Part shown: piece by piece, positions 1-64,000 of the stretch
Numbering within the stretch: the stretch's first letter is position 1
How the letters are laid out: each line of letters starts with the position of its first letter
NCBI RefSeq assembly: GCF_000714435.1
Contig: NZ_JJMW01000069.1
Span: 1-64,000 of the forward strand
Length of the DNA stretch: 64,000 bases
Reading direction: 5' to 3'
Origin: Exiguobacterium alkaliphilum 12/1
GTDB taxonomy: Bacteria > Bacillota > Bacilli > Exiguobacteriales > Exiguobacteriaceae
The notes under the pieces: model-generated
The model's database searches: none
What the model saw: the letters and a program-made list of their open reading frames with translations, nothing else
Told to the model about the DNA's origin: nothing
Position numbers and translations under genes: made by a program

Positions 1-16
1 TTAGTGTCTCATATAG

Positions 17-484
17 CTAGGTCAGTCTAGATCTCGGTTGTCTTTTGTTTGGGACAGGTGCACGAAGTAGCGGCCATGTGACATAGACGACGAGAATGAG
101 CAGTCCGCCAGTGAACCAATCAGGTACGGCATGATAGAGCAGAATCACGATGAACATCGGGACGATCGTCATGGCGACTGTATACGGCCAAGCTTGTCGA
201 TACGGCCAAGCCTTCTGTTGGCGCATTCTCGTGACGAGCTGGACGTAAAGCGAGACGAACGCGACCGTCATCATATAGAAGAAAAAGATAGCGAAGCCGT
301 GTAAGAACAGCCACATCGGCGCGAAGAAATCGGGCTGTAATATGATGTAATCGACGAGCGTGACGAGAACGGTGAAGCCGATACTCGCGAGCATGTAAGC
401 GTGGAGCGGGGCGAGACGTAGTCTGAGCGCTCGTTTCGTCGGAACGAGACTATGGCGTAAAAAAGCGGCAGTCGAGGTAAGCAT
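17..484 (-). CDS. Hypothetical four-helix membrane protein
   Basis: A 155-residue protein that I do not recognise. It has four hydrophobic stretches (roughly residues 29-48, 55-82, 102-118 and 124-140) and a basic C-terminal tail, so it is likely an integral membrane protein. On the minus strand the ATG is preceded by AGGAG at a usual distance. It diverges from the phosphate cotransporter gene at 666 and shares the 180 bp intergenic region with it. No catalytic or ligand motif is visible and no function is proposed. Confidence 0.6.
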   Translation of the reverse strand: MLTSTAAFLRHSLVPTKRALRLRLAPLHAYMLASIGFTVLVTLVDYIILQPDFFAPMWLFLHGFAIFFFYMMTVAFVSLYVQLVTRMRQQKAWPYRQAWPYTVAMTIVPMFIVILLYHAVPDWFTGGLLILVVYVTWPLLRAPVPNKRQPRSRLT

Positions 485-536
485 AAGTTGAAACTCCTAT
501 CTGTTATAATACAATTTTTAAAAATAGATAAAAACG

Positions 537-564
537 AGTACAGTGGTTTAATAAAACCTTAACA
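537..564 (+). promoter_or_regulatory. Possible weak Pho box upstream of nptA
   Basis: Three hexamers spaced exactly 11 bp apart resemble the PhoP repeat TTAACA: AGTACA at 537, TTAATA at 548 and TTAACA at 559. A TACATT hexamer at 576-581 could be the -10 element. The match is weaker than the pstS box at 7096-7134, but the downstream gene is a phosphate transporter, which makes PhoP control plausible. Inference only. Confidence 0.3.
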
Positions 565-665
565 TTAAACGTGTTTACATTCGGCGGGTGAAGAAGGCAT
601 AATGAGTAGGGCATTAACAACCAAGCAAACACAACCAATTCACAATCAAAAGGAGTACAAAAATC

Positions 666-2312
666 GTGGAATACAATTTGCAAGAAATGTTATTCATGTT
701 TTTTGGAGGTTTAGGGATCTTCCTCTTCGGAATCAAATCGATGGGAGACGGCCTTCAAAAGTCAGCAGGAAATCGTCTGCGCGACATCCTTGATAAGTAT
801 ACAACGAATCCATTTCTCGGGGTACTCGCCGGGATTATCGTAACCGTCTTGATTCAATCGTCGTCAGGTACGACCGTCATCACGGTCGGACTCGTCAGCG
901 CCGGCTTCATGACGCTCCGTCAAGCGATCGGGGTCATCATGGGGGCGAACATCGGGACGACCGTCACGGCGTTCATCATCGGTTTCGATGTCGGTGCATA
1001 CGCACTTCCGATGATTGCAGTCGGTGCCGTCTTCTTATTCTTCTTTAAGAAAGAAAAGTTCCAACATCTTGGACAAGTCGTGTTCGGACTCGGTGCACTT
1101 TTCTACGGTCTTGAACTCATGGGTGACGGGATGCGTCCACTCCGTTCAAGCGAATACTTCATCGATTTGACACAATCGATGAGTGAAAACCCGTTCCTCG
1201 GCGTCATCGTCGGTACGGTATTCACGGTTCTCGTTCAGTCGTCTTCTGCGACGATCGGGATTTTGCAAGAGCTTTACGCGGGTGGATCAATCGAACTCGA
1301 TGCAGCCCTCCCGGTATTGTTCGGTGACAACATCGGAACGACGATTACGGCTATCCTTGCCTCAATCGGTGCTTCAGTGGCGGCACGCCGCACAGCAGCG
1401 GCACACGTTATCTTTAACTTGATTGGTACGGTGATCTTCTTGGTCATCTTGCCACTCTTCACACAATATATTTTCTGGATCACAGACCTTCTCGCCATCG
1501 AGTCGAAAATGCAAATCGCATTCGCTCACGGTACGTTCAACGTAGCGAACACGTTCATCCAGTTCTGGTTCATCGGAGCGATTGCTTGGATGGTGACGAA
1601 ACTCGTACCGGGCGAAGATTCAATCGTCGATACGAAGGCACAGCATTTAGACCCAATCTTCATCCAACAATCACCTTCTATCGCTGTCGAACAAGCGAAA
1701 TACGAAGTGATTCGCATGGGTGACTTCGCGAAGCTTGGCTTGGACGAGGCACGCAACTACATGGCGACTGGCGACAAGAAACACTCTGAAAAGTCAGCGC
1801 ACATTGAAGAAGCGCTCAACTCGCTCAACGCGAAAATCACAGATTATCTCGTCAAACTCGCTGCGGTCGATTTGACAGAGCAAGAATCAAAAGAACACAA
1901 AACGTTGATGCACGCGATCAATGACATCGAGCGAATCGGTGACCATGTCGAAAACATCATCGAATTGATTGACTACAAGACGGCGACTCGCGTGACACTC
2001 TCGGAAGACGCGCAAAAAGAGTTGACGGAAATGTACGACTTGACGCGCGCAACACTTGAAAAGTCGCTTCAAACACTCGCTAGCGGGGACATGAACGAAG
2101 CCCGTCAAGTAATCGAGATGGAAGCGAAACTCGATATGCTCGAGCGTCAGTTCCGTAAAAATCACGTCGTCCGTCTCAATACGGGTGAATGTGACGGCCA
2201 AGCCGGCATGTTCTTCGTCGATATGCTCTCGAACTTGGAGCGCATCGGTGACCATGCGATGAACATCACAGAAATCACGCTTGAAGATGCTAACAACGAA
2301 ATGACTGTCTAA
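666..2312 (+). CDS. nptA: Na+/phosphate cotransporter with C-terminal PhoU-like domain
   Basis: A 548-residue member of the Na/Pi-cotransporter II family, expected to import phosphate with sodium across the cytoplasmic membrane. The two inverted-repeat transport domains carry the family QSSS signatures at about residues 64-67 and 191-194. A helical PhoU-like region follows from about residue 330, with repeated ERIGDH motifs near 420 and 528 as in PhoU metal-binding segments. The start is a GTG preceded by AAAAGGAG. Monocistronic, closed by a terminator. PhoU-fused cotransporters are well known in Bacillales. It complements the high-affinity Pst system 5 kb downstream. Confidence 0.9.
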   Translation: MEYNLQEMLFMFFGGLGIFLFGIKSMGDGLQKSAGNRLRDILDKYTTNPFLGVLAGIIVTVLIQSSSGTTVITVGLVSAGFMTLRQAIGVIMGANIGTTVTAFIIGFDVGAYALPMIAVGAVFLFFFKKEKFQHLGQVVFGLGALFYGLELMGDGMRPLRSSEYFIDLTQSMSENPFLGVIVGTVFTVLVQSSSATIGILQELYAGGSIELDAALPVLFGDNIGTTITAILASIGASVAARRTAAAHVIFNLIGTVIFLVILPLFTQYIFWITDLLAIESKMQIAFAHGTFNVANTFIQFWFIGAIAWMVTKLVPGEDSIVDTKAQHLDPIFIQQSPSIAVEQAKYEVIRMGDFAKLGLDEARNYMATGDKKHSEKSAHIEEALNSLNAKITDYLVKLAAVDLTEQESKEHKTLMHAINDIERIGDHVENIIELIDYKTATRVTLSEDAQKELTEMYDLTRATLEKSLQTLASGDMNEARQVIEMEAKLDMLERQFRKNHVVRLNTGECDGQAGMFFVDMLSNLERIGDHAMNITEITLEDANNEMTV

Positions 2313-2317
2313 CGCCG

Positions 2318-2355
2318 AACCTTCGTCCACGCACTCGTGGACGAAGGTTTTTTTT
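2318..2355 (+). terminator. Rho-independent terminator of nptA
   Basis: A perfect 14-bp stem (AACCTTCGTCCACG with its complement), loop CACTC, followed by a run of eight T, starts six bases after the nptA stop. Confidence 0.9.
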
Positions 2356-2373
2356 CGAGTTCTCTTGATTTGA

Positions 2374-2402
2374 TTGACAGTGGGTCTATCATTCAGTATA
2401 TT
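2374..2402 (+). promoter_or_regulatory. Sigma-A promoter of the tRNA pair
   Basis: TTGACA at 2374-2379, 17 bp spacer, TATATT at 2397-2402. The -35 is a perfect consensus and the -10 lies about 18 bp before the first tRNA. Confidence 0.8.
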
Positions 2403-2420
2403 ATTACTGTATAACAACAT

Positions 2421-2494
2421 GGCGGTGTAGCTCAGCTGGCTAGAGCGTACGGTTCATACCCGTGAGGTCGTGGGTTCGACTCCCTCCGCCGCTA
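2421..2494 (+). tRNA. trnM: tRNA-Met (elongator, anticodon CAT)
   Basis: A cloverleaf can be drawn by eye: acceptor GGCGGTG with CGCCGCT (first pair G-U), anticodon loop TTCATAC on a 5-bp stem, T loop TTCGACT and discriminator A. The sequence closely resembles the Bacillus elongator tRNA-Met. The T stem has a U-U mismatch at its second pair. CCA is not encoded, so CCA-adding enzyme is needed. Confidence 0.9.
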
Positions 2495-2501
2495 TTCATA
2501 A

Positions 2502-2575
2502 GGACCCTTAGCTCAGCTGGTTAGAGCAGACGGCTCATAACCGTCCGGTCGTAGGTTCAAGTCCTACAGGGTCCA
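2502..2575 (+). tRNA. trnI: tRNA-Ile2 (anticodon CAT, lysidine type)
   Basis: Acceptor GGACCCT pairs with AGGGTCC, anticodon stem GACGG/CCGTC holds loop CTCATAA, and T stem GTAGG/CCTAC is perfect. The anticodon is CAT, but the body matches the Ile2 type, whose C34 is changed to lysidine by TilS to read AUA: it has a paired first acceptor base pair, unlike initiator tRNA, and the characteristic CTCATAA loop. CCA is not encoded. It lies 7 bp after tRNA-Met in the same transcript. Confidence 0.85.
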
Positions 2576-2581
2576 TTGTTG

Positions 2582-2612
2582 ACAGCTTTCTTATATGAAA
2601 GCTGTTTTTTTT
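2582..2612 (+). terminator. Terminator of the tRNA transcript
   Basis: Stem ACAGCTTTC/GAAAGCTGT with loop TTATAT and a run of eight T right after tRNA-Ile2. Confidence 0.9.
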
Positions 2613-2688
2613 GTTTTCAAAGTCGAAGACGTGGGTAAATATTCGTTAGCATTTTGTTTTTTGAAAAATATGAAATGAGGCGAATGAG

Positions 2689-4158
2689 ATGGAACGAAAT
2701 CATACGATGATGCAATTCTTTGAGTGGCATGTCCCGGCTGACCAGAAGCATTGGAAACGGTTGAAAGAACGGGCCGAGGAATTGAAAGAAGCTGGCATTA
2801 CAGCGTTCTGGTTGCCCCCGGTCACGAAAGGTCAGAGCAATGAGGACACAGGGTATGGCATTTATGATTTGTATGATTTGGGCGAGTTTGATCAAAAAGG
2901 AACGGTCGCCACGAAATATGGAACAAAACAAGAGCTGCTCGAAGCGACGGAACACGTCCAGTCGCTCGGGATGCAAGTGTATATGGATGTCGTCTTGAAC
3001 CATAAGGCTGGGGCGGATGCGACAGAGAAGTTTGACGTGCTCGAAGTCGACCCGGAAGACCGGACGAAAGTCTTGTCTGCAGAGCCGTTCGAGATCGAGG
3101 GGTGGACGAAATTCGACTACGAGGCACGCAATAACAAATACTCTTCATTCAAGTGGAACTTCCATCATTTCAACGGGACGGACTACGATGCGGCGACGGA
3201 ACATAGTGGCATCTTCTTCATTCTCGGGGAAAACAAGAAGTGGAACGATAACGTCGATGACGAGTTCGGGGTATACGATTATTTGATGTTTGCCAATATC
3301 GACTATCACCATCCGGAAGTGCGAGAAGAAGTGCTCCATTGGGGCAAATGGTTCATCGAAGAGACGAAATGTGACGGCTTCCGGCTCGATGCGATCAAAC
3401 ATATCAACTATGATTTCGTTAAAGAGTTCAGCCAGACGATGAAAGATGAGAAAGGGGAAAACTTCTACCTCGTCGGTGAGTTCTGGAAGTCCGAGCTCGA
3501 AGATTGCCGTGCTTTCCTCGACAACATCGATTATCACGTCGACTTGTTCGATGTGCCGCTTCATTACAACTTGCAGCGCGCGTCCGTCGAAGGGGAATCG
3601 TTCGACATGCGGACAATTTTTGACGATACGCTCGTCCAGTCACACCCGCTCCACTCGGTCACGTTTGTTGATAACCACGATTCCCAGCCGGCCGAAGCGC
3701 TCGAATCATGGGTCGAGGATTGGTTCAAACAAATCGCATACGGTCTAATCTTGCTTCGTCAAGACGGTTACCCGTGCGTGTTTTATGGCGATTACTACGG
3801 CATCAACGGACCACATCCGTCCGATGGGAAGAAAGAAGCGATCGACCCGCTCCTTTACGCCCGTCGTGAGAAGGCGTATGGCCAACAAGACGACTATTTC
3901 GATAACGAGCATGTCATCGGCTGGGTCCGACACGGTGTGGAAGAAATCGAGCGCTCCGGCTGCGCCGTCATCATCTCGAACTCGGAAGAGGCTGAGAAGC
4001 AGATGTTCGTCGGGGAACATCGCGCCGGAGAGAAATGGGTCGACTTGACGAATACGGTCGACGCGGTTGTCGAGATTGATGAAGACGGAAATGGGGTATT
4101 TAAAGTGGCGGCAGGGTCAATCTCGGTATGGGCGTTGCCGGAAGCGGACGTCGAGTAA
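2689..4158 (+). CDS. amyS: Cytoplasmic alpha-amylase (GH13_5)
   Basis: A 489-residue glycoside hydrolase that cleaves internal alpha-1,4 bonds of starch, glycogen or maltodextrin. The family motifs are intact: FRLDAIKH with nucleophile Asp234, VGEFW with acid/base Glu264 and FVDNHDS with Asp331. These sit at a constant +3 offset from the catalytic residues of Bacillus licheniformis amylase. No signal peptide: the N terminus MERNHTMMQFFEW starts inside the barrel, so the enzyme should act in the cytoplasm on imported or stored glucans. The start follows a GAGG-type ribosome site. Glucokinase and a GH57 branching enzyme in the same window fit an internal alpha-glucan pathway. Confidence 0.9.
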   Translation: MERNHTMMQFFEWHVPADQKHWKRLKERAEELKEAGITAFWLPPVTKGQSNEDTGYGIYDLYDLGEFDQKGTVATKYGTKQELLEATEHVQSLGMQVYMDVVLNHKAGADATEKFDVLEVDPEDRTKVLSAEPFEIEGWTKFDYEARNNKYSSFKWNFHHFNGTDYDAATEHSGIFFILGENKKWNDNVDDEFGVYDYLMFANIDYHHPEVREEVLHWGKWFIEETKCDGFRLDAIKHINYDFVKEFSQTMKDEKGENFYLVGEFWKSELEDCRAFLDNIDYHVDLFDVPLHYNLQRASVEGESFDMRTIFDDTLVQSHPLHSVTFVDNHDSQPAEALESWVEDWFKQIAYGLILLRQDGYPCVFYGDYYGINGPHPSDGKKEAIDPLLYARREKAYGQQDDYFDNEHVIGWVRHGVEEIERSGCAVIISNSEEAEKQMFVGEHRAGEKWVDLTNTVDAVVEIDEDGNGVFKVAAGSISVWALPEADVE

Positions 4159-4168
4159 AGCATTACAA

Positions 4169-4198
4169 TTGAGAATGCCGTCACAAATCTGTTACATT
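4169..4198 (+). promoter_or_regulatory. Putative sodA promoter
   Basis: TTGAGA at 4169-4174, 18 bp spacer, TACATT at 4193-4198, about 45 bp before the sodA start. Plausible sigma-A promoter; no separate operator recognised. Confidence 0.45.
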
Positions 4199-4242
4199 TA
4201 GAACGAACGTTGTTCACACCAAATTTAAGGGGGATTTTAGTT

Positions 4243-4851
4243 ATGGCTAAATTTGAATTACCACAACTTGATTACGCATACGATGCACTCGAACCACACA
4301 TTGACGCACGCACGATGGAAATCCACCACTCGAAGCACCACAACACGTATGTCACGAACGTAAACAATGCACTCGAAGGAAAAGACGTGGAGTATTCTTC
4401 ACTCGAAGAATTGCTTCAAAACCTCGATTCACTTCCTGCTGACATTCAAACGGCCGTCCGCAACAACGGTGGCGGACATTGGAACCACTCGTTCTTCTGG
4501 AAATTGCTCAAGAAAAATGAGAACGGGGCGCCATCTGGCGAACTCGCGTCAGCAATCGACGAAGCGTTCGGCAGCTTCGACGCGTTTAAAGATGAGTTCG
4601 CGAAAGCGGCAGCTGGTCGCTTCGGCTCAGGCTGGGCTTGGCTCGTCGTGAAAAACGGCAAGCTCGAAGTCACATCGACACCGAACCAAGATTCACCGAT
4701 CATGGAAGGCGTTCAGCCGATTCTCGGACTCGACGTTTGGGAGCACGCGTACTACTTAAACTACCAAAACCGTCGTCCAGATTACATCCAAGCATTCTTC
4801 CACGTCATCGACTGGGATTATGTGGCGAAGCTCTACGCAGACGCGAAATAA
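4243..4851 (+). CDS. sodA: Superoxide dismutase (Mn/Fe type)
   Basis: A 202-residue enzyme converting superoxide to oxygen and hydrogen peroxide in the cytoplasm. The N-terminal motif MEIHHSKHH (metal ligand His28) and the C-terminal DVWEHAYY (Asp and His ligands) are intact, and length is normal. The ATG at 4243 is chosen over an upstream TTG because AAGGGGG lies just before it and MAKFELPQL matches the usual family start. Followed at once by its own terminator. The order sodA-pbpA-pstS is that of B. subtilis. Confidence 0.95.
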
Positions 4852-4859
4852 CCAGATTT

Positions 4860-4890
4860 CCCGAGATTCTGTCGAATCTCGGGATTTTTT
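4860..4890 (+). terminator. sodA terminator
   Basis: Ten-bp perfect stem CCCGAGATTC/GAATCTCGGG with loop TGTC, then ATTTTTT. Confidence 0.9.
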
Positions 4891-5006
4891 ATACATTTAA
4901 TTATTTTGTAAACAAATTATGATATAGTGAAAAACGAGTCGAAAATAGAAGTTAACACAGCACCTATACTTATAGAAGAAATTGATTGAGGAAGGAGACA
5001 ACGGAA

Positions 5007-7064
5007 TTGGCCAGAAACCGCGTGAACGTACCGAAAAAACGGCGCAACCACCTTCCGTTACGCTTGAATTTACTATTCTTTATCGTATTCATCTTGTTCG
5101 CGACACTCATCTTCCGATTAGGCGTCGTCCAAATCGTCAACGGGGAATTGATTGCCCGTGAAGTCCAGAAGACGGAATCGAGTAAAATCAAATACGAGGT
5201 GCCGCGCGGAAAGATTTATGATCGAAACGGGCAAGTGCTCGCGGATACGATTTCGAACTACTCCGTCATGTATCGTCGCTCGCAAGTGACGAAAGCGGAT
5301 GAACGGCTCGATGTCGCCCTCAAACTTGCAGAGATTTTGGACGTACCCGAAAAAGATCGCAAAGTGACAGAGCGTGACCGCAAGGATTATTGGATCGCCA
5401 TCGATCCAGAGCGGTCCCAGGAACGAGTCCAAACGCTACTCGCCGACTTGTCCGAGGAAGAGCGGGCGGCGTTATCGAATCAGGACGTCGACCAATTATT
5501 GCTCGATTCAATCACGGATGAAGAGATTACGTTTGATGATGCGACAGAAGAGATTATCGCCATCAAACATAACATGGAGTCGGGCTACGCTCTCGACCCG
5601 CAGCTGATTAAAGTCGGGGCCTCACCGAAAGAGATGGCCTTGATTGAAGAGAACTTGGAACTGTTGCCTGGTGTCAGCGTCGAACCGTATTACGAGCGGG
5701 AATATCCGTTCGGACAGACGTTCCAAAGTTTCCTTGGGAGTTATCGTCAAATCCCTGCTGAGCAGCGGGCCTCGTATCAAGCGAGAGGGTATGGCTTGAA
5801 CGATCGGGTCGGGACGTCTTATCTCGAGCAACAGTACGAAGACGTGTTGCGCGGGACGCCGGCCTATGACGTCTTCACGACGTATAAAGGGCAACCTGTC
5901 GGAGAGCCGACGCGCGTGAGCGGGAATCCCGGAAAAGACATCGTCTTGTCGACTGACATCGAGTTCCAAAAGGAAGTCGATGAGATTTTGAAGAAAGCGA
6001 TTCGGGCAGGCCGTTCAGGAAGTCCGAACTTCGATCGTGCCTTTGTCGTCGTAATGAATCCGCAGACGGGTGAACTGCTTGCCTTGTCCGGACAAGAACT
6101 CGACTTAGAGACGAATGAATTCAAAGATGTCTCGACAGGTACCGTGCTCCGCGCGAGCCAAATCGGTTCAACGATTAAAGGCGCGACCGTCGCGTTCGGT
6201 CTCGAAGAAGGGGTCATTCGCCCAGGCGAATACATTTATGACACCCCGATTCGGATTGGGTCGTCGTTAAAATCTTCATATCGTAACATGGGGAACATTA
6301 ACGACCTCGACGCGCTCGCCTTGTCGTCGAACATCTACATGTTCCAAATCGCTCTTCGTCTCGCGGACTACTATTCGACGGGACAAATCGTCGGAGACAA
6401 CGTCACGCAGGCGTTTAACACGATGGAACACTATTATAAACAGTTCGGTCTCGGTATCGAGACTGGGATTGACTTGCCGTTCGAGTCGACTGGTTTCAGA
6501 AGTGTGCCGGACCGTGTCACGCTCCTGATGGATATGTCGATCGGGCAGTACATCTCGTACACACCGATTCAGTTGGCCCAGTACACGTCAGCGCTTGCAA
6601 ATGGCGGCTATCGGGTTCAACCGCACTTGTTGAAAGAAATTATCGAGCCGGGATCGCTCGATGAAGCGAACAAGCAAGTCGTCAGCACGTTCCAACCGAA
6701 CGCGCTCAACAAAGTCAACGTTCGAGACGAATATATCGAACGTGTGCGTCAAGGGTATCGCCAAGGTGTCGAGAGCGGTACGTCGCGTATCCTGCAGCAG
6801 ACGGGGATGACGGCGGCCGGAAAGACCGGGACGGCGCAAGCCATCGCCGAAGGACCGGATGGACAGGCGAAACGGAATGCGAACGGAGAACCGATTAAGA
6901 CGTTCAACTCGAACCATGTCGGGTGGGCCCCGTACGATAATCCTGAAATCGCTTGGGCCATCATCATGCCAGGTCTTGAAGGGGAAGGCGTCAACACGCG
7001 CGTCGCCCACGATATCATGAAGGCCTATTTCAATCTTGAAGATGTACAAGCGCAACTCCAGTAA
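5007..7064 (+). CDS. pbpA: Class B penicillin-binding protein (PBP2A/PbpA-like transpeptidase)
   Basis: A 685-residue bitopic enzyme making peptide cross-links of lateral-wall peptidoglycan. A single membrane anchor lies at about residues 20-42, then a PBP dimerisation domain and the transpeptidase domain. The active-site triad is complete: STIK (Ser388), SSN (440-442) and KTG (606-608). The TTG at 5007 is preferred because AGGAAGGAG ends nine bases before it; an in-frame TTG at 4986 lacks a site. It is probably the elongation-type PBP, by motif and by synteny with B. subtilis pbpA beside sodA and pst. Single gene with its own terminator. Confidence 0.9.
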   Translation: MARNRVNVPKKRRNHLPLRLNLLFFIVFILFATLIFRLGVVQIVNGELIAREVQKTESSKIKYEVPRGKIYDRNGQVLADTISNYSVMYRRSQVTKADERLDVALKLAEILDVPEKDRKVTERDRKDYWIAIDPERSQERVQTLLADLSEEERAALSNQDVDQLLLDSITDEEITFDDATEEIIAIKHNMESGYALDPQLIKVGASPKEMALIEENLELLPGVSVEPYYEREYPFGQTFQSFLGSYRQIPAEQRASYQARGYGLNDRVGTSYLEQQYEDVLRGTPAYDVFTTYKGQPVGEPTRVSGNPGKDIVLSTDIEFQKEVDEILKKAIRAGRSGSPNFDRAFVVVMNPQTGELLALSGQELDLETNEFKDVSTGTVLRASQIGSTIKGATVAFGLEEGVIRPGEYIYDTPIRIGSSLKSSYRNMGNINDLDALALSSNIYMFQIALRLADYYSTGQIVGDNVTQAFNTMEHYYKQFGLGIETGIDLPFESTGFRSVPDRVTLLMDMSIGQYISYTPIQLAQYTSALANGGYRVQPHLLKEIIEPGSLDEANKQVVSTFQPNALNKVNVRDEYIERVRQGYRQGVESGTSRILQQTGMTAAGKTGTAQAIAEGPDGQAKRNANGEPIKTFNSNHVGWAPYDNPEIAWAIIMPGLEGEGVNTRVAHDIMKAYFNLEDVQAQLQ

Positions 7065-7092
7065 AGGAGCCACTTCGGTGGCTTCTTTTTTT
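7065..7092 (+). terminator. pbpA terminator
   Basis: Stem AGGAGCCAC/GTGGCTTCT (one G-U pair), tetraloop TTCG and a T run. Confidence 0.85.
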
Positions 7093-7095
7093 GTC

Positions 7096-7134
7096 TTTAC
7101 AATTCTTTTACGTTCCGTTCATTTCTCGTTAATA
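7096..7134 (+). promoter_or_regulatory. Pho box (PhoP binding site) of the pst operon
   Basis: Four hexamers on the same strand at an exact 11-bp period: TTTACA 7096, TTTACG 7107, TTCATT 7118 and TTAATA 7129. This is the known layout for phosphorylated PhoP in Bacillus (TTAACA-like repeats separated by 5 bp). A -10-like TATTAG follows at 7141-7146, six bases after the last repeat, as expected for PhoP-activated promoters lacking a -35. Confidence 0.85.
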
Positions 7135-7216
7135 GTAGTTTATTAGGATGTTAATTGTAGGACAGAACAACAGAGCTACAACCAAATTCAAAGGAAACTC
7201 AAGGAGGACGTCAGAA

Positions 7217-8155
7217 ATGTCTTGGATGAAAAAATCGGCACTACTCGCTTCAATCACTTCGGTGGCACTTGTAGGTGCAGCATGTGGGAACAATGAAGAA
7301 GGAAATGGCGCAGCCGAAGGTGACGCACTTTCAGGAAAAGTCGTCATGGACGGATCGTCAACCGTATTCCCGATCATGGAAGCTGTCGCTGAAGAATTCT
7401 CGGCAGAGCAACCAGACGTTGAAGTGACGGTCGGTGTGTCTGGGACGGGTGGCGGATTCAAACGCTTCGTAACAGGCGAGACAGACTTCTCGAACGCATC
7501 ACGTGAAATCAAAGAAGAAGAAGCGGCGGAAGCGGAAGCGAACGGCGTGGAGTTTACACAACTATCGGTCGCACTTGATGGACTTTCACTCGTCGTCAAC
7601 CCTGAGAACGACTGGGCACAAGACATCACAATCGATGAGTTAAACAAAATGTGGACAGACACGAACGTGAAGACGTGGCAAGACGTTCGTTCGGACTGGC
7701 CGGATGAAGAAATCACATTCTTCGCACCAGGTAAAGATTCTGGAACGTTCGACTTCTTTAACGAAGCGGTGCTTGACGACACAGACATCCGTCAAGACGC
7801 ACAGTTGTCAGAAGATGATAACGTCCTCGTCACTGGGGTAGCTGGAACGAAAGGTGCAATCGGGTTCTTCGGTTACGCGTACTACATCGAGAACGAAGGC
7901 ACGCTTCGCGCGTTGGCGGTCGAAGGGGTAGAGCCGAACCAAGAGACAATCAACGACTTGTCTTACCCGCTCTCACGTGAGATTTACACGTACGTTAACA
8001 ACGCGTCATTGAACGAAAAACCACAAGTTGCAGCGTTCGCACGATTCTTGAACGAGAACGCGGCCGAGTTGTCGGAAGAAGTTGGCTACGTCGGAATGGA
8101 ACAGGCACGTTACGACGAGAACGCCGGTATCATCGACGAGCTCGCCGGAGAATAA
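7217..8155 (+). CDS. pstS: Phosphate-binding lipoprotein PstS
   Basis: A 312-residue substrate-binding protein of the high-affinity phosphate ABC transporter. The signal peptide ends in the lipobox VGAAC, giving lipidated Cys23, so the protein is anchored on the outer face of the membrane. The phosphate-binding motif DGSSTVFP and later SGTGGGF and GKDSGTFDFF are typical of PstS. The ATG at 7217 follows AAGGAGG; upstream in-frame codons precede the signal peptide and are not expected to be translated. First gene of the operon pstS-pstC-pstA-pstB-phoU, under the Pho box. Confidence 0.95.
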   Translation: MSWMKKSALLASITSVALVGAACGNNEEGNGAAEGDALSGKVVMDGSSTVFPIMEAVAEEFSAEQPDVEVTVGVSGTGGGFKRFVTGETDFSNASREIKEEEAAEAEANGVEFTQLSVALDGLSLVVNPENDWAQDITIDELNKMWTDTNVKTWQDVRSDWPDEEITFFAPGKDSGTFDFFNEAVLDDTDIRQDAQLSEDDNVLVTGVAGTKGAIGFFGYAYYIENEGTLRALAVEGVEPNQETINDLSYPLSREIYTYVNNASLNEKPQVAAFARFLNENAAELSEEVGYVGMEQARYDENAGIIDELAGE

Positions 8156-8169
8156 GTAGGCAATCGGTG

Positions 8170-8194
8170 GAAGGCGAGAGTCGATCTCGCCTTC
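8170..8194 (+). promoter_or_regulatory. Intercistronic hairpin pstS-pstC
   Basis: A perfect 10-bp stem GAAGGCGAGA/TCTCGCCTTC with loop GTCGA, 15 bp after the pstS stop. No T run follows, so it is more likely an mRNA-stabilising or attenuating element that raises PstS over the permease genes than a full terminator. Confidence 0.6.
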
Positions 8195-8330
8195 TCGCCG
8201 TGCTTTCTAGTATGAAGAGGTAGGGAGCGATACACGAGATGAATCAACCAAACAAAGATTTTTCGATTCGAGAGATGATCGAATCCAATAAACAAAAAAA
8301 TACAGTACGACGAACGTATTTGATAAAGTC

Positions 8331-9182
8331 ATGCCGTTCTTACTATTCTTGAGCGCATTCGTGTCGGTCGTTACGACCATCGGCATCGCCTTGACGCTCG
8401 GATTTGAACTGTTCAAGTTTTTCGAACGTGTCCCGGTCAGCGAGTTCCTCGGGTCGACCGAATGGTATCCGCTAAGTGCCGATCCACGCTTTGGCGTCTG
8501 GGCGCTCGTCGCCGGTACGTTGAAGATCACCGTCATCGCGATGATCGTCGCGGTACCGCTCGGCCTTGCTTCTGCGGTTTATTTAAGTGAGTACGCCTCG
8601 GAACGGGCACGTACGATTTTAAAGCCGATTCTAGAAGTGCTCGCCGGTGTCCCGACAATCGTCTTCGGATTTTTCGCCTTGTCATTCGTCACGCCAATCT
8701 TGCAGGCGCTTATTCCGGGCTTAAAGATTTATAACGCCCTCAGCCCAGGGATTGTCGTCGGAATCATGATTATCCCGATGATTGCCTCGATTTCGGAAGA
8801 CGCGATGAGCGCCGTACCGAAAAAGATTCGTGACGGTGCGCTCGGACTCGGTGCGACGCGACTTGAAGTGGCCGTAAAAATCGTCATGCCAGCCGCCCTC
8901 TCAGGTATCATCGCCTCGATCGTGCTCGGTATGAGCCGTGCCATCGGAGAAACGATGATCGTAACAATCGCCGGTGGATCGCAGCCGAACTTCGAGTTCA
9001 ACCCGCTCAACGCGATTCAAACGATGACCGCTTATATCGTCCAAATCGCCAAAGGTGACGCCGGATATGGCACGATTGAATATTACAGTATCTATGCGGT
9101 CGGTGCGTTATTGTTCGTCTTCACGCTCGTGATGAACTTGTTCGCCAACTGGGTGACGCGCCGCTTCAGAGAGGAGTACTAA
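8331..9182 (+). CDS. pstC: Phosphate ABC transporter permease PstC (5' end frame-broken)
   Basis: Membrane permease of the Pst transporter; from MPFLLF onward it carries the PstC/A-type domain with six predicted helices and the coupling-loop motif around DGALGLGATRLE. The open frame from the internal ATG at 8331 has no good ribosome site. A strong site (AGGTAGGGAG) instead precedes an ATG at 8239, which opens MNQPNKDFSIREMIESNK, a typical PstC N terminus, but in the other frame; it ends at 8352. A -1 shift at the A7 run 8294-8300 would join the two. So this is either a one-base sequence error, a mutation, or frameshifted translation. Followed closely by pstA. Confidence 0.8.
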   Translation: MPFLLFLSAFVSVVTTIGIALTLGFELFKFFERVPVSEFLGSTEWYPLSADPRFGVWALVAGTLKITVIAMIVAVPLGLASAVYLSEYASERARTILKPILEVLAGVPTIVFGFFALSFVTPILQALIPGLKIYNALSPGIVVGIMIIPMIASISEDAMSAVPKKIRDGALGLGATRLEVAVKIVMPAALSGIIASIVLGMSRAIGETMIVTIAGGSQPNFEFNPLNAIQTMTAYIVQIAKGDAGYGTIEYYSIYAVGALLFVFTLVMNLFANWVTRRFREEY

Positions 9183-9183
9183 T

Positions 9184-10095
9184 ATGGCATTGCCGAACAG
9201 TGAGTTCAAGAATGGAAAGAACTATATCGACCATGAGACGGTTTCCCGTCGCATCAAGAGTCGGTTACGATTAAATGAGATTTTTAAATATGTATTTTTG
9301 GCGGGTCTCGTGTTCGCCTTACTCGTCTTGTCGACGCTCATCTATGACGTCGTGACAAAAGGTGGCGGTTGGGTCAACCTCGACTTCCTACGGAACTTCC
9401 CGTCACGCCGTGCGGCCCAGGCCGGCCTCTACCCGGCGTTGATTGGTACGCTTTGGCTCATGATGCTCATCGTACCGATGGTGTTCATCGTCGGGGTCGG
9501 TGCAGCGATTTATCTAGAAGAATACGCCCCTAAAAATCGGGTCACGTCGTTCATCGAAGTGAACATCTCGAACTTGGCCGGTGTCCCGTCAATCGTCTTC
9601 GGTTTGCTCGGTCTCACGTTCTTTGTCCGGACGGCGGGCTTTGGGAACTCGGTCTTGACCGGGGCGTTGACGCTCGGGCTGATGAGTTTACCGATCGTCA
9701 TCGTCGCGTCGCAAGAAGCGCTACGTTCCGTCAAGATGGAACTACGTCACGCCTCGCTCGCGCTCGGTGCCTCGAAGTGGCAAACGACGTTCAACGTCGT
9801 GTTGCCGTCGGCACTCCCAGGGATCATCACCGGTATCATTTTGGCCGTGTCCCGTGCAATCGGTGAGACGGCACCGCTGATCATGATTGGGGCGGCGACG
9901 TTCATTTCAACGACACCGAACAATATTTTCTCTGACTTCACGGCACTGCCGATTCAAATCTATAACTGGACGAGCCGTCCGCAAGCTGAATTCCAAAACT
10001 TGGCCGCAGCCGGAATCATCGTCTTGATGACCGTGCTCATCACGATGAACTCGGCCGCAATCTATATCCGGAACAAGTATACGAACCGACATTGA
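9184..10095 (+). CDS. pstA: Phosphate ABC transporter permease PstA
   Basis: A 303-residue integral membrane protein, partner of PstC in the phosphate channel. A short cytosolic N terminus is followed by six hydrophobic helices, with the BPD-transporter coupling loop around residues 185-200 ([14 protein letters not shown]). Starts two bases after the pstC stop with AGAGGAG as ribosome site, so translation is probably coupled. Confidence 0.93.
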
Positions 10096-10126
10096 TGTCG
10101 AAGCAGTAACGAGGAGGACTCTCGAG

Positions 10127-10960
10127 ATGATGAAACAAAAAGAACAAAAAGGAGCTCACAACGTGAACACTACGACGATTCAACCGACTGAGACGGTGAT
10201 GCAAAAGGACAGCGCCTACGTCGTGAATAACCTCAACTTATGGTATGGGGACGACCAAGCGTTAATCGACGTCAACCTAGACATTAAAAAGAATGAAGTG
10301 ACGGCCATCATCGGTCCGTCCGGTTGCGGGAAATCGACGTTCATTAAAACGTTGAACCGGATGGTCGAGCTCATCCCGTCTGTTCGGACGAACGGAGAGA
10401 TTCTATATCATGGCCGCAACATCTTCGATCGCGACTATCGGGTCGAAGACCTCCGTACATCGGTCGGAATGGTGTTCCAACAGCCGAACCCGTTCCCGAA
10501 GTCGGTCTATGACAACGTCGCTTACGGGCCACGGACACACGGCATCAAAAACAAGAAAGTACTCGATGAGATTGTCGAACGTTCGCTCCGAGGAGCAGCG
10601 ATTTGGGACGAAGTGAAGGATCGCTTGAACGAGAACGCCTACGGTCTCTCAGGCGGTCAGCAACAGCGTCTCTGTATTGCCCGGACACTCGCGATTGAAC
10701 CGGACGTCATCCTCATGGACGAACCAACGTCGGCACTCGACCCGATTTCGACACTCAAAGTCGAAGAGCTCGTCCAAGAGTTGAAAGAAAAGTATTCAAT
10801 CATCATCGTCACGCACAACATGCAACAAGCGGCGCGCGTGTCAGACAAGACGGCATTCTTTTTGAACGGGGAAGTCGTCGAATTCGATGCGACCGACAAA
10901 ATCTTCTCGAATCCAACGGACAAGCGGACTGAAGATTACATCTCAGGCCGGTTCGGTTAA
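10127..10960 (+). CDS. pstB: Phosphate ABC transporter ATPase PstB
   Basis: A 277-residue ATPase powering phosphate import. Walker [10 protein letters not shown] (Lys69), signature LSGGQQQR (174 on) and Walker B VILMDEP (Asp198, Glu199) are complete. The ATG at 10127 follows GAGGAGG; an internal GTG at 10163 also has a ribosome-like AAGGAG, giving a shorter N terminus as a possible alternative. The first about 25 residues are outside the conserved domain. Only one pstB is present, whereas B. subtilis has two. Confidence 0.93.
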
Positions 10961-10975
10961 AAAGGGGAGACAATC

Positions 10976-11638
10976 ATGGCACAAAATCGCACATTTTTTG
11001 ATACGAAGTTGATTGATTTAGAAGACAAAGTAGTGAAGCTCGCCAATCTGACGATGCGTCAGACGGCGACGGCAATCGAGGTGCTTGAAAAACACGACCT
11101 CACGCTCGCCCAGACCGTCATCGACAACGACAATGAGCTCGATGACCTCGAACTTGCAATCAATGATGAGGCCATCCTGCTGATTGCGAAGCAACAACCG
11201 GTCGCGACCGATCTTCGTCGCTTGATCGTCACGATGAAGTCGGCGACCGACCTTGAGCGCATCGCGGATTACGCGACGAACATCGCGAAAGCCGTCACAC
11301 GCATTGAGCACGTCCCGTACGTCCTCGATATCCGACCGCTCAAACAGATGGCCGAACAATTGATCGATATGCTTGAACTCGCGACACGCGCCTATCGCAA
11401 AGGGGAAGTGAGCCGGGTCCGTGAATTGAACGAGATGGATAAGGTGATTGATGACTTGAATTTGCAGGTCATCAAGCAATACATCGGTAATCTTCCGAAC
11501 ATGACGGTCGGCACGAACGATGTTTATGAGTTTTCGAACATTGCTCGCTACCTTGAACGGATGGGTGACCACGTCACCAATTTCGGAGAACATTTGATAT
11601 TCCTTGAAAAAGGGAAACATTATGATTTAAATCAGTGA
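10976..11638 (+). CDS. phoU: Phosphate signalling protein PhoU
   Basis: A 220-residue all-helical protein made of two three-helix repeats. Metal-binding ExxxDxxERIxD-type motifs are visible in ATDLERIADYATN and ARYLERMGDHVTN. PhoU damps Pst transport and Pho signalling when phosphate is ample. It is the last gene of the pst operon; ribosome site AAGGGGAG. B. subtilis lacks phoU at its pst locus, so this arrangement differs from that species. Confidence 0.93.
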   Translation: MAQNRTFFDTKLIDLEDKVVKLANLTMRQTATAIEVLEKHDLTLAQTVIDNDNELDDLELAINDEAILLIAKQQPVATDLRRLIVTMKSATDLERIADYATNIAKAVTRIEHVPYVLDIRPLKQMAEQLIDMLELATRAYRKGEVSRVRELNEMDKVIDDLNLQVIKQYIGNLPNMTVGTNDVYEFSNIARYLERMGDHVTNFGEHLIFLEKGKHYDLNQ

Positions 11639-11646
11639 CAAAAGTG

Positions 11647-11683
11647 GTAAAGGACAACAGACATGTTGTTCTTTACTTTTTTT
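11647..11683 (+). terminator. Terminator of the pst operon
   Basis: Thirteen-bp stem from GTAAAGGACAACA and its near-complement, loop GACA, followed by seven T. Confidence 0.9.
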
Positions 11684-11755
11684 GTGCAGGAAATCACGGA
11701 ACAAAGACGAATAGTAAACTACATGCATTTTTTTTAGGAAGGGAGCCACATATAG

Positions 11756-12523
11756 ATGGAAGAGAAAATCGTGTCCTTGAAGGAAAAAGGGCTTACGTTA
11801 AAACAGATTGCAGAACAATTAGACATGCCAATCGGAAAAGTCCAATATGCTTGGCGAAAATGGCGTGCCCAACATGGGGACGTCACAGCAGCTACGGCCG
11901 CACCGACACGAAAGGCCGAAGGGAAGAAACAGATGAAATCTAGCAAGAAGGCAACTAAATCAAAATCAACGAAGCAAGTTTCTACAACGCTTCAGTCTGA
12001 CACGTCACACCAATCACCGCTCCTCGAACAGGCGCCTGACGGCTTTTGGAAACTTCCGGACCGTTACGATGTCGATTTGATGCATGCCGTCGTTCAATCG
12101 CCGAACTCGGTTTACGTCTATTGGGAAGTGTCGGATACTGTGAAAGAGACGCTGGCGATGCAGTTCATGCGCCCGTGGGAGGACTTGCCGAAAGCGTTCC
12201 GAATCTTAGACGTCACGCTCCTCGACTATACGAGCGGGCACGCGAACCGTTCATACACGTTCGAGTTGCCGGAAATGACGAATAGCTGGTTCGTGCGTCC
12301 GCTCGACCCGAACACGACATACGTGTTCGAGTTTGGCATCCGGACGATGGAAGGCGAATTCTTACCGCTCGTGGCCTCGACTCCGCTCGACACACCTCGG
12401 GCAGAACCGGCTGGAGTCGGGCGATTCGCCGAACCGGTCCGTCGTTGGCAATACGGTGAAGTCGAATCACCGGAACTACTCGACACGTTACCTAAATACG
12501 CTGCATACCGATTCGTGCGCTAA
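11756..12523 (+). CDS. DUF4912 domain protein with N-terminal helix-turn-helix
   Basis: A 255-residue protein. Residues 1-36 look like a helix-turn-helix (LKEKGLTLKQIAEQLDMPIGKVQYAWRKW). A basic, low-complexity linker rich in Lys, Ser and Thr runs to about residue 90. Residues 95-250 form a beta-rich DUF4912 domain (PDRYDVDLMHAVVQSPNSVY, VYWEVS). DUF4912 proteins are often encoded beside GH57 enzymes, as here, with 14 bp between the genes. The role is unknown; a scaffold or carbohydrate-binding part of a glucan complex, or a regulator, are guesses. Ribosome site GGAAGGGAG. Confidence 0.8.
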   Translation: MEEKIVSLKEKGLTLKQIAEQLDMPIGKVQYAWRKWRAQHGDVTAATAAPTRKAEGKKQMKSSKKATKSKSTKQVSTTLQSDTSHQSPLLEQAPDGFWKLPDRYDVDLMHAVVQSPNSVYVYWEVSDTVKETLAMQFMRPWEDLPKAFRILDVTLLDYTSGHANRSYTFELPEMTNSWFVRPLDPNTTYVFEFGIRTMEGEFLPLVASTPLDTPRAEPAGVGRFAEPVRRWQYGEVESPELLDTLPKYAAYRFVR

Positions 12524-12537
12524 GGAGGACTTTTTAG

Positions 12538-14721
12538 ATGAAACCAGGTTATTTTTCACTCGTCCTTCATGCCCACCTTCCGTACGTCCGGCATGAAGAA
12601 GAACATCGTTTAGAAGAGAGATGGGTGTACGAAGCCATCTCCGAGACATATATCCCGATTTTATGGCAAGTCGATCGCTTAAAGCGGCCGCTCAATTGGA
12701 CGGTCAGTATCTCACCGCCAGTCGTGGAGATGCTCGCCGACCCGCTCGTCCAAGATCGATACGTCGCCCATTTAGATGAGATGCTCGAACTGATCGCGCT
12801 TGAACTGTCCGGGGAACGAAGCGAGGCGGAAGTCGGCACGCTCCATTTCTACGAGCGTCGCTACCAAGATTTGAAGAACACGTTCCTGCATTGGGATAAA
12901 AACTTGAACCAGGCGTTCCGTACATATCGTGAGCACGGATACATCGACATGGTGACGTGTACGGCGACACATGGGTTCAACCCGCATCTGTTCACCGACC
13001 AAGCCGCCCGAACCGAGATTCGCAGTGGTCTGAACTGCTTCGAGCGTCATTACGGATTCCGTCCGACCGGCATTTGGTTGCCAGAATGTGCCTACACGCC
13101 TGGAGTCGATCGCATCTTGTACGAGGAAGGGGTACGCTATACGTTCGTCGATGAACACGCCCTCCTTGATGCCGACCCGACACCGAGCAAAGGTATCGGG
13201 GCACCGGTCTATTCACCGCATGGGGTGGCGCTCTTCCCACGCGACCAAATCATCTCCGGTAAAATTTGGAGTTCGATGATCGGATACCCGGGTCACCCGG
13301 ACTATCGTGAATTTTATCGCGACCTCGCCTATGACCGCGATTGGGATTACATCCAGTCGTTCATGCATCCGGAAGGGATCCGGTTCGATACCGGCTTGAA
13401 GATGCATCGCATCACCGGCGATACAGACGAGAAAGATTATTACGTCCGTGATTGGGCGGAACATCAAATCGCAAACCATGCGACCGACTTCGCCGAGACG
13501 CTCGAAGCGCATCTCGAGGCGCACGGTGCTCAAACGTTCCCACCGTTTCTCGTCACGGCACCATTTGACGCGGAGCTGTTCGGGCACTGGTGGTTCGAAG
13601 GACCTGAGTTTTTAGGGCAAGTCGCAGAGCGGCTTGAACAGTTCGGGATTGAGACGATCACGCCGGCGTTGTTCCTCGAACGTCATTTCCAAGACCTTGA
13701 GACGGTCCACGTATCGATGAACACGTGGGGACGTAAAGGCTATGGGGACGTCTGGATCAACGAGCGCAACGAATGGATGTTACGGCACCTTCACATGATG
13801 GAAACGCAACTCGTCAAAGACGTGGCCGATTATCGAGGTACGTCACCGCTCGCCGACCGCGCACTGAAACAATTGATTCGGCATTATGTGCTTGCCGTCT
13901 CGAGCGACTGGGCGTTCATCTTGGACGGACAGACGACGGCACAGTATGCAGCGGATCGTTTCCGTGAACATACCCGCCTCTTCGCTGAACTTGAGACTGC
14001 CCTCTATGAGAATAAGCTGACAGACGAGGTGCTCGACGCACACTTCCGTGCGTATCCGTTCTTGCAGGACGAAGACCTTGAAGTCGACACGTTCCTCTCG
14101 CCACACGACTACTATGTGACGAAAGAACGTGAGGCGGAAGCTGACGCGATTCTCGTCTTGACTCCAGAATATACGGGCAACGTCGTCGGTGGCCTCGGAC
14201 AACGCGTCGTCGAAGAAGTGGAGGCGCGAGCGAAACAAGGTGAAACGATGTATGTCCTTACCCCTTATAAAGAAGGGTTGCTCGAGTACGAACGTCATGA
14301 CAACGTCCACGTCTATCGCGTCCGCTTGACGAGCCCGTTTTTAGAGCATGTGATGAATCAAGTCGCCGCACAAAACGTCGGTTACGTGAAGCTCGTCCAT
14401 GAACTCGTTAACGCGGTCCGTTTCAAAGCCGTTCATCATTTTGATTGGATGACGATTCCGGCGGCACGTTCACTTGCGAAATCGCTGGCTGTTCCGTTAT
14501 ACTCAACTATGTTGTCATTTGAAACGACGCGCAATCCCCATGGTCATGGTGGCTTGTTCGATGCGATTCATCGAATTGAGAACAGTGTCCTTGCCGAGGC
14601 GGACACCGTCTATGTCGGTGCCGACGTCTCAATCGATGAGCTCGCTTCGCGCTATGCGGTCAAAGATAACGTCACAAACTGCTTGTCGCTCGATGCCTCG
14701 CCGTACAAGCAGAACGTTTGA
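12538..14721 (+). CDS. GH57 (DUF1957) 1,4-alpha-glucan branching enzyme fused to a half glycosyltransferase
   Basis: A 727-residue protein. Residues 1 to about 520 are a GH57 enzyme of the branching type: HAHLPY (His11), WLPECAY with nucleophile Glu183 and FDAELFGHWW with acid Asp344, close to the positions known for archaeal and Thermus enzymes. Residues about 530-727 resemble only the N-terminal Rossmann half of a glycogen-synthase-like GT-B glycosyltransferase (LTPEYTGNVVGGLGQRV, HHFDWMTIPAARSLA, LAEADTVYVGADVSIDEL). The nucleotide-sugar-binding C-terminal half is missing. Expected to form alpha-1,6 branches in a cytoplasmic glucan. Confidence 0.85.
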   Translation: MKPGYFSLVLHAHLPYVRHEEEHRLEERWVYEAISETYIPILWQVDRLKRPLNWTVSISPPVVEMLADPLVQDRYVAHLDEMLELIALELSGERSEAEVGTLHFYERRYQDLKNTFLHWDKNLNQAFRTYREHGYIDMVTCTATHGFNPHLFTDQAARTEIRSGLNCFERHYGFRPTGIWLPECAYTPGVDRILYEEGVRYTFVDEHALLDADPTPSKGIGAPVYSPHGVALFPRDQIISGKIWSSMIGYPGHPDYREFYRDLAYDRDWDYIQSFMHPEGIRFDTGLKMHRITGDTDEKDYYVRDWAEHQIANHATDFAETLEAHLEAHGAQTFPPFLVTAPFDAELFGHWWFEGPEFLGQVAERLEQFGIETITPALFLERHFQDLETVHVSMNTWGRKGYGDVWINERNEWMLRHLHMMETQLVKDVADYRGTSPLADRALKQLIRHYVLAVSSDWAFILDGQTTAQYAADRFREHTRLFAELETALYENKLTDEVLDAHFRAYPFLQDEDLEVDTFLSPHDYYVTKEREAEADAILVLTPEYTGNVVGGLGQRVVEEVEARAKQGETMYVLTPYKEGLLEYERHDNVHVYRVRLTSPFLEHVMNQVAAQNVGYVKLVHELVNAVRFKAVHHFDWMTIPAARSLAKSLAVPLYSTMLSFETTRNPHGHGGLFDAIHRIENSVLAEADTVYVGADVSIDELASRYAVKDNVTNCLSLDASPYKQNV

Positions 14722-14740
14722 AAAAGTACGTGAAAACACC

Positions 14741-14769
14741 TTGCTTTTTCAATAAAAAATTGGTAGGAT
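14741..14769 (+). promoter_or_regulatory. Putative rpmG promoter
   Basis: TTGCTT at 14741, 17 bp spacer, TAGGAT at 14764-14769. Some of the T-rich -35 region overlaps an imperfect GAAAAAG/CTTTTTC hairpin after the GH57 gene. Confidence 0.5.
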
Positions 14770-14837
14770 AATTGAGTATGCTTAGACTGTAAAGCAAAAG
14801 CACTTGATACAACATCAGTAAGATGGGAGTGAACGAA

Positions 14838-14987
14838 ATGCGCGTTAAAATCACACTAGCTTGCACAGAAACAGGCGATCGCACGTACATCACGAAGAAA
14901 AACAAACGTAACAACCCTGAGCGCCTCGAATTGCGCAAATACAACCCACGTCTCCGCCGTCACACGCTTTATCGCGAAGTGAAATAA
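14838..14987 (+). CDS. rpmG: 50S ribosomal protein L33, cysteine-poor form
   Basis: A 49-residue protein of the large ribosomal subunit, starting [15 protein letters not shown]. Zinc-binding L33 has four cysteines in two pairs; here only Cys9 remains, with CTETGDR and KYNPR in place of the CxxC segments, so it is the zinc-independent (C-minus) type. GGGAG precedes the ATG. Same position, before fthC, as rpmGA in B. subtilis. Confidence 0.95.
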
Positions 14988-14994
14988 TGAGACT

Positions 14995-15024
14995 GGCCGT
15001 CACTCATGTGGCGGCCTTTTTTTT
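14995..15024 (+). terminator. rpmG terminator
   Basis: Nine-bp stem GGCCGTCAC/GTGGCGGCC (one U-G pair), loop TCAT, then eight T. Confidence 0.9.
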
Positions 15025-15041
15025 CGAAAGGAGCGAGTGAT

Positions 15042-15581
15042 ATGGATGCGAAACAAGCACTCAGACGAGCGGTACATGCTCGGATTACTGAATTAGCTAA
15101 TCGCGATGAGGCCGATGCCGCCATCGTACATAACGTGATGAGACTACCGGAGTGGATTGAGGCGAAGGCGGTTGCCCTGACCCTCTCGTTCGGACTTGAG
15201 GTCGACACACGGCCATTGATTGAAGCAGCTTGGCAGGCAGGAAAAACGGTACTCGTGCCGAAAGTAACGACAGAGGGGCTCACGTTCCATCGAATCGAGT
15301 CTTATGATGACCTCGAACCTGGGGTCATGGGGATATTAGAGCCGACGACCCAACAAATCGACGGTGACGTCGACTTATGCGTCGTCCCGGGGCGTGTGTT
15401 CAACCGCTCTGGCTACCGAATCGGATGGGGCGGGGGATATTACGACCGCTTTCTGGCGTCGTATGCCGGCCAAACGCTATCCCTTGCCTACAGTGTCCAA
15501 GTGTTAGACGACATACCAATTGAAGCGCATGACATTCCGGTCGGAGTGATCGTGTCGGAAAGGGAATTGATTCGATGTTAG
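15042..15581 (+). CDS. fthC: 5-formyltetrahydrofolate cyclo-ligase
   Basis: A 179-residue enzyme that uses ATP to turn 5-formyl-THF into 5,10-methenyl-THF. Family motifs are the N-terminal basic helix (KQALRRAVHAR), VVPGRVFNRSGYRIGWGGGYYDRFL, which binds ATP and folate, and the C-terminal E-D-P-I-like segment (IEAHDIPVGVIVSE). The ATG at 15042 follows AAAGGAGCGAG; an in-frame upstream start falls inside the rpmG terminator and is rejected. Overlaps the next gene by 7 bp. Confidence 0.92.
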   Translation: MDAKQALRRAVHARITELANRDEADAAIVHNVMRLPEWIEAKAVALTLSFGLEVDTRPLIEAAWQAGKTVLVPKVTTEGLTFHRIESYDDLEPGVMGILEPTTQQIDGDVDLCVVPGRVFNRSGYRIGWGGGYYDRFLASYAGQTLSLAYSVQVLDDIPIEAHDIPVGVIVSERELIRC

Positions 15582-16345
15582 CCATATTTCTCGTAACCTG
15601 CTTGGTCGCCTATGCCGGATACCGGCTGAAGTCGCTCACGTTATCCGGTGCCGTATTGACGGTCGTAACGGGGACGGTGATTGGCTATGGTTTCGGCTGG
15701 TTCGGTCTCTATTTACTAGGCGTGTTCTTCTCGACATCTTCGCTCGCCTCGAAGTATCGTGCCGTCGACAAGGCACCGGTCGATGAAATCGTTGAAAAAT
15801 CCGGTCCCCGTGACTACGTCCAAGTTCTCGCAAACGGCGGAATTGGCATGTTAACCGCGCTCGCGATGGCATACACGTCGAATGAGGCATGGCTCTATGC
15901 CTACATTGTTTCGATTGCCGCAGCGACGAGTGACACGTGGGGCTCTGAGTTCGGTGTGCTCGCAAAGCGAAAGCCGCGCTCCATCCTCACGTTTCGACCG
16001 GTCGAACCGGGGACGAGCGGCGGTGTGTCACTATATGGGACGGTCATGTCGATTGTTGGAGCCGCCACAATCGTGTTGGCGACCTATCCGTTTATGACGC
16101 TCGATTTCGAAGTGACGCTCGCGTTAATCGCACTCGGGTTGATTGGTAGCGTCGTGGATACGTTGCTCGGCGCGACCGTCCAACGGAAGTACCGATGCCG
16201 AGTATGTGGAAAGCAGACCGAGAAGCAGATGCACCACGGAGAAGCGACCGAATACGTCAAAGGTTGGCATTGGCTCGGGAACGATGCGGTCAACTTCGCT
16301 TCGATTACGGTCGCCGCCTTGATTTGTTTTTTCGTCTTCGGATAA
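15575..16345 (+). CDS. DUF92 family integral membrane protein
   Basis: A 256-residue polytopic membrane protein with about six helices and the conserved DUF92 core AAATSDTWGSEFGVLAKRKPRSILT and PGTSGGVS. A cytoplasmic loop near residues 209-220 has a Cys pair (CRVC) and His residues. DUF92 includes plant VTE6, a phytyl-phosphate kinase, so a polyprenyl-phosphate or CTP-dependent kinase role is possible but unproved here. Start ATG overlaps the fthC stop, suggesting translational coupling. Confidence 0.85.
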   Translation: MLAIFLVTCLVAYAGYRLKSLTLSGAVLTVVTGTVIGYGFGWFGLYLLGVFFSTSSLASKYRAVDKAPVDEIVEKSGPRDYVQVLANGGIGMLTALAMAYTSNEAWLYAYIVSIAAATSDTWGSEFGVLAKRKPRSILTFRPVEPGTSGGVSLYGTVMSIVGAATIVLATYPFMTLDFEVTLALIALGLIGSVVDTLLGATVQRKYRCRVCGKQTEKQMHHGEATEYVKGWHWLGNDAVNFASITVAALICFFVFG

Positions 16346-16378
16346 GGGTAGTACAGTGAATGAAGATGTTTCAAACGA

Positions 16379-16396
16379 ATGTGAATTTCGTCACAA
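16379..16396 (+). promoter_or_regulatory. Distal Rex box of ldh
   Basis: ATGTGA-N6-TCACAA differs from the Rex consensus TTGTGA-N6-TCACAA only at the first base. Rex releases DNA when NADH is high, so this fits derepression of lactate fermentation. Confidence 0.7.
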
Positions 16397-16407
16397 TATT
16401 GCCAAAG

Positions 16408-16421
16408 TGAAAACGGTTTCT
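16408..16421 (+). promoter_or_regulatory. CcpA cre site of ldh
   Basis: TGAAAACGGTTTCT fits the cre pattern (TGNAANCGNWNNCW). It lies between two Rex boxes and about 100 bp upstream of the ldh start; catabolite activation of ldh by CcpA is known in Gram-positives. Confidence 0.6.
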
Positions 16422-16435
16422 ATTGTATTGAGTGT

Positions 16436-16453
16436 TTGTGAATGATGTTACAA
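16436..16453 (+). promoter_or_regulatory. Proximal Rex box of ldh
   Basis: TTGTGA-N6-TTACAA has one mismatch to the Rex consensus. Its right half overlaps the hexamer TACAAT (16449-16454), a candidate -10, so bound Rex would block the promoter. Confidence 0.75.
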
Positions 16454-16514
16454 TCTTTATGTAACAGATATTACTAAAACATGAAACAGATTGTTCGAAG
16501 GGTGGAAAATCAAC

Positions 16515-17471
16515 ATGGAAACATTAAATCATGCAAAAGTAACACGCGTCGCGCTCGTCGGTGCCGGTGCAGTCGGTGCGAGCTTCGCATACCAATTGAC
16601 AACAGCGAGCCTTTGTGAAGAACTCGTAATCATCGATATTAACAAAGCCAAAGCAGAAGGGGAAGCCATGGATTTGAATCACGGCGTCTCGTTCGCTTCT
16701 TCACCGATGCGTGTATGGGCCGGGGATTATGCGGACTGTGGGGCGGCAGATATCGTCGTGATCACGGCAGGGGCACCGCAAAAGCCGGGTGAAACGCGTC
16801 TTGACCTCGTCGAGAAGAACGCGAAAATCATGAAGTCGATGATTGGGGAAATCATGGCATCAGGATTTGACGGGATGATCATCATCGCATCGAACCCGGT
16901 CGACATCATGACCCACTTGGCGTGGAAATATTCTGGACTTCCGAAACATCGCGTCTTCGGATCAGGCACGGTGCTCGACACGTCACGTCTCCGTTACATG
17001 CTCGGTGATTACTTCAACGTCGACCCGCGCAACTGTCACGCGTACATCATGGGTGAGCACGGGGACACGGAGTTCGCGGCATGGAGTAACGCCCGAATCT
17101 ACGGCAAGTCGGTCGAGCAGTTGCTTGAAGAGAACGACGAATACACGTGGGAAGACCTTGAAGATATTTATGTCAACGTCCGTGATGCGGCTTATCATAT
17201 CATCGAGCGTAAAGGCGCGACGTATTATGCGATTGGTCTCGGACTGCTTCGCCTCGTCAAAGCGGTGCTCCGGAACGAGAACACGCTTCTCACGGTCGGG
17301 GCCTACTTGGACGGTGAGTACGGGCTACATGACATTCATATCGGCGTCCCGGCCATCATCAATCGCCAAGGGGTGCGCCAAGTCGTCGAAATCGAATTGT
17401 CTGAAGAAGAGAAACAAAAGATGCACCATTCAGCAGACGTCTTGATGAAGACGATGCAGCCCGTGCTATAA
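16515..17471 (+). CDS. ldh: L-lactate dehydrogenase
   Basis: A 318-residue NAD-dependent enzyme reducing pyruvate to L-lactate during fermentation. The dinucleotide motif GAGAVG lies at residues 15-20, the substrate Arg158 in LDTSRLR and the proton-donor His182 in GEHGD. The ATG at 16515 follows AAGGGTGG and gives the standard N terminus; an in-frame TTG 24 bases upstream is rejected. Monogenic, with Rex and CcpA sites upstream and a terminator downstream. Confidence 0.95.
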
Positions 17472-17486
17472 GTGAACGAGAGAGTG

Positions 17487-17514
17487 CAGCCGGCTTCGTG
17501 CCGGCTGTTTTTTT
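17487..17514 (+). terminator. ldh terminator
   Basis: Perfect stem CAGCCGGC/GCCGGCTG, loop TTCGT, seven T. Confidence 0.9.
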
Positions 17515-17594
17515 GACGGGCATATAAGGGAGGTCTCCTTTTTGTCGCCGCTTCAGAATTGGATTACAATTATAGGGAAGGGAGGGGATTTCAG

Positions 17595-18647
17595 ATGACG
17601 AGCTCATTTTGGGAAGACATCTATCAGAACGTGTTGGCGGGGGGGCGCGTCGAAGGGATCCTCGAGCCGTCTCGGGCGCTACTCTTGTTTGACACGAAAG
17701 CGGGAGACGTCTATCACCTGTACATAAGGACCGATAAGGCGTGGGCTAACCACGTCGGGATGGACATCGAGGCGATTATGAATTCGTTCCGCCTTGCCCG
17801 TCTAGGGAAGAGTAAGTTACGCATCCATCTGTATGGGGAGCCGCTCGTCGACGAAGAGCGAGTCGCGTCGCTCACGTTCAAGATTCCGGCGAAAGTGACG
17901 ATTGAGCGGCATATCACGTCAGAAGACATCGGGGAGGCCGACTATCGTCCGCTCGCGCTCGCGCTTGATCAGGAGCGCAAAGCGGAATTGAAACGACGGT
18001 TTGCGTTTGGGAAGCCGCAGGCGGTGTATGTATTTATGTTTGTGACGTTTTTCATCATGTGGCTTGCCGAGTCGGTCGGGTCGACGCTCGACCCGAACAC
18101 GCTCATTCGATTCGGGGCGAAAGTGAATCCGTTGATTGACGAAGGGGAGTGGTGGCGTCTTCTGACGCCAATGTTCCTCCACATCGGTTGGTTCCATTTC
18201 GGCATCAACATGTTCGCGCTCTGGTCGCTCGGGCCGCTCGTGGAACGGATGTACGGGTCGCCGCGCTTCGTCATCATTTATCTGTTGGCGGGCATCATCG
18301 CGTCGACGGCGTCGTATGCGTTCAGTGATGCCATCTCGGCAGGTGCGTCGGGTGCGCTTTTTGGACTCGTCGGCGCCTTGCTCTACTTTGGGATTCGGGA
18401 TCGATCACTTTTTATGAAGACACTCGGTCCGCCGTTATTCATTATGTTAGGATTGAATGTAGGACTTGCGTTCGTACTCGGGGCAAGCCTCGACCATTCC
18501 GCCCACGCCGGCGGTCTCGTCGGCGGCTTCTTGATGGCGGGTGTCGTCGGTCTCCCGGACGAGACGCGATACATGCGACGCGTCGTGTTCCTCGTTAGCG
18601 CAGTCGCGCTTACTGTCGCCTGTTTCCTGTATGGCTATTTTCGATGA
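17595..18647 (+). CDS. gluP: Rhomboid intramembrane serine protease (GluP/YqgP-like)
   Basis: A 350-residue membrane protease. About 140 cytosolic residues precede a rhomboid core of six or more helices with WR-containing loop motif EWWRLLTPMFLH, HFGINM, the catalytic GASG (Ser252) and the catalytic His304 in DHSAHAGG. It cuts membrane proteins within the bilayer; B. subtilis YqgP acts in membrane-protein quality control and magnesium transporter turnover. The ATG at 17595 follows GGGAGGGG. Same place before yqgQ-glcK as in B. subtilis. Confidence 0.9.
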   Translation: MTSSFWEDIYQNVLAGGRVEGILEPSRALLLFDTKAGDVYHLYIRTDKAWANHVGMDIEAIMNSFRLARLGKSKLRIHLYGEPLVDEERVASLTFKIPAKVTIERHITSEDIGEADYRPLALALDQERKAELKRRFAFGKPQAVYVFMFVTFFIMWLAESVGSTLDPNTLIRFGAKVNPLIDEGEWWRLLTPMFLHIGWFHFGINMFALWSLGPLVERMYGSPRFVIIYLLAGIIASTASYAFSDAISAGASGALFGLVGALLYFGIRDRSLFMKTLGPPLFIMLGLNVGLAFVLGASLDHSAHAGGLVGGFLMAGVVGLPDETRYMRRVVFLVSAVALTVACFLYGYFR

Positions 18648-18662
18648 CAAAGGGGTAATCAA

Positions 18663-19685
18663 ATGATTGATACGTTGAAACAACTTGTAGAAATACCGAG
18701 TCCATCGGGGATGACCGATGAAGCGATTGAGTTTGTCGAGCAACAGCTCGCGAAGCTCGACGTAAAGACGAAACGTCTGAATAAAGGGGCGCTCCTTGCC
18801 ACGTTCGACGGAAAGGTGGGCCCGGCCCGCTTGCTGACGGCACACGTCGACACACTCGGGGCGATGGTGAAAGAGATTTTACCGAGCGGCCGCCTTCGCC
18901 TCACGCAAGTCGGCGGTTATGCGTGGACGGCGATTGAGGGGGAGAACTGTCTTGTGCACCGCGAGTCGAATGAAGCGGTCGAAGGGACGATTTTGGTCCA
19001 TCAATCGAGTGTCCACGTTTATCGAGATACGAATAGCGCCGAACGCTCTGCCTCGAACATCGAGGTCCGGCTCGATGCTGACGTTCATTCTGAGGAAGAT
19101 GTGCGAGCGCTCGGCATTGAAGTCGGAGATTTCGTCTCGTTCGATCCCCGTTTCAAGCAAACGGACACAGGATACATCAAGTCACGTCATCTCGACGATA
19201 AGGCATCGGTGGCGATTTTGCTCGATTTGGCCCGTGACCTCGTTGCCGCCGAGTTGCCGCATCCGGTCCACTACTTGATCTCGAACTATGAGGAAGTCGG
19301 GTTCGGCGGCAACGCCGGGATTCCGGACGATGTCGTCGAATATATCGCCGTCGATATGGGGGCGCTTGGAGACGGTCAACACTCGGACGAGTATACGGTC
19401 TCGATTTGTGCCAAAGACTCGTCTGGTCCGTACGATTTAAAGTTACGTCGCCAATTCACTTCGATTTGCAGAGACGAAGGCATCGCATTCAAAATCGACG
19501 TCTATCCTTTTTATGGTTCGGATGCATCAGCGGCAGTCAGTGCCGGCCATGACGTTCGGCACGCCCTCGTCGGCCCGGGAATCGAGTCGAGCCATAGTTA
19601 CGAACGGACACACGTTTCTTCGCTCGAGGCGACACGTAAGCTGTTGCATCGATACGTACTCTCGCGAATGGAGGGGCATGTATGA
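18663..19685 (+). CDS. M42 family metallopeptidase (aminopeptidase)
   Basis: A 340-residue co-catalytic zinc or cobalt aminopeptidase. The metal and catalytic motifs are visible in order: AHVDT (His61, Asp63), LDDKAS (Asp178), YEEVG (two Glu near 210), DMGA and the C-terminal SSHSYERTH. M42 enzymes form large tetrahedral complexes that trim peptides in the cytoplasm. Inserted between gluP and yqgQ, a place not occupied by such a gene in B. subtilis. Its 3' end overlaps yqgQ. Confidence 0.88.
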   Translation: MIDTLKQLVEIPSPSGMTDEAIEFVEQQLAKLDVKTKRLNKGALLATFDGKVGPARLLTAHVDTLGAMVKEILPSGRLRLTQVGGYAWTAIEGENCLVHRESNEAVEGTILVHQSSVHVYRDTNSAERSASNIEVRLDADVHSEEDVRALGIEVGDFVSFDPRFKQTDTGYIKSRHLDDKASVAILLDLARDLVAAELPHPVHYLISNYEEVGFGGNAGIPDDVVEYIAVDMGALGDGQHSDEYTVSICAKDSSGPYDLKLRRQFTSICRDEGIAFKIDVYPFYGSDASAAVSAGHDVRHALVGPGIESSHSYERTHVSSLEATRKLLHRYVLSRMEGHV

Positions 19686-19876
19686 AAAACTTCTATGACG
19701 TGCAACAGTTTTTGAAAGGATTTGGGACCATCATTTACATTGGTGAGCGGGATGCTGAAATCAGCTTGATGATGATGGAACTAGATGAACTTCATGCGGG
19801 TGGCATCATCGAGCAGCGCGATTATGACACGGCAAAGATCATTTTGACACATGAATTAAAAAATTCGATAGATTGA
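19682..19876 (+). CDS. yqgQ: YqgQ family protein (DUF910)
   Basis: A 64-residue soluble protein starting MKNFYDVQQFLKGFGT and typical of the small helical YqgQ family, which may bind nucleic acid by structure but has no assigned role. The ATG overlaps the previous stop (ATGA). It lies directly upstream of glucokinase, as in B. subtilis. Confidence 0.88.
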   Translation: MKNFYDVQQFLKGFGTIIYIGERDAEISLMMMELDELHAGGIIEQRDYDTAKIILTHELKNSID

Positions 19877-19882
19877 CAGAAA

Positions 19883-19914
19883 AACCCCTTGTGCAAATGT
19901 TTGCACAAGGGGTT
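19883..19914 (+). promoter_or_regulatory. Long perfect palindrome before glcK
   Basis: Two 15-bp arms (AACCCCTTGTGCAAA and its complement) separated by TG. No T run follows on the plus strand. Its right arm contains TTGCAC (19901-19906), which with TAAACT at 19923-19928 (16 bp spacing) makes a promoter-like pair. It may be an operator over the glcK promoter or an RNA hairpin; five A before it would act as a T run only for minus-strand transcription, where no gene lies. Confidence 0.6.
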
Positions 19915-19969
19915 CGATAGTGTAAACTATTGAATGAAAGCGATTTATTTGACATGAGGAGTGATGGAT

Positions 19970-20932
19970 ATGAAATGGTTATTAGGAATCGACATCGGTG
20001 GTACGACGGTGAAAATGGCCGTCCTTGATATGAATGGCATCATTTCGGACAAGTGGGAGATTACGACAGATATTCGTGAGAACGGGGTACATATTCCAAA
20101 AGATATCGCGACTTCTTTCAATGCTTATCTTGTAGAATCAGGAAAGTCTAAAGAGGACTTTGCCGGGGCCGGCATCGGGGCACCAGGATTCATCAACTTC
20201 TCGGAGGGGATTGTCGAGTATTCACCGAACATCGGATGGAAAAACTTTGCGCTCGTCAGCGAGTTCGAGAAAGCGGTCGGATTGCCGGCTGTTCTCGAGA
20301 ACGATGCGAACGCGGCCGCGCTCGGCGAGATGTGGAAAGGTGCCGGAGAAGGGGCGTCGGAGCTCCTCGCCGTCACGCTCGGTACAGGCGTCGGAGGCGG
20401 TGTCATCACGAATGGAAACATTGTCCACGGGGCAGCGGGAATGGCCGGGGAAATTGGACATATCACCGTCGAGCGTGATACGGCGAAAGCGGTCAAGTGT
20501 GGATGTGGCCGCACCGGATGCATCGAGACGATCGCCTCGGCGACGGGCGTCTCGCGTTTGGCGCTACAAAAACGTAAAAATCGGACAACGTCGTTGAATG
20601 AATTGAAAGAAGTGACCGCTCGCGATGTGTTCGAAGCGTACAAAGCGAACGATGAAGTGGCAACCGAAGTCGTCGAAGAGATGACGGAATACCTCGGTCT
20701 GACGATTTCGAATATCGCCAACACGCTCAACCCGAAGATCATCGTCATCGGTGGCGGCGTCTCGAAAGCGCGTGAAGCACTCCTTGAACCGCTCGATGCC
20801 CAGTTCAAACGATTCGCGCTCGAACGCGTGTATGAGTCGACGACGTTCAAAATTGCGGAACTCGAAAACGATGCCGGTGTCATCGGTTGCGCCTGGCTCG
20901 CCCGGAAACACTTCTTGCCGACACGCGTCTAA
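19970..20932 (+). CDS. glcK: Glucokinase (ROK family)
   Basis: A 320-residue kinase phosphorylating free glucose with ATP. The phosphate-binding motif GIDIGGTTVK is at the N terminus, ENDANAAALGE is the active-site region, and the ROK zinc motif CGCGRTGCIET lies near residue 170. The ATG at 19970 is favoured because GAGGAG ends eight bases before it; two earlier in-frame starts are close by. A near-match cre (ATGAAAGCGATTTAT at 19934, one mismatch) lies just upstream. Fits with alpha-amylase and GH57 in a glucan-to-glucose-6-phosphate route. Confidence 0.93.
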   Translation: MKWLLGIDIGGTTVKMAVLDMNGIISDKWEITTDIRENGVHIPKDIATSFNAYLVESGKSKEDFAGAGIGAPGFINFSEGIVEYSPNIGWKNFALVSEFEKAVGLPAVLENDANAAALGEMWKGAGEGASELLAVTLGTGVGGGVITNGNIVHGAAGMAGEIGHITVERDTAKAVKCGCGRTGCIETIASATGVSRLALQKRKNRTTSLNELKEVTARDVFEAYKANDEVATEVVEEMTEYLGLTISNIANTLNPKIIVIGGGVSKAREALLEPLDAQFKRFALERVYESTTFKIAELENDAGVIGCAWLARKHFLPTRV

Positions 20933-20948
20933 CTCGATGTCAGACTGT

Positions 20949-20981
20949 CACGCCTATGCGACTCGCATAGGCGTGTTTTTT
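20949..20981 (+). terminator. glcK terminator
   Basis: Perfect 11-bp stem CACGCCTATGC/GCATAGGCGTG, loop GACTC, six T. Confidence 0.9.
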
Positions 20982-21025
20982 ACGTGGAACGGGTATTGAG
21001 TAATGTAAATTTTGTAATCGTGGAG

Positions 21026-21054
21026 TTGATTTTTTGTTAAAAAAGGGGTAAGAT
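21026..21054 (+). promoter_or_regulatory. Putative ltaS promoter
   Basis: TTGATT at 21026, 17 bp spacer, TAAGAT at 21049-21054. A leader of about 100 nt would follow before the ltaS start; no riboswitch-like fold was recognised in it. Confidence 0.5.
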
Positions 21055-21161
21055 TTGAACTTGATACTGGACTGATACCGTTCGTGAAAAAGAGAACAAA
21101 CTATACACGAACCTCATACGACTGCGGTCGTTAAAAACTGAAAAGAGGAGGAGACCGTCAG

Positions 21162-23078
21162 ATGAAGTCATCTCAACGCTTCTCGAAGCTAACTATGCGA
21201 CTGAATGAAACGGTCCGCGCTTCGTTTCAAGAATATCGTTTATTCTGGATTTTTACTTTATTGCTTTGGACGAAGACGTACATCGTATACCAATTTTTCT
21301 TCAACATTCCGATTGAAAACACTGCGCAAGCCTTCATTTTACTAATCAGCCCGATTAGTTCGACGCTGTTCCTGTTCGCGTTCAGCTTCTTCTTCAAAGG
21401 CAGTAAACAAAAATGGGTGATTTTCACGCTCTATGCGTTCGCCTCGTTCATCTTGTTTGCGGATGCTGTCTATTATCGGGAGTTCACAGACTACTTGACG
21501 ATGCCGGTCATCTTGCAACCGTCGAACATGGAGACGTTGTCGACATCGTTCACGTCATTGCTTGAATGGAAGGACTTGATCATCCTTGGCGATGTGCTCG
21601 TGTTGCCGTTCATCCTTTGGAAAGTGAACACGCGTCAGAACGCGGCATCCCATCGACGTGCGCTCGTCACATTCGTGGCGGCCGTCGCGGTGTTCCTCTT
21701 CAACTTGTCGCTCGCGGAGACGGAACGCCCAGAGCTCTTGACACGCTCGTTCGACCGCGAACTGCTCGTCAAAAACATCGGGACGTTCAACTTCCACGTG
21801 TACGACGCGATGCTCCAGACGAAGACGTCGGCGCAAAAAGCGATGGCAGATGGGTCGGAGCTTGCTGAAATCGAACAGTTCACCCGTCAAAACTATGCGG
21901 CGCCGGACCCGGAGCTGTTCGGGAAGTATAAGGGCAAGAACGTCATCGTCGTCTCATTCGAGTCGGCTCAAAACTTCACCCACAACATGAAGGCTTCAAA
22001 CGGCGAGTACATCACGCCGAACTTGAACAAACTGATTGAAGAGTCACACTTCTGGCCGAACTATTATCACACGGTCGGACAAGGCAAGACGTCCGATGCC
22101 GAGTTCGCCCTCGACAATTCGCTCTACGGACTTCCGCGCGGAGCCGTCTACTTCACGAACGCCGATAACGAATATCAGGCCCTTCCTGAAGTGATCAAAG
22201 AAGATAATTATTATTCGGCCGTGTTCCATGCGAACAACAAATCGTTCTGGAACCGCGACCATATGTATAAGAACGTCGGGGTCGACGAATTCTTTGACGA
22301 GAAGAGCTATGACCTTGGGAACCCAGAAGACATGACCGAGTGGGGACTGCTCGATGATAGTTTCTTCGAACAGTCGATTCCGATGCTTGAAGAGCTTCCG
22401 CAACCGTTCTATGCAAAGTTCATCACGCTCACGAACCATTTCCCTTACACGATGCCGAGCGAAGACTATGAGCTCGTGCCGAAGTTCGAGACGAACTCGA
22501 CGACGCTCAACAACTTCCCGCAGGCGCTCGCCTATCAGGACTATGCGCTCGGGCTGTTCATCGACGAGTTGAAGGCGAACGGCATGTGGGACGACACGAT
22601 CTTCATCGTCTACGGGGACCATTATGGCATTTCGACGAACCACAACGCCGCGATGGCTGACTTGCTCGGGAAAGAAGAATTGACGCCGTATGACGTGGCG
22701 AAACTTCAACAAGTGCCATTCGTCGTCCACCTACCTGACCAAACAAAAGGTGAAGTGCATGAAACGATCGGCAGTCATGTTGATATGAAGCCGACAATTC
22801 TCCACTTGTTAGGCATGGATACGTCCGACTTGATCGGATTCGGAAACGACCTGTTCTCGAAAGAACGGAACAGTCGCGCCATCTTCCGGGACGGCACCGT
22901 GTTGACCGACGAGTACGTTTGGACGCAATCGACATGTTATGATGCGCAGACAGGCGAAGTCGTCGAGGACGCTTCGCTCTGTGGACCAGTCAACGAAGAG
23001 GCAGAGTCGATTCTACAGATGAACGATGATTTGATTTACTCCGATTTGTTGCGTTTCAAAGAACAGTCGAATAACTGA
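21162..23078 (+). CDS. ltaS: Lipoteichoic acid synthase family protein
   Basis: A 638-residue membrane enzyme that transfers glycerol phosphate from phosphatidylglycerol to growing lipoteichoic acid. About five N-terminal helices (to residue about 205) are followed by an extracellular sulfatase-fold domain. The metal and catalytic residues are present: Glu267 in SFES, Thr310 in GKTSDAEF, and Asp486-His487 in YGDHYG. A ribosome site GAGGAGGAG precedes the ATG. It sits after glcK, as B. subtilis yqgS does. Whether it is the main synthase or a stress paralogue cannot be told from this window. Confidence 0.92.
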   Translation: MKSSQRFSKLTMRLNETVRASFQEYRLFWIFTLLLWTKTYIVYQFFFNIPIENTAQAFILLISPISSTLFLFAFSFFFKGSKQKWVIFTLYAFASFILFADAVYYREFTDYLTMPVILQPSNMETLSTSFTSLLEWKDLIILGDVLVLPFILWKVNTRQNAASHRRALVTFVAAVAVFLFNLSLAETERPELLTRSFDRELLVKNIGTFNFHVYDAMLQTKTSAQKAMADGSELAEIEQFTRQNYAAPDPELFGKYKGKNVIVVSFESAQNFTHNMKASNGEYITPNLNKLIEESHFWPNYYHTVGQGKTSDAEFALDNSLYGLPRGAVYFTNADNEYQALPEVIKEDNYYSAVFHANNKSFWNRDHMYKNVGVDEFFDEKSYDLGNPEDMTEWGLLDDSFFEQSIPMLEELPQPFYAKFITLTNHFPYTMPSEDYELVPKFETNSTTLNNFPQALAYQDYALGLFIDELKANGMWDDTIFIVYGDHYGISTNHNAAMADLLGKEELTPYDVAKLQQVPFVVHLPDQTKGEVHETIGSHVDMKPTILHLLGMDTSDLIGFGNDLFSKERNSRAIFRDGTVLTDEYVWTQSTCYDAQTGEVVEDASLCGPVNEEAESILQMNDDLIYSDLLRFKEQSNN

Positions 23079-23083
23079 TTGAG

Positions 23084-23113
23084 AAAAGCGTCGTCCGTTC
23101 GGACGACGCTTTT
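23084..23113. terminator. ltaS terminator (symmetric)
   Basis: Thirteen-bp perfect stem AAAAGCGTCGTCC/GGACGACGCTTTT with loop GTTC; A and T tracts on both sides allow use in either direction. Confidence 0.85.
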
Positions 23114-23122
23114 ACTGTACAA

Positions 23123-23146
23123 AAAAAACGACCGAAGTCGTTTTTT
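23123..23146. terminator. Bidirectional terminator
   Basis: Ten-bp stem AAAAAACGAC/GTCGTTTTTT with loop CGAA, between the convergent ltaS and DUF2759 genes. Confidence 0.85.
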
Positions 23147-23155
23147 AGTACTTCA

Positions 23156-23335
23156 TTAGCTTGGAATTCCACCGTAAATCAATGTCGCGATACCGAAAAA
23201 TCCGAAGACGAGCACGGTGACGGCTGCAAAGGCGAGTGGAAAGAATTGACGCTTCTTGAATGAACGGGCCATTCCCCAAATCGCAACGAGTGCCACGATG
23301 AGTGAGATCCATCCAAATGGCTCATACAAATGCAT
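23156..23335 (-). CDS. yqgW: Small membrane protein, DUF2759 (YqgW-like)
   Basis: A 59-residue protein read on the minus strand, starting MHLYEPFGWISLIVALVAIW and ending TLIYGGIPS. Two hydrophobic helices flank a basic turn (RSFKKRQ), as in the DUF2759 family. The ATG is preceded by AAGGGGG. Position between the LTA synthase and the metallo-hydrolase matches yqgW of B. subtilis. Function unknown. Confidence 0.75.
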   Translation of the reverse strand: MHLYEPFGWISLIVALVAIWGMARSFKKRQFFPLAFAAVTVLVFGFFGIATLIYGGIPS

Positions 23336-23492
23336 GACGAGTTCCCCCTTTATTATACGTCATGAAATTCATAAAAATTTCACTGAAATATCACTATTAT
23401 TTTATCCGAAATATGTGACGCTGTCGAGCAAAGAAAGGCGCTGCTACAATTTTGCCACAATATCGATTAGAATGGATACGGAGGTGTTCATA

Positions 23493-24113
23493 ATGAACGT
23501 TGTAAAAATCACATCCGGCTTGGCACAAGAGAACGGTTATGTCGTCGAACAGGACGGAACGGTCGTCATCATCGACCCGGGGACGGATGATAGTCGGTTC
23601 TTTGAGGCGGTCGAACGGTTCGGCGGATTACACGCCATCTTGTTGACCCACGCCCATTTCGACCATATCGGCGGCATTGATGCGTTACGCGATCGCTTTA
23701 ACGTGCCCGTGTACGTCCACGAAGCAGAGCGGACGTGGTTAACCGATGACGAAAAGAACGGGGCGGCCAAATTTCATTTGCCATCCGCTTCGATGCGACC
23801 TGCGGAACGAACGTATCAAGGAAAAACACTTGAGATTGGGGCGCTCGCGTTTGAGCTGCATCACACGCCGGGACATTCACCTGGGAGTGTGACACTCTAT
23901 CTTCCAAGTGACAAAATCGCGTTTTGCGGCGACTTGATCTTTAAGCAATCGGTCGGGCGCACCGATTTGTATGGCGGCGACCAGGCCACGTTGCTCGGAT
24001 CGATTGACCGGCTTCGCCAACTGTTACCAAAAGAGACGGTGCTCTATTCAGGTCACGGCCCGAAAACGACACTCGGGGCCGAAATCACGTCCAATCCTTT
24101 CTTTAGCCGATGA
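23493..24113 (+). CDS. yqgX: MBL-fold metallo-hydrolase (YqgX)
   Basis: A 206-residue enzyme of the glyoxalase II-like metallo-beta-lactamase group. The metal motif THAHFDHIGG, the His in HTPGHSPGS and the Asp in FCGDLIF are present, with a final GHGPKTT. YqgX-type proteins may hydrolyse thioesters such as bacillithiol conjugates; the substrate is unproved. The ATG at 23493 follows GGAGGTG and gives the normal N terminus; a long in-frame upstream extension is not expected to be translated. Confidence 0.88.
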   Translation: MNVVKITSGLAQENGYVVEQDGTVVIIDPGTDDSRFFEAVERFGGLHAILLTHAHFDHIGGIDALRDRFNVPVYVHEAERTWLTDDEKNGAAKFHLPSASMRPAERTYQGKTLEIGALAFELHHTPGHSPGSVTLYLPSDKIAFCGDLIFKQSVGRTDLYGGDQATLLGSIDRLRQLLPKETVLYSGHGPKTTLGAEITSNPFFSR

Positions 24114-24116
24114 ACG

Positions 24117-24151
24117 AAAAAAGATTGTCTCGTCATGAGACAATCTTTTTT
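24117..24151. terminator. Bidirectional terminator between yqgX and yqgY
   Basis: Fifteen-bp perfect stem with A and T tracts, core GATTGTCTC/GAGACAATC and loop GTCAT, serving the two convergent genes. Confidence 0.9.
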
Positions 24152-24414
24152 TACATTTGGAAGTTACTCCAATACGTGAAGACGATGAAGAAGACCGTCA
24201 AATAAGCGCCAAACACGTAGACATACGTTTTTTCAGTCAGTTTCAAATAGCCGAGTGCGACGAAGAAAATAGTTTGAGCCAAAAAGACAAGACCCATAAC
24301 GATAAAATCATTCGTGTAATGACTGTCGCTTTGATCTCCACCGAGCGCGCCCACGAACGCAAGCGCTGCGATCAACCCAGTCCAAAATCCAAGGACACGG
24401 TACATTCTCGCCAT
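24151..24414 (-). CDS. yqgY: Membrane protein YqgY (DUF2626)
   Basis: An 87-residue protein with three predicted helices. The start MARMYRVLGFWTG and the C-terminal YVFGAYLTVFFIVFTYW are typical of DUF2626. The ATG on the minus strand follows GGGGGG. Conserved next to yqgX and yqgZ in Bacillales; function unknown. Confidence 0.85.
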   Translation of the reverse strand: MARMYRVLGFWTGLIAALAFVGALGGDQSDSHYTNDFIVMGLVFLAQTIFFVALGYLKLTEKTYVYVFGAYLTVFFIVFTYWSNFQM

Positions 24415-24549
24415 GTTAATCCCCCCATACGTACATTATTCCATTCTCATTCACTATTTTACCAACACATTAAAAAAAATGCTACGGAAACGTGTGAATT
24501 GAGCAAAATAATCGTGAAAAATATGTGAAATCTTATCGTTGAACAATCT

Positions 24550-24611
24550 TGTACAAAAAAATAAAAAAAGTTGTACAAACACTGTACATTATTGTCTAAC
24601 CATTGTATAAT
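24550..24611 (+). promoter_or_regulatory. TGTACA repeat array and promoter of the mgsR-like gene
   Basis: TGTACA occurs at 24550, 24572 and 24583 (22 and 11 bp apart, i.e. helically phased); the first two are within TTGTACAA palindromes separated by an A-rich tract. The third TGTACA serves as -35 for TATAAT at 24606-24611 with 17 bp spacing. This looks like a control region for a regulator acting at or upstream of -35. Confidence 0.6.
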
Positions 24612-24666
24612 CATCTTACACACAACATGTACGAGCGGAAACCGAACTTATAAGGAGGCAATTATA

Positions 24667-25053
24667 ATGGCAAATGAATTGATGTTTTATACGTATCCAA
24701 GTTGTACGTCATGTCGAAAAACGAAGGCGTTTTTGCAAGAACAGCAACTCAACGTGAGTGAACGTCATATTTTCCGTGACGCTCCTTCGGTAGATGAATT
24801 GAAGACGTTGCTCACATTGTGTGACAACGGCGTCGAATCACTGCTAGCGACAAGAAGCCAGGCGTTCAAGCAATTGAACGTTGACGTCGATGATTTGAAA
24901 TTGAGCGAGTTGCTTCACTTGATGAGTGAAAATCCAAAGTTGCTGAAACGTCCGATTTTGACGGACGGTAAAGAAGTCATTGTCGGATATGACAAAGTGT
25001 CAATCGAGACGTACGCACGTCGCCATGATTTAACTTCAGCTAACGTTTCATAA
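24667..25053 (+). CDS. mgsR: Spx/MgsR family redox-sensing regulator
   Basis: A 128-residue ArsC-like protein that should bind RNA polymerase alpha rather than DNA alone. The redox switch CTSC (Cys13, Cys16) is intact. Position after yqgY and before comGA is that of yqgZ/mgsR, a modulator of the general stress response in B. subtilis. The ATG at 24667 follows AAGGAGG. TGTACA repeats lie upstream; a terminator follows. Confidence 0.88.
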   Translation: MANELMFYTYPSCTSCRKTKAFLQEQQLNVSERHIFRDAPSVDELKTLLTLCDNGVESLLATRSQAFKQLNVDVDDLKLSELLHLMSENPKLLKRPILTDGKEVIVGYDKVSIETYARRHDLTSANVS

Positions 25054-25057
25054 CACA

Positions 25058-25088
25058 AGTCCACTTTCCTACAGGTGGGCTTTTTTTT
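25058..25088 (+). terminator. mgsR terminator
   Basis: Seven-bp stem AGTCCAC/GTGGGCT with a ten-base loop, then eight T. Confidence 0.75.
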
Positions 25089-25111
25089 ATGCTTATCGCG
25101 AGGTGGGGACA

Positions 25112-25930
25112 ATGCGTACAGTTACGAGGCGATTGATTGAATTGGCGCGGGAGCATCGGGCAAGTGATGTGCATTTCATGCCGAATGAGCATGATGTGGC
25201 GGTCCACTTTCGGTCTGGGACGCGGTTGGACGTGGTCGAGACGTTAGGCAGGACGGAGTATGAACGATTGACGCTACATATGAAATACTGGTGTTCATTG
25301 ACGGAAACCGATCAACGGGTCCCGCAATCTGGAATGTACAATGCGGAGACGGCGATGATTCGAGTCACGTTCTTGCCGTCGTTCGAGCATACGTTAATGT
25401 CATGGCGTATGCCGAACGTGTCGTTCGATTTACATGAACTAGTGGGAAAGGAAGATCAAATGCTGTTTGAGCGATTCGCGATGATGCGACACGGACTCTT
25501 TTTAATTGGCGGAGCGACCGGGGCAGGGAAGACGACGGTGTTATACGCCTTGCTCGAGCGGATGAATCACCGACGGATTGTCACGATTGAGAACCCGCCG
25601 GAACAACCGATTACCGGTGTTATCCAATTAGAGGTGAACGCGAAGGCGGGCCTCGATCATCGCAGTCTTCTGAAAGAGACGCTGCGGGCCGACCCTGATG
25701 TCATCGTCATCGGCGAGGTTCGGACGAGCGAAGAATTGAAAGTCGCGCATGATGCAGCGCTTAGCGGGCATCTGACGATTGCGACGTTTCACACATCCAC
25801 GATTGAAGACGGGGAACGCCGTCTCAGAGAGTTAGCGGGCGACATGGAAATCAATCGATACTGGTGTGTGCTTCACCGAGGAGAGGAGATGACATGTTCA
25901 TGGTCACTACCCGAGTCATGTGTGAACTGA
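25112..25930 (+). CDS. comGA: Competence pilus assembly ATPase ComGA (short form)
   Basis: A 272-residue secretion-type ATPase that powers assembly of the competence pseudopilus. Walker A GGATGAGKTT (Lys140), ENPPEQ, Walker B DPDVIVIGEVR and the His box HLTIATFHTST are present. Homologues usually have about 340-360 residues; this one stops soon after the His box, with an unusual tail, and lacks the C-terminal domain. ATG at 25112 after GAGGTGGGG. First of the overlapping comG genes; its 3' end overlaps comGB. Confidence 0.85.
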   Translation: MRTVTRRLIELAREHRASDVHFMPNEHDVAVHFRSGTRLDVVETLGRTEYERLTLHMKYWCSLTETDQRVPQSGMYNAETAMIRVTFLPSFEHTLMSWRMPNVSFDLHELVGKEDQMLFERFAMMRHGLFLIGGATGAGKTTVLYALLERMNHRRIVTIENPPEQPITGVIQLEVNAKAGLDHRSLLKETLRADPDVIVIGEVRTSEELKVAHDAALSGHLTIATFHTSTIEDGERRLRELAGDMEINRYWCVLHRGEEMTCSWSLPESCVN

Positions 25931-26874
25931 ACACGATCCGTCGATTTTTAAGGTTACAGTCACGAGGTGTCGGATTGAAAAAGGCGTTTGAGACGCTCGA
26001 GATGCATGAACGTGGAAAGCGTCGCCAAAGCGTGACGAACATGCGTGTCGCGCTCGAAGAAGGGGCGTCACTCGCCGAAGTGTTTGCGACACTCGTCTCG
26101 AACGAGCGGATGCGAGAGTTGCTCGAGACGGCGGAACGCGGACACCATTTTATTGAAGGGCTCGAGCAAGTGCTCGCCTTGTCGGAAATGCGGTCCTCCC
26201 TTGAACAGGAGTTGAAGCAGCTAGCCCGATACCCGCTCGTCATTATGACGATGTTGTTTGGTCTAGGCACGATTTACGCCCTGTATATTTTTCCTAAGCT
26301 GTTGACGATGGTCGAGCTCGAACGGTTGAGCGGCATGAACGCGATTTTGTTATCGAAGTGGTTCTTCCCGGGCTTGTTCGTCTGTTTCCTTGTTGCGGCG
26401 GCCGGTCTCTATCGTCTTGGAAAAGCCGGGGTCATCCGCATTCCGCTCATAGAGCGGGGGCAGCGACTATACGTCACGTACTTGTTCGTCAGTGAACTTT
26501 CGCTACTTCAGGACGGAGAGGCGTCAGTGCGCCACATCGTTGAGCGGTTGGCTGTAGGGGACGGCGAAGTGGCGATGATTGCGAGACGAATACATGACCG
26601 GATGTCGGCCGGCTATGAGCTTGAAGCGGCCGCGAGGGACGAACCGTTTTTAGACCACGAAGTTGTGAGTCTGTTTGGCGTCGGTTCCGTCAGCGGGGAG
26701 CTGGGTACGATGATGGCCGTCCATCGGGAACTCGTCTTTGAAGAGATGGAAAGTTATTGGAAAGAACTGATTGCCAAGGCGGAACCGGCGTTATATGGTG
26801 TGTTAACGGTCATGGTGACGATGATGTTTTATACGATTTATTTACCGGTACAACTGATTATGGGTCAACTATGA
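25894..26874 (+). CDS. comGB: Competence pilus membrane platform ComGB
   Basis: A 326-residue type II secretion F-domain protein with three hydrophobic helices (near residues 110-130, 155-180 and 295-318), forming the membrane base of the competence pilus. The ATG at 25894 follows GAGGAGAGGAG inside the end of comGA, so the genes are translationally coupled. Confidence 0.88.
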   Translation: MFMVTTRVMCELNTIRRFLRLQSRGVGLKKAFETLEMHERGKRRQSVTNMRVALEEGASLAEVFATLVSNERMRELLETAERGHHFIEGLEQVLALSEMRSSLEQELKQLARYPLVIMTMLFGLGTIYALYIFPKLLTMVELERLSGMNAILLSKWFFPGLFVCFLVAAAGLYRLGKAGVIRIPLIERGQRLYVTYLFVSELSLLQDGEASVRHIVERLAVGDGEVAMIARRIHDRMSAGYELEAAARDEPFLDHEVVSLFGVGSVSGELGTMMAVHRELVFEEMESYWKELIAKAEPALYGVLTVMVTMMFYTIYLPVQLIMGQL

Positions 26875-26886
26875 GGAGGAATTAAG

Positions 26887-27198
26887 ATGATCAATCGGGA
26901 TACGGAACGCGGTTTCACACTTGTCGAGATGGCAGCGGTCTTGTTGATTATTTCTGTTTTGTTGTTACTGCTCGTCCCGTCGATGACGGACGGGAAGAGC
27001 CGAGCCGACAGCGTCAGTTGCGAAGGGAGTGTCCGCATCGTCGAGTCAGAGATTAACCTCTATTATGCGGAGCATAAAACATATCCTGAGACTCTCGCGG
27101 TCATCAAACGCGGCGGCGCGACGGATCCACTCACGTACAGTTGTCAGTCGACGGCGTATACGTACGCGCCGGCAACAGGCACGCTCACAAAAAAATGA
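26887..27198 (+). CDS. comGC: Major competence pseudopilin ComGC
   Basis: A 103-residue prepilin with the peptidase motif GFTLVEM after a short leader, then a hydrophobic helix (AAVLLIISVLLLLLV). Two Cys residues may form the disulfide known in ComGC. It builds the transformation pilus after ComC processing. Ribosome site GAGGAGG. Confidence 0.92.
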   Translation: MINRDTERGFTLVEMAAVLLIISVLLLLLVPSMTDGKSRADSVSCEGSVRIVESEINLYYAEHKTYPETLAVIKRGGATDPLTYSCQSTAYTYAPATGTLTKK

Positions 27199-27632
27199 GG
27201 CAAGATGGCTATACGTTCATTGAGATGGCGGCGGTGCTGCTCGTCTTGTCATCGATGCTACTACTGGCAATGCCGGCGGTACGTTCGATTGACCGCCTCG
27301 CTTTAATCGACTTCACTGAAGGGCTCTTGTCCGACATCGCGGAGGTGGGCCAGTATCCTTATGTCGCCGCTGACGAGAAATGCGTGCCGCGCTTGCGCTG
27401 GTACGTGAAAGAACGGCGCTATCATATCACATGCGGATTGACGTCGATTAAGACGGTCCCAGTTCCAGATGGGATTGTGCTCAGTCTGCCGACGTCAAGC
27501 GAGATTGTGTTCTCGAAGACGGCGGCTTCGTATGCCGGGCAATGGAAATTTTCTTCAGGCACCCAATCGATCACACTAAAGTTTCGGATGGGGACGTACG
27601 AACCGGAGGTGATTCGAAGTGAGGGGTTTTGA
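27195..27632 (+). CDS. comGD: Competence minor pseudopilin ComGD
   Basis: A 145-residue prepilin with motif GYTFIEM five residues from the start and a hydrophobic helix. The ATG at 27195 overlaps the comGC stop (ATGA). Minor pseudopilins of this type prime or cap the pilus. Confidence 0.85.
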   Translation: MRQDGYTFIEMAAVLLVLSSMLLLAMPAVRSIDRLALIDFTEGLLSDIAEVGQYPYVAADEKCVPRLRWYVKERRYHITCGLTSIKTVPVPDGIVLSLPTSSEIVFSKTAASYAGQWKFSSGTQSITLKFRMGTYEPEVIRSEGF

Positions 27633-27855
27633 ACGAGGTGTCACGCTATGGGAGATTTGTCTGAGCCTGGCATTGCTACTTGGATGGATCGGAGTACTCG
27701 TCCCGTTTATCGTGAACGGCAATGAACGAATCGAACGATTGGAAGCGACGGTCCGGCAGTATGAAGCGTTGCAACGGGAGGTGTTGATCGATGCAGCTAA
27801 CCCGAGCGGGCGAGGACGTGTCTGTGTTGAAGAGTTATGTCTGCCGACCCTTTGA
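27619..27855 (+). CDS. comGE: Competence minor pseudopilin ComGE
   Basis: A 78-residue protein starting with GTG (MRGFERGVTLWEICLSLALLLG). The prepilin-like GVTLWE followed by a hydrophobic segment and a short coiled part (NERIERLEATVRQYEALQRE) match the small ComGE proteins. Overlaps comGD and comGF. Confidence 0.75.
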   Translation: MRGFERGVTLWEICLSLALLLGWIGVLVPFIVNGNERIERLEATVRQYEALQREVLIDAANPSGRGRVCVEELCLPTL

Positions 27856-28285
27856 GCGCGGGTACACGATGTTAGAACTGACGTTTGTACTCATGCTCGT
27901 CCCGTTGTTCGTCGGACTTCTCGTCCATCTGCTCTCGCTCGGTGAGACGTTGTATGAGCAGCCGAGAGGAAATGTGACGACGACTTCTCAGCTGTTCGTC
28001 CGTAAAGTCATCGACAGTCGGGATTGTGCCGTCAAGGACGGCCGTCTCATCGGTGTATACGTGCGTCCGGACGAGACGACGTGGTCGTGGACGTTGAAAC
28101 AGATTAACGGCAACTTGGTCATGGTCGGGGACGGGGGAGGGAATCTATTATTCGTCAGAGGAATCGAACAGTATCGTGTCGAATCGGTAGGGCAGGGGTA
28201 TCAAATCCGGTTCGACGATCGGCATGGGAAGCGGGAAAAATACGTGATGTGCATGAGAGCGGCTTCTTCCTCCTCTCTTCCTTGA
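27791..28285 (+). CDS. comGF: Competence minor pseudopilin ComGF
   Basis: A 164-residue protein with prepilin motif GYTMLELTF near residue 24 and a hydrophobic helix. The C-terminal half (NLLFVRGIEQYRVESVGQGYQIRF) resembles ComGF. The ATG at 27791 has GGGAGGTG upstream; starts at 27821-27827 would give a shorter leader. It overlaps comGE by 65 bp. Confidence 0.8.
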   Translation: MQLTRAGEDVSVLKSYVCRPFERGYTMLELTFVLMLVPLFVGLLVHLLSLGETLYEQPRGNVTTTSQLFVRKVIDSRDCAVKDGRLIGVYVRPDETTWSWTLKQINGNLVMVGDGGGNLLFVRGIEQYRVESVGQGYQIRFDDRHGKREKYVMCMRAASSSSLP

Positions 28286-28551
28286 TTGTCGTGACATGGA
28301 TACTTGGCGCATCGTTGTTTTGGTATACTGATATTGAACGAAGTACGGAACGGCTGTCCCGTGATATTCTCGCCATCCGGTTCGAAGCGCACTTGCTCGT
28401 GGCGAAAGCGAACTGCAAGGCGAAAGCTGCCGCCATAACGAGACCGACCGGGACAGTCTCGTGCCGACCGCTCGGGAGCGGGACGACGGAAGTCGAAATC
28501 CGGCTCGTGACGGGCGAGCGACATAAAGAGGTGATTTATTTCGATGAGTAA
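28249..28551 (+). CDS. comGG: Competence protein ComGG-like
   Basis: A 100-residue protein with an N-terminal hydrophobic helix (GFFLLSSLIVVTWILGASLFW) and a small extracellular domain with two Cys, in the comGG position. GTG start inside the comGF end. No classical prepilin site, as usual for ComGG. Identity rests on place and layout. Confidence 0.7.
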   Translation: MHESGFFLLSSLIVVTWILGASLFWYTDIERSTERLSRDILAIRFEAHLLVAKANCKAKAAAITRPTGTVSCRPLGSGTTEVEIRLVTGERHKEVIYFDE

Positions 28552-29029
28552 GCCGTTTTATATCATCGGGTTTATGGGTACAGGTAAAACAAGCGTAAAA
28601 CGATATCTTGAAACAACAAATCATGTCGTCGACTTAGACGAACAGCTAGAACGACATGCCGGTATGGACATTCCGTCCTTCTTTGATCAACACGGGGAAG
28701 TTGCCTTTCGTGAACTCGAGAGTGAGCTTTTGCGATCGACGAAGGCGGAGTATATTATGACCGGCGGGGGCATCGTGGAGCGTCCGGGAAACATTAAATG
28801 GATGAAGGCGCACGGTACGGTCATTGCGCTAGATTTGCCGTTCGAATTGTGTTGGGAACGGATTCGTCATTCAAGCCGCCCGCTCGTCAAAGGCGGCAAA
28901 GAGAACGTACGCGCCTTATATGACCGTCGTCTACCGCTTTACCGGGAGGCGGATATCGTCCTCGATGCCTCACGTGGTACAGAAGACGTCGTTCGACAAT
29001 TAAATCGATTGAAGGAGGAGAACGAATGA
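28544..29029 (+). CDS. aroK: Shikimate kinase
   Basis: A 161-residue kinase forming shikimate 3-phosphate in aromatic amino acid synthesis. The P loop GFMGTGKTS, shikimate-binding VDLDEQLE, FRELES and GGGIV motifs and the lid region SSRPL are all visible. Overlaps comGG by 8 bp and the next gene by 4 bp. In B. subtilis aroK also follows comG. Confidence 0.92.
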   Translation: MSKPFYIIGFMGTGKTSVKRYLETTNHVVDLDEQLERHAGMDIPSFFDQHGEVAFRELESELLRSTKAEYIMTGGGIVERPGNIKWMKAHGTVIALDLPFELCWERIRHSSRPLVKGGKENVRALYDRRLPLYREADIVLDASRGTEDVVRQLNRLKEENE

Positions 29030-29364
29030 TTTGGATTAACTTGGGCATCGTCGTGCTCGCGCTAGTCGGGCTCGGCTTATATGGCTTTCTTCTATACAAA
29101 AAGAAGATGGCAGGGGACGTCCGGCGCGTCAAACGCCTGACCGAACGTTTTCAGATTCGGATTGGCGTGATTCAACAGTTGATTGATGAGATTAAACGTC
29201 ACGTCGACACGGTGAACGCGTCCGTCGCCGAAATGAAACGGTTATCGGTCAAAGTGAAGACGGAGTCGGTCGAGCTGAAAGATGCATCGATCGGTTTGAC
29301 ACAAGAAATCAAACGGACCGCAGGAATTGAAAGCTCGCCCGTTTCCACTGAGAGCAAAATATGA
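29026..29364 (+). CDS. Hypothetical membrane-anchored coiled-coil protein
   Basis: A 112-residue protein with one N-terminal helix (residues 4-24) and a long amphipathic coiled-coil region with heptad-like spacing (RFQIRIGVIQQLIDEIKRHVDTVN and on). The layout is like small DUF948-type proteins but I cannot assign a family. Start overlaps the aroK stop (ATGA), so it is co-translated with shikimate kinase. A terminator follows. Confidence 0.65.
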   Translation: MIWINLGIVVLALVGLGLYGFLLYKKKMAGDVRRVKRLTERFQIRIGVIQQLIDEIKRHVDTVNASVAEMKRLSVKVKTESVELKDASIGLTQEIKRTAGIESSPVSTESKI

Positions 29365-29370
29365 AATAAT

Positions 29371-29410
29371 GAGGATGAAAACGTTTCCGTTTTCCATCCT
29401 CTTTCTTTTT
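29371..29410 (+). terminator. Terminator after the aroK unit
   Basis: Stem GAGGATG-AAAACG with CGTTTTC-CATCCTC (one bulge), then TTTCTTTTT. Confidence 0.8.
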
Positions 29411-29512
29411 GGTCGTTTTAGGCTAGGCAGCAGCTGTGAAAATTGATAGAGTGATAGTGGAAACGAAATATTTCATTTGTTTTTATTTTTATGTTCGGGA
29501 TTGGGGGATAAT

Positions 29513-30586
29513 ATGGAGAAAGTTACGCTTAAACGTACGCCTTTGTATGACTTGATCGCACCGAAGGCGAAAATGGTGGAGTTTGCGGGGTTTGATATGC
29601 CGATCATGTTTTCAACGATTAAAGAAGAGCATATGGCCGTCCGCGAAAATGTCGGGATGTTCGACGTCTCGCATATGGGGGAAATTCGGATCGAAGGGCC
29701 TGACGCGTTACAAAACGTCCAACGGCTCGTGACGAATGACGTGTCAAAACTTCAAATCGGCCAAGCCCAGTACAACTTGTTCTGTTTACCTGACGGCGGT
29801 GTCGTCGACGATCTGCTCGTCTATCGATTAGACGAAGACGCGTTCTGGCTCGTCGTCAACGCCTCGAATATCGAAAAAGATGTCGCGCACGTCAACGCTT
29901 ACGTCGAAGGGGACGTCACTGTGACGGATGAGTCGGATGCATACGGTCAAATCGCAGTCCAAGGGCCAAAAGCAGAGGAAATCCTATCCAAATTGACGGA
30001 TTTACCGCTCGCAGAGATTAAATTCTTCCGTTTCCTCACAGGAGACGTGGCTGGTGTGTCGACGATCGTCTCTAGAAGTGGTTACACCGGCGAGGATGGT
30101 TTTGAGTTATATGCGCGGGCAGAACACATCGGTCGGATTTGGTCAGCGCTCGAGAACGAGCAAGTGACACCGTGTGGGCTCGGTTCGCGTGACACGTTGC
30201 GATTTGAGGCATGTTTACCGTTATATGGCCATGAACTCGACGAGACGGTCACGCCGTTCGAGGCGAACGTGAACTTTGCGGTGAAGCTCGATACAGACTT
30301 CATCGGGAAAGACGCACTCGTGAAACAAAAAGAGGATATTCCGCGCCGGATGATTGGCTTGAAGCTACTTGGGCGAGGCATCGCCCGTCAAGGCGCGACT
30401 GTCGAGTTTGACGGAGAGACGATTGGCGTCGTCACGACGGGTACGATGCCACCGACCGTGAACGAATCAATCGCCTGGGCTCGGATCGATCGCCGCTTCG
30501 TGGAAGAGACGCACTTCATCGTCGACGTCCGGGGGAAAAAAATAGAAGCCGAACGCGTACCGACACCGTTTTATAAACGTAAATAA
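29513..30586 (+). CDS. gcvT: Glycine cleavage system T protein (aminomethyltransferase)
   Basis: A 357-residue folate-dependent enzyme that takes the aminomethyl group from H protein, releasing ammonia and 5,10-methylene-THF. Typical segments are MPIMFSTIKEEHMAVRENVGMFDVSHMGE, SRTGYTGEDGFE-like SRSGYTGEDGFELY and GLGSRDTLRFEA. ATG at 29513 after TTGGGGGAT. It leads the gcvT-gcvPA-gcvPB operon. The 100-bp leader has no recognisable glycine riboswitch. Confidence 0.95.
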   Translation: MEKVTLKRTPLYDLIAPKAKMVEFAGFDMPIMFSTIKEEHMAVRENVGMFDVSHMGEIRIEGPDALQNVQRLVTNDVSKLQIGQAQYNLFCLPDGGVVDDLLVYRLDEDAFWLVVNASNIEKDVAHVNAYVEGDVTVTDESDAYGQIAVQGPKAEEILSKLTDLPLAEIKFFRFLTGDVAGVSTIVSRSGYTGEDGFELYARAEHIGRIWSALENEQVTPCGLGSRDTLRFEACLPLYGHELDETVTPFEANVNFAVKLDTDFIGKDALVKQKEDIPRRMIGLKLLGRGIARQGATVEFDGETIGVVTTGTMPPTVNESIAWARIDRRFVEETHFIVDVRGKKIEAERVPTPFYKRK

Positions 30587-30601
30587 ACAGGGGGATTCAG
30601 A

Positions 30602-31945
30602 ATGAACAGAATGGAATTTCGCTATTTGCCGATGACAGAACAAGATGAGCGTGACATGTTGCACACGATCGGCGTCGAGTCGATTGATAACTTGCTTGAA
30701 GACATCCCGGCCTCATTACGAGAGTCGGCATCGCTGTCAGCGATCGGGGCACCGCTCCCTGAAGTGGATCTCGTCCGTCATATGACGAAACTCGCCGAGA
30801 AAAACATGCATACGAAATCGCATCCGAGCTTCCTTGGCGCGGGCATGTACGATCATTTGTCGCCGAGCGTCATGAACCATATGTTGCTTCGCTCTGAGTT
30901 TTACACGGCATACACGCCGTACCAACCTGAAATTTCACAAGGAGAACTTCAAGCGATGTTTGAGTTTCAGACGATGATTTGTGAATTGACAGGGATGGAT
31001 GTCGCCAACTCATCGATGTACGATGGCATCACGTCGCTCGCTGAGGCAACATATCTCGCGAGCGCCCACACGAAGAAAAAACGTATCGTCGTCTCGGGGG
31101 CGGTCCATCCTGAAGCGAAAGACGTGATTCGGACGTATGCTGGCGGCCCAGGGCTTGACGTAGAAGTCACACCGGTCGTCGACGGCTTGACGTCGGGCGA
31201 TCTCGATTTGACAGATGCCTCGTGTCTCGTCGTCCAGTACCCGAACTTCTACGGTCGAATCGAAGATTTGGCGTCGCTTGCGAAAGCGGCACACGATGCG
31301 GGGGCGCTCTTCGTCGTCTCGAGTAACCCGCTCGCGTTGGGCGTACTCGAATCACCAGGTGCGCTCGGGGCCGACATCACGGTCGGTGATGCGCAACCGT
31401 TCGGGATTCCTCAAAGTTTCGGTGGGCCATCGTGTGGTTACTTTGCCGTCAAAAAGGCACTCATGCGTAAACTGCCAGGCCGACTCGTCGGTCAGACGGT
31501 CGATGAGGACGGCAAACGTGGGTTCGTGTTGACGCTTCAGGCGCGGGAGCAACATATCCGCCGTGATAAAGCGACGTCTAACATCTGTTCGAACCAAGCG
31601 CTCAACGCCCTCGCTGCATCCATCACGATGTCGGCGCTCGGGAAGTATGGGATTCGCGACATGGCGGTCCGCAACATGCAGACGGCGCACTACATGAAAG
31701 AGTCATTGAAGGCAGCCGGTTATGCCGTGATTGATGAAGGTCCGATGTTCAACGAGTTCGTCGTCGATTTCGGTGTCGACGCCGACGACGTGTCGCGCCA
31801 CTTGCTCGACCATGGCATCATCGGCGGATTACCGCTCGGGACGTATGAGGCGGAGCGCCGCACACAGATGCTCGTCTGTGCGACCGAGCTCCGGACGAAA
31901 GAGGAAATTGATCAATTTGTTGAAGTGGTTGGGGGGATGAACTGA
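30602..31945 (+). CDS. gcvPA: Glycine dehydrogenase (decarboxylating) subunit 1
   Basis: A 447-residue subunit of the P protein, which decarboxylates glycine. It corresponds to the N-terminal half of long P proteins: [28 protein letters not shown] and [10 protein letters not shown] are typical. It lacks the PLP lysine, which is in GcvPB. Ends with TGATG overlapping the next start. Confidence 0.95.
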
Positions 31946-33420
31946 TGCAACACGAACAAACGCTCATTTTTGAAGTGTCACGTGCCGGCCGGACCGGCTA
32001 CAACTTGCCGACACCGACAGTACCAGAAGTGGACCTCGAGTCGCTACTACCGGCATCGATGATTCGAAAACAAACGGCTGAGCTACCGGAAGTATCTGAA
32101 CTCGACGTCGTGCGCCACTATACGTCGCTCTCGACGCGGAACCATGGCGTTGACTCTGGTTTCTATCCGCTCGGGTCGTGTACGATGAAGTACAACCCGA
32201 AAGTGAATGAAGACATGGCACGTCTTCCTGGCTTCGCCCACATCCACCCGCTCCAACCGGTCGAATCGGTTCAAGGGGCGCTCGAGATGATGGTCGATCT
32301 TCAAGACAAGCTCGCTGAAATCACGGGAATGGACGAAGTGACGCTTCAACCGGCCGCAGGTGCCCACGGGGAATGGACGGGCCTCATGCTCATTAAAGCG
32401 TTCCATCATCATAACGGGGACATGCAGCGGACGAAAGTACTCGTACCGGACTCTGCTCACGGTACGAACCCCGCTTCCGCTGTCGTGGCAGGATTCGAGA
32501 CGGTGACGGTCAAATCGGATGCGCGTGGTCTCGTCGACTTGGACGATTTGAAAGCGAAAGTCGGGGATGACACGGCAGCGCTCATGTTGACGAACCCGAA
32601 CACACTCGGCTTGTTCGAAGCGGACATTCTCGAAATCAGTAAAGTCGTCCATGAGGCGGGCGGGAAGCTGTATTACGACGGTGCCAACTCGAATGCGATT
32701 CTCGGAATCGCCCGTCCGGGGGATATGGGCTTTGACGTCGTGCACTTGAACTTGCACAAGACGTTTACAGGACCGCACGGCGGTGGTGGACCGGGATCGG
32801 GTCCGGTCGGTGTCAAGCGGGACTTGATACCATACTTGCCGACGCCGATCGTCCGAAAAGCGGAATCGGGCTACACGCTCGACTATGACCGTCCGCAGTC
32901 GATTGGCCGAATCAAACCGTTCTACGGAAACTTTGGCATCAACGTCCGGGCGTATAGTTACATCAAGACGATGGGTGCGGAAGGATTGACGCGCGTGTCG
33001 CGTGAAGCCGTCTTGAACGCCAACTACATGTTCGCCCGATTGAAGGACGCGTTCGATGTGCCGTACGACACGTATTGCAAACACGAGTTCGTCTTGTCCG
33101 GCAAACGTCAAAAAGCGCTCGGCGTCCGTACGCTCGATATCGCCAAACGCTTGCTCGACTTCGGCTATCACCCGCCGACGATTTACTTCCCGCTCAACGT
33201 CGAGGAGTGCATCATGGTCGAGCCGACGGAGACCGAGTCGAAAGAGACGCTCGACGCATTCTGTGACGCGATGCTCCAAATTGTGAAGGAAGCAGAAGAG
33301 AATCCTGAAATCGTCCAGACGGCGCCGCATACGACCGTCGTCAAGCGACTCGACGAGACGCTCGCTGCCCGGAAGCCAGTGCTCAAATATGAGCACCGAC
33401 AGCCTTCATCAATCAATTGA
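31945..33420 (+). CDS. gcvPB: Glycine dehydrogenase (decarboxylating) subunit 2
   Basis: A 491-residue PLP-binding subunit of P protein. The PLP lysine is Lys272 in [25 protein letters not shown] and [11 protein letters not shown] are other family signatures. Start codon overlaps the gcvPA stop. The lpd-type E3 partner may be shared with the bkd E3 at 56295; the H protein gene is elsewhere. Confidence 0.95.
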
Positions 33421-33469
33421 CCAATGAAACGAGGCCCGCTCCCGTCAAGAGAGTGGACCTCGTCCTAAA

Positions 33470-33507
33470 AAAACGGCCGATCCTCTGCGATGAGAATCGG
33501 CCGTTTT
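33470..33507. terminator. Terminator between gcvPB and yqhL
   Basis: Twelve-bp arms AAAACGGCCGAT/ATCGGCCGTTTT plus inner pairs. The T run is longer for minus-strand transcription, so it mainly ends yqhL; an imperfect GAGG/CCTC hairpin at about 33430-33463 lies just after gcvPB. Confidence 0.8.
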
Positions 33508-33510
33508 GGC

Positions 33511-33891
33511 TTAATCTTTTTTGATTTTGCCTTTCCAGTTCTTGAATCCGCCTTCGAGCATATAGACGTCCGTGAATCCGTTCTTCAATAGCAGCTTGGC
33601 CGCCTGGTTCGTCCGGGACTTCCCTTGGCAGTACATGAGGATCGGTTGGTCCTTACGAAGTTCTTTCATGCGTAATTTCATCTGACCGACGGGGATGTTC
33701 CGCGCGCCGATGATGTGACCACCTTTGTATTCGTTCGGTTCGCGGACATCAATCAATTGTCCTTTTCGGAGCGAGGCCCGGAATTCTTCTTGCTTCATCT
33801 TTTTCAAACCACGTGCTGGCATGAAGCGCCATACGATGTATGCGATGAGTGCACCCCATAGGATGATGACGAGGATTGTTTCGATTCCCAT
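33511..33891 (-). CDS. yqhL: Rhodanese-like membrane protein YqhL
   Basis: A 126-residue protein with one N-terminal helix and a single rhodanese domain. The catalytic loop YCQGKSR holds the active Cys, and LIDVREPNEYKGGHI is the usual CH2A motif. It may carry sulfane sulfur at the membrane; substrate unknown. The minus-strand ATG at 33891 follows AGAAAGGAAG. Promoter at 33930-33958. Confidence 0.88.
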   Translation of the reverse strand: MGIETILVIILWGALIAYIVWRFMPARGLKKMKQEEFRASLRKGQLIDVREPNEYKGGHIIGARNIPVGQMKLRMKELRKDQPILMYCQGKSRTNQAAKLLLKNGFTDVYMLEGGFKNWKGKIKKD

Positions 33892-33929
33892 TACTGTTCT
33901 TCCTTTCTCTACTTGAGTTACCACCATTC

Positions 33930-33958
33930 ATTATAAAGAAGATAAGGTCATGAGACAA
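33930..33958 (-). promoter_or_regulatory. yqhL promoter
   Basis: On the minus strand TTGTCT (33953-33958), 17 bp spacer, TATAAT (33930-33935), about 40 bp upstream of the yqhL start. Confidence 0.7.
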
Positions 33959-34054
33959 TGATTGACTCACGGATTTCCGCCTCGCGCTTTCGGTTTATGG
34001 GTCGTTACGCTAAAATAAAGATTGGAGAATGGAACTGAAGGGGAGGCCACGCCC

Positions 34055-34486
34055 ATGCCGACACCGAGTATGGAAGATTATTTAGAACGAATCTATTTAT
34101 TGATGGAGGAAAAAGGGTACGCCCGAGTATCCGATATCGCGGAACATTTAGGGGTGCACCCTTCTTCAGTCACGAAGATGGTCCAAAAGCTCGACCGAGA
34201 AGACTATTTGGTTTACGAAAAATATCGCGGCCTCATGTTGACGCATAAAGGTCAAAAGATTGGAAAGCGGCTTGTCGAGCGCCATACGATGTTGGAATCG
34301 TTTCTCCGGCTCATTGGAGCAGACGAAGCGCACGTCTATGAAGACGTTGAGGGAATCGAGCATCACTTGAGTTCGGATACCCTCGACTGTATGACGGGAT
34401 TCGTGGAGTTTTTCGAGGATAAGCCGGAATTGATGGAGCAGTTTCATGAGTTCCAGCAACATCGTCGCACCCAAGATGAATCATGA
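34055..34486 (+). CDS. mntR: Manganese-responsive transcription regulator MntR
   Basis: A 143-residue DtxR-family repressor of manganese uptake genes. Metal ligands align with B. subtilis MntR at the same numbers: Asp8, Glu11, His77, Glu99, Glu102 and His103. A winged helix-turn-helix ([22 protein letters not shown]) precedes the dimer domain. The ATG at 34055 with GGGGAGG upstream gives this numbering; an earlier in-frame start is rejected. In B. subtilis lipM lies between yqhL and mntR; here it is missing. Confidence 0.93.
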
Positions 34487-34492
34487 AAGTGA

Positions 34493-34522
34493 GGTGTCGG
34501 TCGTCGGACCGGTGCCTTTTTT
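34493..34522 (+). terminator. mntR terminator
   Basis: Ten-bp stem GGTGTCGGTC/GACCGGTGCC with three wobble pairs, loop GTCG, six T. Confidence 0.8.
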
Positions 34523-34622
34523 GATGGATACCCTTCTAAAACCGAACATTAAAAATAAATTTAAGAATAACATCTGGTTTTTTACTAGTGTTGTGATAGA
34601 ATGGGGGCTGGATAGATTGAAG

Positions 34623-34650
34623 AGGGGGTGACGGCGCGCGATGCGCCGAC
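34623..34650 (+). promoter_or_regulatory. Ribosome site and hairpin before hpt
   Basis: AGGGGGTG (34623-34630) is 20 bases from the hpt ATG, too far for normal use. Between them is a 6-bp hairpin CGGCGC/GCGCCG (34632-34637 with 34643-34648). If folded it would bring the site to about normal distance. An out-of-frame ATG at 34641, inside the hairpin and ten bases from the site, opens a nine-codon frame that ends at 34670. Confidence 0.55.
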
Positions 34651-35181
34651 ATGATGAATATTCAGATTAAAGGAAAATTATTTGATGAGGATCAGATTAA
34701 ACACCGTGTGCGCGAACTTGCAGAGCAGATTGAACGGGATGCGGCGGGGACGCCGATCGTTCTTGTTGCCGTCCTTAAAGGGTCGATGGTGTTTGCGGCT
34801 GACTTGATGCGACAGATGAACGGGAGCGTCCAACTCGATACGGTCGCGGCGTCTTCATACGGCAAAAAGTCAGTCTCGAGCGGAAACGTCCAATTACGAA
34901 AAGATCTCGACTTGGATGTCGAAGGCAAATACGTCGTCATCATCGAAGACATCATCGACACGGGTCAAACACTGAAATTCTTATGTCAGCACATGTCGCT
35001 CCATCAACCGGGCGAGTTGAAAATCTGTACGCTCCTCGACAAGCCGGCCCGTCGTCTCGTCACACTCGAAGCGGATTATGTCGGTTTTGAGATTCCGGAT
35101 GAGTTCGTCATCGGCTATGGGATTGATTACGCCGAGCAGTATCGCAACTTGCCTTACATTGGTTTCGTGGAGACGGACTAA
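34651..35181 (+). CDS. hpt: Hypoxanthine phosphoribosyltransferase family protein
   Basis: A 176-residue purine salvage enzyme making IMP or GMP from the base and PRPP. The PRPP motif VVIIEDIIDTGQTL, the loop SSYGKKSVSSG and the C-terminal IPDEFVIGYGIDYAEQYRNLPYIG are as in Hpt. Start is ATG 34651 or 34654. In B. subtilis hpt lies between tilS and ftsH, so this may be a second copy or a moved gene. Own terminator downstream; unusual leader. Confidence 0.88.
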   Translation: MMNIQIKGKLFDEDQIKHRVRELAEQIERDAAGTPIVLVAVLKGSMVFAADLMRQMNGSVQLDTVAASSYGKKSVSSGNVQLRKDLDLDVEGKYVVIIEDIIDTGQTLKFLCQHMSLHQPGELKICTLLDKPARRLVTLEADYVGFEIPDEFVIGYGIDYAEQYRNLPYIGFVETD

Positions 35182-35182
35182 A

Positions 35183-35219
35183 AAACAGGAGGGACACATG
35201 ATTGTGTCGCCTCCTGTTT
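35183..35219. terminator. Bidirectional terminator hpt/yqhP
   Basis: AAACAGGAGG and ACACA pair with TGTGT and CCTCCTGTTT around loop TGAT with one bulge; the flanks suit both convergent genes. Confidence 0.75.
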
Positions 35220-35628
35220 ACATATTCGCTTTTTTCTTCTTCTTGCCCTTTTTGCCTTCGATGACGGTGAGTTGCGGTCTGTCCGTCCGATTCAAGGACG
35301 GGCGTTTTGACAGTTTCGTCACGTTCGATCCAGGCTTTTGCTTCACTTTTTTCTTCGCGGCCGCCGAAGGTTTCACTTGAGGGCTGTTCGGACGTTGCAT
35401 CCGCTTTTTCGAGGCTTGGGCCGTCTTGCGGTAACGCATGTCTTCAGCCGAGATTTTAGGCGCCATGAACACTTTGTAAATCACATAAAAGATTAACCCG
35501 AAAATACCGATGAAAAGCAACTGTCTGAACAAACGACCGGGGTCGGTCGCGAGCATGTGCCCGACACCGATGAAGCCTAAGATGAACACGATGGTCGCTG
35601 CGGTCGAGCCGATTCTTTGTCTGATCAT
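35218..35628 (-). CDS. yqhP: YqhP/SA1362 family membrane protein
   Basis: A 136-residue protein with two N-terminal helices (near residues 9-27 and 35-53) and a long, strongly basic cytoplasmic tail rich in Lys, ending KGKKKKKANM. Matches the SA1362/YqhP family by layout and by position beside yqhQ. Function unknown; the tail could bind nucleic acid or anionic lipids, which is a guess. Confidence 0.8.
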   Translation of the reverse strand: MIRQRIGSTAATIVFILGFIGVGHMLATDPGRLFRQLLFIGIFGLIFYVIYKVFMAPKISAEDMRYRKTAQASKKRMQRPNSPQVKPSAAAKKKVKQKPGSNVTKLSKRPSLNRTDRPQLTVIEGKKGKKKKKANM

Positions 35629-35643
35629 GGCGTTTCCTCCTCT

Positions 35644-36585
35644 TTAACCCTCTCTTTTAACGGCCGGTTGAACGGTTTCGGCGCGCTCCCACGTCTCGAA
35701 CGCCTCGATGGCGACTTGGATTTGTTCATCGTTTGGCTCACGTGTTGTCAACAACTGAAGTGAGAGGCCGGGTTTGCCGAGAACCGACAAATAACGATGA
35801 TCGCGGAAACGGTTCGTAAATTGAAGTACTTCGAATGAGATGCCGATGACGACCGGCAACAGTGCGATGCGGCTGACGAGTCGGACCCAGAGCGGGTCAA
35901 TCGGCACAATCATATAGACGCCGATGCCGACGAACACGGTGAACAAGATGAAGCTCGAACCGCAACGATAGTGCAGTCGTGAGCTCGCGCGAACGTTCTC
36001 GACCGTAATCGGTCGACCGGACTCGTAACAATTGATGACTTTATGCTCGGCACCGTGATACTGAAACACGCGCTTGATGAGCGGAGTCAAGGAAATCAAG
36101 TAGAGATAACTGAGCAGTAATACTAATTTTATTCCCCCTTCGAGGAGGTTTTGAATCACGTGTCCGGACAATGCCGGCACGCTTTGAAACATGGCGGCCA
36201 ATAATGCCGGGGTGACGTTGAAGATAAGCTTCCCGAAAACGTAGGAGATGACCCCGACGATGGCAATCATGAGCACCATAAAGATGTTTTGTTTTTTCTC
36301 GGGTTTCTCGACTGCATCTTCGCTCGGGTCGACATCGTAGCGGTCACTCGCGAACGTCATGTGGGCCGAGCCGTTCTTCAACGACTCATATAACGCGACG
36401 ATGCCGCGCAGAAATGGGACTTTCTTTAAAGACTGTACCCAAGGCACGAGGATGCGAGGTTGACTGAACGTCTCGATTGACCCGTCTTTACGCCGGATCG
36501 CCGAAGCGCTCTCGCTCCGTCCTTGAAACATCACACCTTCAACGAGCGCCTGCCCGCCGACGGGGATGGATGGTTTAGTTGTCAT
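35644..36585 (-). CDS. yqhQ: DUF1385 membrane protein YqhQ
   Basis: A 313-residue polytopic protein. The family signatures GGQALVEGVMFQG at the N terminus and FQYHGAEHKVINCYE in the middle are present; the His and Cys may bind metal. Several helices lie between residues 95 and 255. Conserved in Bacillales; loosely linked to envelope or ribosome roles but unproved. It is followed by yqhP on the minus strand in one unit. Confidence 0.9.
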   Translation of the reverse strand: MTTKPSIPVGGQALVEGVMFQGRSESASAIRRKDGSIETFSQPRILVPWVQSLKKVPFLRGIVALYESLKNGSAHMTFASDRYDVDPSEDAVEKPEKKQNIFMVLMIAIVGVISYVFGKLIFNVTPALLAAMFQSVPALSGHVIQNLLEGGIKLVLLLSYLYLISLTPLIKRVFQYHGAEHKVINCYESGRPITVENVRASSRLHYRCGSSFILFTVFVGIGVYMIVPIDPLWVRLVSRIALLPVVIGISFEVLQFTNRFRDHRYLSVLGKPGLSLQLLTTREPNDEQIQVAIEAFETWERAETVQPAVKREG

Positions 36586-36724
36586 ACGATTTCCTCGATT
36601 CTAGCCGTAGTATAGTTGAATTATACCGTGATTCGTTCGAAAAACGAAACCTTAGGTGACTCGATTCACGCACTGTGTCTAAATTTGTTACAATAGAAGC
36701 GACTTGACGAAGGGGGAATGTAGA

Positions 36725-37162
36725 TTGCGTATTCTTGTGTTGAACGGACCGAATTTGAATCTGCTGGGCAGACGGGAACCTGACGTGTACGGAAACGTAT
36801 CATTGAAGGGGTTAGCCAGTGAGTTGATGCTCGTTGCGCCTGATGACGTCGAGCTCACGTTCGTCCAATCGAATCATGAAGGCGCGTTACTCGATGCGTT
36901 GCACGAGGCGTTCGATTACGAAGGGGTCATCTTCAATGCCGGTGCCTACACGCATACGTCGATCGCGCTTCGAGATGCCATCGCGGCCATCTCCGCCCCT
37001 GTCGTCGAAGTACATATCTCGAACGTGCATGCCCGTGAGTCGTTTCGGCATGAATCGAAGCTTGCCGCCGTCTGTCTCGGCGTCATCAGTGGCTTCGGCT
37101 TGACGAGTTATACGCTCGCGTTGCACGCATTAATCGAACATTGGAGGAATCGCCATGATTGA
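36725..37162 (+). CDS. aroQ: 3-dehydroquinate dehydratase, type II
   Basis: A 145-residue enzyme of the shikimate pathway. Catalytic Tyr is in GRREPDVYG, and NAGAYTHTS and VHISNVHARESFRHES are the other active-site segments. The start is TTG at 36725 with AGGGGG eight bases before; it gives the usual LRILVLNGPNLNLLG. A TTGTTACAAT-type -10 lies upstream near 36686. Overlaps papA by 8 bp. Confidence 0.93.
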   Translation: MRILVLNGPNLNLLGRREPDVYGNVSLKGLASELMLVAPDDVELTFVQSNHEGALLDALHEAFDYEGVIFNAGAYTHTSIALRDAIAAISAPVVEVHISNVHARESFRHESKLAAVCLGVISGFGLTSYTLALHALIEHWRNRHD

Positions 37163-38225
37163 ACGTGTCAGTAAGTTACAACGTGAACTCGCCGCTAACG
37201 GGATTGACGGACTACTCGTGACGAAACGAGAGAACATCCGTTATTTGTCTGGCTTCACCGGGTCGAGCGGTGTCGTCTTGATCACACCGGAATCGGCAAG
37301 CTTTATTACCGATTTCCGTTATACAGAGCAAGCTGCGAGCCAAGTGAAAGGCTATTCGATCGTCGAACTCAAAACGTCGCTCGTCAAGTCGGTCGCTGAA
37401 ATCGCTGCGCATGAGTCGGTGAAGCGCCTCGGAATCGAGCAAGACGATATGACGGTCGGATCGTACCGGACATATGAGAAGGAAGTGACGGCAGAGCTCG
37501 TCGAGACGTCAGGAATTGTGGAAAAGCTACGCTTGATTAAGGATGAGGCAGAGCTTAAGATAATGAAGGAAGCTGCGGCGATTGCCGATGCGGCTTTCGA
37601 ACATATCCAAACGTTCATTCGTCCAGGTCGGACCGAGAAAGAAGTCGCGAACGAACTCGAGATGTTCATGCGTGGCCAAGGAGCGGACTCATCATCGTTT
37701 GATATGATCGTCGCCTCAGGATGGCGCTCAGCTCTCCCGCACGGCGTAGCGAGTGACAAGGTGATTGAAGCGGGCGAACTCGTCACGCTTGATTTCGGCG
37801 CATATTACAAAGGCTACTGTTCGGATATCACCCGGACACTCGCGGTCGGCGATATCTCGGACGAACTGCGTAACATTTACGACACGGTGCTCAAAGCGCA
37901 GCTCGCGGGCGTAGCCGGGACGAAAGCCGGCATCTCAGGAATCGAGGCGGACGCGTTGACGCGTGACGTCATCAAAGATGCCGGTTACGGGGAGTACTTC
38001 GGTCACTCGACCGGGCATGGACTCGGTATGGAAGTGCATGAGGCGCCGGGGCTGTCATTCCGCTCCGAGACGATTCTCGAGCCGGGCATGGTCGTCACGA
38101 TTGAGCCGGGCATTTATATCGCGGGTGTCGGCGGTTGCCGCATCGAGGACGATGTCGTGATCACGGAGGACGGATGTGTTCGTCTCACGCAATCGCCAAA
38201 AGAGTTAATCACGATTGAGGCGTAA
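37155..38225 (+). CDS. papA: Xaa-Pro aminopeptidase family protein (M24)
   Basis: A 356-residue metallopeptidase that removes N-terminal residues before proline. The N-terminal creatinase-like domain (to about 125) is followed by the pita-bread domain with metal ligands in LDFGAYYKGYCSDITR, HSTGHGLG, EPGIYI and RIEDDV. Ribosome site GGAGG. Sits before efp; EF-P also handles proline, which makes the pairing logical. Confidence 0.92.
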   Translation: MIERVSKLQRELAANGIDGLLVTKRENIRYLSGFTGSSGVVLITPESASFITDFRYTEQAASQVKGYSIVELKTSLVKSVAEIAAHESVKRLGIEQDDMTVGSYRTYEKEVTAELVETSGIVEKLRLIKDEAELKIMKEAAAIADAAFEHIQTFIRPGRTEKEVANELEMFMRGQGADSSSFDMIVASGWRSALPHGVASDKVIEAGELVTLDFGAYYKGYCSDITRTLAVGDISDELRNIYDTVLKAQLAGVAGTKAGISGIEADALTRDVIKDAGYGEYFGHSTGHGLGMEVHEAPGLSFRSETILEPGMVVTIEPGIYIAGVGGCRIEDDVVITEDGCVRLTQSPKELITIEA

Positions 38226-38254
38226 GCCTCGTCTGAATTTAGGAGGAAATCAAC

Positions 38255-38821
38255 ATGGTATCAGTAAACGATTTAAAAACAGGCCTCACGGTCAAAACGT
38301 CAGACGGTTCAATTTGGCAAGTCATCGAATTCCAACACGTCAAGCCAGGTAAAGGCGCTGCCTTCGTTCGGACGAAGATGCGTAACTTGCGCACAGGTGC
38401 GATCCAAGAAACGACGTTCCGTGGTGGGGAACGCATCGAACGGGCTCACATCGAGCGCAAACGCATGCAGTATCTTTATCCGATGGGTGACACGTACGTG
38501 TTCATGGACAACGAATCGTACGAGCAACTCGAATTGACGAGCGAACAAGTAAAAGCGGCCCTTCCATACATGCTTGAAAACATGGAAGTGAGCATTGCGG
38601 ACTACAACGGCGAGATTCTCGGTATCGAGCTCCCGACGACGGTCGTCTTGACGATCGTTGAAGCCGACCCAGGCGTCAAAGGGGATACGGCATCGAACGT
38701 CAAGAAAAACGCGACGGTCGAAACGGGCCACATCATCCAAGTGCCGCTCTTCATCGAGCCGGGTGAAAAAGTTACGGTCGATACACGGACTGGTGAGTTC
38801 ACGGGCCGTTATAACGGGTAA
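38255..38821 (+). CDS. efp: Translation elongation factor P
   Basis: A 188-residue factor that rescues ribosomes stalled on polyproline. Three beta domains; the tip loop KPGKGAAF holds Lys33, equal to modified Lys32 of B. subtilis after a one-residue insertion. Ribosome site AGGAGG. In B. subtilis the spoIIIA operon follows; here a terminator and then accB. Confidence 0.95.
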
Positions 38822-38827
38822 AGATTA

Positions 38828-38861
38828 GGGTGTTCATTCTTCGGAATGGACGCCCTTTTTT
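38828..38861 (+). terminator. efp terminator
   Basis: Stem GGGTGTTCATTC/GAATGGACGCCC with wobble pairs, loop TTCG, six T. Confidence 0.85.
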
Positions 38862-38865
38862 GTCG

Positions 38866-38921
38866 TTGCATTCACTGGTCTGACCAGTTATAGTAGAGTA
38901 GAGTTTAGTACCAGGTATAAA
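38866..38921 (+). promoter_or_regulatory. accBC promoter with two operator-like palindromes
   Basis: TTGCAT (38866-38871), 17 bp spacer, TATAGT (38889-38894). The spacer contains a perfect palindrome ACTGGTC-T-GACCAGT (38874-38888), like FadR/GntR-type operators. Just downstream TTAGTACC-A-GGTATAAA (38905-38921) resembles the FapR operator (TTAGTACC half-site exact, other half with two changes). Both would allow repression of fatty-acid synthesis. Which regulators act is inference. Confidence 0.6.
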
Positions 38922-38935
38922 CAGGGGGTATATTC

Positions 38936-39388
38936 ATGCAAATCGATCATATTAAAGAGCTGATGGAATTGCTCGATCAAACGTCAATCCATGAAATGGA
39001 ACTTGAGACGTCTGATTTTAAATTGTCATTGAAAAAAGAGGCGGTCCCACAAGTCGTCACACAAGCCGCGCACGCAGTCCCGGTCACGCCGGTTGCAGCA
39101 CCTGTCGTCACGAACGACGTGGAAGAAGTGGCTGCACCTGTTGCCACGCCAGCCTATAAAACGATTACCTCGCCGATGGTCGGGACGTTCTATTCACGCC
39201 CGGCACCGGACAAAGAAGCGTTCGTGAACGTCGGAGACCGAGTCGAGACAGGTCAAGTCGTCTGTATTCTCGAAGCGATGAAGTTGTTTAATGACGTCGA
39301 AGCGGAAATCAGTGGCGAAATCGTCGAAGTGCTCGTGGCCGACGGTGATTTGGTCGAATACGGTCAAGCGCTCTTCAGCGTGAAGTGA
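38936..39388 (+). CDS. accB: Acetyl-CoA carboxylase biotin carboxyl carrier protein
   Basis: A 150-residue carrier of the biotin arm for malonyl-CoA synthesis. An N-terminal helix region, a Pro/Ala/Val-rich linker (residues 37-80) and a biotinyl domain with [12 protein letters not shown], biotin on Lys116. Ribosome site AGGGGG. Seven bases before accC. Confidence 0.95.
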
Positions 39389-39395
39389 GGTCGCT

Positions 39396-40739
39396 ATGAA
39401 ACTACTCATTGCAAACCGTGGTGAAATCGCTGTCCGAATCATCCGAGCAGCGAAAGAATTGAATATTCCGACCGTCGCCGTCTTCTCGGAGGCAGATCGG
39501 GAGGCGCTTCATGTCAAGCTCGCGGACGAGGCGTATTGCATCGGACCGAACCCGTCGAAAGACTCGTATTTGAATATCCCGAACATTTTATCGGTCGCTT
39601 GTGCGGTCGATGCGACGATGATTCACCCGGGATATGGCTTTTTGGCGGAAAATGCGGAATTCGCCGAGATGAGCGAAGCGTGCGGCATTCAGTTCGTCGG
39701 TCCGAGCAGCTATGCGATTCGAAAGATGGGCATCAAGGACGAAGCAAAACGGACGATGATCGAGTCGGGCGTCCCGGTCGTACCGGGTTCGAGCGGCGTC
39801 GTGACGGACGGGGAGGCCATCGAACTCGCCCGTGAGATCGGCTACCCGGTCATCATCAAAGCGACAGCCGGCGGTGGCGGACGCGGGATTCGTGTCGCGT
39901 TCGATGAAGCGGAACTGATTAAAGGGCTCAGCGCGACGCGTAAAGAAGCGAAGCAGGCGTTCGGGAACGGCGACGTCTATTTAGAGAAATATATCGAATC
40001 GTTCCGTCACGTCGAAGTACAAGTGCTCGCCGATCAATATGGAAATGTCATCCACTTAGGCGAACGGGATTGTACGATTCAGCGCCGCATGCAAAAACTC
40101 GTCGAAGAAGCGCCGTCTCCGGCCATCGACGAAGCGACAAGACGGGCGATGGGCGAAGCGGCCGTCAAAGCGGCGAAGGCGATCCGGTATTCAGGTGCCG
40201 GGACGATCGAGTTCATCTACGTCCCGGAAGTGAACGAATTCTACTTCATGGAGATGAACACCCGGATTCAAGTTGAACATCCGGTGACCGAGATGATCAC
40301 TGGGTTTGACCTCGTCCAAGCGCAGCTTGAGGTCGCGCTCGGTCATCCGCTCGCCATCTCGCAAGAAGACATCACTTTTTCCGGTCACTCGATTGAATGT
40401 CGCATCAACGCCGAAGACCCGTTCTCGGACTTCCGGCCGATGGCTGGGAAGATCGATCAATACATCATCCCAGGCGGTATGGGGGTCCGCGTCGACAGTG
40501 GGCTCTATGCCGGTGCCGTCATCCCGCCGTTCTATGATTCGATGGTCGCGAAGTTGATCGTCCATGCCCCGACTCGGGAAGAGGCGATTGCGAAAATGCT
40601 CCGGGCCCTCGATGAATTCACGGTATCGGGCATCCATACGACAATTCCGTTCCACCAGCAAGTGATGGCGCACGAGCGTTTTAAAACCGGTTCGTTCGAC
40701 ACGAAATTTGTCGAAAAAGAAATGACGCTCTCGAAATAA
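39396..40739 (+). CDS. accC: Acetyl-CoA carboxylase biotin carboxylase subunit
   Basis: A 447-residue ATP-grasp enzyme that carboxylates biotin on Acc[12 protein letters not shown] at the N terminus, the glycine-rich loop [20 protein letters not shown] and [14 protein letters not shown] are all present. In B. subtilis yqhY follows; here a terminator follows and the gene is missing. Confidence 0.95.
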
Positions 40740-40748
40740 CGACTTTCA

Positions 40749-40785
40749 GGAAGCCCGAACATTATTTCGGGCTTCCTTGTTTTTT
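40749..40785 (+). terminator. accC terminator
   Basis: Stem GGAAGCCCGAA/TTCGGGCTTCC, six-base loop, then TTGTTTTTT. Confidence 0.85.
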
Positions 40786-40812
40786 GTACTGAATTTATGA
40801 GTGCTTTATGCT
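40784..40812 (+). promoter_or_regulatory. nusB promoter
   Basis: TTGTAC (40784-40789), 17 bp spacer, TATGCT (40807-40812), 41 bp before nusB. Confidence 0.55.
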
Positions 40813-40852
40813 AAACTATCACAATGAAAGCAAGCAAAAGGAGAGTATCTGA

Positions 40853-41236
40853 ATGAAACGTCATGAAGCACGCGAAAAAGCGATTCAAACGCTTTTTCAA
40901 ATCGAAGTATCAAATCTTGAGGTCGAGGACGCGATTGAGTTCGCGCTCGACGGGACAGAGTCTGACCCGTTCTATGAGCAACTCGTCACGGAGACGCTCG
41001 AGCATAAAGAAGAGATTGACGCCCTGCTCGTCGAGAACTTGAAGAACTGGCGCCTCGATCGACTCGGAAACGTCGAGCGGACGATTCTCCGTATGGCGAC
41101 GTACGAGTTGCTCTACGTCGAGACGATCCCTGAAAGTGTCACGATCAACGAGGCGGTTGAACTCGCCAAATCGTTCGCAGACGAAGAAGCGGCAAAGCTC
41201 GTCAACGGCGTACTCGGCAATATCATCAAAGCGTAA
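40853..41236 (+). CDS. nusB: Transcription antitermination factor NusB
   Basis: A 127-residue all-helical protein that binds boxA RNA with NusE (S10) in rRNA antitermination. N-terminal RHEAREKAIQTLFQIE and C-terminal VNGVLGNIIKA are typical. Ribosome site AAAAGGAGAG. First gene of the run nusB-folD-xseA-xseB-ispA. Confidence 0.94.
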   Translation: MKRHEAREKAIQTLFQIEVSNLEVEDAIEFALDGTESDPFYEQLVTETLEHKEEIDALLVENLKNWRLDRLGNVERTILRMATYELLYVETIPESVTINEAVELAKSFADEEAAKLVNGVLGNIIKA

Positions 41237-41301
41237 ATCAACTAAAAGAGAAGACACCACACCAACTACAGAGAAACCTAACATAACGGGGGATGAGAGA
41301 G

Positions 41302-42138
41302 ATGGCAGTAGTGATCGACGGGAAACAAATCGCAACATCGTATCGGGAGACGTTGAAAGAGCGCGTTTCGGCGCTCCGCGCACGAGGCATCGTGCCGAAG
41401 CTGAAGGTCGTCCTTATCGGGGATGACCCGGCGAGCCACAGCTATGTACGCGGGAAAGAGCGGGCGGCAGCGGAGATTGGAATTGATTCACAAGTGCTTC
41501 GATTTGATGCATCGATTTCGGAACGAGAATTGCTTGAACTGATTGATTCGATGAATGACGATTCTGATTTGCATGGGATTCTTGTCCAGTTGCCGTTACC
41601 GAAACATATCGACGAGAATCGCGTCATCATGCGCATCTCGCCTGAAAAAGATGTCGACGGCTTCCATCCGGAAAACGTGGGCAAGATGATGCTCGGGCTC
41701 GAGACGTTGCTTCCATGCACGCCGCACGGGATTCTTCATCTCGCGAAAATGCAGACGGACCTCGTCGGTAAGCACGTCGTCGTCGTCGGCCGCAGTCAAA
41801 TCGTTGGCAAGCCGGTCGGGATGTTGTTCTTGAATGAGTCGGCGACTGTGACATACTGTCATTCTAAGACGAAAGACCTCGGAGCGATGACGCGTCAGGC
41901 CGACATTCTCATCGTCGCTGTCGGTCGGGCCGGTCTCGTCACGAAAGACATGGTCAAACCGGGCGCCGTCGTCATCGATGTCGGGGTCAACCGTGTCGAG
42001 AACCGTCTCGTCGGTGACGTCGACTATGAGCCTGTCAAGGAAGTCGCAAGTGCCATCACCCCTGTTCCTGGTGGTGTCGGCCCGATGACGATCACGATGC
42101 TCATGCACAATACCGTCGAGGTCGCGTCTCGTGGCTAA
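41302..42138 (+). CDS. folD: Methylenetetrahydrofolate dehydrogenase/cyclohydrolase FolD
   Basis: A 278-residue bifunctional enzyme of one-carbon metabolism. The active-site SYVRGKERAAAEIG, the cofactor motif VVVGRSQIVGKPVG and the C-terminal PVPGGVGPMTITML are intact. ATG 41302 is preferred because GGGGG ends nine bases before it; an ATG at 41293 overlaps that site. Overlaps xseA by 8 bp. Confidence 0.94.
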   Translation: MAVVIDGKQIATSYRETLKERVSALRARGIVPKLKVVLIGDDPASHSYVRGKERAAAEIGIDSQVLRFDASISERELLELIDSMNDDSDLHGILVQLPLPKHIDENRVIMRISPEKDVDGFHPENVGKMMLGLETLLPCTPHGILHLAKMQTDLVGKHVVVVGRSQIVGKPVGMLFLNESATVTYCHSKTKDLGAMTRQADILIVAVGRAGLVTKDMVKPGAVVIDVGVNRVENRLVGDVDYEPVKEVASAITPVPGGVGPMTITMLMHNTVEVASRG

Positions 42139-43480
42139 TCCGCTTCCCGTCTCCGAAGTCGTCCGTTATGTGAAACGTCAGCTCGACGGGGACCCGGTGT
42201 TGCAACAAGTCGCCGTTATCGGTGAAATCTCGAACTTCAAGCGCTACGCCTCCGGTCATTGTTACTTCACGTTAAAGGACGAATCGTCGCGCATGAAAGC
42301 CGTCATGTTCGCACGTGATGCGAAGACGCTCACGTTCGACCCGACGGACGGGATGAACGTCATCGTCGTCGCCCGTGTGACGATGTATGAGTCGACCGGC
42401 GATGTGCAGTTGTACGTCGAATTGATGCGTCAAGACGGCGTTGGGCAACTGTACGAACGTTTTGAGGCGAGGAAACGCGAACTCGAGGCCAAAGGCTGGT
42501 TCGACGACGAGCGAAAACGCCCCTTGCCAGCCTTCCCGGAACGAATCGGGATCGTGACGTCGCCAAAAGGCGCCGCGCTTCATGATATCGCCACGACGCT
42601 CAGACGTCGGGCTCCACACGTCGCCATCACGTTCGCTCCGGTCGCCGTCCAAGGTGCGACGTCGGCCCCGCAAGTAGCGAACGCGATTCGCTGGATGAAT
42701 GAGCGGACCGACTGTGACGTCTTGATCGTCGGCCGAGGCGGTGGCTCGATTGAAGAGCTATGGGCGTTCAATGAAGACGCGGTCGTCGAGGCGATCTTTG
42801 AATCGGACATCCCCGTCATCTCCGCCGTCGGTCATGAGACGGACTTCACGCTAGCCGATTTCGTAGCGGACGTCCGAGCGGCGACGCCGACGGCAGCAGC
42901 GGAACTTGCCACGGCGACGATTGAGGCGCAGCGGAAAGATGTGGAGCGGCTCGGACTTCAACTCCATCGTGTCGTCACGACGCAAGTGGCATCGTTACGT
43001 GAACGCGTGGAACGCATGCAACAAAGCTATGGGCTGAAGTCTCCTCGATATACGATTCTTCAAAAGCGGGAACGTTTTTCGCAAGCGGAGATTCGGCTCG
43101 AGCAAGGCGTGTTGAAACAAGTGGCGACGGCCCGGCATCAACTCGTCCATTCGAGCCAACGTTTAGATGTCCGCAACTTGCAACACGTGTTCCGGGCCCA
43201 ACAGGCCCGTTTCGGCCAGTTTGAAGAACGGCTCGTCCGACTTCGGCCTCTCGAGCGCCCGACAGACCAATTCGCTCGTCTAACGGGGCGGCTCGCATCC
43301 GTCAGCCCGCTCGCCGTGTTGGCGCGCGGCTACACCCTCGTCGAACAAGACGGTTCTTACGTGAAAGATGTCAAACAACTACATGACGGCCTCGTGACGA
43401 TCCGTTTTCGAGATGGTCACGCCGTCGCGGAAGTGAAGGAGAGACACGATGGCGAAGAAACAAGAAGAACAGACGTTTGA
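42131..43480 (+). CDS. xseA: Exodeoxyribonuclease VII large subunit
   Basis: A 449-residue nuclease subunit with an N-terminal OB domain (ISNFKRYASGHCYFTLKD), the catalytic region (GIVTSPKGAALHDI, RGGGSIEELWAFN, SAVGHETDFTLADFVAD) and a long helical C terminus. GTG start overlapping folD. Degrades single-stranded DNA with XseB. Confidence 0.94.
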   Translation: MANPLPVSEVVRYVKRQLDGDPVLQQVAVIGEISNFKRYASGHCYFTLKDESSRMKAVMFARDAKTLTFDPTDGMNVIVVARVTMYESTGDVQLYVELMRQDGVGQLYERFEARKRELEAKGWFDDERKRPLPAFPERIGIVTSPKGAALHDIATTLRRRAPHVAITFAPVAVQGATSAPQVANAIRWMNERTDCDVLIVGRGGGSIEELWAFNEDAVVEAIFESDIPVISAVGHETDFTLADFVADVRAATPTAAAELATATIEAQRKDVERLGLQLHRVVTTQVASLRERVERMQQSYGLKSPRYTILQKRERFSQAEIRLEQGVLKQVATARHQLVHSSQRLDVRNLQHVFRAQQARFGQFEERLVRLRPLERPTDQFARLTGRLASVSPLAVLARGYTLVEQDGSYVKDVKQLHDGLVTIRFRDGHAVAEVKERHDGEETRRTDV

Positions 43481-43679
43481 GGCGGCACTCGCCCGCCTTG
43501 AAGACATTGTAGCGAAGCTTGAGGCTGGTGACGTCGCGCTGGAAGAAGCGATGACACTTTATGAGGAAGGTGTGCGTTTATCCGCCTTCTGTCAGGCGAA
43601 GCTCGCGGCAGCCGAGAAGAAGATGGACGAGATTCTCGAACTTGACGGGACGCTCCGTGAGAAAGGAGGTCCGGCATGA
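43449..43679 (+). CDS. xseB: Exodeoxyribonuclease VII small subunit
   Basis: A 76-residue helical protein that forms a bundle around XseA. FEAALARLEDIVAKLEAGDVALEEAMTLYEEG is the family core. Starts inside xseA after GAAGGAGAG and overlaps ispA by 4 bp. Confidence 0.93.
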   Translation: MAKKQEEQTFEAALARLEDIVAKLEAGDVALEEAMTLYEEGVRLSAFCQAKLAAAEKKMDEILELDGTLREKGGPA

Positions 43680-44545
43680 AGACGTTACAATCGTGGAAGC
43701 ACGAAGTCGAACGCTCGCTTGACGTATTCAATGAACGCGAATCGATGCCGGATCGACTTCACGATGCGATGATGTACTCGCTCGAGGCGGGCGGGAAACG
43801 AATTCGCCCGGCACTCGTCTACGCCGTCCTAGAGACGTATGACCGTCCGCTCTCGCTCGGTGCCGAAGTGGCCGCCGCACTCGAGATGGTGCATACGTAC
43901 TCGCTCATCCATGACGACTTGCCGGCGATGGACGATGACGATGTCCGCCGCGGACGTCCGACGAACCATCGTCAATTCGACGAGGCGACGGCGATTTTAG
44001 CCGGTGATGCCTTGTTGACCGATTCGTTCCGCATCCTCGCCGAAACGAAACTCGAGGCACACAAAGTCGTCGAATTGATCGGTTTGTTCAGTCAGGCTGC
44101 CGGGAGTCGCGGCATGGTCGGTGGACAGCTCGACGATATGCTCGCAGAAAAACGAGCCGACGTATCGCTTGAGACGCTTCAGTCGATTCATGAGCGGAAG
44201 ACCGGTGCGCTTCTCGTCTACGCGCTTGAAGCGGGTGCCGTTTTAGCCGACGTCCTCCCGTCCGATCGCGCAGCGTTAAAGGCGTTCGGTCGACACCTCG
44301 GAATTGCGTTCCAAATCCAAGACGATATTTTGGACGTCGAAGGTGACGAGGCCGTCATCGGGAAGCGAGTCGGATCGGACGAACAGAACGATAAGACGAC
44401 GTATCCGAAACTTCTAGGCCTTGACGGCGCGAAACTTGCGCTCGCACGAGAGGTCGAGTTGGCAGAGGCGGAACTGACGTCTTTATCGGTTAAGGCGCCG
44501 CTCTTACAGGCGATGCTCGACTTCATCGTCAAACGAAACCATTGA
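43676..44545 (+). CDS. ispA: Farnesyl diphosphate synthase (polyprenyl synthetase)
   Basis: A 289-residue prenyltransferase. The two Asp-rich motifs are DDLPAMDDDD-RRGRPTNH and FQIQDDILD, with GGKRIRP and GDALLT around them. Residues before the first motif favour a short-chain (C15) product. Start overlaps xseB (ATGA). Confidence 0.92.
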   Translation: MKTLQSWKHEVERSLDVFNERESMPDRLHDAMMYSLEAGGKRIRPALVYAVLETYDRPLSLGAEVAAALEMVHTYSLIHDDLPAMDDDDVRRGRPTNHRQFDEATAILAGDALLTDSFRILAETKLEAHKVVELIGLFSQAAGSRGMVGGQLDDMLAEKRADVSLETLQSIHERKTGALLVYALEAGAVLADVLPSDRAALKAFGRHLGIAFQIQDDILDVEGDEAVIGKRVGSDEQNDKTTYPKLLGLDGAKLALAREVELAEAELTSLSVKAPLLQAMLDFIVKRNH

Positions 44546-44585
44546 CAAAGGTGACACGATTGCACATCGTGTCACCTTTGTTTTT
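44546..44585 (+). terminator. ispA terminator
   Basis: Perfect 15-bp stem with loop TGCAC, core GGTGACACGAT/ATCGTGTCACC, five T after the final G. Confidence 0.9.
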
Positions 44586-44667
44586 GTGAATGTATGGCAT
44601 CCTTGGACACATTCTTGTAAAATGTAAGGTACGAATCAGTAATAAGATAGGAGAAAGGATGGTCATC

Positions 44668-46560
44668 ATGGACTTGACATCCATTCAAGACCCGTCATTC
44701 CTGAAGCGAATGTCGGTACCCGAGATGGAAGCGCTTGGCGCTGACATTCGACGGTTCTTGATTGAAAAATTGGCAGAAACGGGAGGGCATTTGGCGCCGA
44801 ACTTAGGCGTCGTCGAATTGACGCTCGCCCTGCACCGTGTATTCGACAGTCCGAAAGACCAGCTCGTATGGGACGTAGGTCACCAAGCCTACGTGCATAA
44901 AATCTTGACGGGACGGACGAAACAGTTCGACACACTCCGTCAGTACAACGGTTTATGCGGGTTCCCGAAACGTTGTGAGAGCGACCATGACGTCTGGGAG
45001 ACCGGTCACAGCTCGACTTCGCTTTCGGCGGCCATGGGGATTGCCATCGCCAACGAATTGAAGGGGCGATCGGAAGACCGTGCCATCGCCATCATCGGGG
45101 ACGGGGCACTCACCGGCGGAATGGCGCTTGAGGCGCTCAACCACATCGGTGCCGAGAAACAAAACGTGATCGTCATCTTGAACGACAACGAGATGTCAAT
45201 CGCCCCGAACGTCGGGGCGATGCATAACATGCTCGGTCGGATGCGCGCTTCGCGTAAACTTAAGCATGCGCGGGAAGAAGTCGAGTCGCTCATCAAGCAC
45301 ATCCCGATTGTCGGGGGGCCGCTTGAACGGAGTGGTGAACGAGTCAAAGATATGTTGAAATCAGCGCTCATTCCAGGGACGTTCTTTGAAGAGCTCGGGT
45401 TCACCTACTTTGGACCGGCTGACGGACACGACTTGAAAGACTTGCTCGAGACGCTCGAGTATGCGAAAAAAATCGACGGTCCTGTCATCGTCCACGTCAT
45501 CACGAAAAAAGGGAAAGGCTACCGTCCGGCAGAGCTTGACGGCGTCGGTACGTGGCACGGGCTCGGGCCGTATAAAATCGAGTCCGGCGAAGTGATTAAA
45601 GGCAAAGTGAAAGGACCGAGCTATTCGAAAGTCGTCGCGGAGACGGTGACGAAAGTCGCGGAGACGGACGAACGCGTGACGTTAATCACGCCGGCGATGA
45701 GTGTCGGGTCGAAGCTCGATTGCTTCTCGAAGAAGTTTCCTGAGCGTATGTTTGACGTCGGAATCGCCGAACAGCATGCGGTCACGCTCGCGGGTGGTCA
45801 GGCGACGCAAGGGTTGAAACCGGTCGTCTCGATTTATTCGACGTTCTTCCAACGTGCGTATGACCAACTCGTGCACGACATCTGTCGTCAAAACTTGAAC
45901 GTCGTCTTCACGATCGACCGTTCAGGACTTGTCGGGGCCGATGGGGAGACGCATCAAGGCGTGTTTGACATCGCGTTCATGCGCCACGTGCCGAATATTC
46001 GCATCCTGATGGCGAAAGATGAAGAAGAATTGCAACAGCTCGTCTACTCGGCCTTGCGCTATGACGATGGCCCAATCGCGATTCGCTTCCCGCGCGGGGA
46101 AGGGATCGGCGTGCCGATGAGCGGCGCGCTGAACGAAATTCCACTCGACGTCTGGGAAGTCGAAGCGGAAGGGACGGACGTCGCCATCTTGACGTTCGGT
46201 CCGCAAGTGCAAGACGCCCTTGAAGTCCGTGAGCAGCTCGCTGGCACGCTCAGCGTCCGCGTCATCAACTGTCGGACGATCAAACCGCTCGATGATGTGA
46301 TGCTCACCTCACTTTACGAGGAAGGCATCCCGCTCGTCACACTTGAAGAAGCGGCGCTCGCCGGAGGATTTGGTAGTAGCGTGCTTGAGCATGCGAGTGA
46401 CGCGAGACAGTTCCCGCGTGTATTACGGCTTGGCATCCCGGACCGTTACATCGAGCATGGCGGCGTCAATCAACTTCTTGAAGAGATTGGCCTCAGGCCG
46501 TCACAAATCGCTGAATCGGTTCAGCAATTCGTCCAAGCGACAAATCGACAGAATGTGTGA
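44668..46560 (+). CDS. dxs: 1-deoxy-D-xylulose-5-phosphate synthase
   Basis: A 630-residue thiamine-diphosphate enzyme joining pyruvate and glyceraldehyde 3-phosphate, first step of the MEP isoprenoid route. The ThDP motif [15 protein letters not shown], the catalytic segment [11 protein letters not shown] and [15 protein letters not shown] are present. ATG 44668 gives [13 protein letters not shown], matching homologues; an ATG nine bases earlier is also possible. Next to ispA, the later step. Confidence 0.94.
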
Positions 46561-46566
46561 GGAACT

Positions 46567-47388
46567 ATGGAAAAAAGAAAGAAAACAAGATTAGATGTAC
46601 TGCTCGTCGACCGTGGTTTAGCGGAGACGCGCGAGAAGGCGAAGCGAGCCGTCATGGCTGGCCTCGTCTATAGTGGCACGGAACGGCTCGACAAGGCGGG
46701 CGATAAAGTATTCGATGACATCCCGCTCGACGTGAAGGGGCAAGTTCTCCCATACGTCGGCCGCGGCGGGTTGAAGCTCGAGAAAGCGCTCGACGTCTTC
46801 CCGCTCGACGTGTCTGGTAAAATCGGGCTCGATATCGGGTCGTCGACGGGCGGCTTTACCGACTGTGCCCTACAGAACGGGGCGCAGCAGATGTATGCCG
46901 TCGACGTCGGGTACAATCAATTGGCGTGGAAGCTCCGGAGCGATGACCGCGTCGTCGTCATGGAACGGATGAACTTCCGCCACGCGACGGCTGACCAGTT
47001 TAAAGACGCACCGGACTTTGCGACGATCGATGTCTCATTCATCTCGCTTCGATTGATGTTACCGCCGCTCAAACAGATTTTGAAACCGGACGGTGTTGTC
47101 ATGGCGCTCGTCAAACCTCAGTTTGAAGCCGGAAAAGCGGACGTCGGTAAAAAAGGGATTGTCCGCGACCGCGCTGTCCACGAGCGTGTCGTCGACGACA
47201 TGGTCCGGTATTTCGCGTCGGAAGGATTCCACGTCGAAGGGCTCGACTACTCACCAATCACCGGGGGGGACGGCAATATTGAATTTTTATTGTTTGCCCG
47301 CCTCACAGATGTCGGAGGAATCGACCCGACGATTGACGTGCCGGCCGTCATCGACGCCGCGCACGCACAACTGAAGAAAAACGTGTAA
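46567..47388 (+). CDS. yqxC: TlyA/YqxC family rRNA methyltransferase
   Basis: A 273-residue protein with an N-terminal S4 RNA-binding domain (RLDVLLVDRGLAETREKAKRAVMAG) and an FtsJ-like methyltransferase domain with LDIGSSTGGFTDCAL as SAM motif. TlyA relatives 2'-O-methylate 16S and 23S rRNA; haemolysin naming in older records is misleading. Starts six bases after dxs. Confidence 0.9.
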   Translation: MEKRKKTRLDVLLVDRGLAETREKAKRAVMAGLVYSGTERLDKAGDKVFDDIPLDVKGQVLPYVGRGGLKLEKALDVFPLDVSGKIGLDIGSSTGGFTDCALQNGAQQMYAVDVGYNQLAWKLRSDDRVVVMERMNFRHATADQFKDAPDFATIDVSFISLRLMLPPLKQILKPDGVVMALVKPQFEAGKADVGKKGIVRDRAVHERVVDDMVRYFASEGFHVEGLDYSPITGGDGNIEFLLFARLTDVGGIDPTIDVPAVIDAAHAQLKKNV

Positions 47389-47413
47389 CCTGCAGCTTGT
47401 CTGCAGGTTTTTC
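47387..47413 (+). terminator. Weak terminator after yqxC
   Basis: Stem AACCTGCAG/CTGCAGGTT, loop CTTGT, then TTTTC; short T run. Confidence 0.65.
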
Positions 47414-47522
47414 TAATGCGTGCCGAGCCGTTTGAAATCGTTCGCCGAAAGCTAGACCTTTTTTCGACAATACTTTAGAATGAACATGAGTATGTGAAAC
47501 GAAAAATGAGGTGTCAGCGAGT

Positions 47523-47972
47523 ATGAACAAAGGACAGCGCTTGATTAAAATCCGAGAGATCGTCACGAATCGTGAAGTCGAGACGCAAGACGAACTGGTT
47601 GACGAATTACACCGTGCCGGCTATCCGGTGACGCAGGCGACGGTATCACGAGACATCAAAGAGCTCCATCTCGTCAAAGTGCCGCTCAACGATGGACGGT
47701 ATAAATATAGCCTCCCGGCCGACCAACGCTTCAATCCGTACGGGAAGATGAAACGGATCCTCGGGGACAGTTTCGTCTCGGTCGATTCGGCTCAAAACTT
47801 GGTCGTCATGAAAGTGTTACCGGGGAACGCAGATGCGATTGGCGTTTTGATTGACCACTTGTCATGGGATGAATTGATTGGGACGGTTTGCGGGGACGAC
47901 ACGATTTTGATGATTGCCCGCGATGAACGACAAGCGAAACAAATCATCGAGCGACTACTCGGAATGTTATGA
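47523..47972 (+). CDS. argR: Arginine repressor ArgR/AhrC
   Basis: A 149-residue regulator of arginine synthesis and use. The N-terminal winged helix has [31 protein letters not shown]; the C-terminal hexamer domain has [16 protein letters not shown], which binds arginine. ATG 47523 after GAGGTG. Located as ahrC between yqxC and recN. Confidence 0.94.
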
Positions 47973-47985
47973 GGTGAATGGACGT

Positions 47986-49683
47986 ATGTTAGCAGAACTA
48001 TCGATCAAACAATTTGCGATCATCGACGAGTTGAACATCGACTTCAATCGAGGGATGACGGTCCTTACCGGTGAGACCGGGGCGGGTAAATCAATCTTGC
48101 TCGACGCGATAGGACTGCTTGTTGGGGGGCGTGGCTCGAGCGAGTTCGTCCGATACGGTCAAGACAAGGCGGAAATCGAAGGGTTGTTCATCGTGGAAGC
48201 CGGACATCCGATTTTCGAGGCGGCATCGCAATACGGAATTGAGATTGAGGACGGGACGGTCATCTTGCGTCGTGATTTACATAGTAGCGGCAAAAGTGTT
48301 TGTCGCGTCAACGGTAAGATGATGCCACTCTCGACGCTTCGTGAGTTCGGACGACAACTCGTCGACATTCACGGGCAGCATGAACATCAACATTTGATGG
48401 ACGCTGAGTATCATCTCGGCATTTTAGATAGCTTTGCGGAAGGAGACGTCGCGCCGCTGCTCGAACAGTATCGGGAAGCGTATAAGGCTTGGAATGATGT
48501 CGCGAGCGAACTGAAACGGCTCAGTCAAAGCGAGCAGGAGCTGGCGCAACGGATGGATTTGCTCGCCTTCCAGACGAATGAAATCGAGGCCGCCGCTCTG
48601 CAAGTCGGGGAAGAACAGGAGCTCACGGAAGAGCGGGACGAGCTCGCCAACTTCGAGCGGATCCATCAGCACGTTCGGTTGTCATATGAGGCGGTCGCGG
48701 ATGAGTCGCGCGGCCTTGATCAAATTGGCGTCGCGATGCGGGAGATGGAAGAGGCGTCGACGCTCTCGACGTCACTTTCACCGATGGCCGAGACGATCTC
48801 AAACGCTTATTTCTTACTCGAGGATGCAAAGTTCCAACTTCGGGACCAGCTTGACTCGCTCGAGTTCGATCCAATCCGTCTCGATGAGATTGAGACGCGG
48901 CTCGCCTTGTTCCAACAATTGAAACGAAAATATGGCGCCACAATCGATGAAGTCATCGCATACGGAGAAAAAGTGGCCGAAGAGTTAAAATCGATGACGA
49001 ATCGGGAAGAACATTTGCAAGAACTGACCGAAAAGCTCGAGCGACTCGAGGTCGATGTGCGTGAGAGCGGGCTTGCCTTGTCGGCAGCCCGGAAACGAGC
49101 TGCGACCGAGCTCGAGCAAGCGATTCATCGCGAACTGCAAGAGTTATACATGGAGAAGACCCGATTCGAAGTCCGGTTCAAAGAAGGTGCGTTTAGACAA
49201 GACGGCCTCGACCAAGTCGAGTTTTACATGATGACAAACGTCGGAGAACCGTTCAAACCGCTCGCGAAGGTCGCTTCTGGTGGAGAACTGTCACGGGTCA
49301 TGCTCGCGCTGAAATCGATTTTCTCTCGGACGGTCGGCGTCGCCTCGATCATCTTCGACGAAGTCGATACAGGTGTGTCGGGTCGCGTCGCGCAAGCGAT
49401 GGGGGAGAAGATTTTCCGCCTCTCGGTCGGCTCGCAAGTGCTCTGCATCACGCATTTAGCACAAGTCGCTGCCATGGCAGACCAACACCTCTACATTACG
49501 AAGTCGGAGACGGACGAACGGACGAAAACGAACGTGAGCGTACTCGACCGTCAACAACGGATTGACGAGCTCGGACGCATGATTGCCGGACCGCAGATGA
49601 CAGAGTTGACGAAACAACATGTAGAGGAACTGCTCGACATGTCGTTGCAATTAAAACGGAAGTTCATTGAAGGGGTGTCTTAA
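47986..49683 (+). CDS. recN: DNA repair protein RecN
   Basis: A 565-residue SMC-like ATPase that gathers broken DNA ends. Walker A GETGAGKS near residue 30, coiled-coil arms in the middle, ABC signature LSRVMLALK preceded by SGGE and Walker B IIFDEVDTGVSGR. ATG 47986 after GAGGTG; the start at MLAELSIKQFAIID is standard. spo0A begins directly after the stop, with no spoIVB between. Confidence 0.94.
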   Translation: MLAELSIKQFAIIDELNIDFNRGMTVLTGETGAGKSILLDAIGLLVGGRGSSEFVRYGQDKAEIEGLFIVEAGHPIFEAASQYGIEIEDGTVILRRDLHSSGKSVCRVNGKMMPLSTLREFGRQLVDIHGQHEHQHLMDAEYHLGILDSFAEGDVAPLLEQYREAYKAWNDVASELKRLSQSEQELAQRMDLLAFQTNEIEAAALQVGEEQELTEERDELANFERIHQHVRLSYEAVADESRGLDQIGVAMREMEEASTLSTSLSPMAETISNAYFLLEDAKFQLRDQLDSLEFDPIRLDEIETRLALFQQLKRKYGATIDEVIAYGEKVAEELKSMTNREEHLQELTEKLERLEVDVRESGLALSAARKRAATELEQAIHRELQELYMEKTRFEVRFKEGAFRQDGLDQVEFYMMTNVGEPFKPLAKVASGGELSRVMLALKSIFSRTVGVASIIFDEVDTGVSGRVAQAMGEKIFRLSVGSQVLCITHLAQVAAMADQHLYITKSETDERTKTNVSVLDRQQRIDELGRMIAGPQMTELTKQHVEELLDMSLQLKRKFIEGVS

Positions 49684-50415
49684 TTGATTACATTATGCAT
49701 CGCGGACGACAATCGAGAAATCGTCGATTTGTTGACCCGCCAACTTGAGACCGAGACCGATTTGAAGGTCGTCGGGACCGCCTTTGACGGCGAGGCGTGC
49801 TTAGACGTCGTCAAGACACACCAACCGGACGTGTTACTACTCGACATCATCATGCCGCACTTGGACGGGATTGGCGTATTAGAACGCCTGCAAGATGAAT
49901 TGGCCGACGCAAAGCCTGAGGTGATCATGCTCAGTGCGTTCGGGAAAGACGAAGTGACAAAACAAGCCGTTCAACTCGGTGCTTCTTACTTTTTAGTCAA
50001 ACCGTTCAATATTCAGCAATTGATTGCTAAGATTCGAGAATTGGCCGCCGGGTCGAATCGTGAGTTCGAGGCGATGTCGCCGGAAGAACTCGATATCTCA
50101 CTCTTACTGCAACAGCTCGGGATCTCACCGCGCATCAAAGGATTCAAATATATTCGTCAAGCTGTCATCTACGTGCGCGAGCGACAAGAGTTGCTCGGCC
50201 TCATCACGAAGGAACTTTATCCGATGGTGGCCAAAGAGCATGAGACGACGTCGTCACGCGTCGAGCGGGCGATGCGTCATGCCATCAAGACGGCATGGGA
50301 GAACGGGATGCGCGACCATGAGATGTTCAACGGGCGACCGGAACGGGAACGGAGTCCTAAAAACTCCGAGTTCATCTCTTATTTTGTGACGTACCAGTCA
50401 TTGAAGCAACAATGA
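49684..50415 (+). CDS. spo0A: Response regulator Spo0A
   Basis: A 243-residue master regulator. The receiver domain has Asp8-Asp9, phosphoacceptor Asp54 in LLLDIIMPHLDG, Ser84 and Lys106. The DNA-binding domain keeps TSSRVERAMRHAIKTAWENG, the recognition region of Spo0A. The linker is shorter than in B. subtilis (267 residues). TTG start right after the recN stop, with GAAGGGG upstream. spoIVB, normally between recN and spo0A, is absent, so the protein likely serves biofilm, competence or stationary-phase control rather than spore formation. Confidence 0.94.
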   Translation: MITLCIADDNREIVDLLTRQLETETDLKVVGTAFDGEACLDVVKTHQPDVLLLDIIMPHLDGIGVLERLQDELADAKPEVIMLSAFGKDEVTKQAVQLGASYFLVKPFNIQQLIAKIRELAAGSNREFEAMSPEELDISLLLQQLGISPRIKGFKYIRQAVIYVRERQELLGLITKELYPMVAKEHETTSSRVERAMRHAIKTAWENGMRDHEMFNGRPERERSPKNSEFISYFVTYQSLKQQ

Positions 50416-50450
50416 AAGGTCAGGGGCTCCTCTGACTTTTCTTTTATTTT
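50416..50450 (+). terminator. spo0A terminator
   Basis: Stem GTCAGGGG/CCTCTGAC (one wobble) followed by T-rich CTTTTCTTTTATTTT. Confidence 0.75.
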
Positions 50451-50454
50451 GTGA

Positions 50455-50492
50455 AAGAAAGCGCTTGCAATTCAGCGCGAGCTTGTTATAAT
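50455..50492 (+). promoter_or_regulatory. Strong promoter with overlapping cre site for the intergenic RNA
   Basis: TTGCAA (50465-50470), 16 bp spacer, TATAAT (50487-50492, perfect). AAGAAAGCGCTTGCA (50455-50469) matches the CcpA cre pattern at 14 of 15 positions and covers the -35, so glucose repression is likely if the site is used. Confidence 0.7.
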
Positions 50493-50498
50493 AAAGGT

Positions 50499-51025
50499 GT
50501 ACCAAGTTACTTGGACGAGCGTCAGATGAACGCTTTCTAATCTGTTCCGGAACAGGTTAGAGCAAGAAATCATCTCGGACCGCTATCCGTTAATAGCTCA
50601 GAGGTGGGAACGACATCTCAAATCGCCTATACGTCCCGACGAGAGGTCGCGACGTTCGCTCATTCGCGAGGTGGTTCTGAATTCGATTCGAAGCTAGGGA
50701 TCGTTTCAGGGAAAACAAATCGTTCAGTTGACCAAAAGGAGTGTTGTCAACCGTTGAACAGTTTATGGCAAGCGTTCGACTTCACGATGGATGGTTGGAC
50801 ATGACCCGATGAAAAACCGTTAGTAACTCGAATGGGTACGTTTCCGTTCACGCAAGACGGCAGTTACTAGTTTCTTTCAAACTTCTTCATTAAGAAGACC
50901 ATTGGTGAATCATGTCACATGAAGTGCAGTAAGTTATGAGAGGAGATCATCCGTAGTGATCACAATTCAATATGAATAAAAAGGTTCCGCACTTGAAATG
51001 AAGTCAAGTTAGGGAACCTTTTTTT
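50499..51025 (+). ncRNA. Candidate large structured non-coding RNA (about 525 nt)
   Basis: The 590 bp between spo0A and yqzF hold no convincing coding frame but have a strong promoter, a strong terminator and many hairpins. Paired arms include 50502-50506/50510-50514, 50518-50522/50530-50534, 50537-50547/50550-50560 (11 bp), 50601-50606/50614-50619, 50722-50732/50746-50759 (11 bp with a bulge and a 13-nt loop), 50821-50828/50862-50869 enclosing 50844-50847/50857-50860, 50882-50887/50892-50897, 50910-50914/50918-50922 and 50945-50949/50957-50961. It may be OLE RNA, which is known from this isoprenoid/recN gene neighbourhood in other Firmicutes, but the usual partner gene for the OLE-associated protein is not here and I cannot confirm the family. 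A novel RNA is the other option. Confidence 0.65.
50978..51025. terminator. Bidirectional terminator of the RNA and of yqzF
   Basis: AAAAAGGTTCC pairs with GGAACCTTTTT; inside is a second stem ACTTGA/TCAAGT. T runs exist on both strands, so it also ends the convergent yqzF. Confidence 0.9.
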
Positions 51026-51039
51026 GTGCGTCCGGATGA

Positions 51040-51285
51040 TTAAGAATCTATAGGGACTTTTCCAGTTTTTTTATCACGGTTGAAGATATAGCCTGCGACG
51101 AACCCGATTCCGCCCATGGCGATCAACAATCCGAACGTCCCTTGTAGCATCGAAGCGGCCGCGACCGATTCAATCCATGAGAACGGGGCGCTCGTTTTCA
51201 AGAAGAAACTGTCACGTAACAGCTTGATTCCATATACACCGAGCAGGCCAGGGACGATTAGGATTAGAAGCGCGATGACTCGCAT
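51040..51285 (-). CDS. yqzF: DUF2627 membrane protein YqzF
   Basis: An 81-residue protein with two helices (residues 3-20 and 43-68) and a charged C terminus (NRDKKTGKVPIDS). Matches the DUF2627 family, which also sits next to bkdR in B. subtilis. Minus-strand ATG at 51285 after AAAGGAGGAG. Function unknown. Confidence 0.82.
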   Translation of the reverse strand: MRVIALLILIVPGLLGVYGIKLLRDSFFLKTSAPFSWIESVAAASMLQGTFGLLIAMGGIGFVAGYIFNRDKKTGKVPIDS

Positions 51286-51416
51286 AGTATCTCCTCCTTT
51301 TCCACTCATTATTTTAACAGAAAAGGGGCGGCCCGACACGGTCTTTTTACGGCAGTTGCGAAACGTGACGGGTTTCAGTAGCATGAATGCAGATAGAGAA
51401 ATGGGGGAATGGTTCA

Positions 51417-53054
51417 ATGAAGAAACGACTGCTCATTGTCGGGGCCGGAAAAGGCGGCACGGAAGTATTGAAGATGTTGCTCGATTCGCCGCTCGTGCGG
51501 ATCGTCGCGGTCGTCGATTCGGCCGACTCGGCCGAGGGGCTGAAGCTTGCACGAAGTCGGGGAATTCGAGTCGAACGTGACTGGCGCGATTGTGCGGGAA
51601 AACAAGTGGACTTCGTCATCGAGACGACGGGGAAAAATGAGACGTTCCATGAATTGAAGGCACACTTCACGGAGGCGGTCGTCTTACCGGGTGAGTTCAT
51701 CCGCGTCGTGGTCGAGCGGTTGCAACAGAATCAACAGATGCTCGAGGCGATTATCGATTGCACGAGCGAAGCGATCTCGGTGGCGGACCATCACGGCAAT
51801 ACGATTTTAATCAACCCGTCCTATACGCGTCTTACAGGATTTAAGAAAGAGGACGTCGTCGATAAGCCGGCGACGGCCGATATCGGGATGCAAGAGAGCG
51901 TGCATTTAAAAGTGTTGTCGACCGGTAAAGGCGTCCGCGACATTCGGATGCAAATCGGCGCGACGCGGCGTGACATCCTCGTCAACGCCGAACCGATTAT
52001 CGTGGAAGGGAAGCTACGGGGTTCTGTCGGGGTCATCCGAGACGTCTCGCAACTTCGGGCGCTCCGTGACGAACTGCAAGAAGCGAAGACACGGATTCGA
52101 AACCTGGAAGCGAAATATCAGTTTTCAGACATCATCGCCACGAGCGATGCGATGCGCTTCGTCATCGAACAGGCCCGTCTCGCAGCGCTCACACCGGTGA
52201 CCGTGCTGATTCGGGGTGAGTCCGGTACGGGCAAAGAGCTGTTCGCCCATGCCATTCACGGTGAGTCGCCGCGAAAGTATAATAAATTCGTTCGCGTCAA
52301 CTGTGCCGCCATCTCACCGACGTTGCTCGAGAGTGAGCTATTCGGTTATGAGGACGGGGCGTTCAGCGGGGCGAAGCGTGGCGGGAAGGTCGGATACTTC
52401 GAGGAAGCGGACGGAGGGTCGCTTTTCTTAGACGAGATCGGGGAGTTGCCGCTCGACGTGCAAGTCAAACTGCTCCGTGTCCTCCAAGAGCATGAAGTCG
52501 TCCGTGTCGGTGGGACGAATGCGATTCCGGTCGACGTCCGAATTATCGCGGCGACGAACGCGGACCTTGAACAAAAAGTGGCCGACGGCTCGTTCCGTGA
52601 AGACTTGTATTATCGGATCAATCGCATGCCAATCTATATTCCGCCGCTTCGGGACCGATTGGAGGAGATTCGACCACTCGCAGAACGAATCATCCGTAAA
52701 TTGAATCAAGAATATGGACGGAGCGTGCACGGAATCGAGGCGGAGGCGATCGAGTTGCTAAAAAGCCAGTACTGGAAAGGGAACGTCAGGGAGCTCGAAA
52801 ACGTGCTCGGTCGGGCGATGATCTACATGTCGAATAACGATCAAGAAATCGCGCCGCATCATCTTCAACTCGCCCCGCGCCGAACGGTGACAAAACAAAC
52901 GGACACGGCGACACTCCAAGAATTGGTCGCCCGCTATGAGCGTGATTTGATTGAGCGGGCAATCGAAGAGGCCGACGGGAACAAGTCCGAAGCGGCACGA
53001 CGTTTACACATTTCGATTCGGACATTGTATAATAAGCTTGACCGTATGCAATAA
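51417..53054 (+). CDS. bkdR: Sigma-54-dependent activator BkdR
   Basis: A 545-residue enhancer-binding protein. Residues 3-100 form a Rossmann-like domain (LLIVGAGKGGTEVLKML, AVVDSAD); then a PAS domain (about 110-220), an AAA+ domain with Walker A GESGTGKE, GAFSGAKR sigma-54 loop and FLDEIGELP Walker B, and a Fis-type helix-turn-helix at the end (NKSEAARRLHISIRTLYNKL). It should activate the bkd operon with SigL. ATG 51417 after GGGGGAATGG. The sensory domains may read NAD(H) or branched-chain acids; unproved. Confidence 0.9.
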   Translation: MKKRLLIVGAGKGGTEVLKMLLDSPLVRIVAVVDSADSAEGLKLARSRGIRVERDWRDCAGKQVDFVIETTGKNETFHELKAHFTEAVVLPGEFIRVVVERLQQNQQMLEAIIDCTSEAISVADHHGNTILINPSYTRLTGFKKEDVVDKPATADIGMQESVHLKVLSTGKGVRDIRMQIGATRRDILVNAEPIIVEGKLRGSVGVIRDVSQLRALRDELQEAKTRIRNLEAKYQFSDIIATSDAMRFVIEQARLAALTPVTVLIRGESGTGKELFAHAIHGESPRKYNKFVRVNCAAISPTLLESELFGYEDGAFSGAKRGGKVGYFEEADGGSLFLDEIGELPLDVQVKLLRVLQEHEVVRVGGTNAIPVDVRIIAATNADLEQKVADGSFREDLYYRINRMPIYIPPLRDRLEEIRPLAERIIRKLNQEYGRSVHGIEAEAIELLKSQYWKGNVRELENVLGRAMIYMSNNDQEIAPHHLQLAPRRTVTKQTDTATLQELVARYERDLIERAIEEADGNKSEAARRLHISIRTLYNKLDRMQ

Positions 53055-53141
53055 ATTACCTGCAATAAAATGCATGGCATGAAATAAAATACATGATGAA
53101 TGACGGTTTAAAGCGCTTTCAATATTGGAACGTAAATTGCA
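53047..53141 (+). promoter_or_regulatory. bkd operon control region: repeats, cre and sigma-54 promoter
   Basis: Sigma-54 promoter TTGGAACG-N4-TTGCA (53125-53141) with GG and GC 12 bases apart, one mismatch to TTGGCACG-N4-TTGCA. A cre-like TTTAAAGCGCTTTCA (53107-53121, one mismatch) lies directly upstream. Three direct repeats TGCAATAAAT, TGCAATAAAA and TGAAATAAAA start at 53047, 53061 and 53080 and are candidate BkdR sites; the first overlaps the bkdR stop. Confidence 0.75.
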
Positions 53142-53176
53142 TAGATATAAATGAAGCATCGTTAGGGGGGACACGT

Positions 53177-54073
53177 ATGAATTTTGAACGGATGCTCGCA
53201 AAGGCTAAGCAGTTGGACGGATGTACCGTCTCGATAGCCGGAGCTGCTGATGTGGAAGTGATTCGGGCGGTCAAGCTCGCAACCGATCACGGTCTATCGC
53301 GGTTCATCTTGATTGGGGATGCCCGTGAGATTAAGCGTTTATGTGATGACGAAGGCATCGACGAGGCGGCCATCGACATTTTGCATGTGAAAGGTGAGGC
53401 GGACGTTGCAAAGCGCGCGACGCTAGCCGTCAAAAATGGTGAGGCCGACGTGCTCATGAAAGGGATGGTTGCGACGTCAACGTTCATGAAGGCGGTGCTC
53501 AGTCGGGAGACGGGTCTTCGGACGAGCAGAACGCTCAGTCATGTCGCCTTGTTCCAAATCCCGAACCGTGAGCGGTTGATCGGGGTGACCGATGCGGCCA
53601 TCCATATCGCCCCCACGCTTGAGGAGAAGGTGGACATCATCCACAACGCCGTCGGGGCGATGCGAGACATCGGTTACGAGTCGCCGAAAGTCGCAGCTAT
53701 CGGCGCTGTTGAAGTCGTCAACCCACAGATGACGGCGACGGTCGATGCGGCCTTGCTCACACAAATGAACAGGCGCGGCCAAATCAAAGGCTGTGTCGTC
53801 GACGGACCACTCGCCCTCGACAATGCCGTCGACATGGTCGCGGCCAAACAAAAAGGGATTGACAGCGATGTTGCCGGCCAAGCCGATTTATTGCTCGTAC
53901 CCTACATAGAGGTCGGCAACGTCCTTTATAAGTCAATCATGTACTTCGCGGGGGCAAGCGTGGCAGCCATCGTCGTCGGCGCCACTGCCCCTGTTGTCTT
54001 GACGAGCCGGGCCGATACGGCCGAGGCCAAGCTATACTCGCTCGCTTTCGCATTGTTGCACGCAAAAAACTAA
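53177..54073 (+). CDS. ptb: Phosphate butyryltransferase
   Basis: A 298-residue enzyme that exchanges CoA for phosphate on branched acyl groups (isobutyryl, isovaleryl). Features are VSIAGAADVEVIRAV, LMKGMVATSTFMKAVL and the C-terminal PAVLTSRAD-like APVVLTSRAD motif. ATG 53177 after GGGGGG. First gene of the bkd operon; with Buk it yields ATP from acyl-CoA. Confidence 0.92.
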   Translation: MNFERMLAKAKQLDGCTVSIAGAADVEVIRAVKLATDHGLSRFILIGDAREIKRLCDDEGIDEAAIDILHVKGEADVAKRATLAVKNGEADVLMKGMVATSTFMKAVLSRETGLRTSRTLSHVALFQIPNRERLIGVTDAAIHIAPTLEEKVDIIHNAVGAMRDIGYESPKVAAIGAVEVVNPQMTATVDAALLTQMNRRGQIKGCVVDGPLALDNAVDMVAAKQKGIDSDVAGQADLLLVPYIEVGNVLYKSIMYFAGASVAAIVVGATAPVVLTSRADTAEAKLYSLAFALLHAKN

Positions 54074-54096
54074 CCACTTCCTAGGAGGAATCACCC

Positions 54097-55218
54097 ATGA
54101 TGGAAACTAATATCGAACCACGTTTTCGGATCTTTGACGTCTTGCAAGCGGAGGACTACGAACAAATCGTCTTTTGCCAAGATCAAGCGTCAGGCTTGAA
54201 GGCGATTATCGCGATTCACGATACGACACTCGGACCTGCTCTCGGTGGGCTGCGCATGTGGAACTATGACTCGGAAGAGGCGGCGCTAACAGACGTGCTC
54301 CGACTCGCTAAAGGGATGACGTATAAGAACGCGGCTGCCGGTTTGAACCTCGGCGGCGGTAAAGCGGTCATCATCGGCAATGCGAAGACGGACAAGTCCG
54401 AGGCGCTGTTCCGGGCGTTCGGGCGTTACGTCCAGTCGCTTAGTGGCCGTTACATCACGGCCGAGGACGTCAATACGTCCGTGGCCGACATGGACTTCAT
54501 CCATATGGAGACGGATTATGTGACCGGCGTCAGCCCGGCGTTCGGCTCAAGCGGCAACCCGTCACCGGTGACGGCGTATGGCGTATATCGTGGCATGAAA
54601 GCGGCAGCGAAGTGGAAGTTCGGTTCGGACTCACTCGCAGGTAAGACGATTGCCGTTCAAGGAGTCGGCAATGTCGCGTATAACTTATGCCGCCACCTTC
54701 ATGAAGAAGGCGCTCACTTGGTCGTCACGGATATCAACGAAGAGGCGCTCAAACGGGCCGAGACAGACTTCGGGGCAACGGTCGTCAAACCAGATGAGAT
54801 TTACGCGGTCGAGTGCGACATCTTCGCACCTTGCGCGCTCGGGGCGGTCATCAACGACAAGACGATTCCACAGCTGAAAGCCAAGATTGTCGCCGGCGCG
54901 GCGAACAACCAGCTCGCTGAGGACCGTCATGGGGACGTATTAGAAGAGCAGGGGATCCTCTACGCACCGGACTTCGTCATCAATGCGGGCGGGGTCATCA
55001 ACGTCGCGGATGAACTCGAAGGGTACAACCGAGAACGGGCGATGAAGAAAGTCGAGCTCATCTACGACAACATGATGCGCGTCTTCGAAATCGCAGAGCG
55101 CGACGGTGTGCCGACCCACGTGGCGGCAGAGAAGATGGCGGAGGAGCGGATCGCGATGATGTCTCGTTCACGCAGTCAGTTCTTGAAAGTCGAGAAAAGC
55201 TTGCTTGGGGGACGCTGA
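54097..55218 (+). CDS. bcd: Leucine dehydrogenase
   Basis: A 373-residue NAD-dependent enzyme that deaminates leucine, valine and isoleucine to 2-oxo acids. The GGGKAVI lysine motif, the upstream catalytic Lys in [11 protein letters not shown] and the Rossmann motif [11 protein letters not shown] are present. Ribosome site AGGAGG. Feeds the Bkd dehydrogenase encoded downstream. Confidence 0.94.
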
Positions 55219-55219
55219 T

Positions 55220-56311
55220 ATGGCACGTCAACTCATCCTCGCCATCAACCCTGGGTCGACGTCGACGAAAGTCGGCTTGTTCGACGGTTCAGACGAGATT
55301 TTGACGAAAACGGTCCGACACGGAGAGGACGTCACCAGATTGTCACTTCCGGACCAACTGCCCTACCGGGAACGAGAAGTTCAGGCCGTCTTGACCGAGG
55401 CCGGCATCGCAGGCGAACAGTTGTCTGCGATCGTCGGCCGCGGCGGCTTGCTCGCGCCGATGCCGTCCGGTACGTACGAAGTCAACACCCTTATGCGGGA
55501 GGACTTGACGAGCGGGCGCTTCGGCATGCACGCCTCGAACCTAGGCGGCTTGATCGCCTATAAGCTTGGCAGCGCCTCGAACGTACCGAGCTTTATCGTC
55601 GACCCGGTCGTCGTCGATGAGCTCCAGCCCGTGGCACGTCCGACCGGGATTCCGGAAATCGAACGTCGCAGCATCTTTCACGCCTTGAACCAAAAAGCGG
55701 TCGGGAAACGATTCGCCGCAGAAAATGGAAGCGATTACAAATCGTTGAACTTGATTATCGCCCATCTCGGGGGAGGGATCACAGTCGGGGCCCACGCACG
55801 GGGACAGGTCATCGATGTGAATAACGGTCTCGACGGAGACGGACCGCTCGCGCCAGAGCGAGCCGGCTCGATTCCTGTTGGACAGGTGATAGAACTATGT
55901 TATAGTACCAGGTATAAAGAATCGGAGATGAAACAGAAAATCGTCGGTCGCGGTGGACTCTATGCGCACCTTGGCACGTATGACGCGATTGAAATCGAGG
56001 AACGCGTGGCGACGGGAGACGAACAGGCATCCCGGCTTTACGAGACGATGGCATATCGGGTCGCCCAAGAGATTGCCAAGCATGGGGCGACGCTCTTCGG
56101 GGAAGTCGATGCGATCATCCTCACGGGAGGAATCGCTTATTCCGAGTGGTTGACCGACTATATTAAACAGCGGGTCAGTTACCTCGCACCCGTTCACGTC
56201 TATCCGGGCGAAGATGAGCTGAAAGCGCTCGCTGAAGGCGCGCTTCGAGCCATCCGCCAAGAAGAAGCAGTTCGACAATATGAGGGGGATACACATGGCA
56301 CGAGAATTTGA
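55220..56311 (+). CDS. buk: Butyrate kinase
   Basis: A 363-residue ASKHA-fold kinase that makes ATP and branched fatty acids from acyl phosphates. N-terminal ILAINPGSTSTKVGLF, IAHLGGGITVGAHARGQVIDVNNGLDGDGPLAPERAG and ILTGGIAYS are typical. ATG 55220 after GGGGGAC; overlaps lpdV by 17 bp. Confidence 0.93.
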   Translation: MARQLILAINPGSTSTKVGLFDGSDEILTKTVRHGEDVTRLSLPDQLPYREREVQAVLTEAGIAGEQLSAIVGRGGLLAPMPSGTYEVNTLMREDLTSGRFGMHASNLGGLIAYKLGSASNVPSFIVDPVVVDELQPVARPTGIPEIERRSIFHALNQKAVGKRFAAENGSDYKSLNLIIAHLGGGITVGAHARGQVIDVNNGLDGDGPLAPERAGSIPVGQVIELCYSTRYKESEMKQKIVGRGGLYAHLGTYDAIEIEERVATGDEQASRLYETMAYRVAQEIAKHGATLFGEVDAIILTGGIAYSEWLTDYIKQRVSYLAPVHVYPGEDELKALAEGALRAIRQEEAVRQYEGDTHGTRI

Positions 56312-57704
56312 AGTCGTCGTCATCGGCGGCGGGCCGGGCGGATATGTGGCTGCCATCAAGGCGGCCCAGGCCGGGAAAAAAGTGGCAATCGTGGAAGCGT
56401 CAAAACTCGGGGGGACATGCCTACATAGAGGATGCATCCCGACGAAAGCGTTGTTGAAAGCCGCCCACGTCTATCAGACCGCGAAACACGGGGCGGCGTA
56501 TGGCGTCGAGACCGGGACGGTCACGTTCAACCTCGAGCGGGCTCAGGCGTTCAAGCATGACTTGGTCGCAGGACTTGAAAAAGGAATTGAACACTTGATG
56601 AAGCAAGGGAAGATTGAAGTGTTCCGCGGGAAGGCGTCCATCCTTGGACCGAGCATCTTTTCGCCGCAACCGGGGACGGTCGCGGTCGAGGACGAGACGG
56701 GTGAGTCTGAACTCATCTTACCGAATCAACTGATTATCGCGACGGGATCGATTCCACGTGAACTTCCAGGTCTGCCGTTTGACCACGAACGCATTTTGAA
56801 CTCGGACGACTTGCTTCGTTTTGAACAGCTCCCGAGCTCAATCGCAATCGTCGGTGGTGGCGTCATCGGGGTCGAATGGGCATCGATGCTTGTCGACCTC
56901 GATGTTGACGTGACGTTGATCGAAGTCGGAGAGCGTCTGCTCCCACTCGAAGATAAAGCCGTTTCGCGTGAAGTCGAACGGTTGCTCAAAAAACGCGGTG
57001 TCCGCGTGAAGAAGAACGTGACGGTCGACCCGGAACAGACGACGGTCAAAACGGACGGTGTCGAGTTGGTCGTCGGAGAAGAGACGCTCGCTGTCGACCG
57101 TGTGCTCGTCTCTGTCGGGCGCGTCGCGAACACGGAACACCTCGGATTACAGAACACGTCAATCGTCGTCGAGAACGGCGTCATCCAAGTCGATGCGCAA
57201 TATCGGACGAAAGAACGACATATCTTTGCCATCGGTGACTGTATCGGTAAATTACAGCTCGCTCACGTCGCCTCGGCTGAAGGTGTCAAAGCCGTCGAGA
57301 CCATCCTCGGTCACGAGCCGACGCCGCTCGACTATGACTTGATTCCACGTTGCGTCTACGGCGTTCCTGAAGTCGCATCGGTCGGTTTGACCGAAGAGGC
57401 GGCGAAAGCGTCAGGTCGCAACGTCAAGACGGGCACATATCGCTTCAACGGACTCGGTAAGGCGCGAATCGAAGGGCAGGCGGACGGCTTCGTAAAGCTC
57501 GTCTCGGATGAAGAGACGGATGATTTGCTCGGAGTCCATATCGTCGGACCGAAAGCGACCGAATTGATCACGGAAGGCGGTCTTGCCCTTGTCTTGAACG
57601 CGACGGCATGGGAGATGGGCCAGCTCGTCCATCCACACCCGGCATTGAGCGAGGCTTTCCAGGAAGCGGCACTTGCCGTAGACGGCTTACCGATTCACGC
57701 CTAA
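56295..57704 (+). CDS. lpdV: Dihydrolipoyl dehydrogenase (E3) of the Bkd complex
   Basis: A 469-residue FAD enzyme that reoxidises lipoyl groups. FAD motif GGGPGGYVAAI, redox-active disulfide GGTCLHRGCIP, NAD motif GGGVIGVEWASML and C-terminal His-Glu in HPHPALSEAFQEA. ATG 56295 within the buk end, after GAGGGGG. May also serve the glycine cleavage system. Confidence 0.94.
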   Translation: MAREFEVVVIGGGPGGYVAAIKAAQAGKKVAIVEASKLGGTCLHRGCIPTKALLKAAHVYQTAKHGAAYGVETGTVTFNLERAQAFKHDLVAGLEKGIEHLMKQGKIEVFRGKASILGPSIFSPQPGTVAVEDETGESELILPNQLIIATGSIPRELPGLPFDHERILNSDDLLRFEQLPSSIAIVGGGVIGVEWASMLVDLDVDVTLIEVGERLLPLEDKAVSREVERLLKKRGVRVKKNVTVDPEQTTVKTDGVELVVGEETLAVDRVLVSVGRVANTEHLGLQNTSIVVENGVIQVDAQYRTKERHIFAIGDCIGKLQLAHVASAEGVKAVETILGHEPTPLDYDLIPRCVYGVPEVASVGLTEEAAKASGRNVKTGTYRFNGLGKARIEGQADGFVKLVSDEETDDLLGVHIVGPKATELITEGGLALVLNATAWEMGQLVHPHPALSEAFQEAALAVDGLPIHA

Positions 57705-57717
57705 GGAGGAAACGAAA

Positions 57718-58725
57718 ATGGAACAAATGACAGTGAATTCATATGAAGAACTCGGCCTCTCGAAACAAGATTTGGTTGCGATGTTCGAGACGATGGTCCG
57801 AGCACGTAAAATCGATGAGCGGATGTGGAAGTTGAATCGTGCCGGGAAAATCCCGTTCGTCGTCTCATGTCAAGGGCAAGAGGCGGCCCAAGTCGGTGCG
57901 GCGTTCGCACTCGAGAAAGGGACTGACTATATTTTGCCGTATTACCGCGATGTCGCGGTCGTCCTGCATTTTGGGCAAACGGCACGAGACCTGATGCTGT
58001 CGGCGTTCGCGAAAGCGGAAGACCCGAACTCGGGCGGGCGTCAAATGCCGGGTCACTTCGGCTCGAAACAACATCGGATCGTGACGGGATCGTCACCGGT
58101 CACGACGCAAGTCCCCCACGCGGTCGGCGTCGCGCTTGCAGCGAAACTGAAAAAAGAAGAACTCGTGACGTTCGTCTCGTTCGGGGAAGGCTCGTCGAAC
58201 CAAGGCGACTTCCATGAAGGTGCGAACTTCGCCGGCGTCCATAAATTGCCGGTCATTCTGTTCTGTGAGAACAACAAGTATGCCATTTCGGTACCTTTGT
58301 CGAAACAGCTCGCCTGTGAGCGTGTCTCGGACCGGGCGAAAGGTTACGGGATGCCGGGCGTGACGGTTGACGGGACCGACCCGATCGCGGTGTACGCGGC
58401 GGTGAAGGAAGCACGTGCACGTGCCCTGCGCGGTGAAGGACCGACGCTCATCGAAGCCGAAGTCGAACGTCTCGTCCCGCACTCGTCCGATGACGATGAC
58501 AAGGCGTATCGTTCGGTCGAAGAGTTGGCCGACCTGAAGCATCGGGACGGAAACCAGCTGTTCCGCGCCCGTTTGATTGAAGATGGTATCGCGACTGAAG
58601 AAGAGCTCGCGTCCATCGAATCGAACGTCGATACGGAAGTGAACGAGGCGACGGCATATGCGGACAAAGCACCGTATGCATCACCGGAATCGACGATGGA
58701 TCACGTGTACGAGGGGGATAACTGA
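57718..58725 (+). CDS. bkdAA: Branched-chain 2-oxo acid dehydrogenase E1 alpha
   Basis: A 335-residue thiamine-diphosphate subunit. The ThDP motif GEGSSNQGDFHEGANFAGVHKLPVILFCENN and the phosphorylation-loop-like ERVSDRAKGYGMPGVTVDG are clear. Ribosome site AAGGAGG. Stop overlaps the bkdAB start (TGATG-type). Confidence 0.94.
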   Translation: MEQMTVNSYEELGLSKQDLVAMFETMVRARKIDERMWKLNRAGKIPFVVSCQGQEAAQVGAAFALEKGTDYILPYYRDVAVVLHFGQTARDLMLSAFAKAEDPNSGGRQMPGHFGSKQHRIVTGSSPVTTQVPHAVGVALAAKLKKEELVTFVSFGEGSSNQGDFHEGANFAGVHKLPVILFCENNKYAISVPLSKQLACERVSDRAKGYGMPGVTVDGTDPIAVYAAVKEARARALRGEGPTLIEAEVERLVPHSSDDDDKAYRSVEELADLKHRDGNQLFRARLIEDGIATEEELASIESNVDTEVNEATAYADKAPYASPESTMDHVYEGDN

Positions 58726-59702
58726 TGAAAACGTTTATTGAAGCGATCAATGAAGCGATTCATGAAGAGATGGAGCGTGACGAGAACGTCTTCGTCCTCG
58801 GCGAAGACGTCGGGGTCCGCGGCGGTGTGTTCCGGGCGACGCAAGGATTGATTGAAAAGTACGGTGAAGACCGCGTCATCGATGCTCCGCTTGCCGAGAG
58901 TGCGATTGCGGGCGTCGGCATCGGGGCGGCCATGTATGGGATGCGTCCGATCGCCGAGATGCAGTTCGCGGACTTCATCATGCCGGCTGTGAACCAAATC
59001 GTCTCGGAAGCGGCGAAAATCCGATACCGTTCAAACAACGATTGGACTTGCCCGATGGTCATCCGAGCTCCGTTCGGCGGCGGCATTCACGGTGCCCTCT
59101 ATCACTCGCAGTCCGTCGAAGGCATGTTCAACTCGACGCCAGGACTCAAAGTCGTCATCCCGTCTGACCCGGTTGATGCGAAAGGGTTGCTCAAAGCGGC
59201 GATTCGTTCGAATGACCCGGTCCTCTTCTTCGAGCACAAACGGGCGTACCGACTTTTAAAAGCTGATTTGCCGTCTGAAGACTATACGGTCGAAATCGGT
59301 AAAGCGGCCGTCAAACGTGAAGGTGACGACATCACCATCATTACGTATGGCCTCTGTGTCCACATGGCACAAGAAGCGGCGAAGACGCTCGAGTCTGAAG
59401 GGATTAGCGCACATATCCTCGACCTTCGGACCGTCTATCCGCTCGATCAGGCCGGGATTATCGAAGCCGTCAAGAAGACGGGGAAAGTGCTCCTCGTCAC
59501 GGAAGACAACAAAGAAGGAAGCATCATCGGCGAAGTCGCAGCCATCATTGCCGAGAAGGCGCTGTTCGAGCTCGACGCACCGATTGAGCGGTTGGCTGGT
59601 CCGGACGTTCCGGCGATGCCATACGCCCCGCCGATGGAGAAATTCTTCATCGTCTCGCCTGAAAAAATTGCGGAGCGGGCCCGTCAGCTCGCTGCGTTTT
59701 AA
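58725..59702 (+). CDS. bkdAB: Branched-chain 2-oxo acid dehydrogenase E1 beta
   Basis: A 325-residue E1 partner. GEDVGVRGGVFRATQGL, PLAESAIAGVGIGAAM and the DLRTVYPLD segment are family marks. Works with BkdAA to decarboxylate 2-oxoisovalerate and related acids, giving branched acyl-lipoate. Coupled to bkdAA. Confidence 0.94.
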   Translation: MKTFIEAINEAIHEEMERDENVFVLGEDVGVRGGVFRATQGLIEKYGEDRVIDAPLAESAIAGVGIGAAMYGMRPIAEMQFADFIMPAVNQIVSEAAKIRYRSNNDWTCPMVIRAPFGGGIHGALYHSQSVEGMFNSTPGLKVVIPSDPVDAKGLLKAAIRSNDPVLFFEHKRAYRLLKADLPSEDYTVEIGKAAVKREGDDITIITYGLCVHMAQEAAKTLESEGISAHILDLRTVYPLDQAGIIEAVKKTGKVLLVTEDNKEGSIIGEVAAIIAEKALFELDAPIERLAGPDVPAMPYAPPMEKFFIVSPEKIAERARQLAAF

Positions 59703-59713
59703 GGAGGGCTATT

Positions 59714-61036
59714 ATGGAGCAGACGATTAAAATGCCACAGCTCGGTGAAAGTGTGACCGAAGGAACGATTACGACGTTTCTCGTCAAACCAGGGGACCGT
59801 GTCGATGAATATGAACCGCTAGCGGAAGTCATGACGGATAAAGTAACGGCCGAGATTCCAGCGACGAGTGCCGGTGTCATCAAAGAAATCCTCATCGGCG
59901 AAGGGGATACTGTCGCAGTCGGCACGCCCGTCCTCGTCATGGAAGTCGAAGCTGCCGTGCAAGAAGAACCGGTTCAAGAAGCATCAACAAAAGAAGCGGT
60001 CGTGGAAACTTCGGTTACAGAGGGACGTGCCGAAGCCGTGACGGCCTCGTCGGCGCGCAAACCGAGCGGGAACGGCCGCTTCTCTCCGGCCGTCATCCGC
60101 TTGGCGAACGAGAACGACATCGATTTGAATGAGCTCGATGGATCAGGACTCGGAGGACGAATCACACGGAAAGACGTGCTCCGTTACTTATCGGAAGGAC
60201 GTCCTGTGAAGTCAGGGGCCACCCAAGCGCCGCTACAAGAGACGATGGTTCAACAAAAGCTTGATGTGCCGACTGAAGCCGAAGCGGTCAAAGAAGCGCC
60301 GCCTGCGCCAGCACCTGCACCGGAAACGTCATCTGATCGGGTCGAGATGATTCCGACAGCGGGCGTTCGCCAAGCGATCGCCACCAACATGGTCCGCTCG
60401 AAACACGAGGCCCCGCATGCGTGGCTCATGATTGAAGTCGATGTGACAAATCTCGTGGAAGCGCGCGCCAAATTGAAAGATGAATTCTTTAAACAAGAGG
60501 GCGTCAAGTTGACGTTCATGCCGTTCTTCATGAAGGCGGCCGTCGAAGCGCTCAAGAAGTATCCGATGATGAACTCGGAATGGGCAGGCGATCACATCAA
60601 AGTGCATAAAGACATCCATTTATCGGTCGCCGTGGCGGCAAATGATGCGTTATACGTCCCGGTGATCAAACACGCGGACGAAAAGAACATCAAAGGGCTC
60701 GCCGTCGCCTTACAAGACGTCGCGTCGCGTGCTCGCGCGAACCGCCTGAGTGCGAACGAGATGCGAGGCGGCACGTTCACGATCAACAACACGGGGGCGT
60801 TCGGTTCCATTCAATCGGCACCGATTTTGAACTACCCGCAAGCGGCCATCCTCTCGGTCGAGTCGATCGTGAAACGTCCGGTCTGGGTGAACGGTATGTT
60901 CGCGGCCCGCGACATCGTCAACTTATGTATGTCGGTCGACCACCGCGTGCTCGATGGCCTCGTCGCTGGTCAGTTCTTACAGGCGATGAAACAGTCACTC
61001 GAGTCGATTGACCCGAACACGTCTAGCGTTTATTAA
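59714..61036 (+). CDS. bkdB: Branched-chain 2-oxo acid dehydrogenase E2 (lipoamide acyltransferase)
   Basis: A 440-residue core subunit. Lipoyl domain with MTDKVTAE (lipoyl Lys43), Glu/Ala/Val-rich linkers, E1/E3-binding domain (SPAVIRLANENDIDLNELDGSGLGGRITRKD) and catalytic domain with SVDHRVLDG (His410, Asp414). It passes branched acyl groups to CoA for branched fatty acid primers. Last gene of the operon. Confidence 0.94.
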   Translation: MEQTIKMPQLGESVTEGTITTFLVKPGDRVDEYEPLAEVMTDKVTAEIPATSAGVIKEILIGEGDTVAVGTPVLVMEVEAAVQEEPVQEASTKEAVVETSVTEGRAEAVTASSARKPSGNGRFSPAVIRLANENDIDLNELDGSGLGGRITRKDVLRYLSEGRPVKSGATQAPLQETMVQQKLDVPTEAEAVKEAPPAPAPAPETSSDRVEMIPTAGVRQAIATNMVRSKHEAPHAWLMIEVDVTNLVEARAKLKDEFFKQEGVKLTFMPFFMKAAVEALKKYPMMNSEWAGDHIKVHKDIHLSVAVAANDALYVPVIKHADEKNIKGLAVALQDVASRARANRLSANEMRGGTFTINNTGAFGSIQSAPILNYPQAAILSVESIVKRPVWVNGMFAARDIVNLCMSVDHRVLDGLVAGQFLQAMKQSLESIDPNTSSVY

Positions 61037-61038
61037 TG

Positions 61039-61090
61039 AAAAAAGAGATGGTCCTTTGTCAGCGTGACATCGGACACATCTCTTTTTTTT
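61039..61090. terminator. bkdB/spo0M bidirectional terminator
   Basis: AAAAAAGAGATG pairs with CATCTCTTTTTT around a long partly paired loop; suits both convergent genes. Confidence 0.8.
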
Positions 61091-61862
61091 ACAGCGAACG
61101 CTCAATCAACCGTTCCACATCTTGTTGAATCCGTCCACTTGTCAGGTCGCTGACGTCGTAGCTGAGGCGATGCGTCGACTCGTCCGTTCCTGTCAAGTCG
61201 GCGAACAGGCTTCCTAAATTGTGTACGCTCTTGTCGACTTGAATCAATACGTCGAGTGACGTCTCGTCTTGCAACAGGACGACTTCAAGTTCATCGAGCT
61301 TACGTCCAAAACGAGTCCCGTTTGGGGAATATTCGAGCTCTTGGGCGATCGGCAGGCGGCCGGAACGGTGACGGGCCGGCAACATCTCCGTGTCGGCCTT
61401 CTTCAAGCGGAAGCCGATGGCGTCGATGGCGTCGAGGACGGTTTGTTGCGCACGGTTCGGTTTGACGACGATGGCGTCCTCGTCTTTCGGGTCGACGGCT
61501 TGCGCGATGTCGAGTCCGGTCTCGATCCATGATTTGGATTGGCTGACGGATAACGGCGTATTATACGGGACGTGTATCGTGAACGGAATCTCTTTCACTT
61601 CGTTCGGGCCGATTAAAAACGGCGCCTCGTTCAACGACACCTTCTCGATCGTGAACGTCGAGTACGTCGGTTTATCGTTCACCTCGTGCTTATACAGCGT
61701 ATTGAAGAAGATATAGATGCGGTCGACCGACTGTTCGACGTTCCCGCCTTTCACATGGACGACTCCGTTAAGCTGACCGCCTGGCTGACAGTTGCTGTCG
61801 GCGAGGCGCGTGTCGACGGTCGCGGCGCCGACCCCGATTGATGAAAGCAGTTTTTTGAACAT
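61089..61862 (-). CDS. spo0M: Sporulation-control protein Spo0M family
   Basis: A 257-residue arrestin-like protein beginning MFKKLLSSIGVGAATVDTRL, typical of SpoOM. The first 130 residues form the beta-sandwich; the C-terminal part ends with a helix. In B. subtilis it affects sporulation and cell division through unknown partners. Such proteins occur in non-sporulating bacteria as well. ATG on the minus strand after AGGAGGAAG. Confidence 0.9.
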   Translation of the reverse strand: MFKKLLSSIGVGAATVDTRLADSNCQPGGQLNGVVHVKGGNVEQSVDRIYIFFNTLYKHEVNDKPTYSTFTIEKVSLNEAPFLIGPNEVKEIPFTIHVPYNTPLSVSQSKSWIETGLDIAQAVDPKDEDAIVVKPNRAQQTVLDAIDAIGFRLKKADTEMLPARHRSGRLPIAQELEYSPNGTRFGRKLDELEVVLLQDETSLDVLIQVDKSVHNLGSLFADLTGTDESTHRLSYDVSDLTSGRIQQDVERLIERSL

Positions 61863-61960
61863 GGTACTTCCTCCTTTGACGTTTGCACGGCTTCGTGTAA
61901 TAGTATGTACGGATGAACGAATTGAAAAGTTCCGAAACTAATCAAAAAGGAATGATTGAA

Positions 61961-63145
61961 GTGGAATACGCACAATTAGTGGACCGCCTGAAGACGGCAA
62001 TCGATCGTGAAGAGCTGGTCACGGCGACGATCAGTCAGCCTCGGTCGAAATCGAGCGACTTGCGACGCGTCAAACTGAAGCCGGTCTTGTTGAAAGAGAC
62101 ATATCATATACAGTTTGAGTACCAATATGAGCGGGTGATGAAACATAAAAATTTACTGCGGGATGAAGCGATGCAAGAACTCGTTGCGCTGCTCGATTCG
62201 TTCCGCCAAGGACAGTTCCAATTGAAGTCCTCTGATGTTCAATTCCAATTGTCTAAGAAGTTCAAAGTGACGTTCAAAGAGCGTCAGACGACGGCAAAAC
62301 AAGTCCAGTTGACCCATAACCGCGAAAAACAGTACGTGTTGCCGTTACATGAGCCGGTACCTTTCCTCATCCGCCTCGGCGTGCAGTCAGAAGACGGGAA
62401 CGTGAAACGACAAAAGTATGATAAGTTCAAGCAAATCAATCGTTTCCTCGAATTCATTGAGGACTCGATTAAACATTTGCCGACGGACCGGACGATTCGC
62501 ATTCTCGATTTCGGCTCAGGCAAATCGTATTTGACGTTCGCCCTTTACCATTTCCTTCATGAAATGAAAGGGTATGACGTTCACATCACGGGCCTCGACT
62601 TGAAGAAAGAAGTCATCGAGGAGTGTGCCGGGATTGCCCGTGATTTAGGATACGAGCGGCTCGAGTTCCTTGTCGGGGACATCAACGAATATGAGGGCGA
62701 ATCCGCGGTCGACATGGTCGTGACGCTCCATGCTTGCGACGTCGCGACGGACATGGCGCTCGCACGGGCCGTCCGGTGGGGGGCGAAAGTCATCTTGAGC
62801 GTCCCGTGCTGCCAGAAAGAGTTGAACCGTCAGCTCGATGCAAAGCCGTTAGACGTGATGCTTCAGCACGGGCTGATCAAAGAACGGTTCGCCTCACTCG
62901 CGACCGACTCGATTCGCGCCGAGTTGCTCGGCTTTGTCGGGTATGAGGCACAGCTGCTCGAATTCATCGATATGGAACATACACCGAAGAATATCCTGAT
63001 TCGGGCATTTTTTACAAACCGGGAGGCGTCGGCAGAAGAGCGGGCCCGTTATATGGCGTTCAAATCGCTGCTCGGGGCTGACCCGTTCCTCGAACGAGAA
63101 TTGAGCGATAGACTTGTTTTCCCGGCCAAAGAAGACGTAAAATGA
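61961..63145 (+). CDS. SAM-dependent methyltransferase (METTL25-like fold)
   Basis: A protein of about 394 residues. An N-terminal region of about 170 residues of unknown fold is followed by a class I methyltransferase with [19 protein letters not shown] as SAM motif and [10 protein letters not shown] and SVPCCQKEL later. The DPPH-like position is replaced by SVPCCQKE, as in the Methyltransf_32 group; target is unknown. Start is uncertain: GTG 61961 has AAAAAGGA nine bases before; ATGs at 61913 and 61952 lack a good site. Confidence 0.75.
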
Positions 63146-63176
63146 GAAAGAACAGATGTCAGAAAGGGGAAACGAT

Positions 63177-63605
63177 ATGGATTTTCAATTATACTTCCAA
63201 GATGTAGTCGAACAGGCACGAAATGAGGTTCGCACCGCAGGATATACAGAATTAACGACACCAGAGGAAGTCGATGCCGCCCTCAAAAAAGAAGGGAAGA
63301 CGCTCGTCCTCGTCAACTCGGTATGTGGTTGTGCCGGTGGGATTGCCCGTCCGGCGGCGGCTTATGTCAACAAGATGGAAGGGACGAAACCGGATCACTT
63401 CGTGACCGTCTTTGCTGGTCAAGACCGTGAAGCGACGGATCGGGCTCGCGAGTATTTTGAAGGATATGCTCCGTCATCACCTTCAATCGCGTTGCTTGAG
63501 GACGGCAACATCGTCACGATGGTCGAACGCAGCACGATCGAGTCGTCGACAGCGGAAGAACTCGTCGACCAACTTCAAACGTTGTTCGATATTTATTACG
63601 CATAA
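63177..63605 (+). CDS. brxB: Bacilliredoxin BrxA/BrxB family
   Basis: A 142-residue thioredoxin-fold protein with the CGC active site (Cys50, Cys52) in [14 protein letters not shown], used to remove bacillithiol from oxidised proteins. ATG 63177 after AAAGGGG. In B. subtilis yqiW (brxB) also lies close downstream of the bkd operon. Terminator follows. Confidence 0.92.
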
Positions 63606-63610
63606 CGGAC

Positions 63611-63639
63611 AAGCGCAGAGGCACCGCCTTTGCGCTTTT
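63611..63639 (+). terminator. brxB terminator
   Basis: Eleven-bp stem AAGCGCAGAGG/CCTTTGCGCTT (one wobble), loop CACCG, then TT; short T run. Confidence 0.65.
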
Positions 63640-63661
63640 CGCTAAGAAAGGAACCGATTCG

Positions 63662-64000
63662 ATGGAACCAGTCGTTAAGATTATGAGCGAAGCCGAGTAT
63701 ACGATTGCGTTATCACGCGGTGAAATCAATGAACCGATGCTTCAATCGGAAGGATATGTCCGCTGTTGTACCCCGCAGCAGATCGGGCAATATGTGCGCC
63801 GTTATTACCCGAATGAGCGGGTCGTCCTCGTCTCGTTCCATGTCGGGCGTTTGGGGAGCTTGTTGCATTACGAGATGGATGAAGACGGCGAACGCTATCC
63901 GCACGTCTACAGTGCGATTCCAATCACCTCGGTCAAACGCGTCCAACCGTATGGCTCGCGAGACAACGGTACGGTCACTTATTTTGCTTACGAGCGAATG
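63662..64000 (+). CDS. DUF952 domain protein (partial, runs off the window)
   Basis: The first 113 residues of a protein starting MEPVVKIMSEAEYTIALSRG. Features of DUF952 are LQSEGYVRCCTPQQIGQYVRRYYP, VVLVSFHVGRL and ERYPHVYSAIPITSV. DUF952 has an ADP-ribosyltransferase-like fold in some classifications; no function is proposed. AAGAAAGGAA is the ribosome site. The 3' end lies beyond the window. Confidence 0.75.
   Translation, partial: MEPVVKIMSEAEYTIALSRGEINEPMLQSEGYVRCCTPQQIGQYVRRYYPNERVVLVSFHVGRLGSLLHYEMDEDGERYPHVYSAIPITSVKRVQPYGSRDNGTVTYFAYERM

Follow-up and report, generated by a model that had tools for sequence, protein, structure and literature searches.

A structured RNA gene downstream of spo0A

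In the 64,000-nt stretch of DNA that was analysed here (the window), the genes dxs, tlyA, ahrC, recN and spo0A are followed by a gene for an RNA of about 525 nt (positions 50499-51027; the RNA gene, its helices, its promoter with the overlapping box and the two terminators described below are all on the forward strand). It occupies a gene-free stretch of 624 nt (50416-51039). If open reading frames of at least 70 amino acids are counted, this is the longest such stretch in the window, the runner-up having 275 nt, in agreement with a preliminary description that had called it the only long one. The spo0A gene is separated from the RNA gene by its own terminator, a 12-bp stem with a T-run detected in a terminator scan (50414-50441). 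The RNA promoter, TTGCAA-16-TATAAT with an extended -10 region (50465-50492), is kept in relatives; it has 10 of 12 consensus matches, a TG precedes the -10 region, and TATAAT with the RNA directly downstream is found in all but one of 38 homologues. Judging from this promoter, the transcript would start near 50499 (GUACC). At the 3' end, the sequence contains an intrinsic terminator (AAAAAGGUUCC...GGGAACCUUUUUUU, 50978-51025), also kept in relatives, with a U7 tail that ends at 51025. Both signals had been recognized before, as a near-consensus promoter with a perfect TATAAT and as a strong terminator, and both assignments hold. Past the RNA, the opposite strand carries a gene for a small membrane protein (named yqzF in the preliminary description; without NCBIfam match), and beyond it genes for a sigma-54 regulator, a phosphate butyryltransferase and a leucine-type dehydrogenase follow. 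Since spo0A has a terminator of its own, the RNA is framed by a separate promoter and terminator, and the next gene is on the opposite strand, the RNA most probably forms a separate transcription unit.

Conservation and distribution

Each of 38 Exiguobacteriaceae genomes, which represent two genera, contains one homologue of the RNA, and in every locus read in detail the homologue is located downstream of spo0A. The identity goes down to 83% and 71% within the genera and has a mean of 57% between them. Local covariance models for the 5' part (R1) and the 3' part (R2) of the RNA each recovered all 38 family members in a search of the class. Among 361 other Bacilli, R1 had no credible match under strict filters, which a strongly diverged relative could escape, and R2 had no match under strict filters in these 361 Bacilli or in 397 other Bacillota. 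A single R1 match outside the family (24 bits, in another family of the Bacilli) is situated inside a coding open reading frame and was discarded as a chance match. If 84,980 species genomes were scanned for a two-block motif, it matched 24 contigs, all of them from Exiguobacterium, and no viral contig at the sensitivity used; likewise, at the sensitivity used, the RNA was absent from the plasmid and phage collections that were searched. As judged from these sequence comparisons, the RNA is family-specific and vertically inherited. Ten viral contigs (L073-L082) carry GTTNNNNAAAAGGAGTGTTGTC, which is above a rough chance expectation; neither R1 nor R2 matches them, and they were rejected as relatives of the RNA.

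The region had been described as having only short coding frames, and this proved correct: On either strand, no open reading frame of at least 20 codons is common to more than 16 of the 35 distinct sequences. A translated frame had been named as a finding that would speak against an RNA gene, and the search for a conserved frame of this length came out empty. A frame of seven codons, GUG...UAA (50956-50979; VITIQYE in the window, VKPTLYE and similar in the sister genus), is open in 36 of 36 homologues, with a Shine-Dalgarno-like GGAG 10-11 nt upstream and the stop codon inside the A-run of the terminator. That this frame is open may be due to chance.

The RNA folds into a conserved structure

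The folding energy of the RNA has a z score of -3.4 as compared to 100 dinucleotide shuffles if the terminator is included, and z scores of -1.8 to -3.5 were obtained for six homologues after removal of the terminator. By itself, folding energy is weak evidence, and it is the comparative evidence that decides. The comparison of the two genera argues strongly for a fold that comprises about 14 helices and two or more candidate pseudoknots.

The 5' domain begins with two hairpins, P1 (50502-50514), in which CCAAG/CUUGG is replaced in a compensatory manner by CCAAA/UUUGG in the sister genus, and P2 (50518-50534), in which two compensatory pairs distinguish AGCG/CGCU from the GACG/CGUC of the sister genus; the loop of P2 is UCAGAUGAA, and 144 of 144 cells of the stem are paired. 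The sequence AGAUGA (50524-50529) might pair with UCAUCU (50570-50575) to form a pseudoknot, PK1. Since it is invariant in 36 of 36 sequences, covariation is not possible, and PK1 is therefore regarded as a candidate only. P3 (50542-50555) has a palindromic CCGG(A) loop, a candidate kissing loop, with CCGGA present in 36 of 36 sequences and variable stem letters. P4 (50582-50597; GCUAU/AUAGC) exhibits exchanges between UA, CG and GC pairs, and in P5 (50601-50619; GAGGUG/CAUCUC, in the sister genus AGAAUG/CAUUCU) four of the six pairs are changed on both sides with all cells paired. The P6 domain (50621-50676) is composed of an outer helix (50621-50627/50670-50676), P6a (50632-50654) and P6b (50657-50668); it covaries within the genus of the window, and the sister genus has a corresponding helix made of other letters. 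The hairpin P7 (50678-50708) has a loop, GAAGCUAGG, that is conserved in 36 of 36 sequences, and both-side changes in seven of eight pairs in the window's genus and in four of eleven in the sister genus. In the group that includes E. sibiricum, a 10-base tandem repeat, AAGCAAGACC, is inserted between P7 and P8 in 11 to 19 copies (L024:1145-1335, L023:1165-1334, L020:1825-1934 and L028:1227-1335) and lengthens the RNA to 668-748 nt; the window's genus does not have this repeat.

In the 3' part, P8 (50727-50751; GUUGAC/GUCAAC, with GUUGAC or GUUAAC in 16 of 19 cases) carries the loop CAAAAGGAGUGUU and the 15-nt motif AAAAGGAGUGUUGUC (50734-50748), which is found in 36 of 36 sequences. The loop at 50733-50745, said before to expose AAAAGGAG, is indeed present and is part of this motif. 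The 5' strand of P9, AUGGAUGG (50787-50794), pairs with UCAUCCGU at 50947-50954. Here, 288 of 288 cells are paired, the changes are one-sided and neutral for pairing, and the cross-genus control gave 0.996. P10 is formed by 50798-50811 and 50900-50916; its letters differ by genus, and it covaries within the sister genus (CUUCA/UGAAG vs CUCCA/UGGAG). P11 (50822-50868; AGUAACU/AGUUACU, in the sister genus CAGAU/AUCUG) is paired in 213 of 213 cells. The invariant UUCUUUC (50872-50878; 36 of 36) may form a second pseudoknot with GAGAGGA (50938-50944): 252 of 252 cells of UUCUUUC/GARAGGA are paired, and as the two arms are nearly invariant, this pairing is a candidate as well. P12 (50882-50897) is CUUCUU-CAUU-AAGAAG in the window and CCUCUU/AAGAGG in the sister genus, a compensatory change from U-A to C-G, and P13 (50945-50961; GAUCA/UGAUC) shows an exchange of A-U for U-A. 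P9 and P13 have UCA in common; since they overlap by these three bases, at least one of them must be an alternative, and a five-pair pseudoknot or a switch is possible. A further helix, P14, is weak, with a C-A mismatch in one of the groups, and we do not propose it. Nine motifs, several of them in loops, are shared by all 36 sequences that were extracted: AGAUGA, UCAUCUC, CCGGA, RAAGCWAGG, AAAAGGAGUGUUGUC, UUCUUUC, CUUCAUUAAGA, GARAGGRG and UCAUCCGYA.

Between the genera, both-side changes affect 9 of 19 nested pairs of the 5' domain (P1, P2, P4 and P5), and 99.3% of its cells are paired (the six PK1 pairs included) as compared to 28-43% if the partner strand is slid. In the P6-P7 domain, the stem letters differ largely between the genera and the helices correspond. 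Covariation was seen for 9 of 25 pairs in the window's genus (45 both-side cells vs 15.5 in shuffled controls) and, independently, for 12 of 30 pairs in the sister genus (27 vs 9.4). The shuffles for these helix-level counts leave relatedness in place, so that the counts within each genus together with the sliding control provide the main answer. Single pairs were also tested for covariation against a tree-based null. As the tree is dominated by one split between genera, this test lacked power, and it gave zero significant pairs; support for the fold therefore rests on the helix-level counts. Thus, the paired arms are kept in related genomes by compensatory changes within and between both genera, and the preliminary description was right that the RNA folds. 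Several of the hairpins drawn there from the single sequence have been replaced by consensus helices of the two genera, and the pseudoknot candidates have been added. Taken together, it is nearly certain that the product of the locus is a structured RNA.

Comparison with known RNA classes

Of 4227 Rfam models, only those for two tRNAs matched the window. For the RNA and its homologues there was no credible match at E<10, ROOL and GOLLD included; low-scoring matches to RT-14, HOTAIRM1, ctRNA and others were below threshold and implausible. RNase P RNA was rejected as well, the class B RNase P RNA being encoded elsewhere in the genome (311 bits). The earlier suggestion of another known RNA class is thus not supported, as no Rfam family matches. 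In contrast, conservation, covariation and the missing Rfam match all agree with the claim that this is a large structured RNA gene that might be new. Our literature searches, mostly outside subscription journals, returned no paper on non-coding RNAs or OLE of Exiguobacterium and none that describes this RNA.

A divergent OLE RNA had been considered for this locus because of size and neighbourhood. The proposed search with the OLE model RF01071 gave no match in the RNA (nine homologous sequences had no hit at E<10) or in its own genome, and none in the Exiguobacteriaceae covered by the class search. As the own-genome search was empty for the controls too, the search of the class served as positive control, and there 68 of the 300 genomes from Bacilli gave more than 450 bits with the model. 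Full-sensitivity nhmmer searches of 20 OLE RNAs against the Exiguobacterium RNA, in both directions, found no match at E<10, and searches of 20 OLE loci with R1 and R2 were empty. The OLE-associated protein OapA had no match in two genomes of the window's genus and one of the sister genus, and in another sister-genus genome only a 22% match to a frame of 430 residues was obtained, whereas five OLE-bearing control genomes matched at 40-49% identity. The remark that the gene for this protein is missing was therefore correct. In the two OLE loci that were read, OLE directly follows ispA, whereas the Exiguobacterium RNA follows spo0A.

A predicted CcpA-binding site overlaps the promoter

A predicted CcpA-binding (cre) box, AGAAAGCGCTTGCA (50456-50469), overlaps the -35 region of the RNA promoter and agrees in 13 of 14 positions with the cre consensus TGWAARCGYTWNCW. 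The box is identical in 18 promoters of the window's genus that were compared, one of them with a changed edge base, and the spacer behind it varies freely. In about half of the sister-genus promoters, a cre-like site is present upstream, about 13 bases further away, and the promoter of E. flavidum has a perfect cre-like box, TGTAAGCGCTAACA. The genome contains a ccpA gene (519 bits). Given the position of the box on the -35 region, repression of the RNA by CcpA would be the expected effect. In the group of the sibiricum, antarcticum and undae type, the box is absent from the RNA promoter, and carbon control would thus not be universal. Near the position of the cre box, cre-less species (L020-L025 and L028-L030) carry a partly palindromic sequence containing AATATTC, in some of them TGAATATTCA, that is possibly the site of another regulator. 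In the window as a whole, there are 9 cre-like matches vs 1.5 expected, with two sites counted on both strands. Further cre-like boxes are located at 53108-53121, upstream of the likely start of the phosphate butyryltransferase gene, and at 56220-56233.

Discussion

We consider it probable that this gene gives rise to a non-coding RNA of about 525 nt that is specific to the family, is transcribed from its own sigma-A-type promoter, ends at its own terminator, acts in trans either as a folded RNA or within a ribonucleoprotein and, in the window's genus, is repressed through the CcpA box. Its own promoter, the lack of coding capacity, the kept fold, the invariant motifs and the vertical inheritance all fit such a trans-acting RNA, which might be a scaffold or a regulator. 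The CCGG(A) loop is kept while its stem varies, which would suit a homodimer formed through this palindromic loop. In the window's genus, the CcpA box over the -35 region should repress the RNA if preferred sugars are present. A more far-reaching idea is that the RNA represents an undescribed class of large ornate RNAs, distinct from OLE, ROOL and GOLLD, that works in all Exiguobacterium as a dimeric or ribonucleoprotein machine under carbon catabolite control and perhaps takes the role that OLE or another ribonucleoprotein has in other Bacilli; this we regard as a tentative proposal.

A trans-acting regulatory RNA that binds to the leaders of mRNAs or to the 16S rRNA 3' end with the invariant AAAAGGAG and its CU-rich segments, the fold serving to present these segments and to protect the RNA, seems rather unlikely to us. 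It would account for the presence of AAAAGGAGUGUUGUC, UUCUUUC and GARAGGRG in 36 of 36 sequences, and a cre-controlled promoter would suit a metabolic regulator. AAAAGGAG and GARAGGAG each show complementarity to the 3' end of 16S rRNA over 7-8 bases, and in three of four species inspected GARAGGAG.UCAUCC matches the complement of this end at 12-13 of 15 bases. However, UUCUUUC can pair with GARAGGA in all 36 sequences, and P9 or P13 makes use of UCAUCC, so that the conservation is explained without a target; for GARAGGAG, the pairing with UUCUUUC is at least as good an explanation as the complementarity to 16S rRNA. Moreover, a regulator of this type would not need the elaborate structure of the remaining RNA. 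The constant position beside spo0A, the terminator at the 3' end, and the overlapping P9 and P13 and the seven-codon frame close to it would also agree with a cis-acting element, either a part of the spo0A 3' untranslated region or a leader or attenuator of the downstream gene. Yet spo0A and the RNA are separated by a terminator, the RNA is preceded by a promoter of its own, and the gene beyond the RNA terminator is on the other strand. With terminators on both sides and an opposite-strand gene as the sole downstream neighbour, there is no gene on which a cis-element would act, and we hold this reading to be very improbable; the RNA is thus unlikely to be a cis-element of a neighbouring gene.

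Still less can be said for an mRNA of a very small protein or for a CsrA-titrating RNA like CsrB/CsrC, both of which we judge to be highly improbable. For the former, the seven-codon GTG frame with its Shine-Dalgarno-like GGAG is open in all homologues, but an open frame of 24 nt is a weak argument, GGAG is far from the start codon, the stop codon falls in the A-run of the terminator, and 450 nt of conserved structure precede the frame. As for the latter, the RNA resembles CsrB/CsrC in standing alone and in having GGA in some conserved loops, and the genome has a csrA gene. Unlike these RNAs, it has no clear enrichment of GGA (11-14 in homologues of 517-553 nt vs 9-11 expected from composition) and no array of GGA hairpins, and covariation favours a conserved, elaborate fold. 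In the assembly of the window, csrA occurs twice, with the same coordinates on two contigs (C25 and C70, 8186-8341; L059 and L060); the assembly is rated 7.6% contaminated, and the two are probably duplicated contigs. The least probable of all readings is a divergent OLE RNA in a new location whose OapA partner has been lost. It could rely on the similar size and on a broadly similar neighbourhood (dxs, tlyA, ahrC, recN, spo0A), but RF01071 has no match in the family members covered, the profile searches are empty both ways, OapA is absent, and the location differs; at the level of sequence, this reading is already contradicted.

The trans-acting RNA that we favour is nevertheless similar to OLE in kind: Both are large (OLE about 600 nt), structured, chromosomal non-coding RNAs of Bacillota with many invariant bases and with isoprenoid and recN-type genes in the neighbourhood. 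OLE RNA associates with the membrane and forms dimers. The Exiguobacterium RNA differs from it in its helices and motifs, without similarity of sequence or model in either direction, in its own promoter with the CcpA box, in its restriction to one family, and in the absence of the OapA gene. ROOL and GOLLD are likewise large ornate bacterial RNAs of unknown function. They are homo-oligomers, and cryo-EM has revealed kissing loops as part of their stabilisation (PMC12286853), a feature that might be paralleled by the CCGG loop, whereas the RNA studied here has no Rfam match to them and, at the sensitivity used, did not turn up in collections of phages, plasmids and viral contigs. The raiA-motif RNA (ModT) is a conserved, structured stand-alone non-coding RNA of Bacillota with a complex fold (PMC11706538); it occurs in more than 2,500 species as compared to one family, and the Exiguobacterium RNA has no match to it in Rfam.

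The Exiguobacterium RNA is a new RNA family that by its kind can be placed in the loose assembly of large, structured non-coding RNAs from bacteria. To our knowledge, there are few structured non-coding RNAs of more than 500 nt, and most of those known lack a function. The RNA adds an independent class with clear limits, covariation at the level of helices and, with the cre box, a likely regulatory signal. As it is present in a single copy in the readily cultured E. sibiricum, E. aurantiacum and E. antarcticum, its deletion, structure probing and pull-down of putative partners are feasible.
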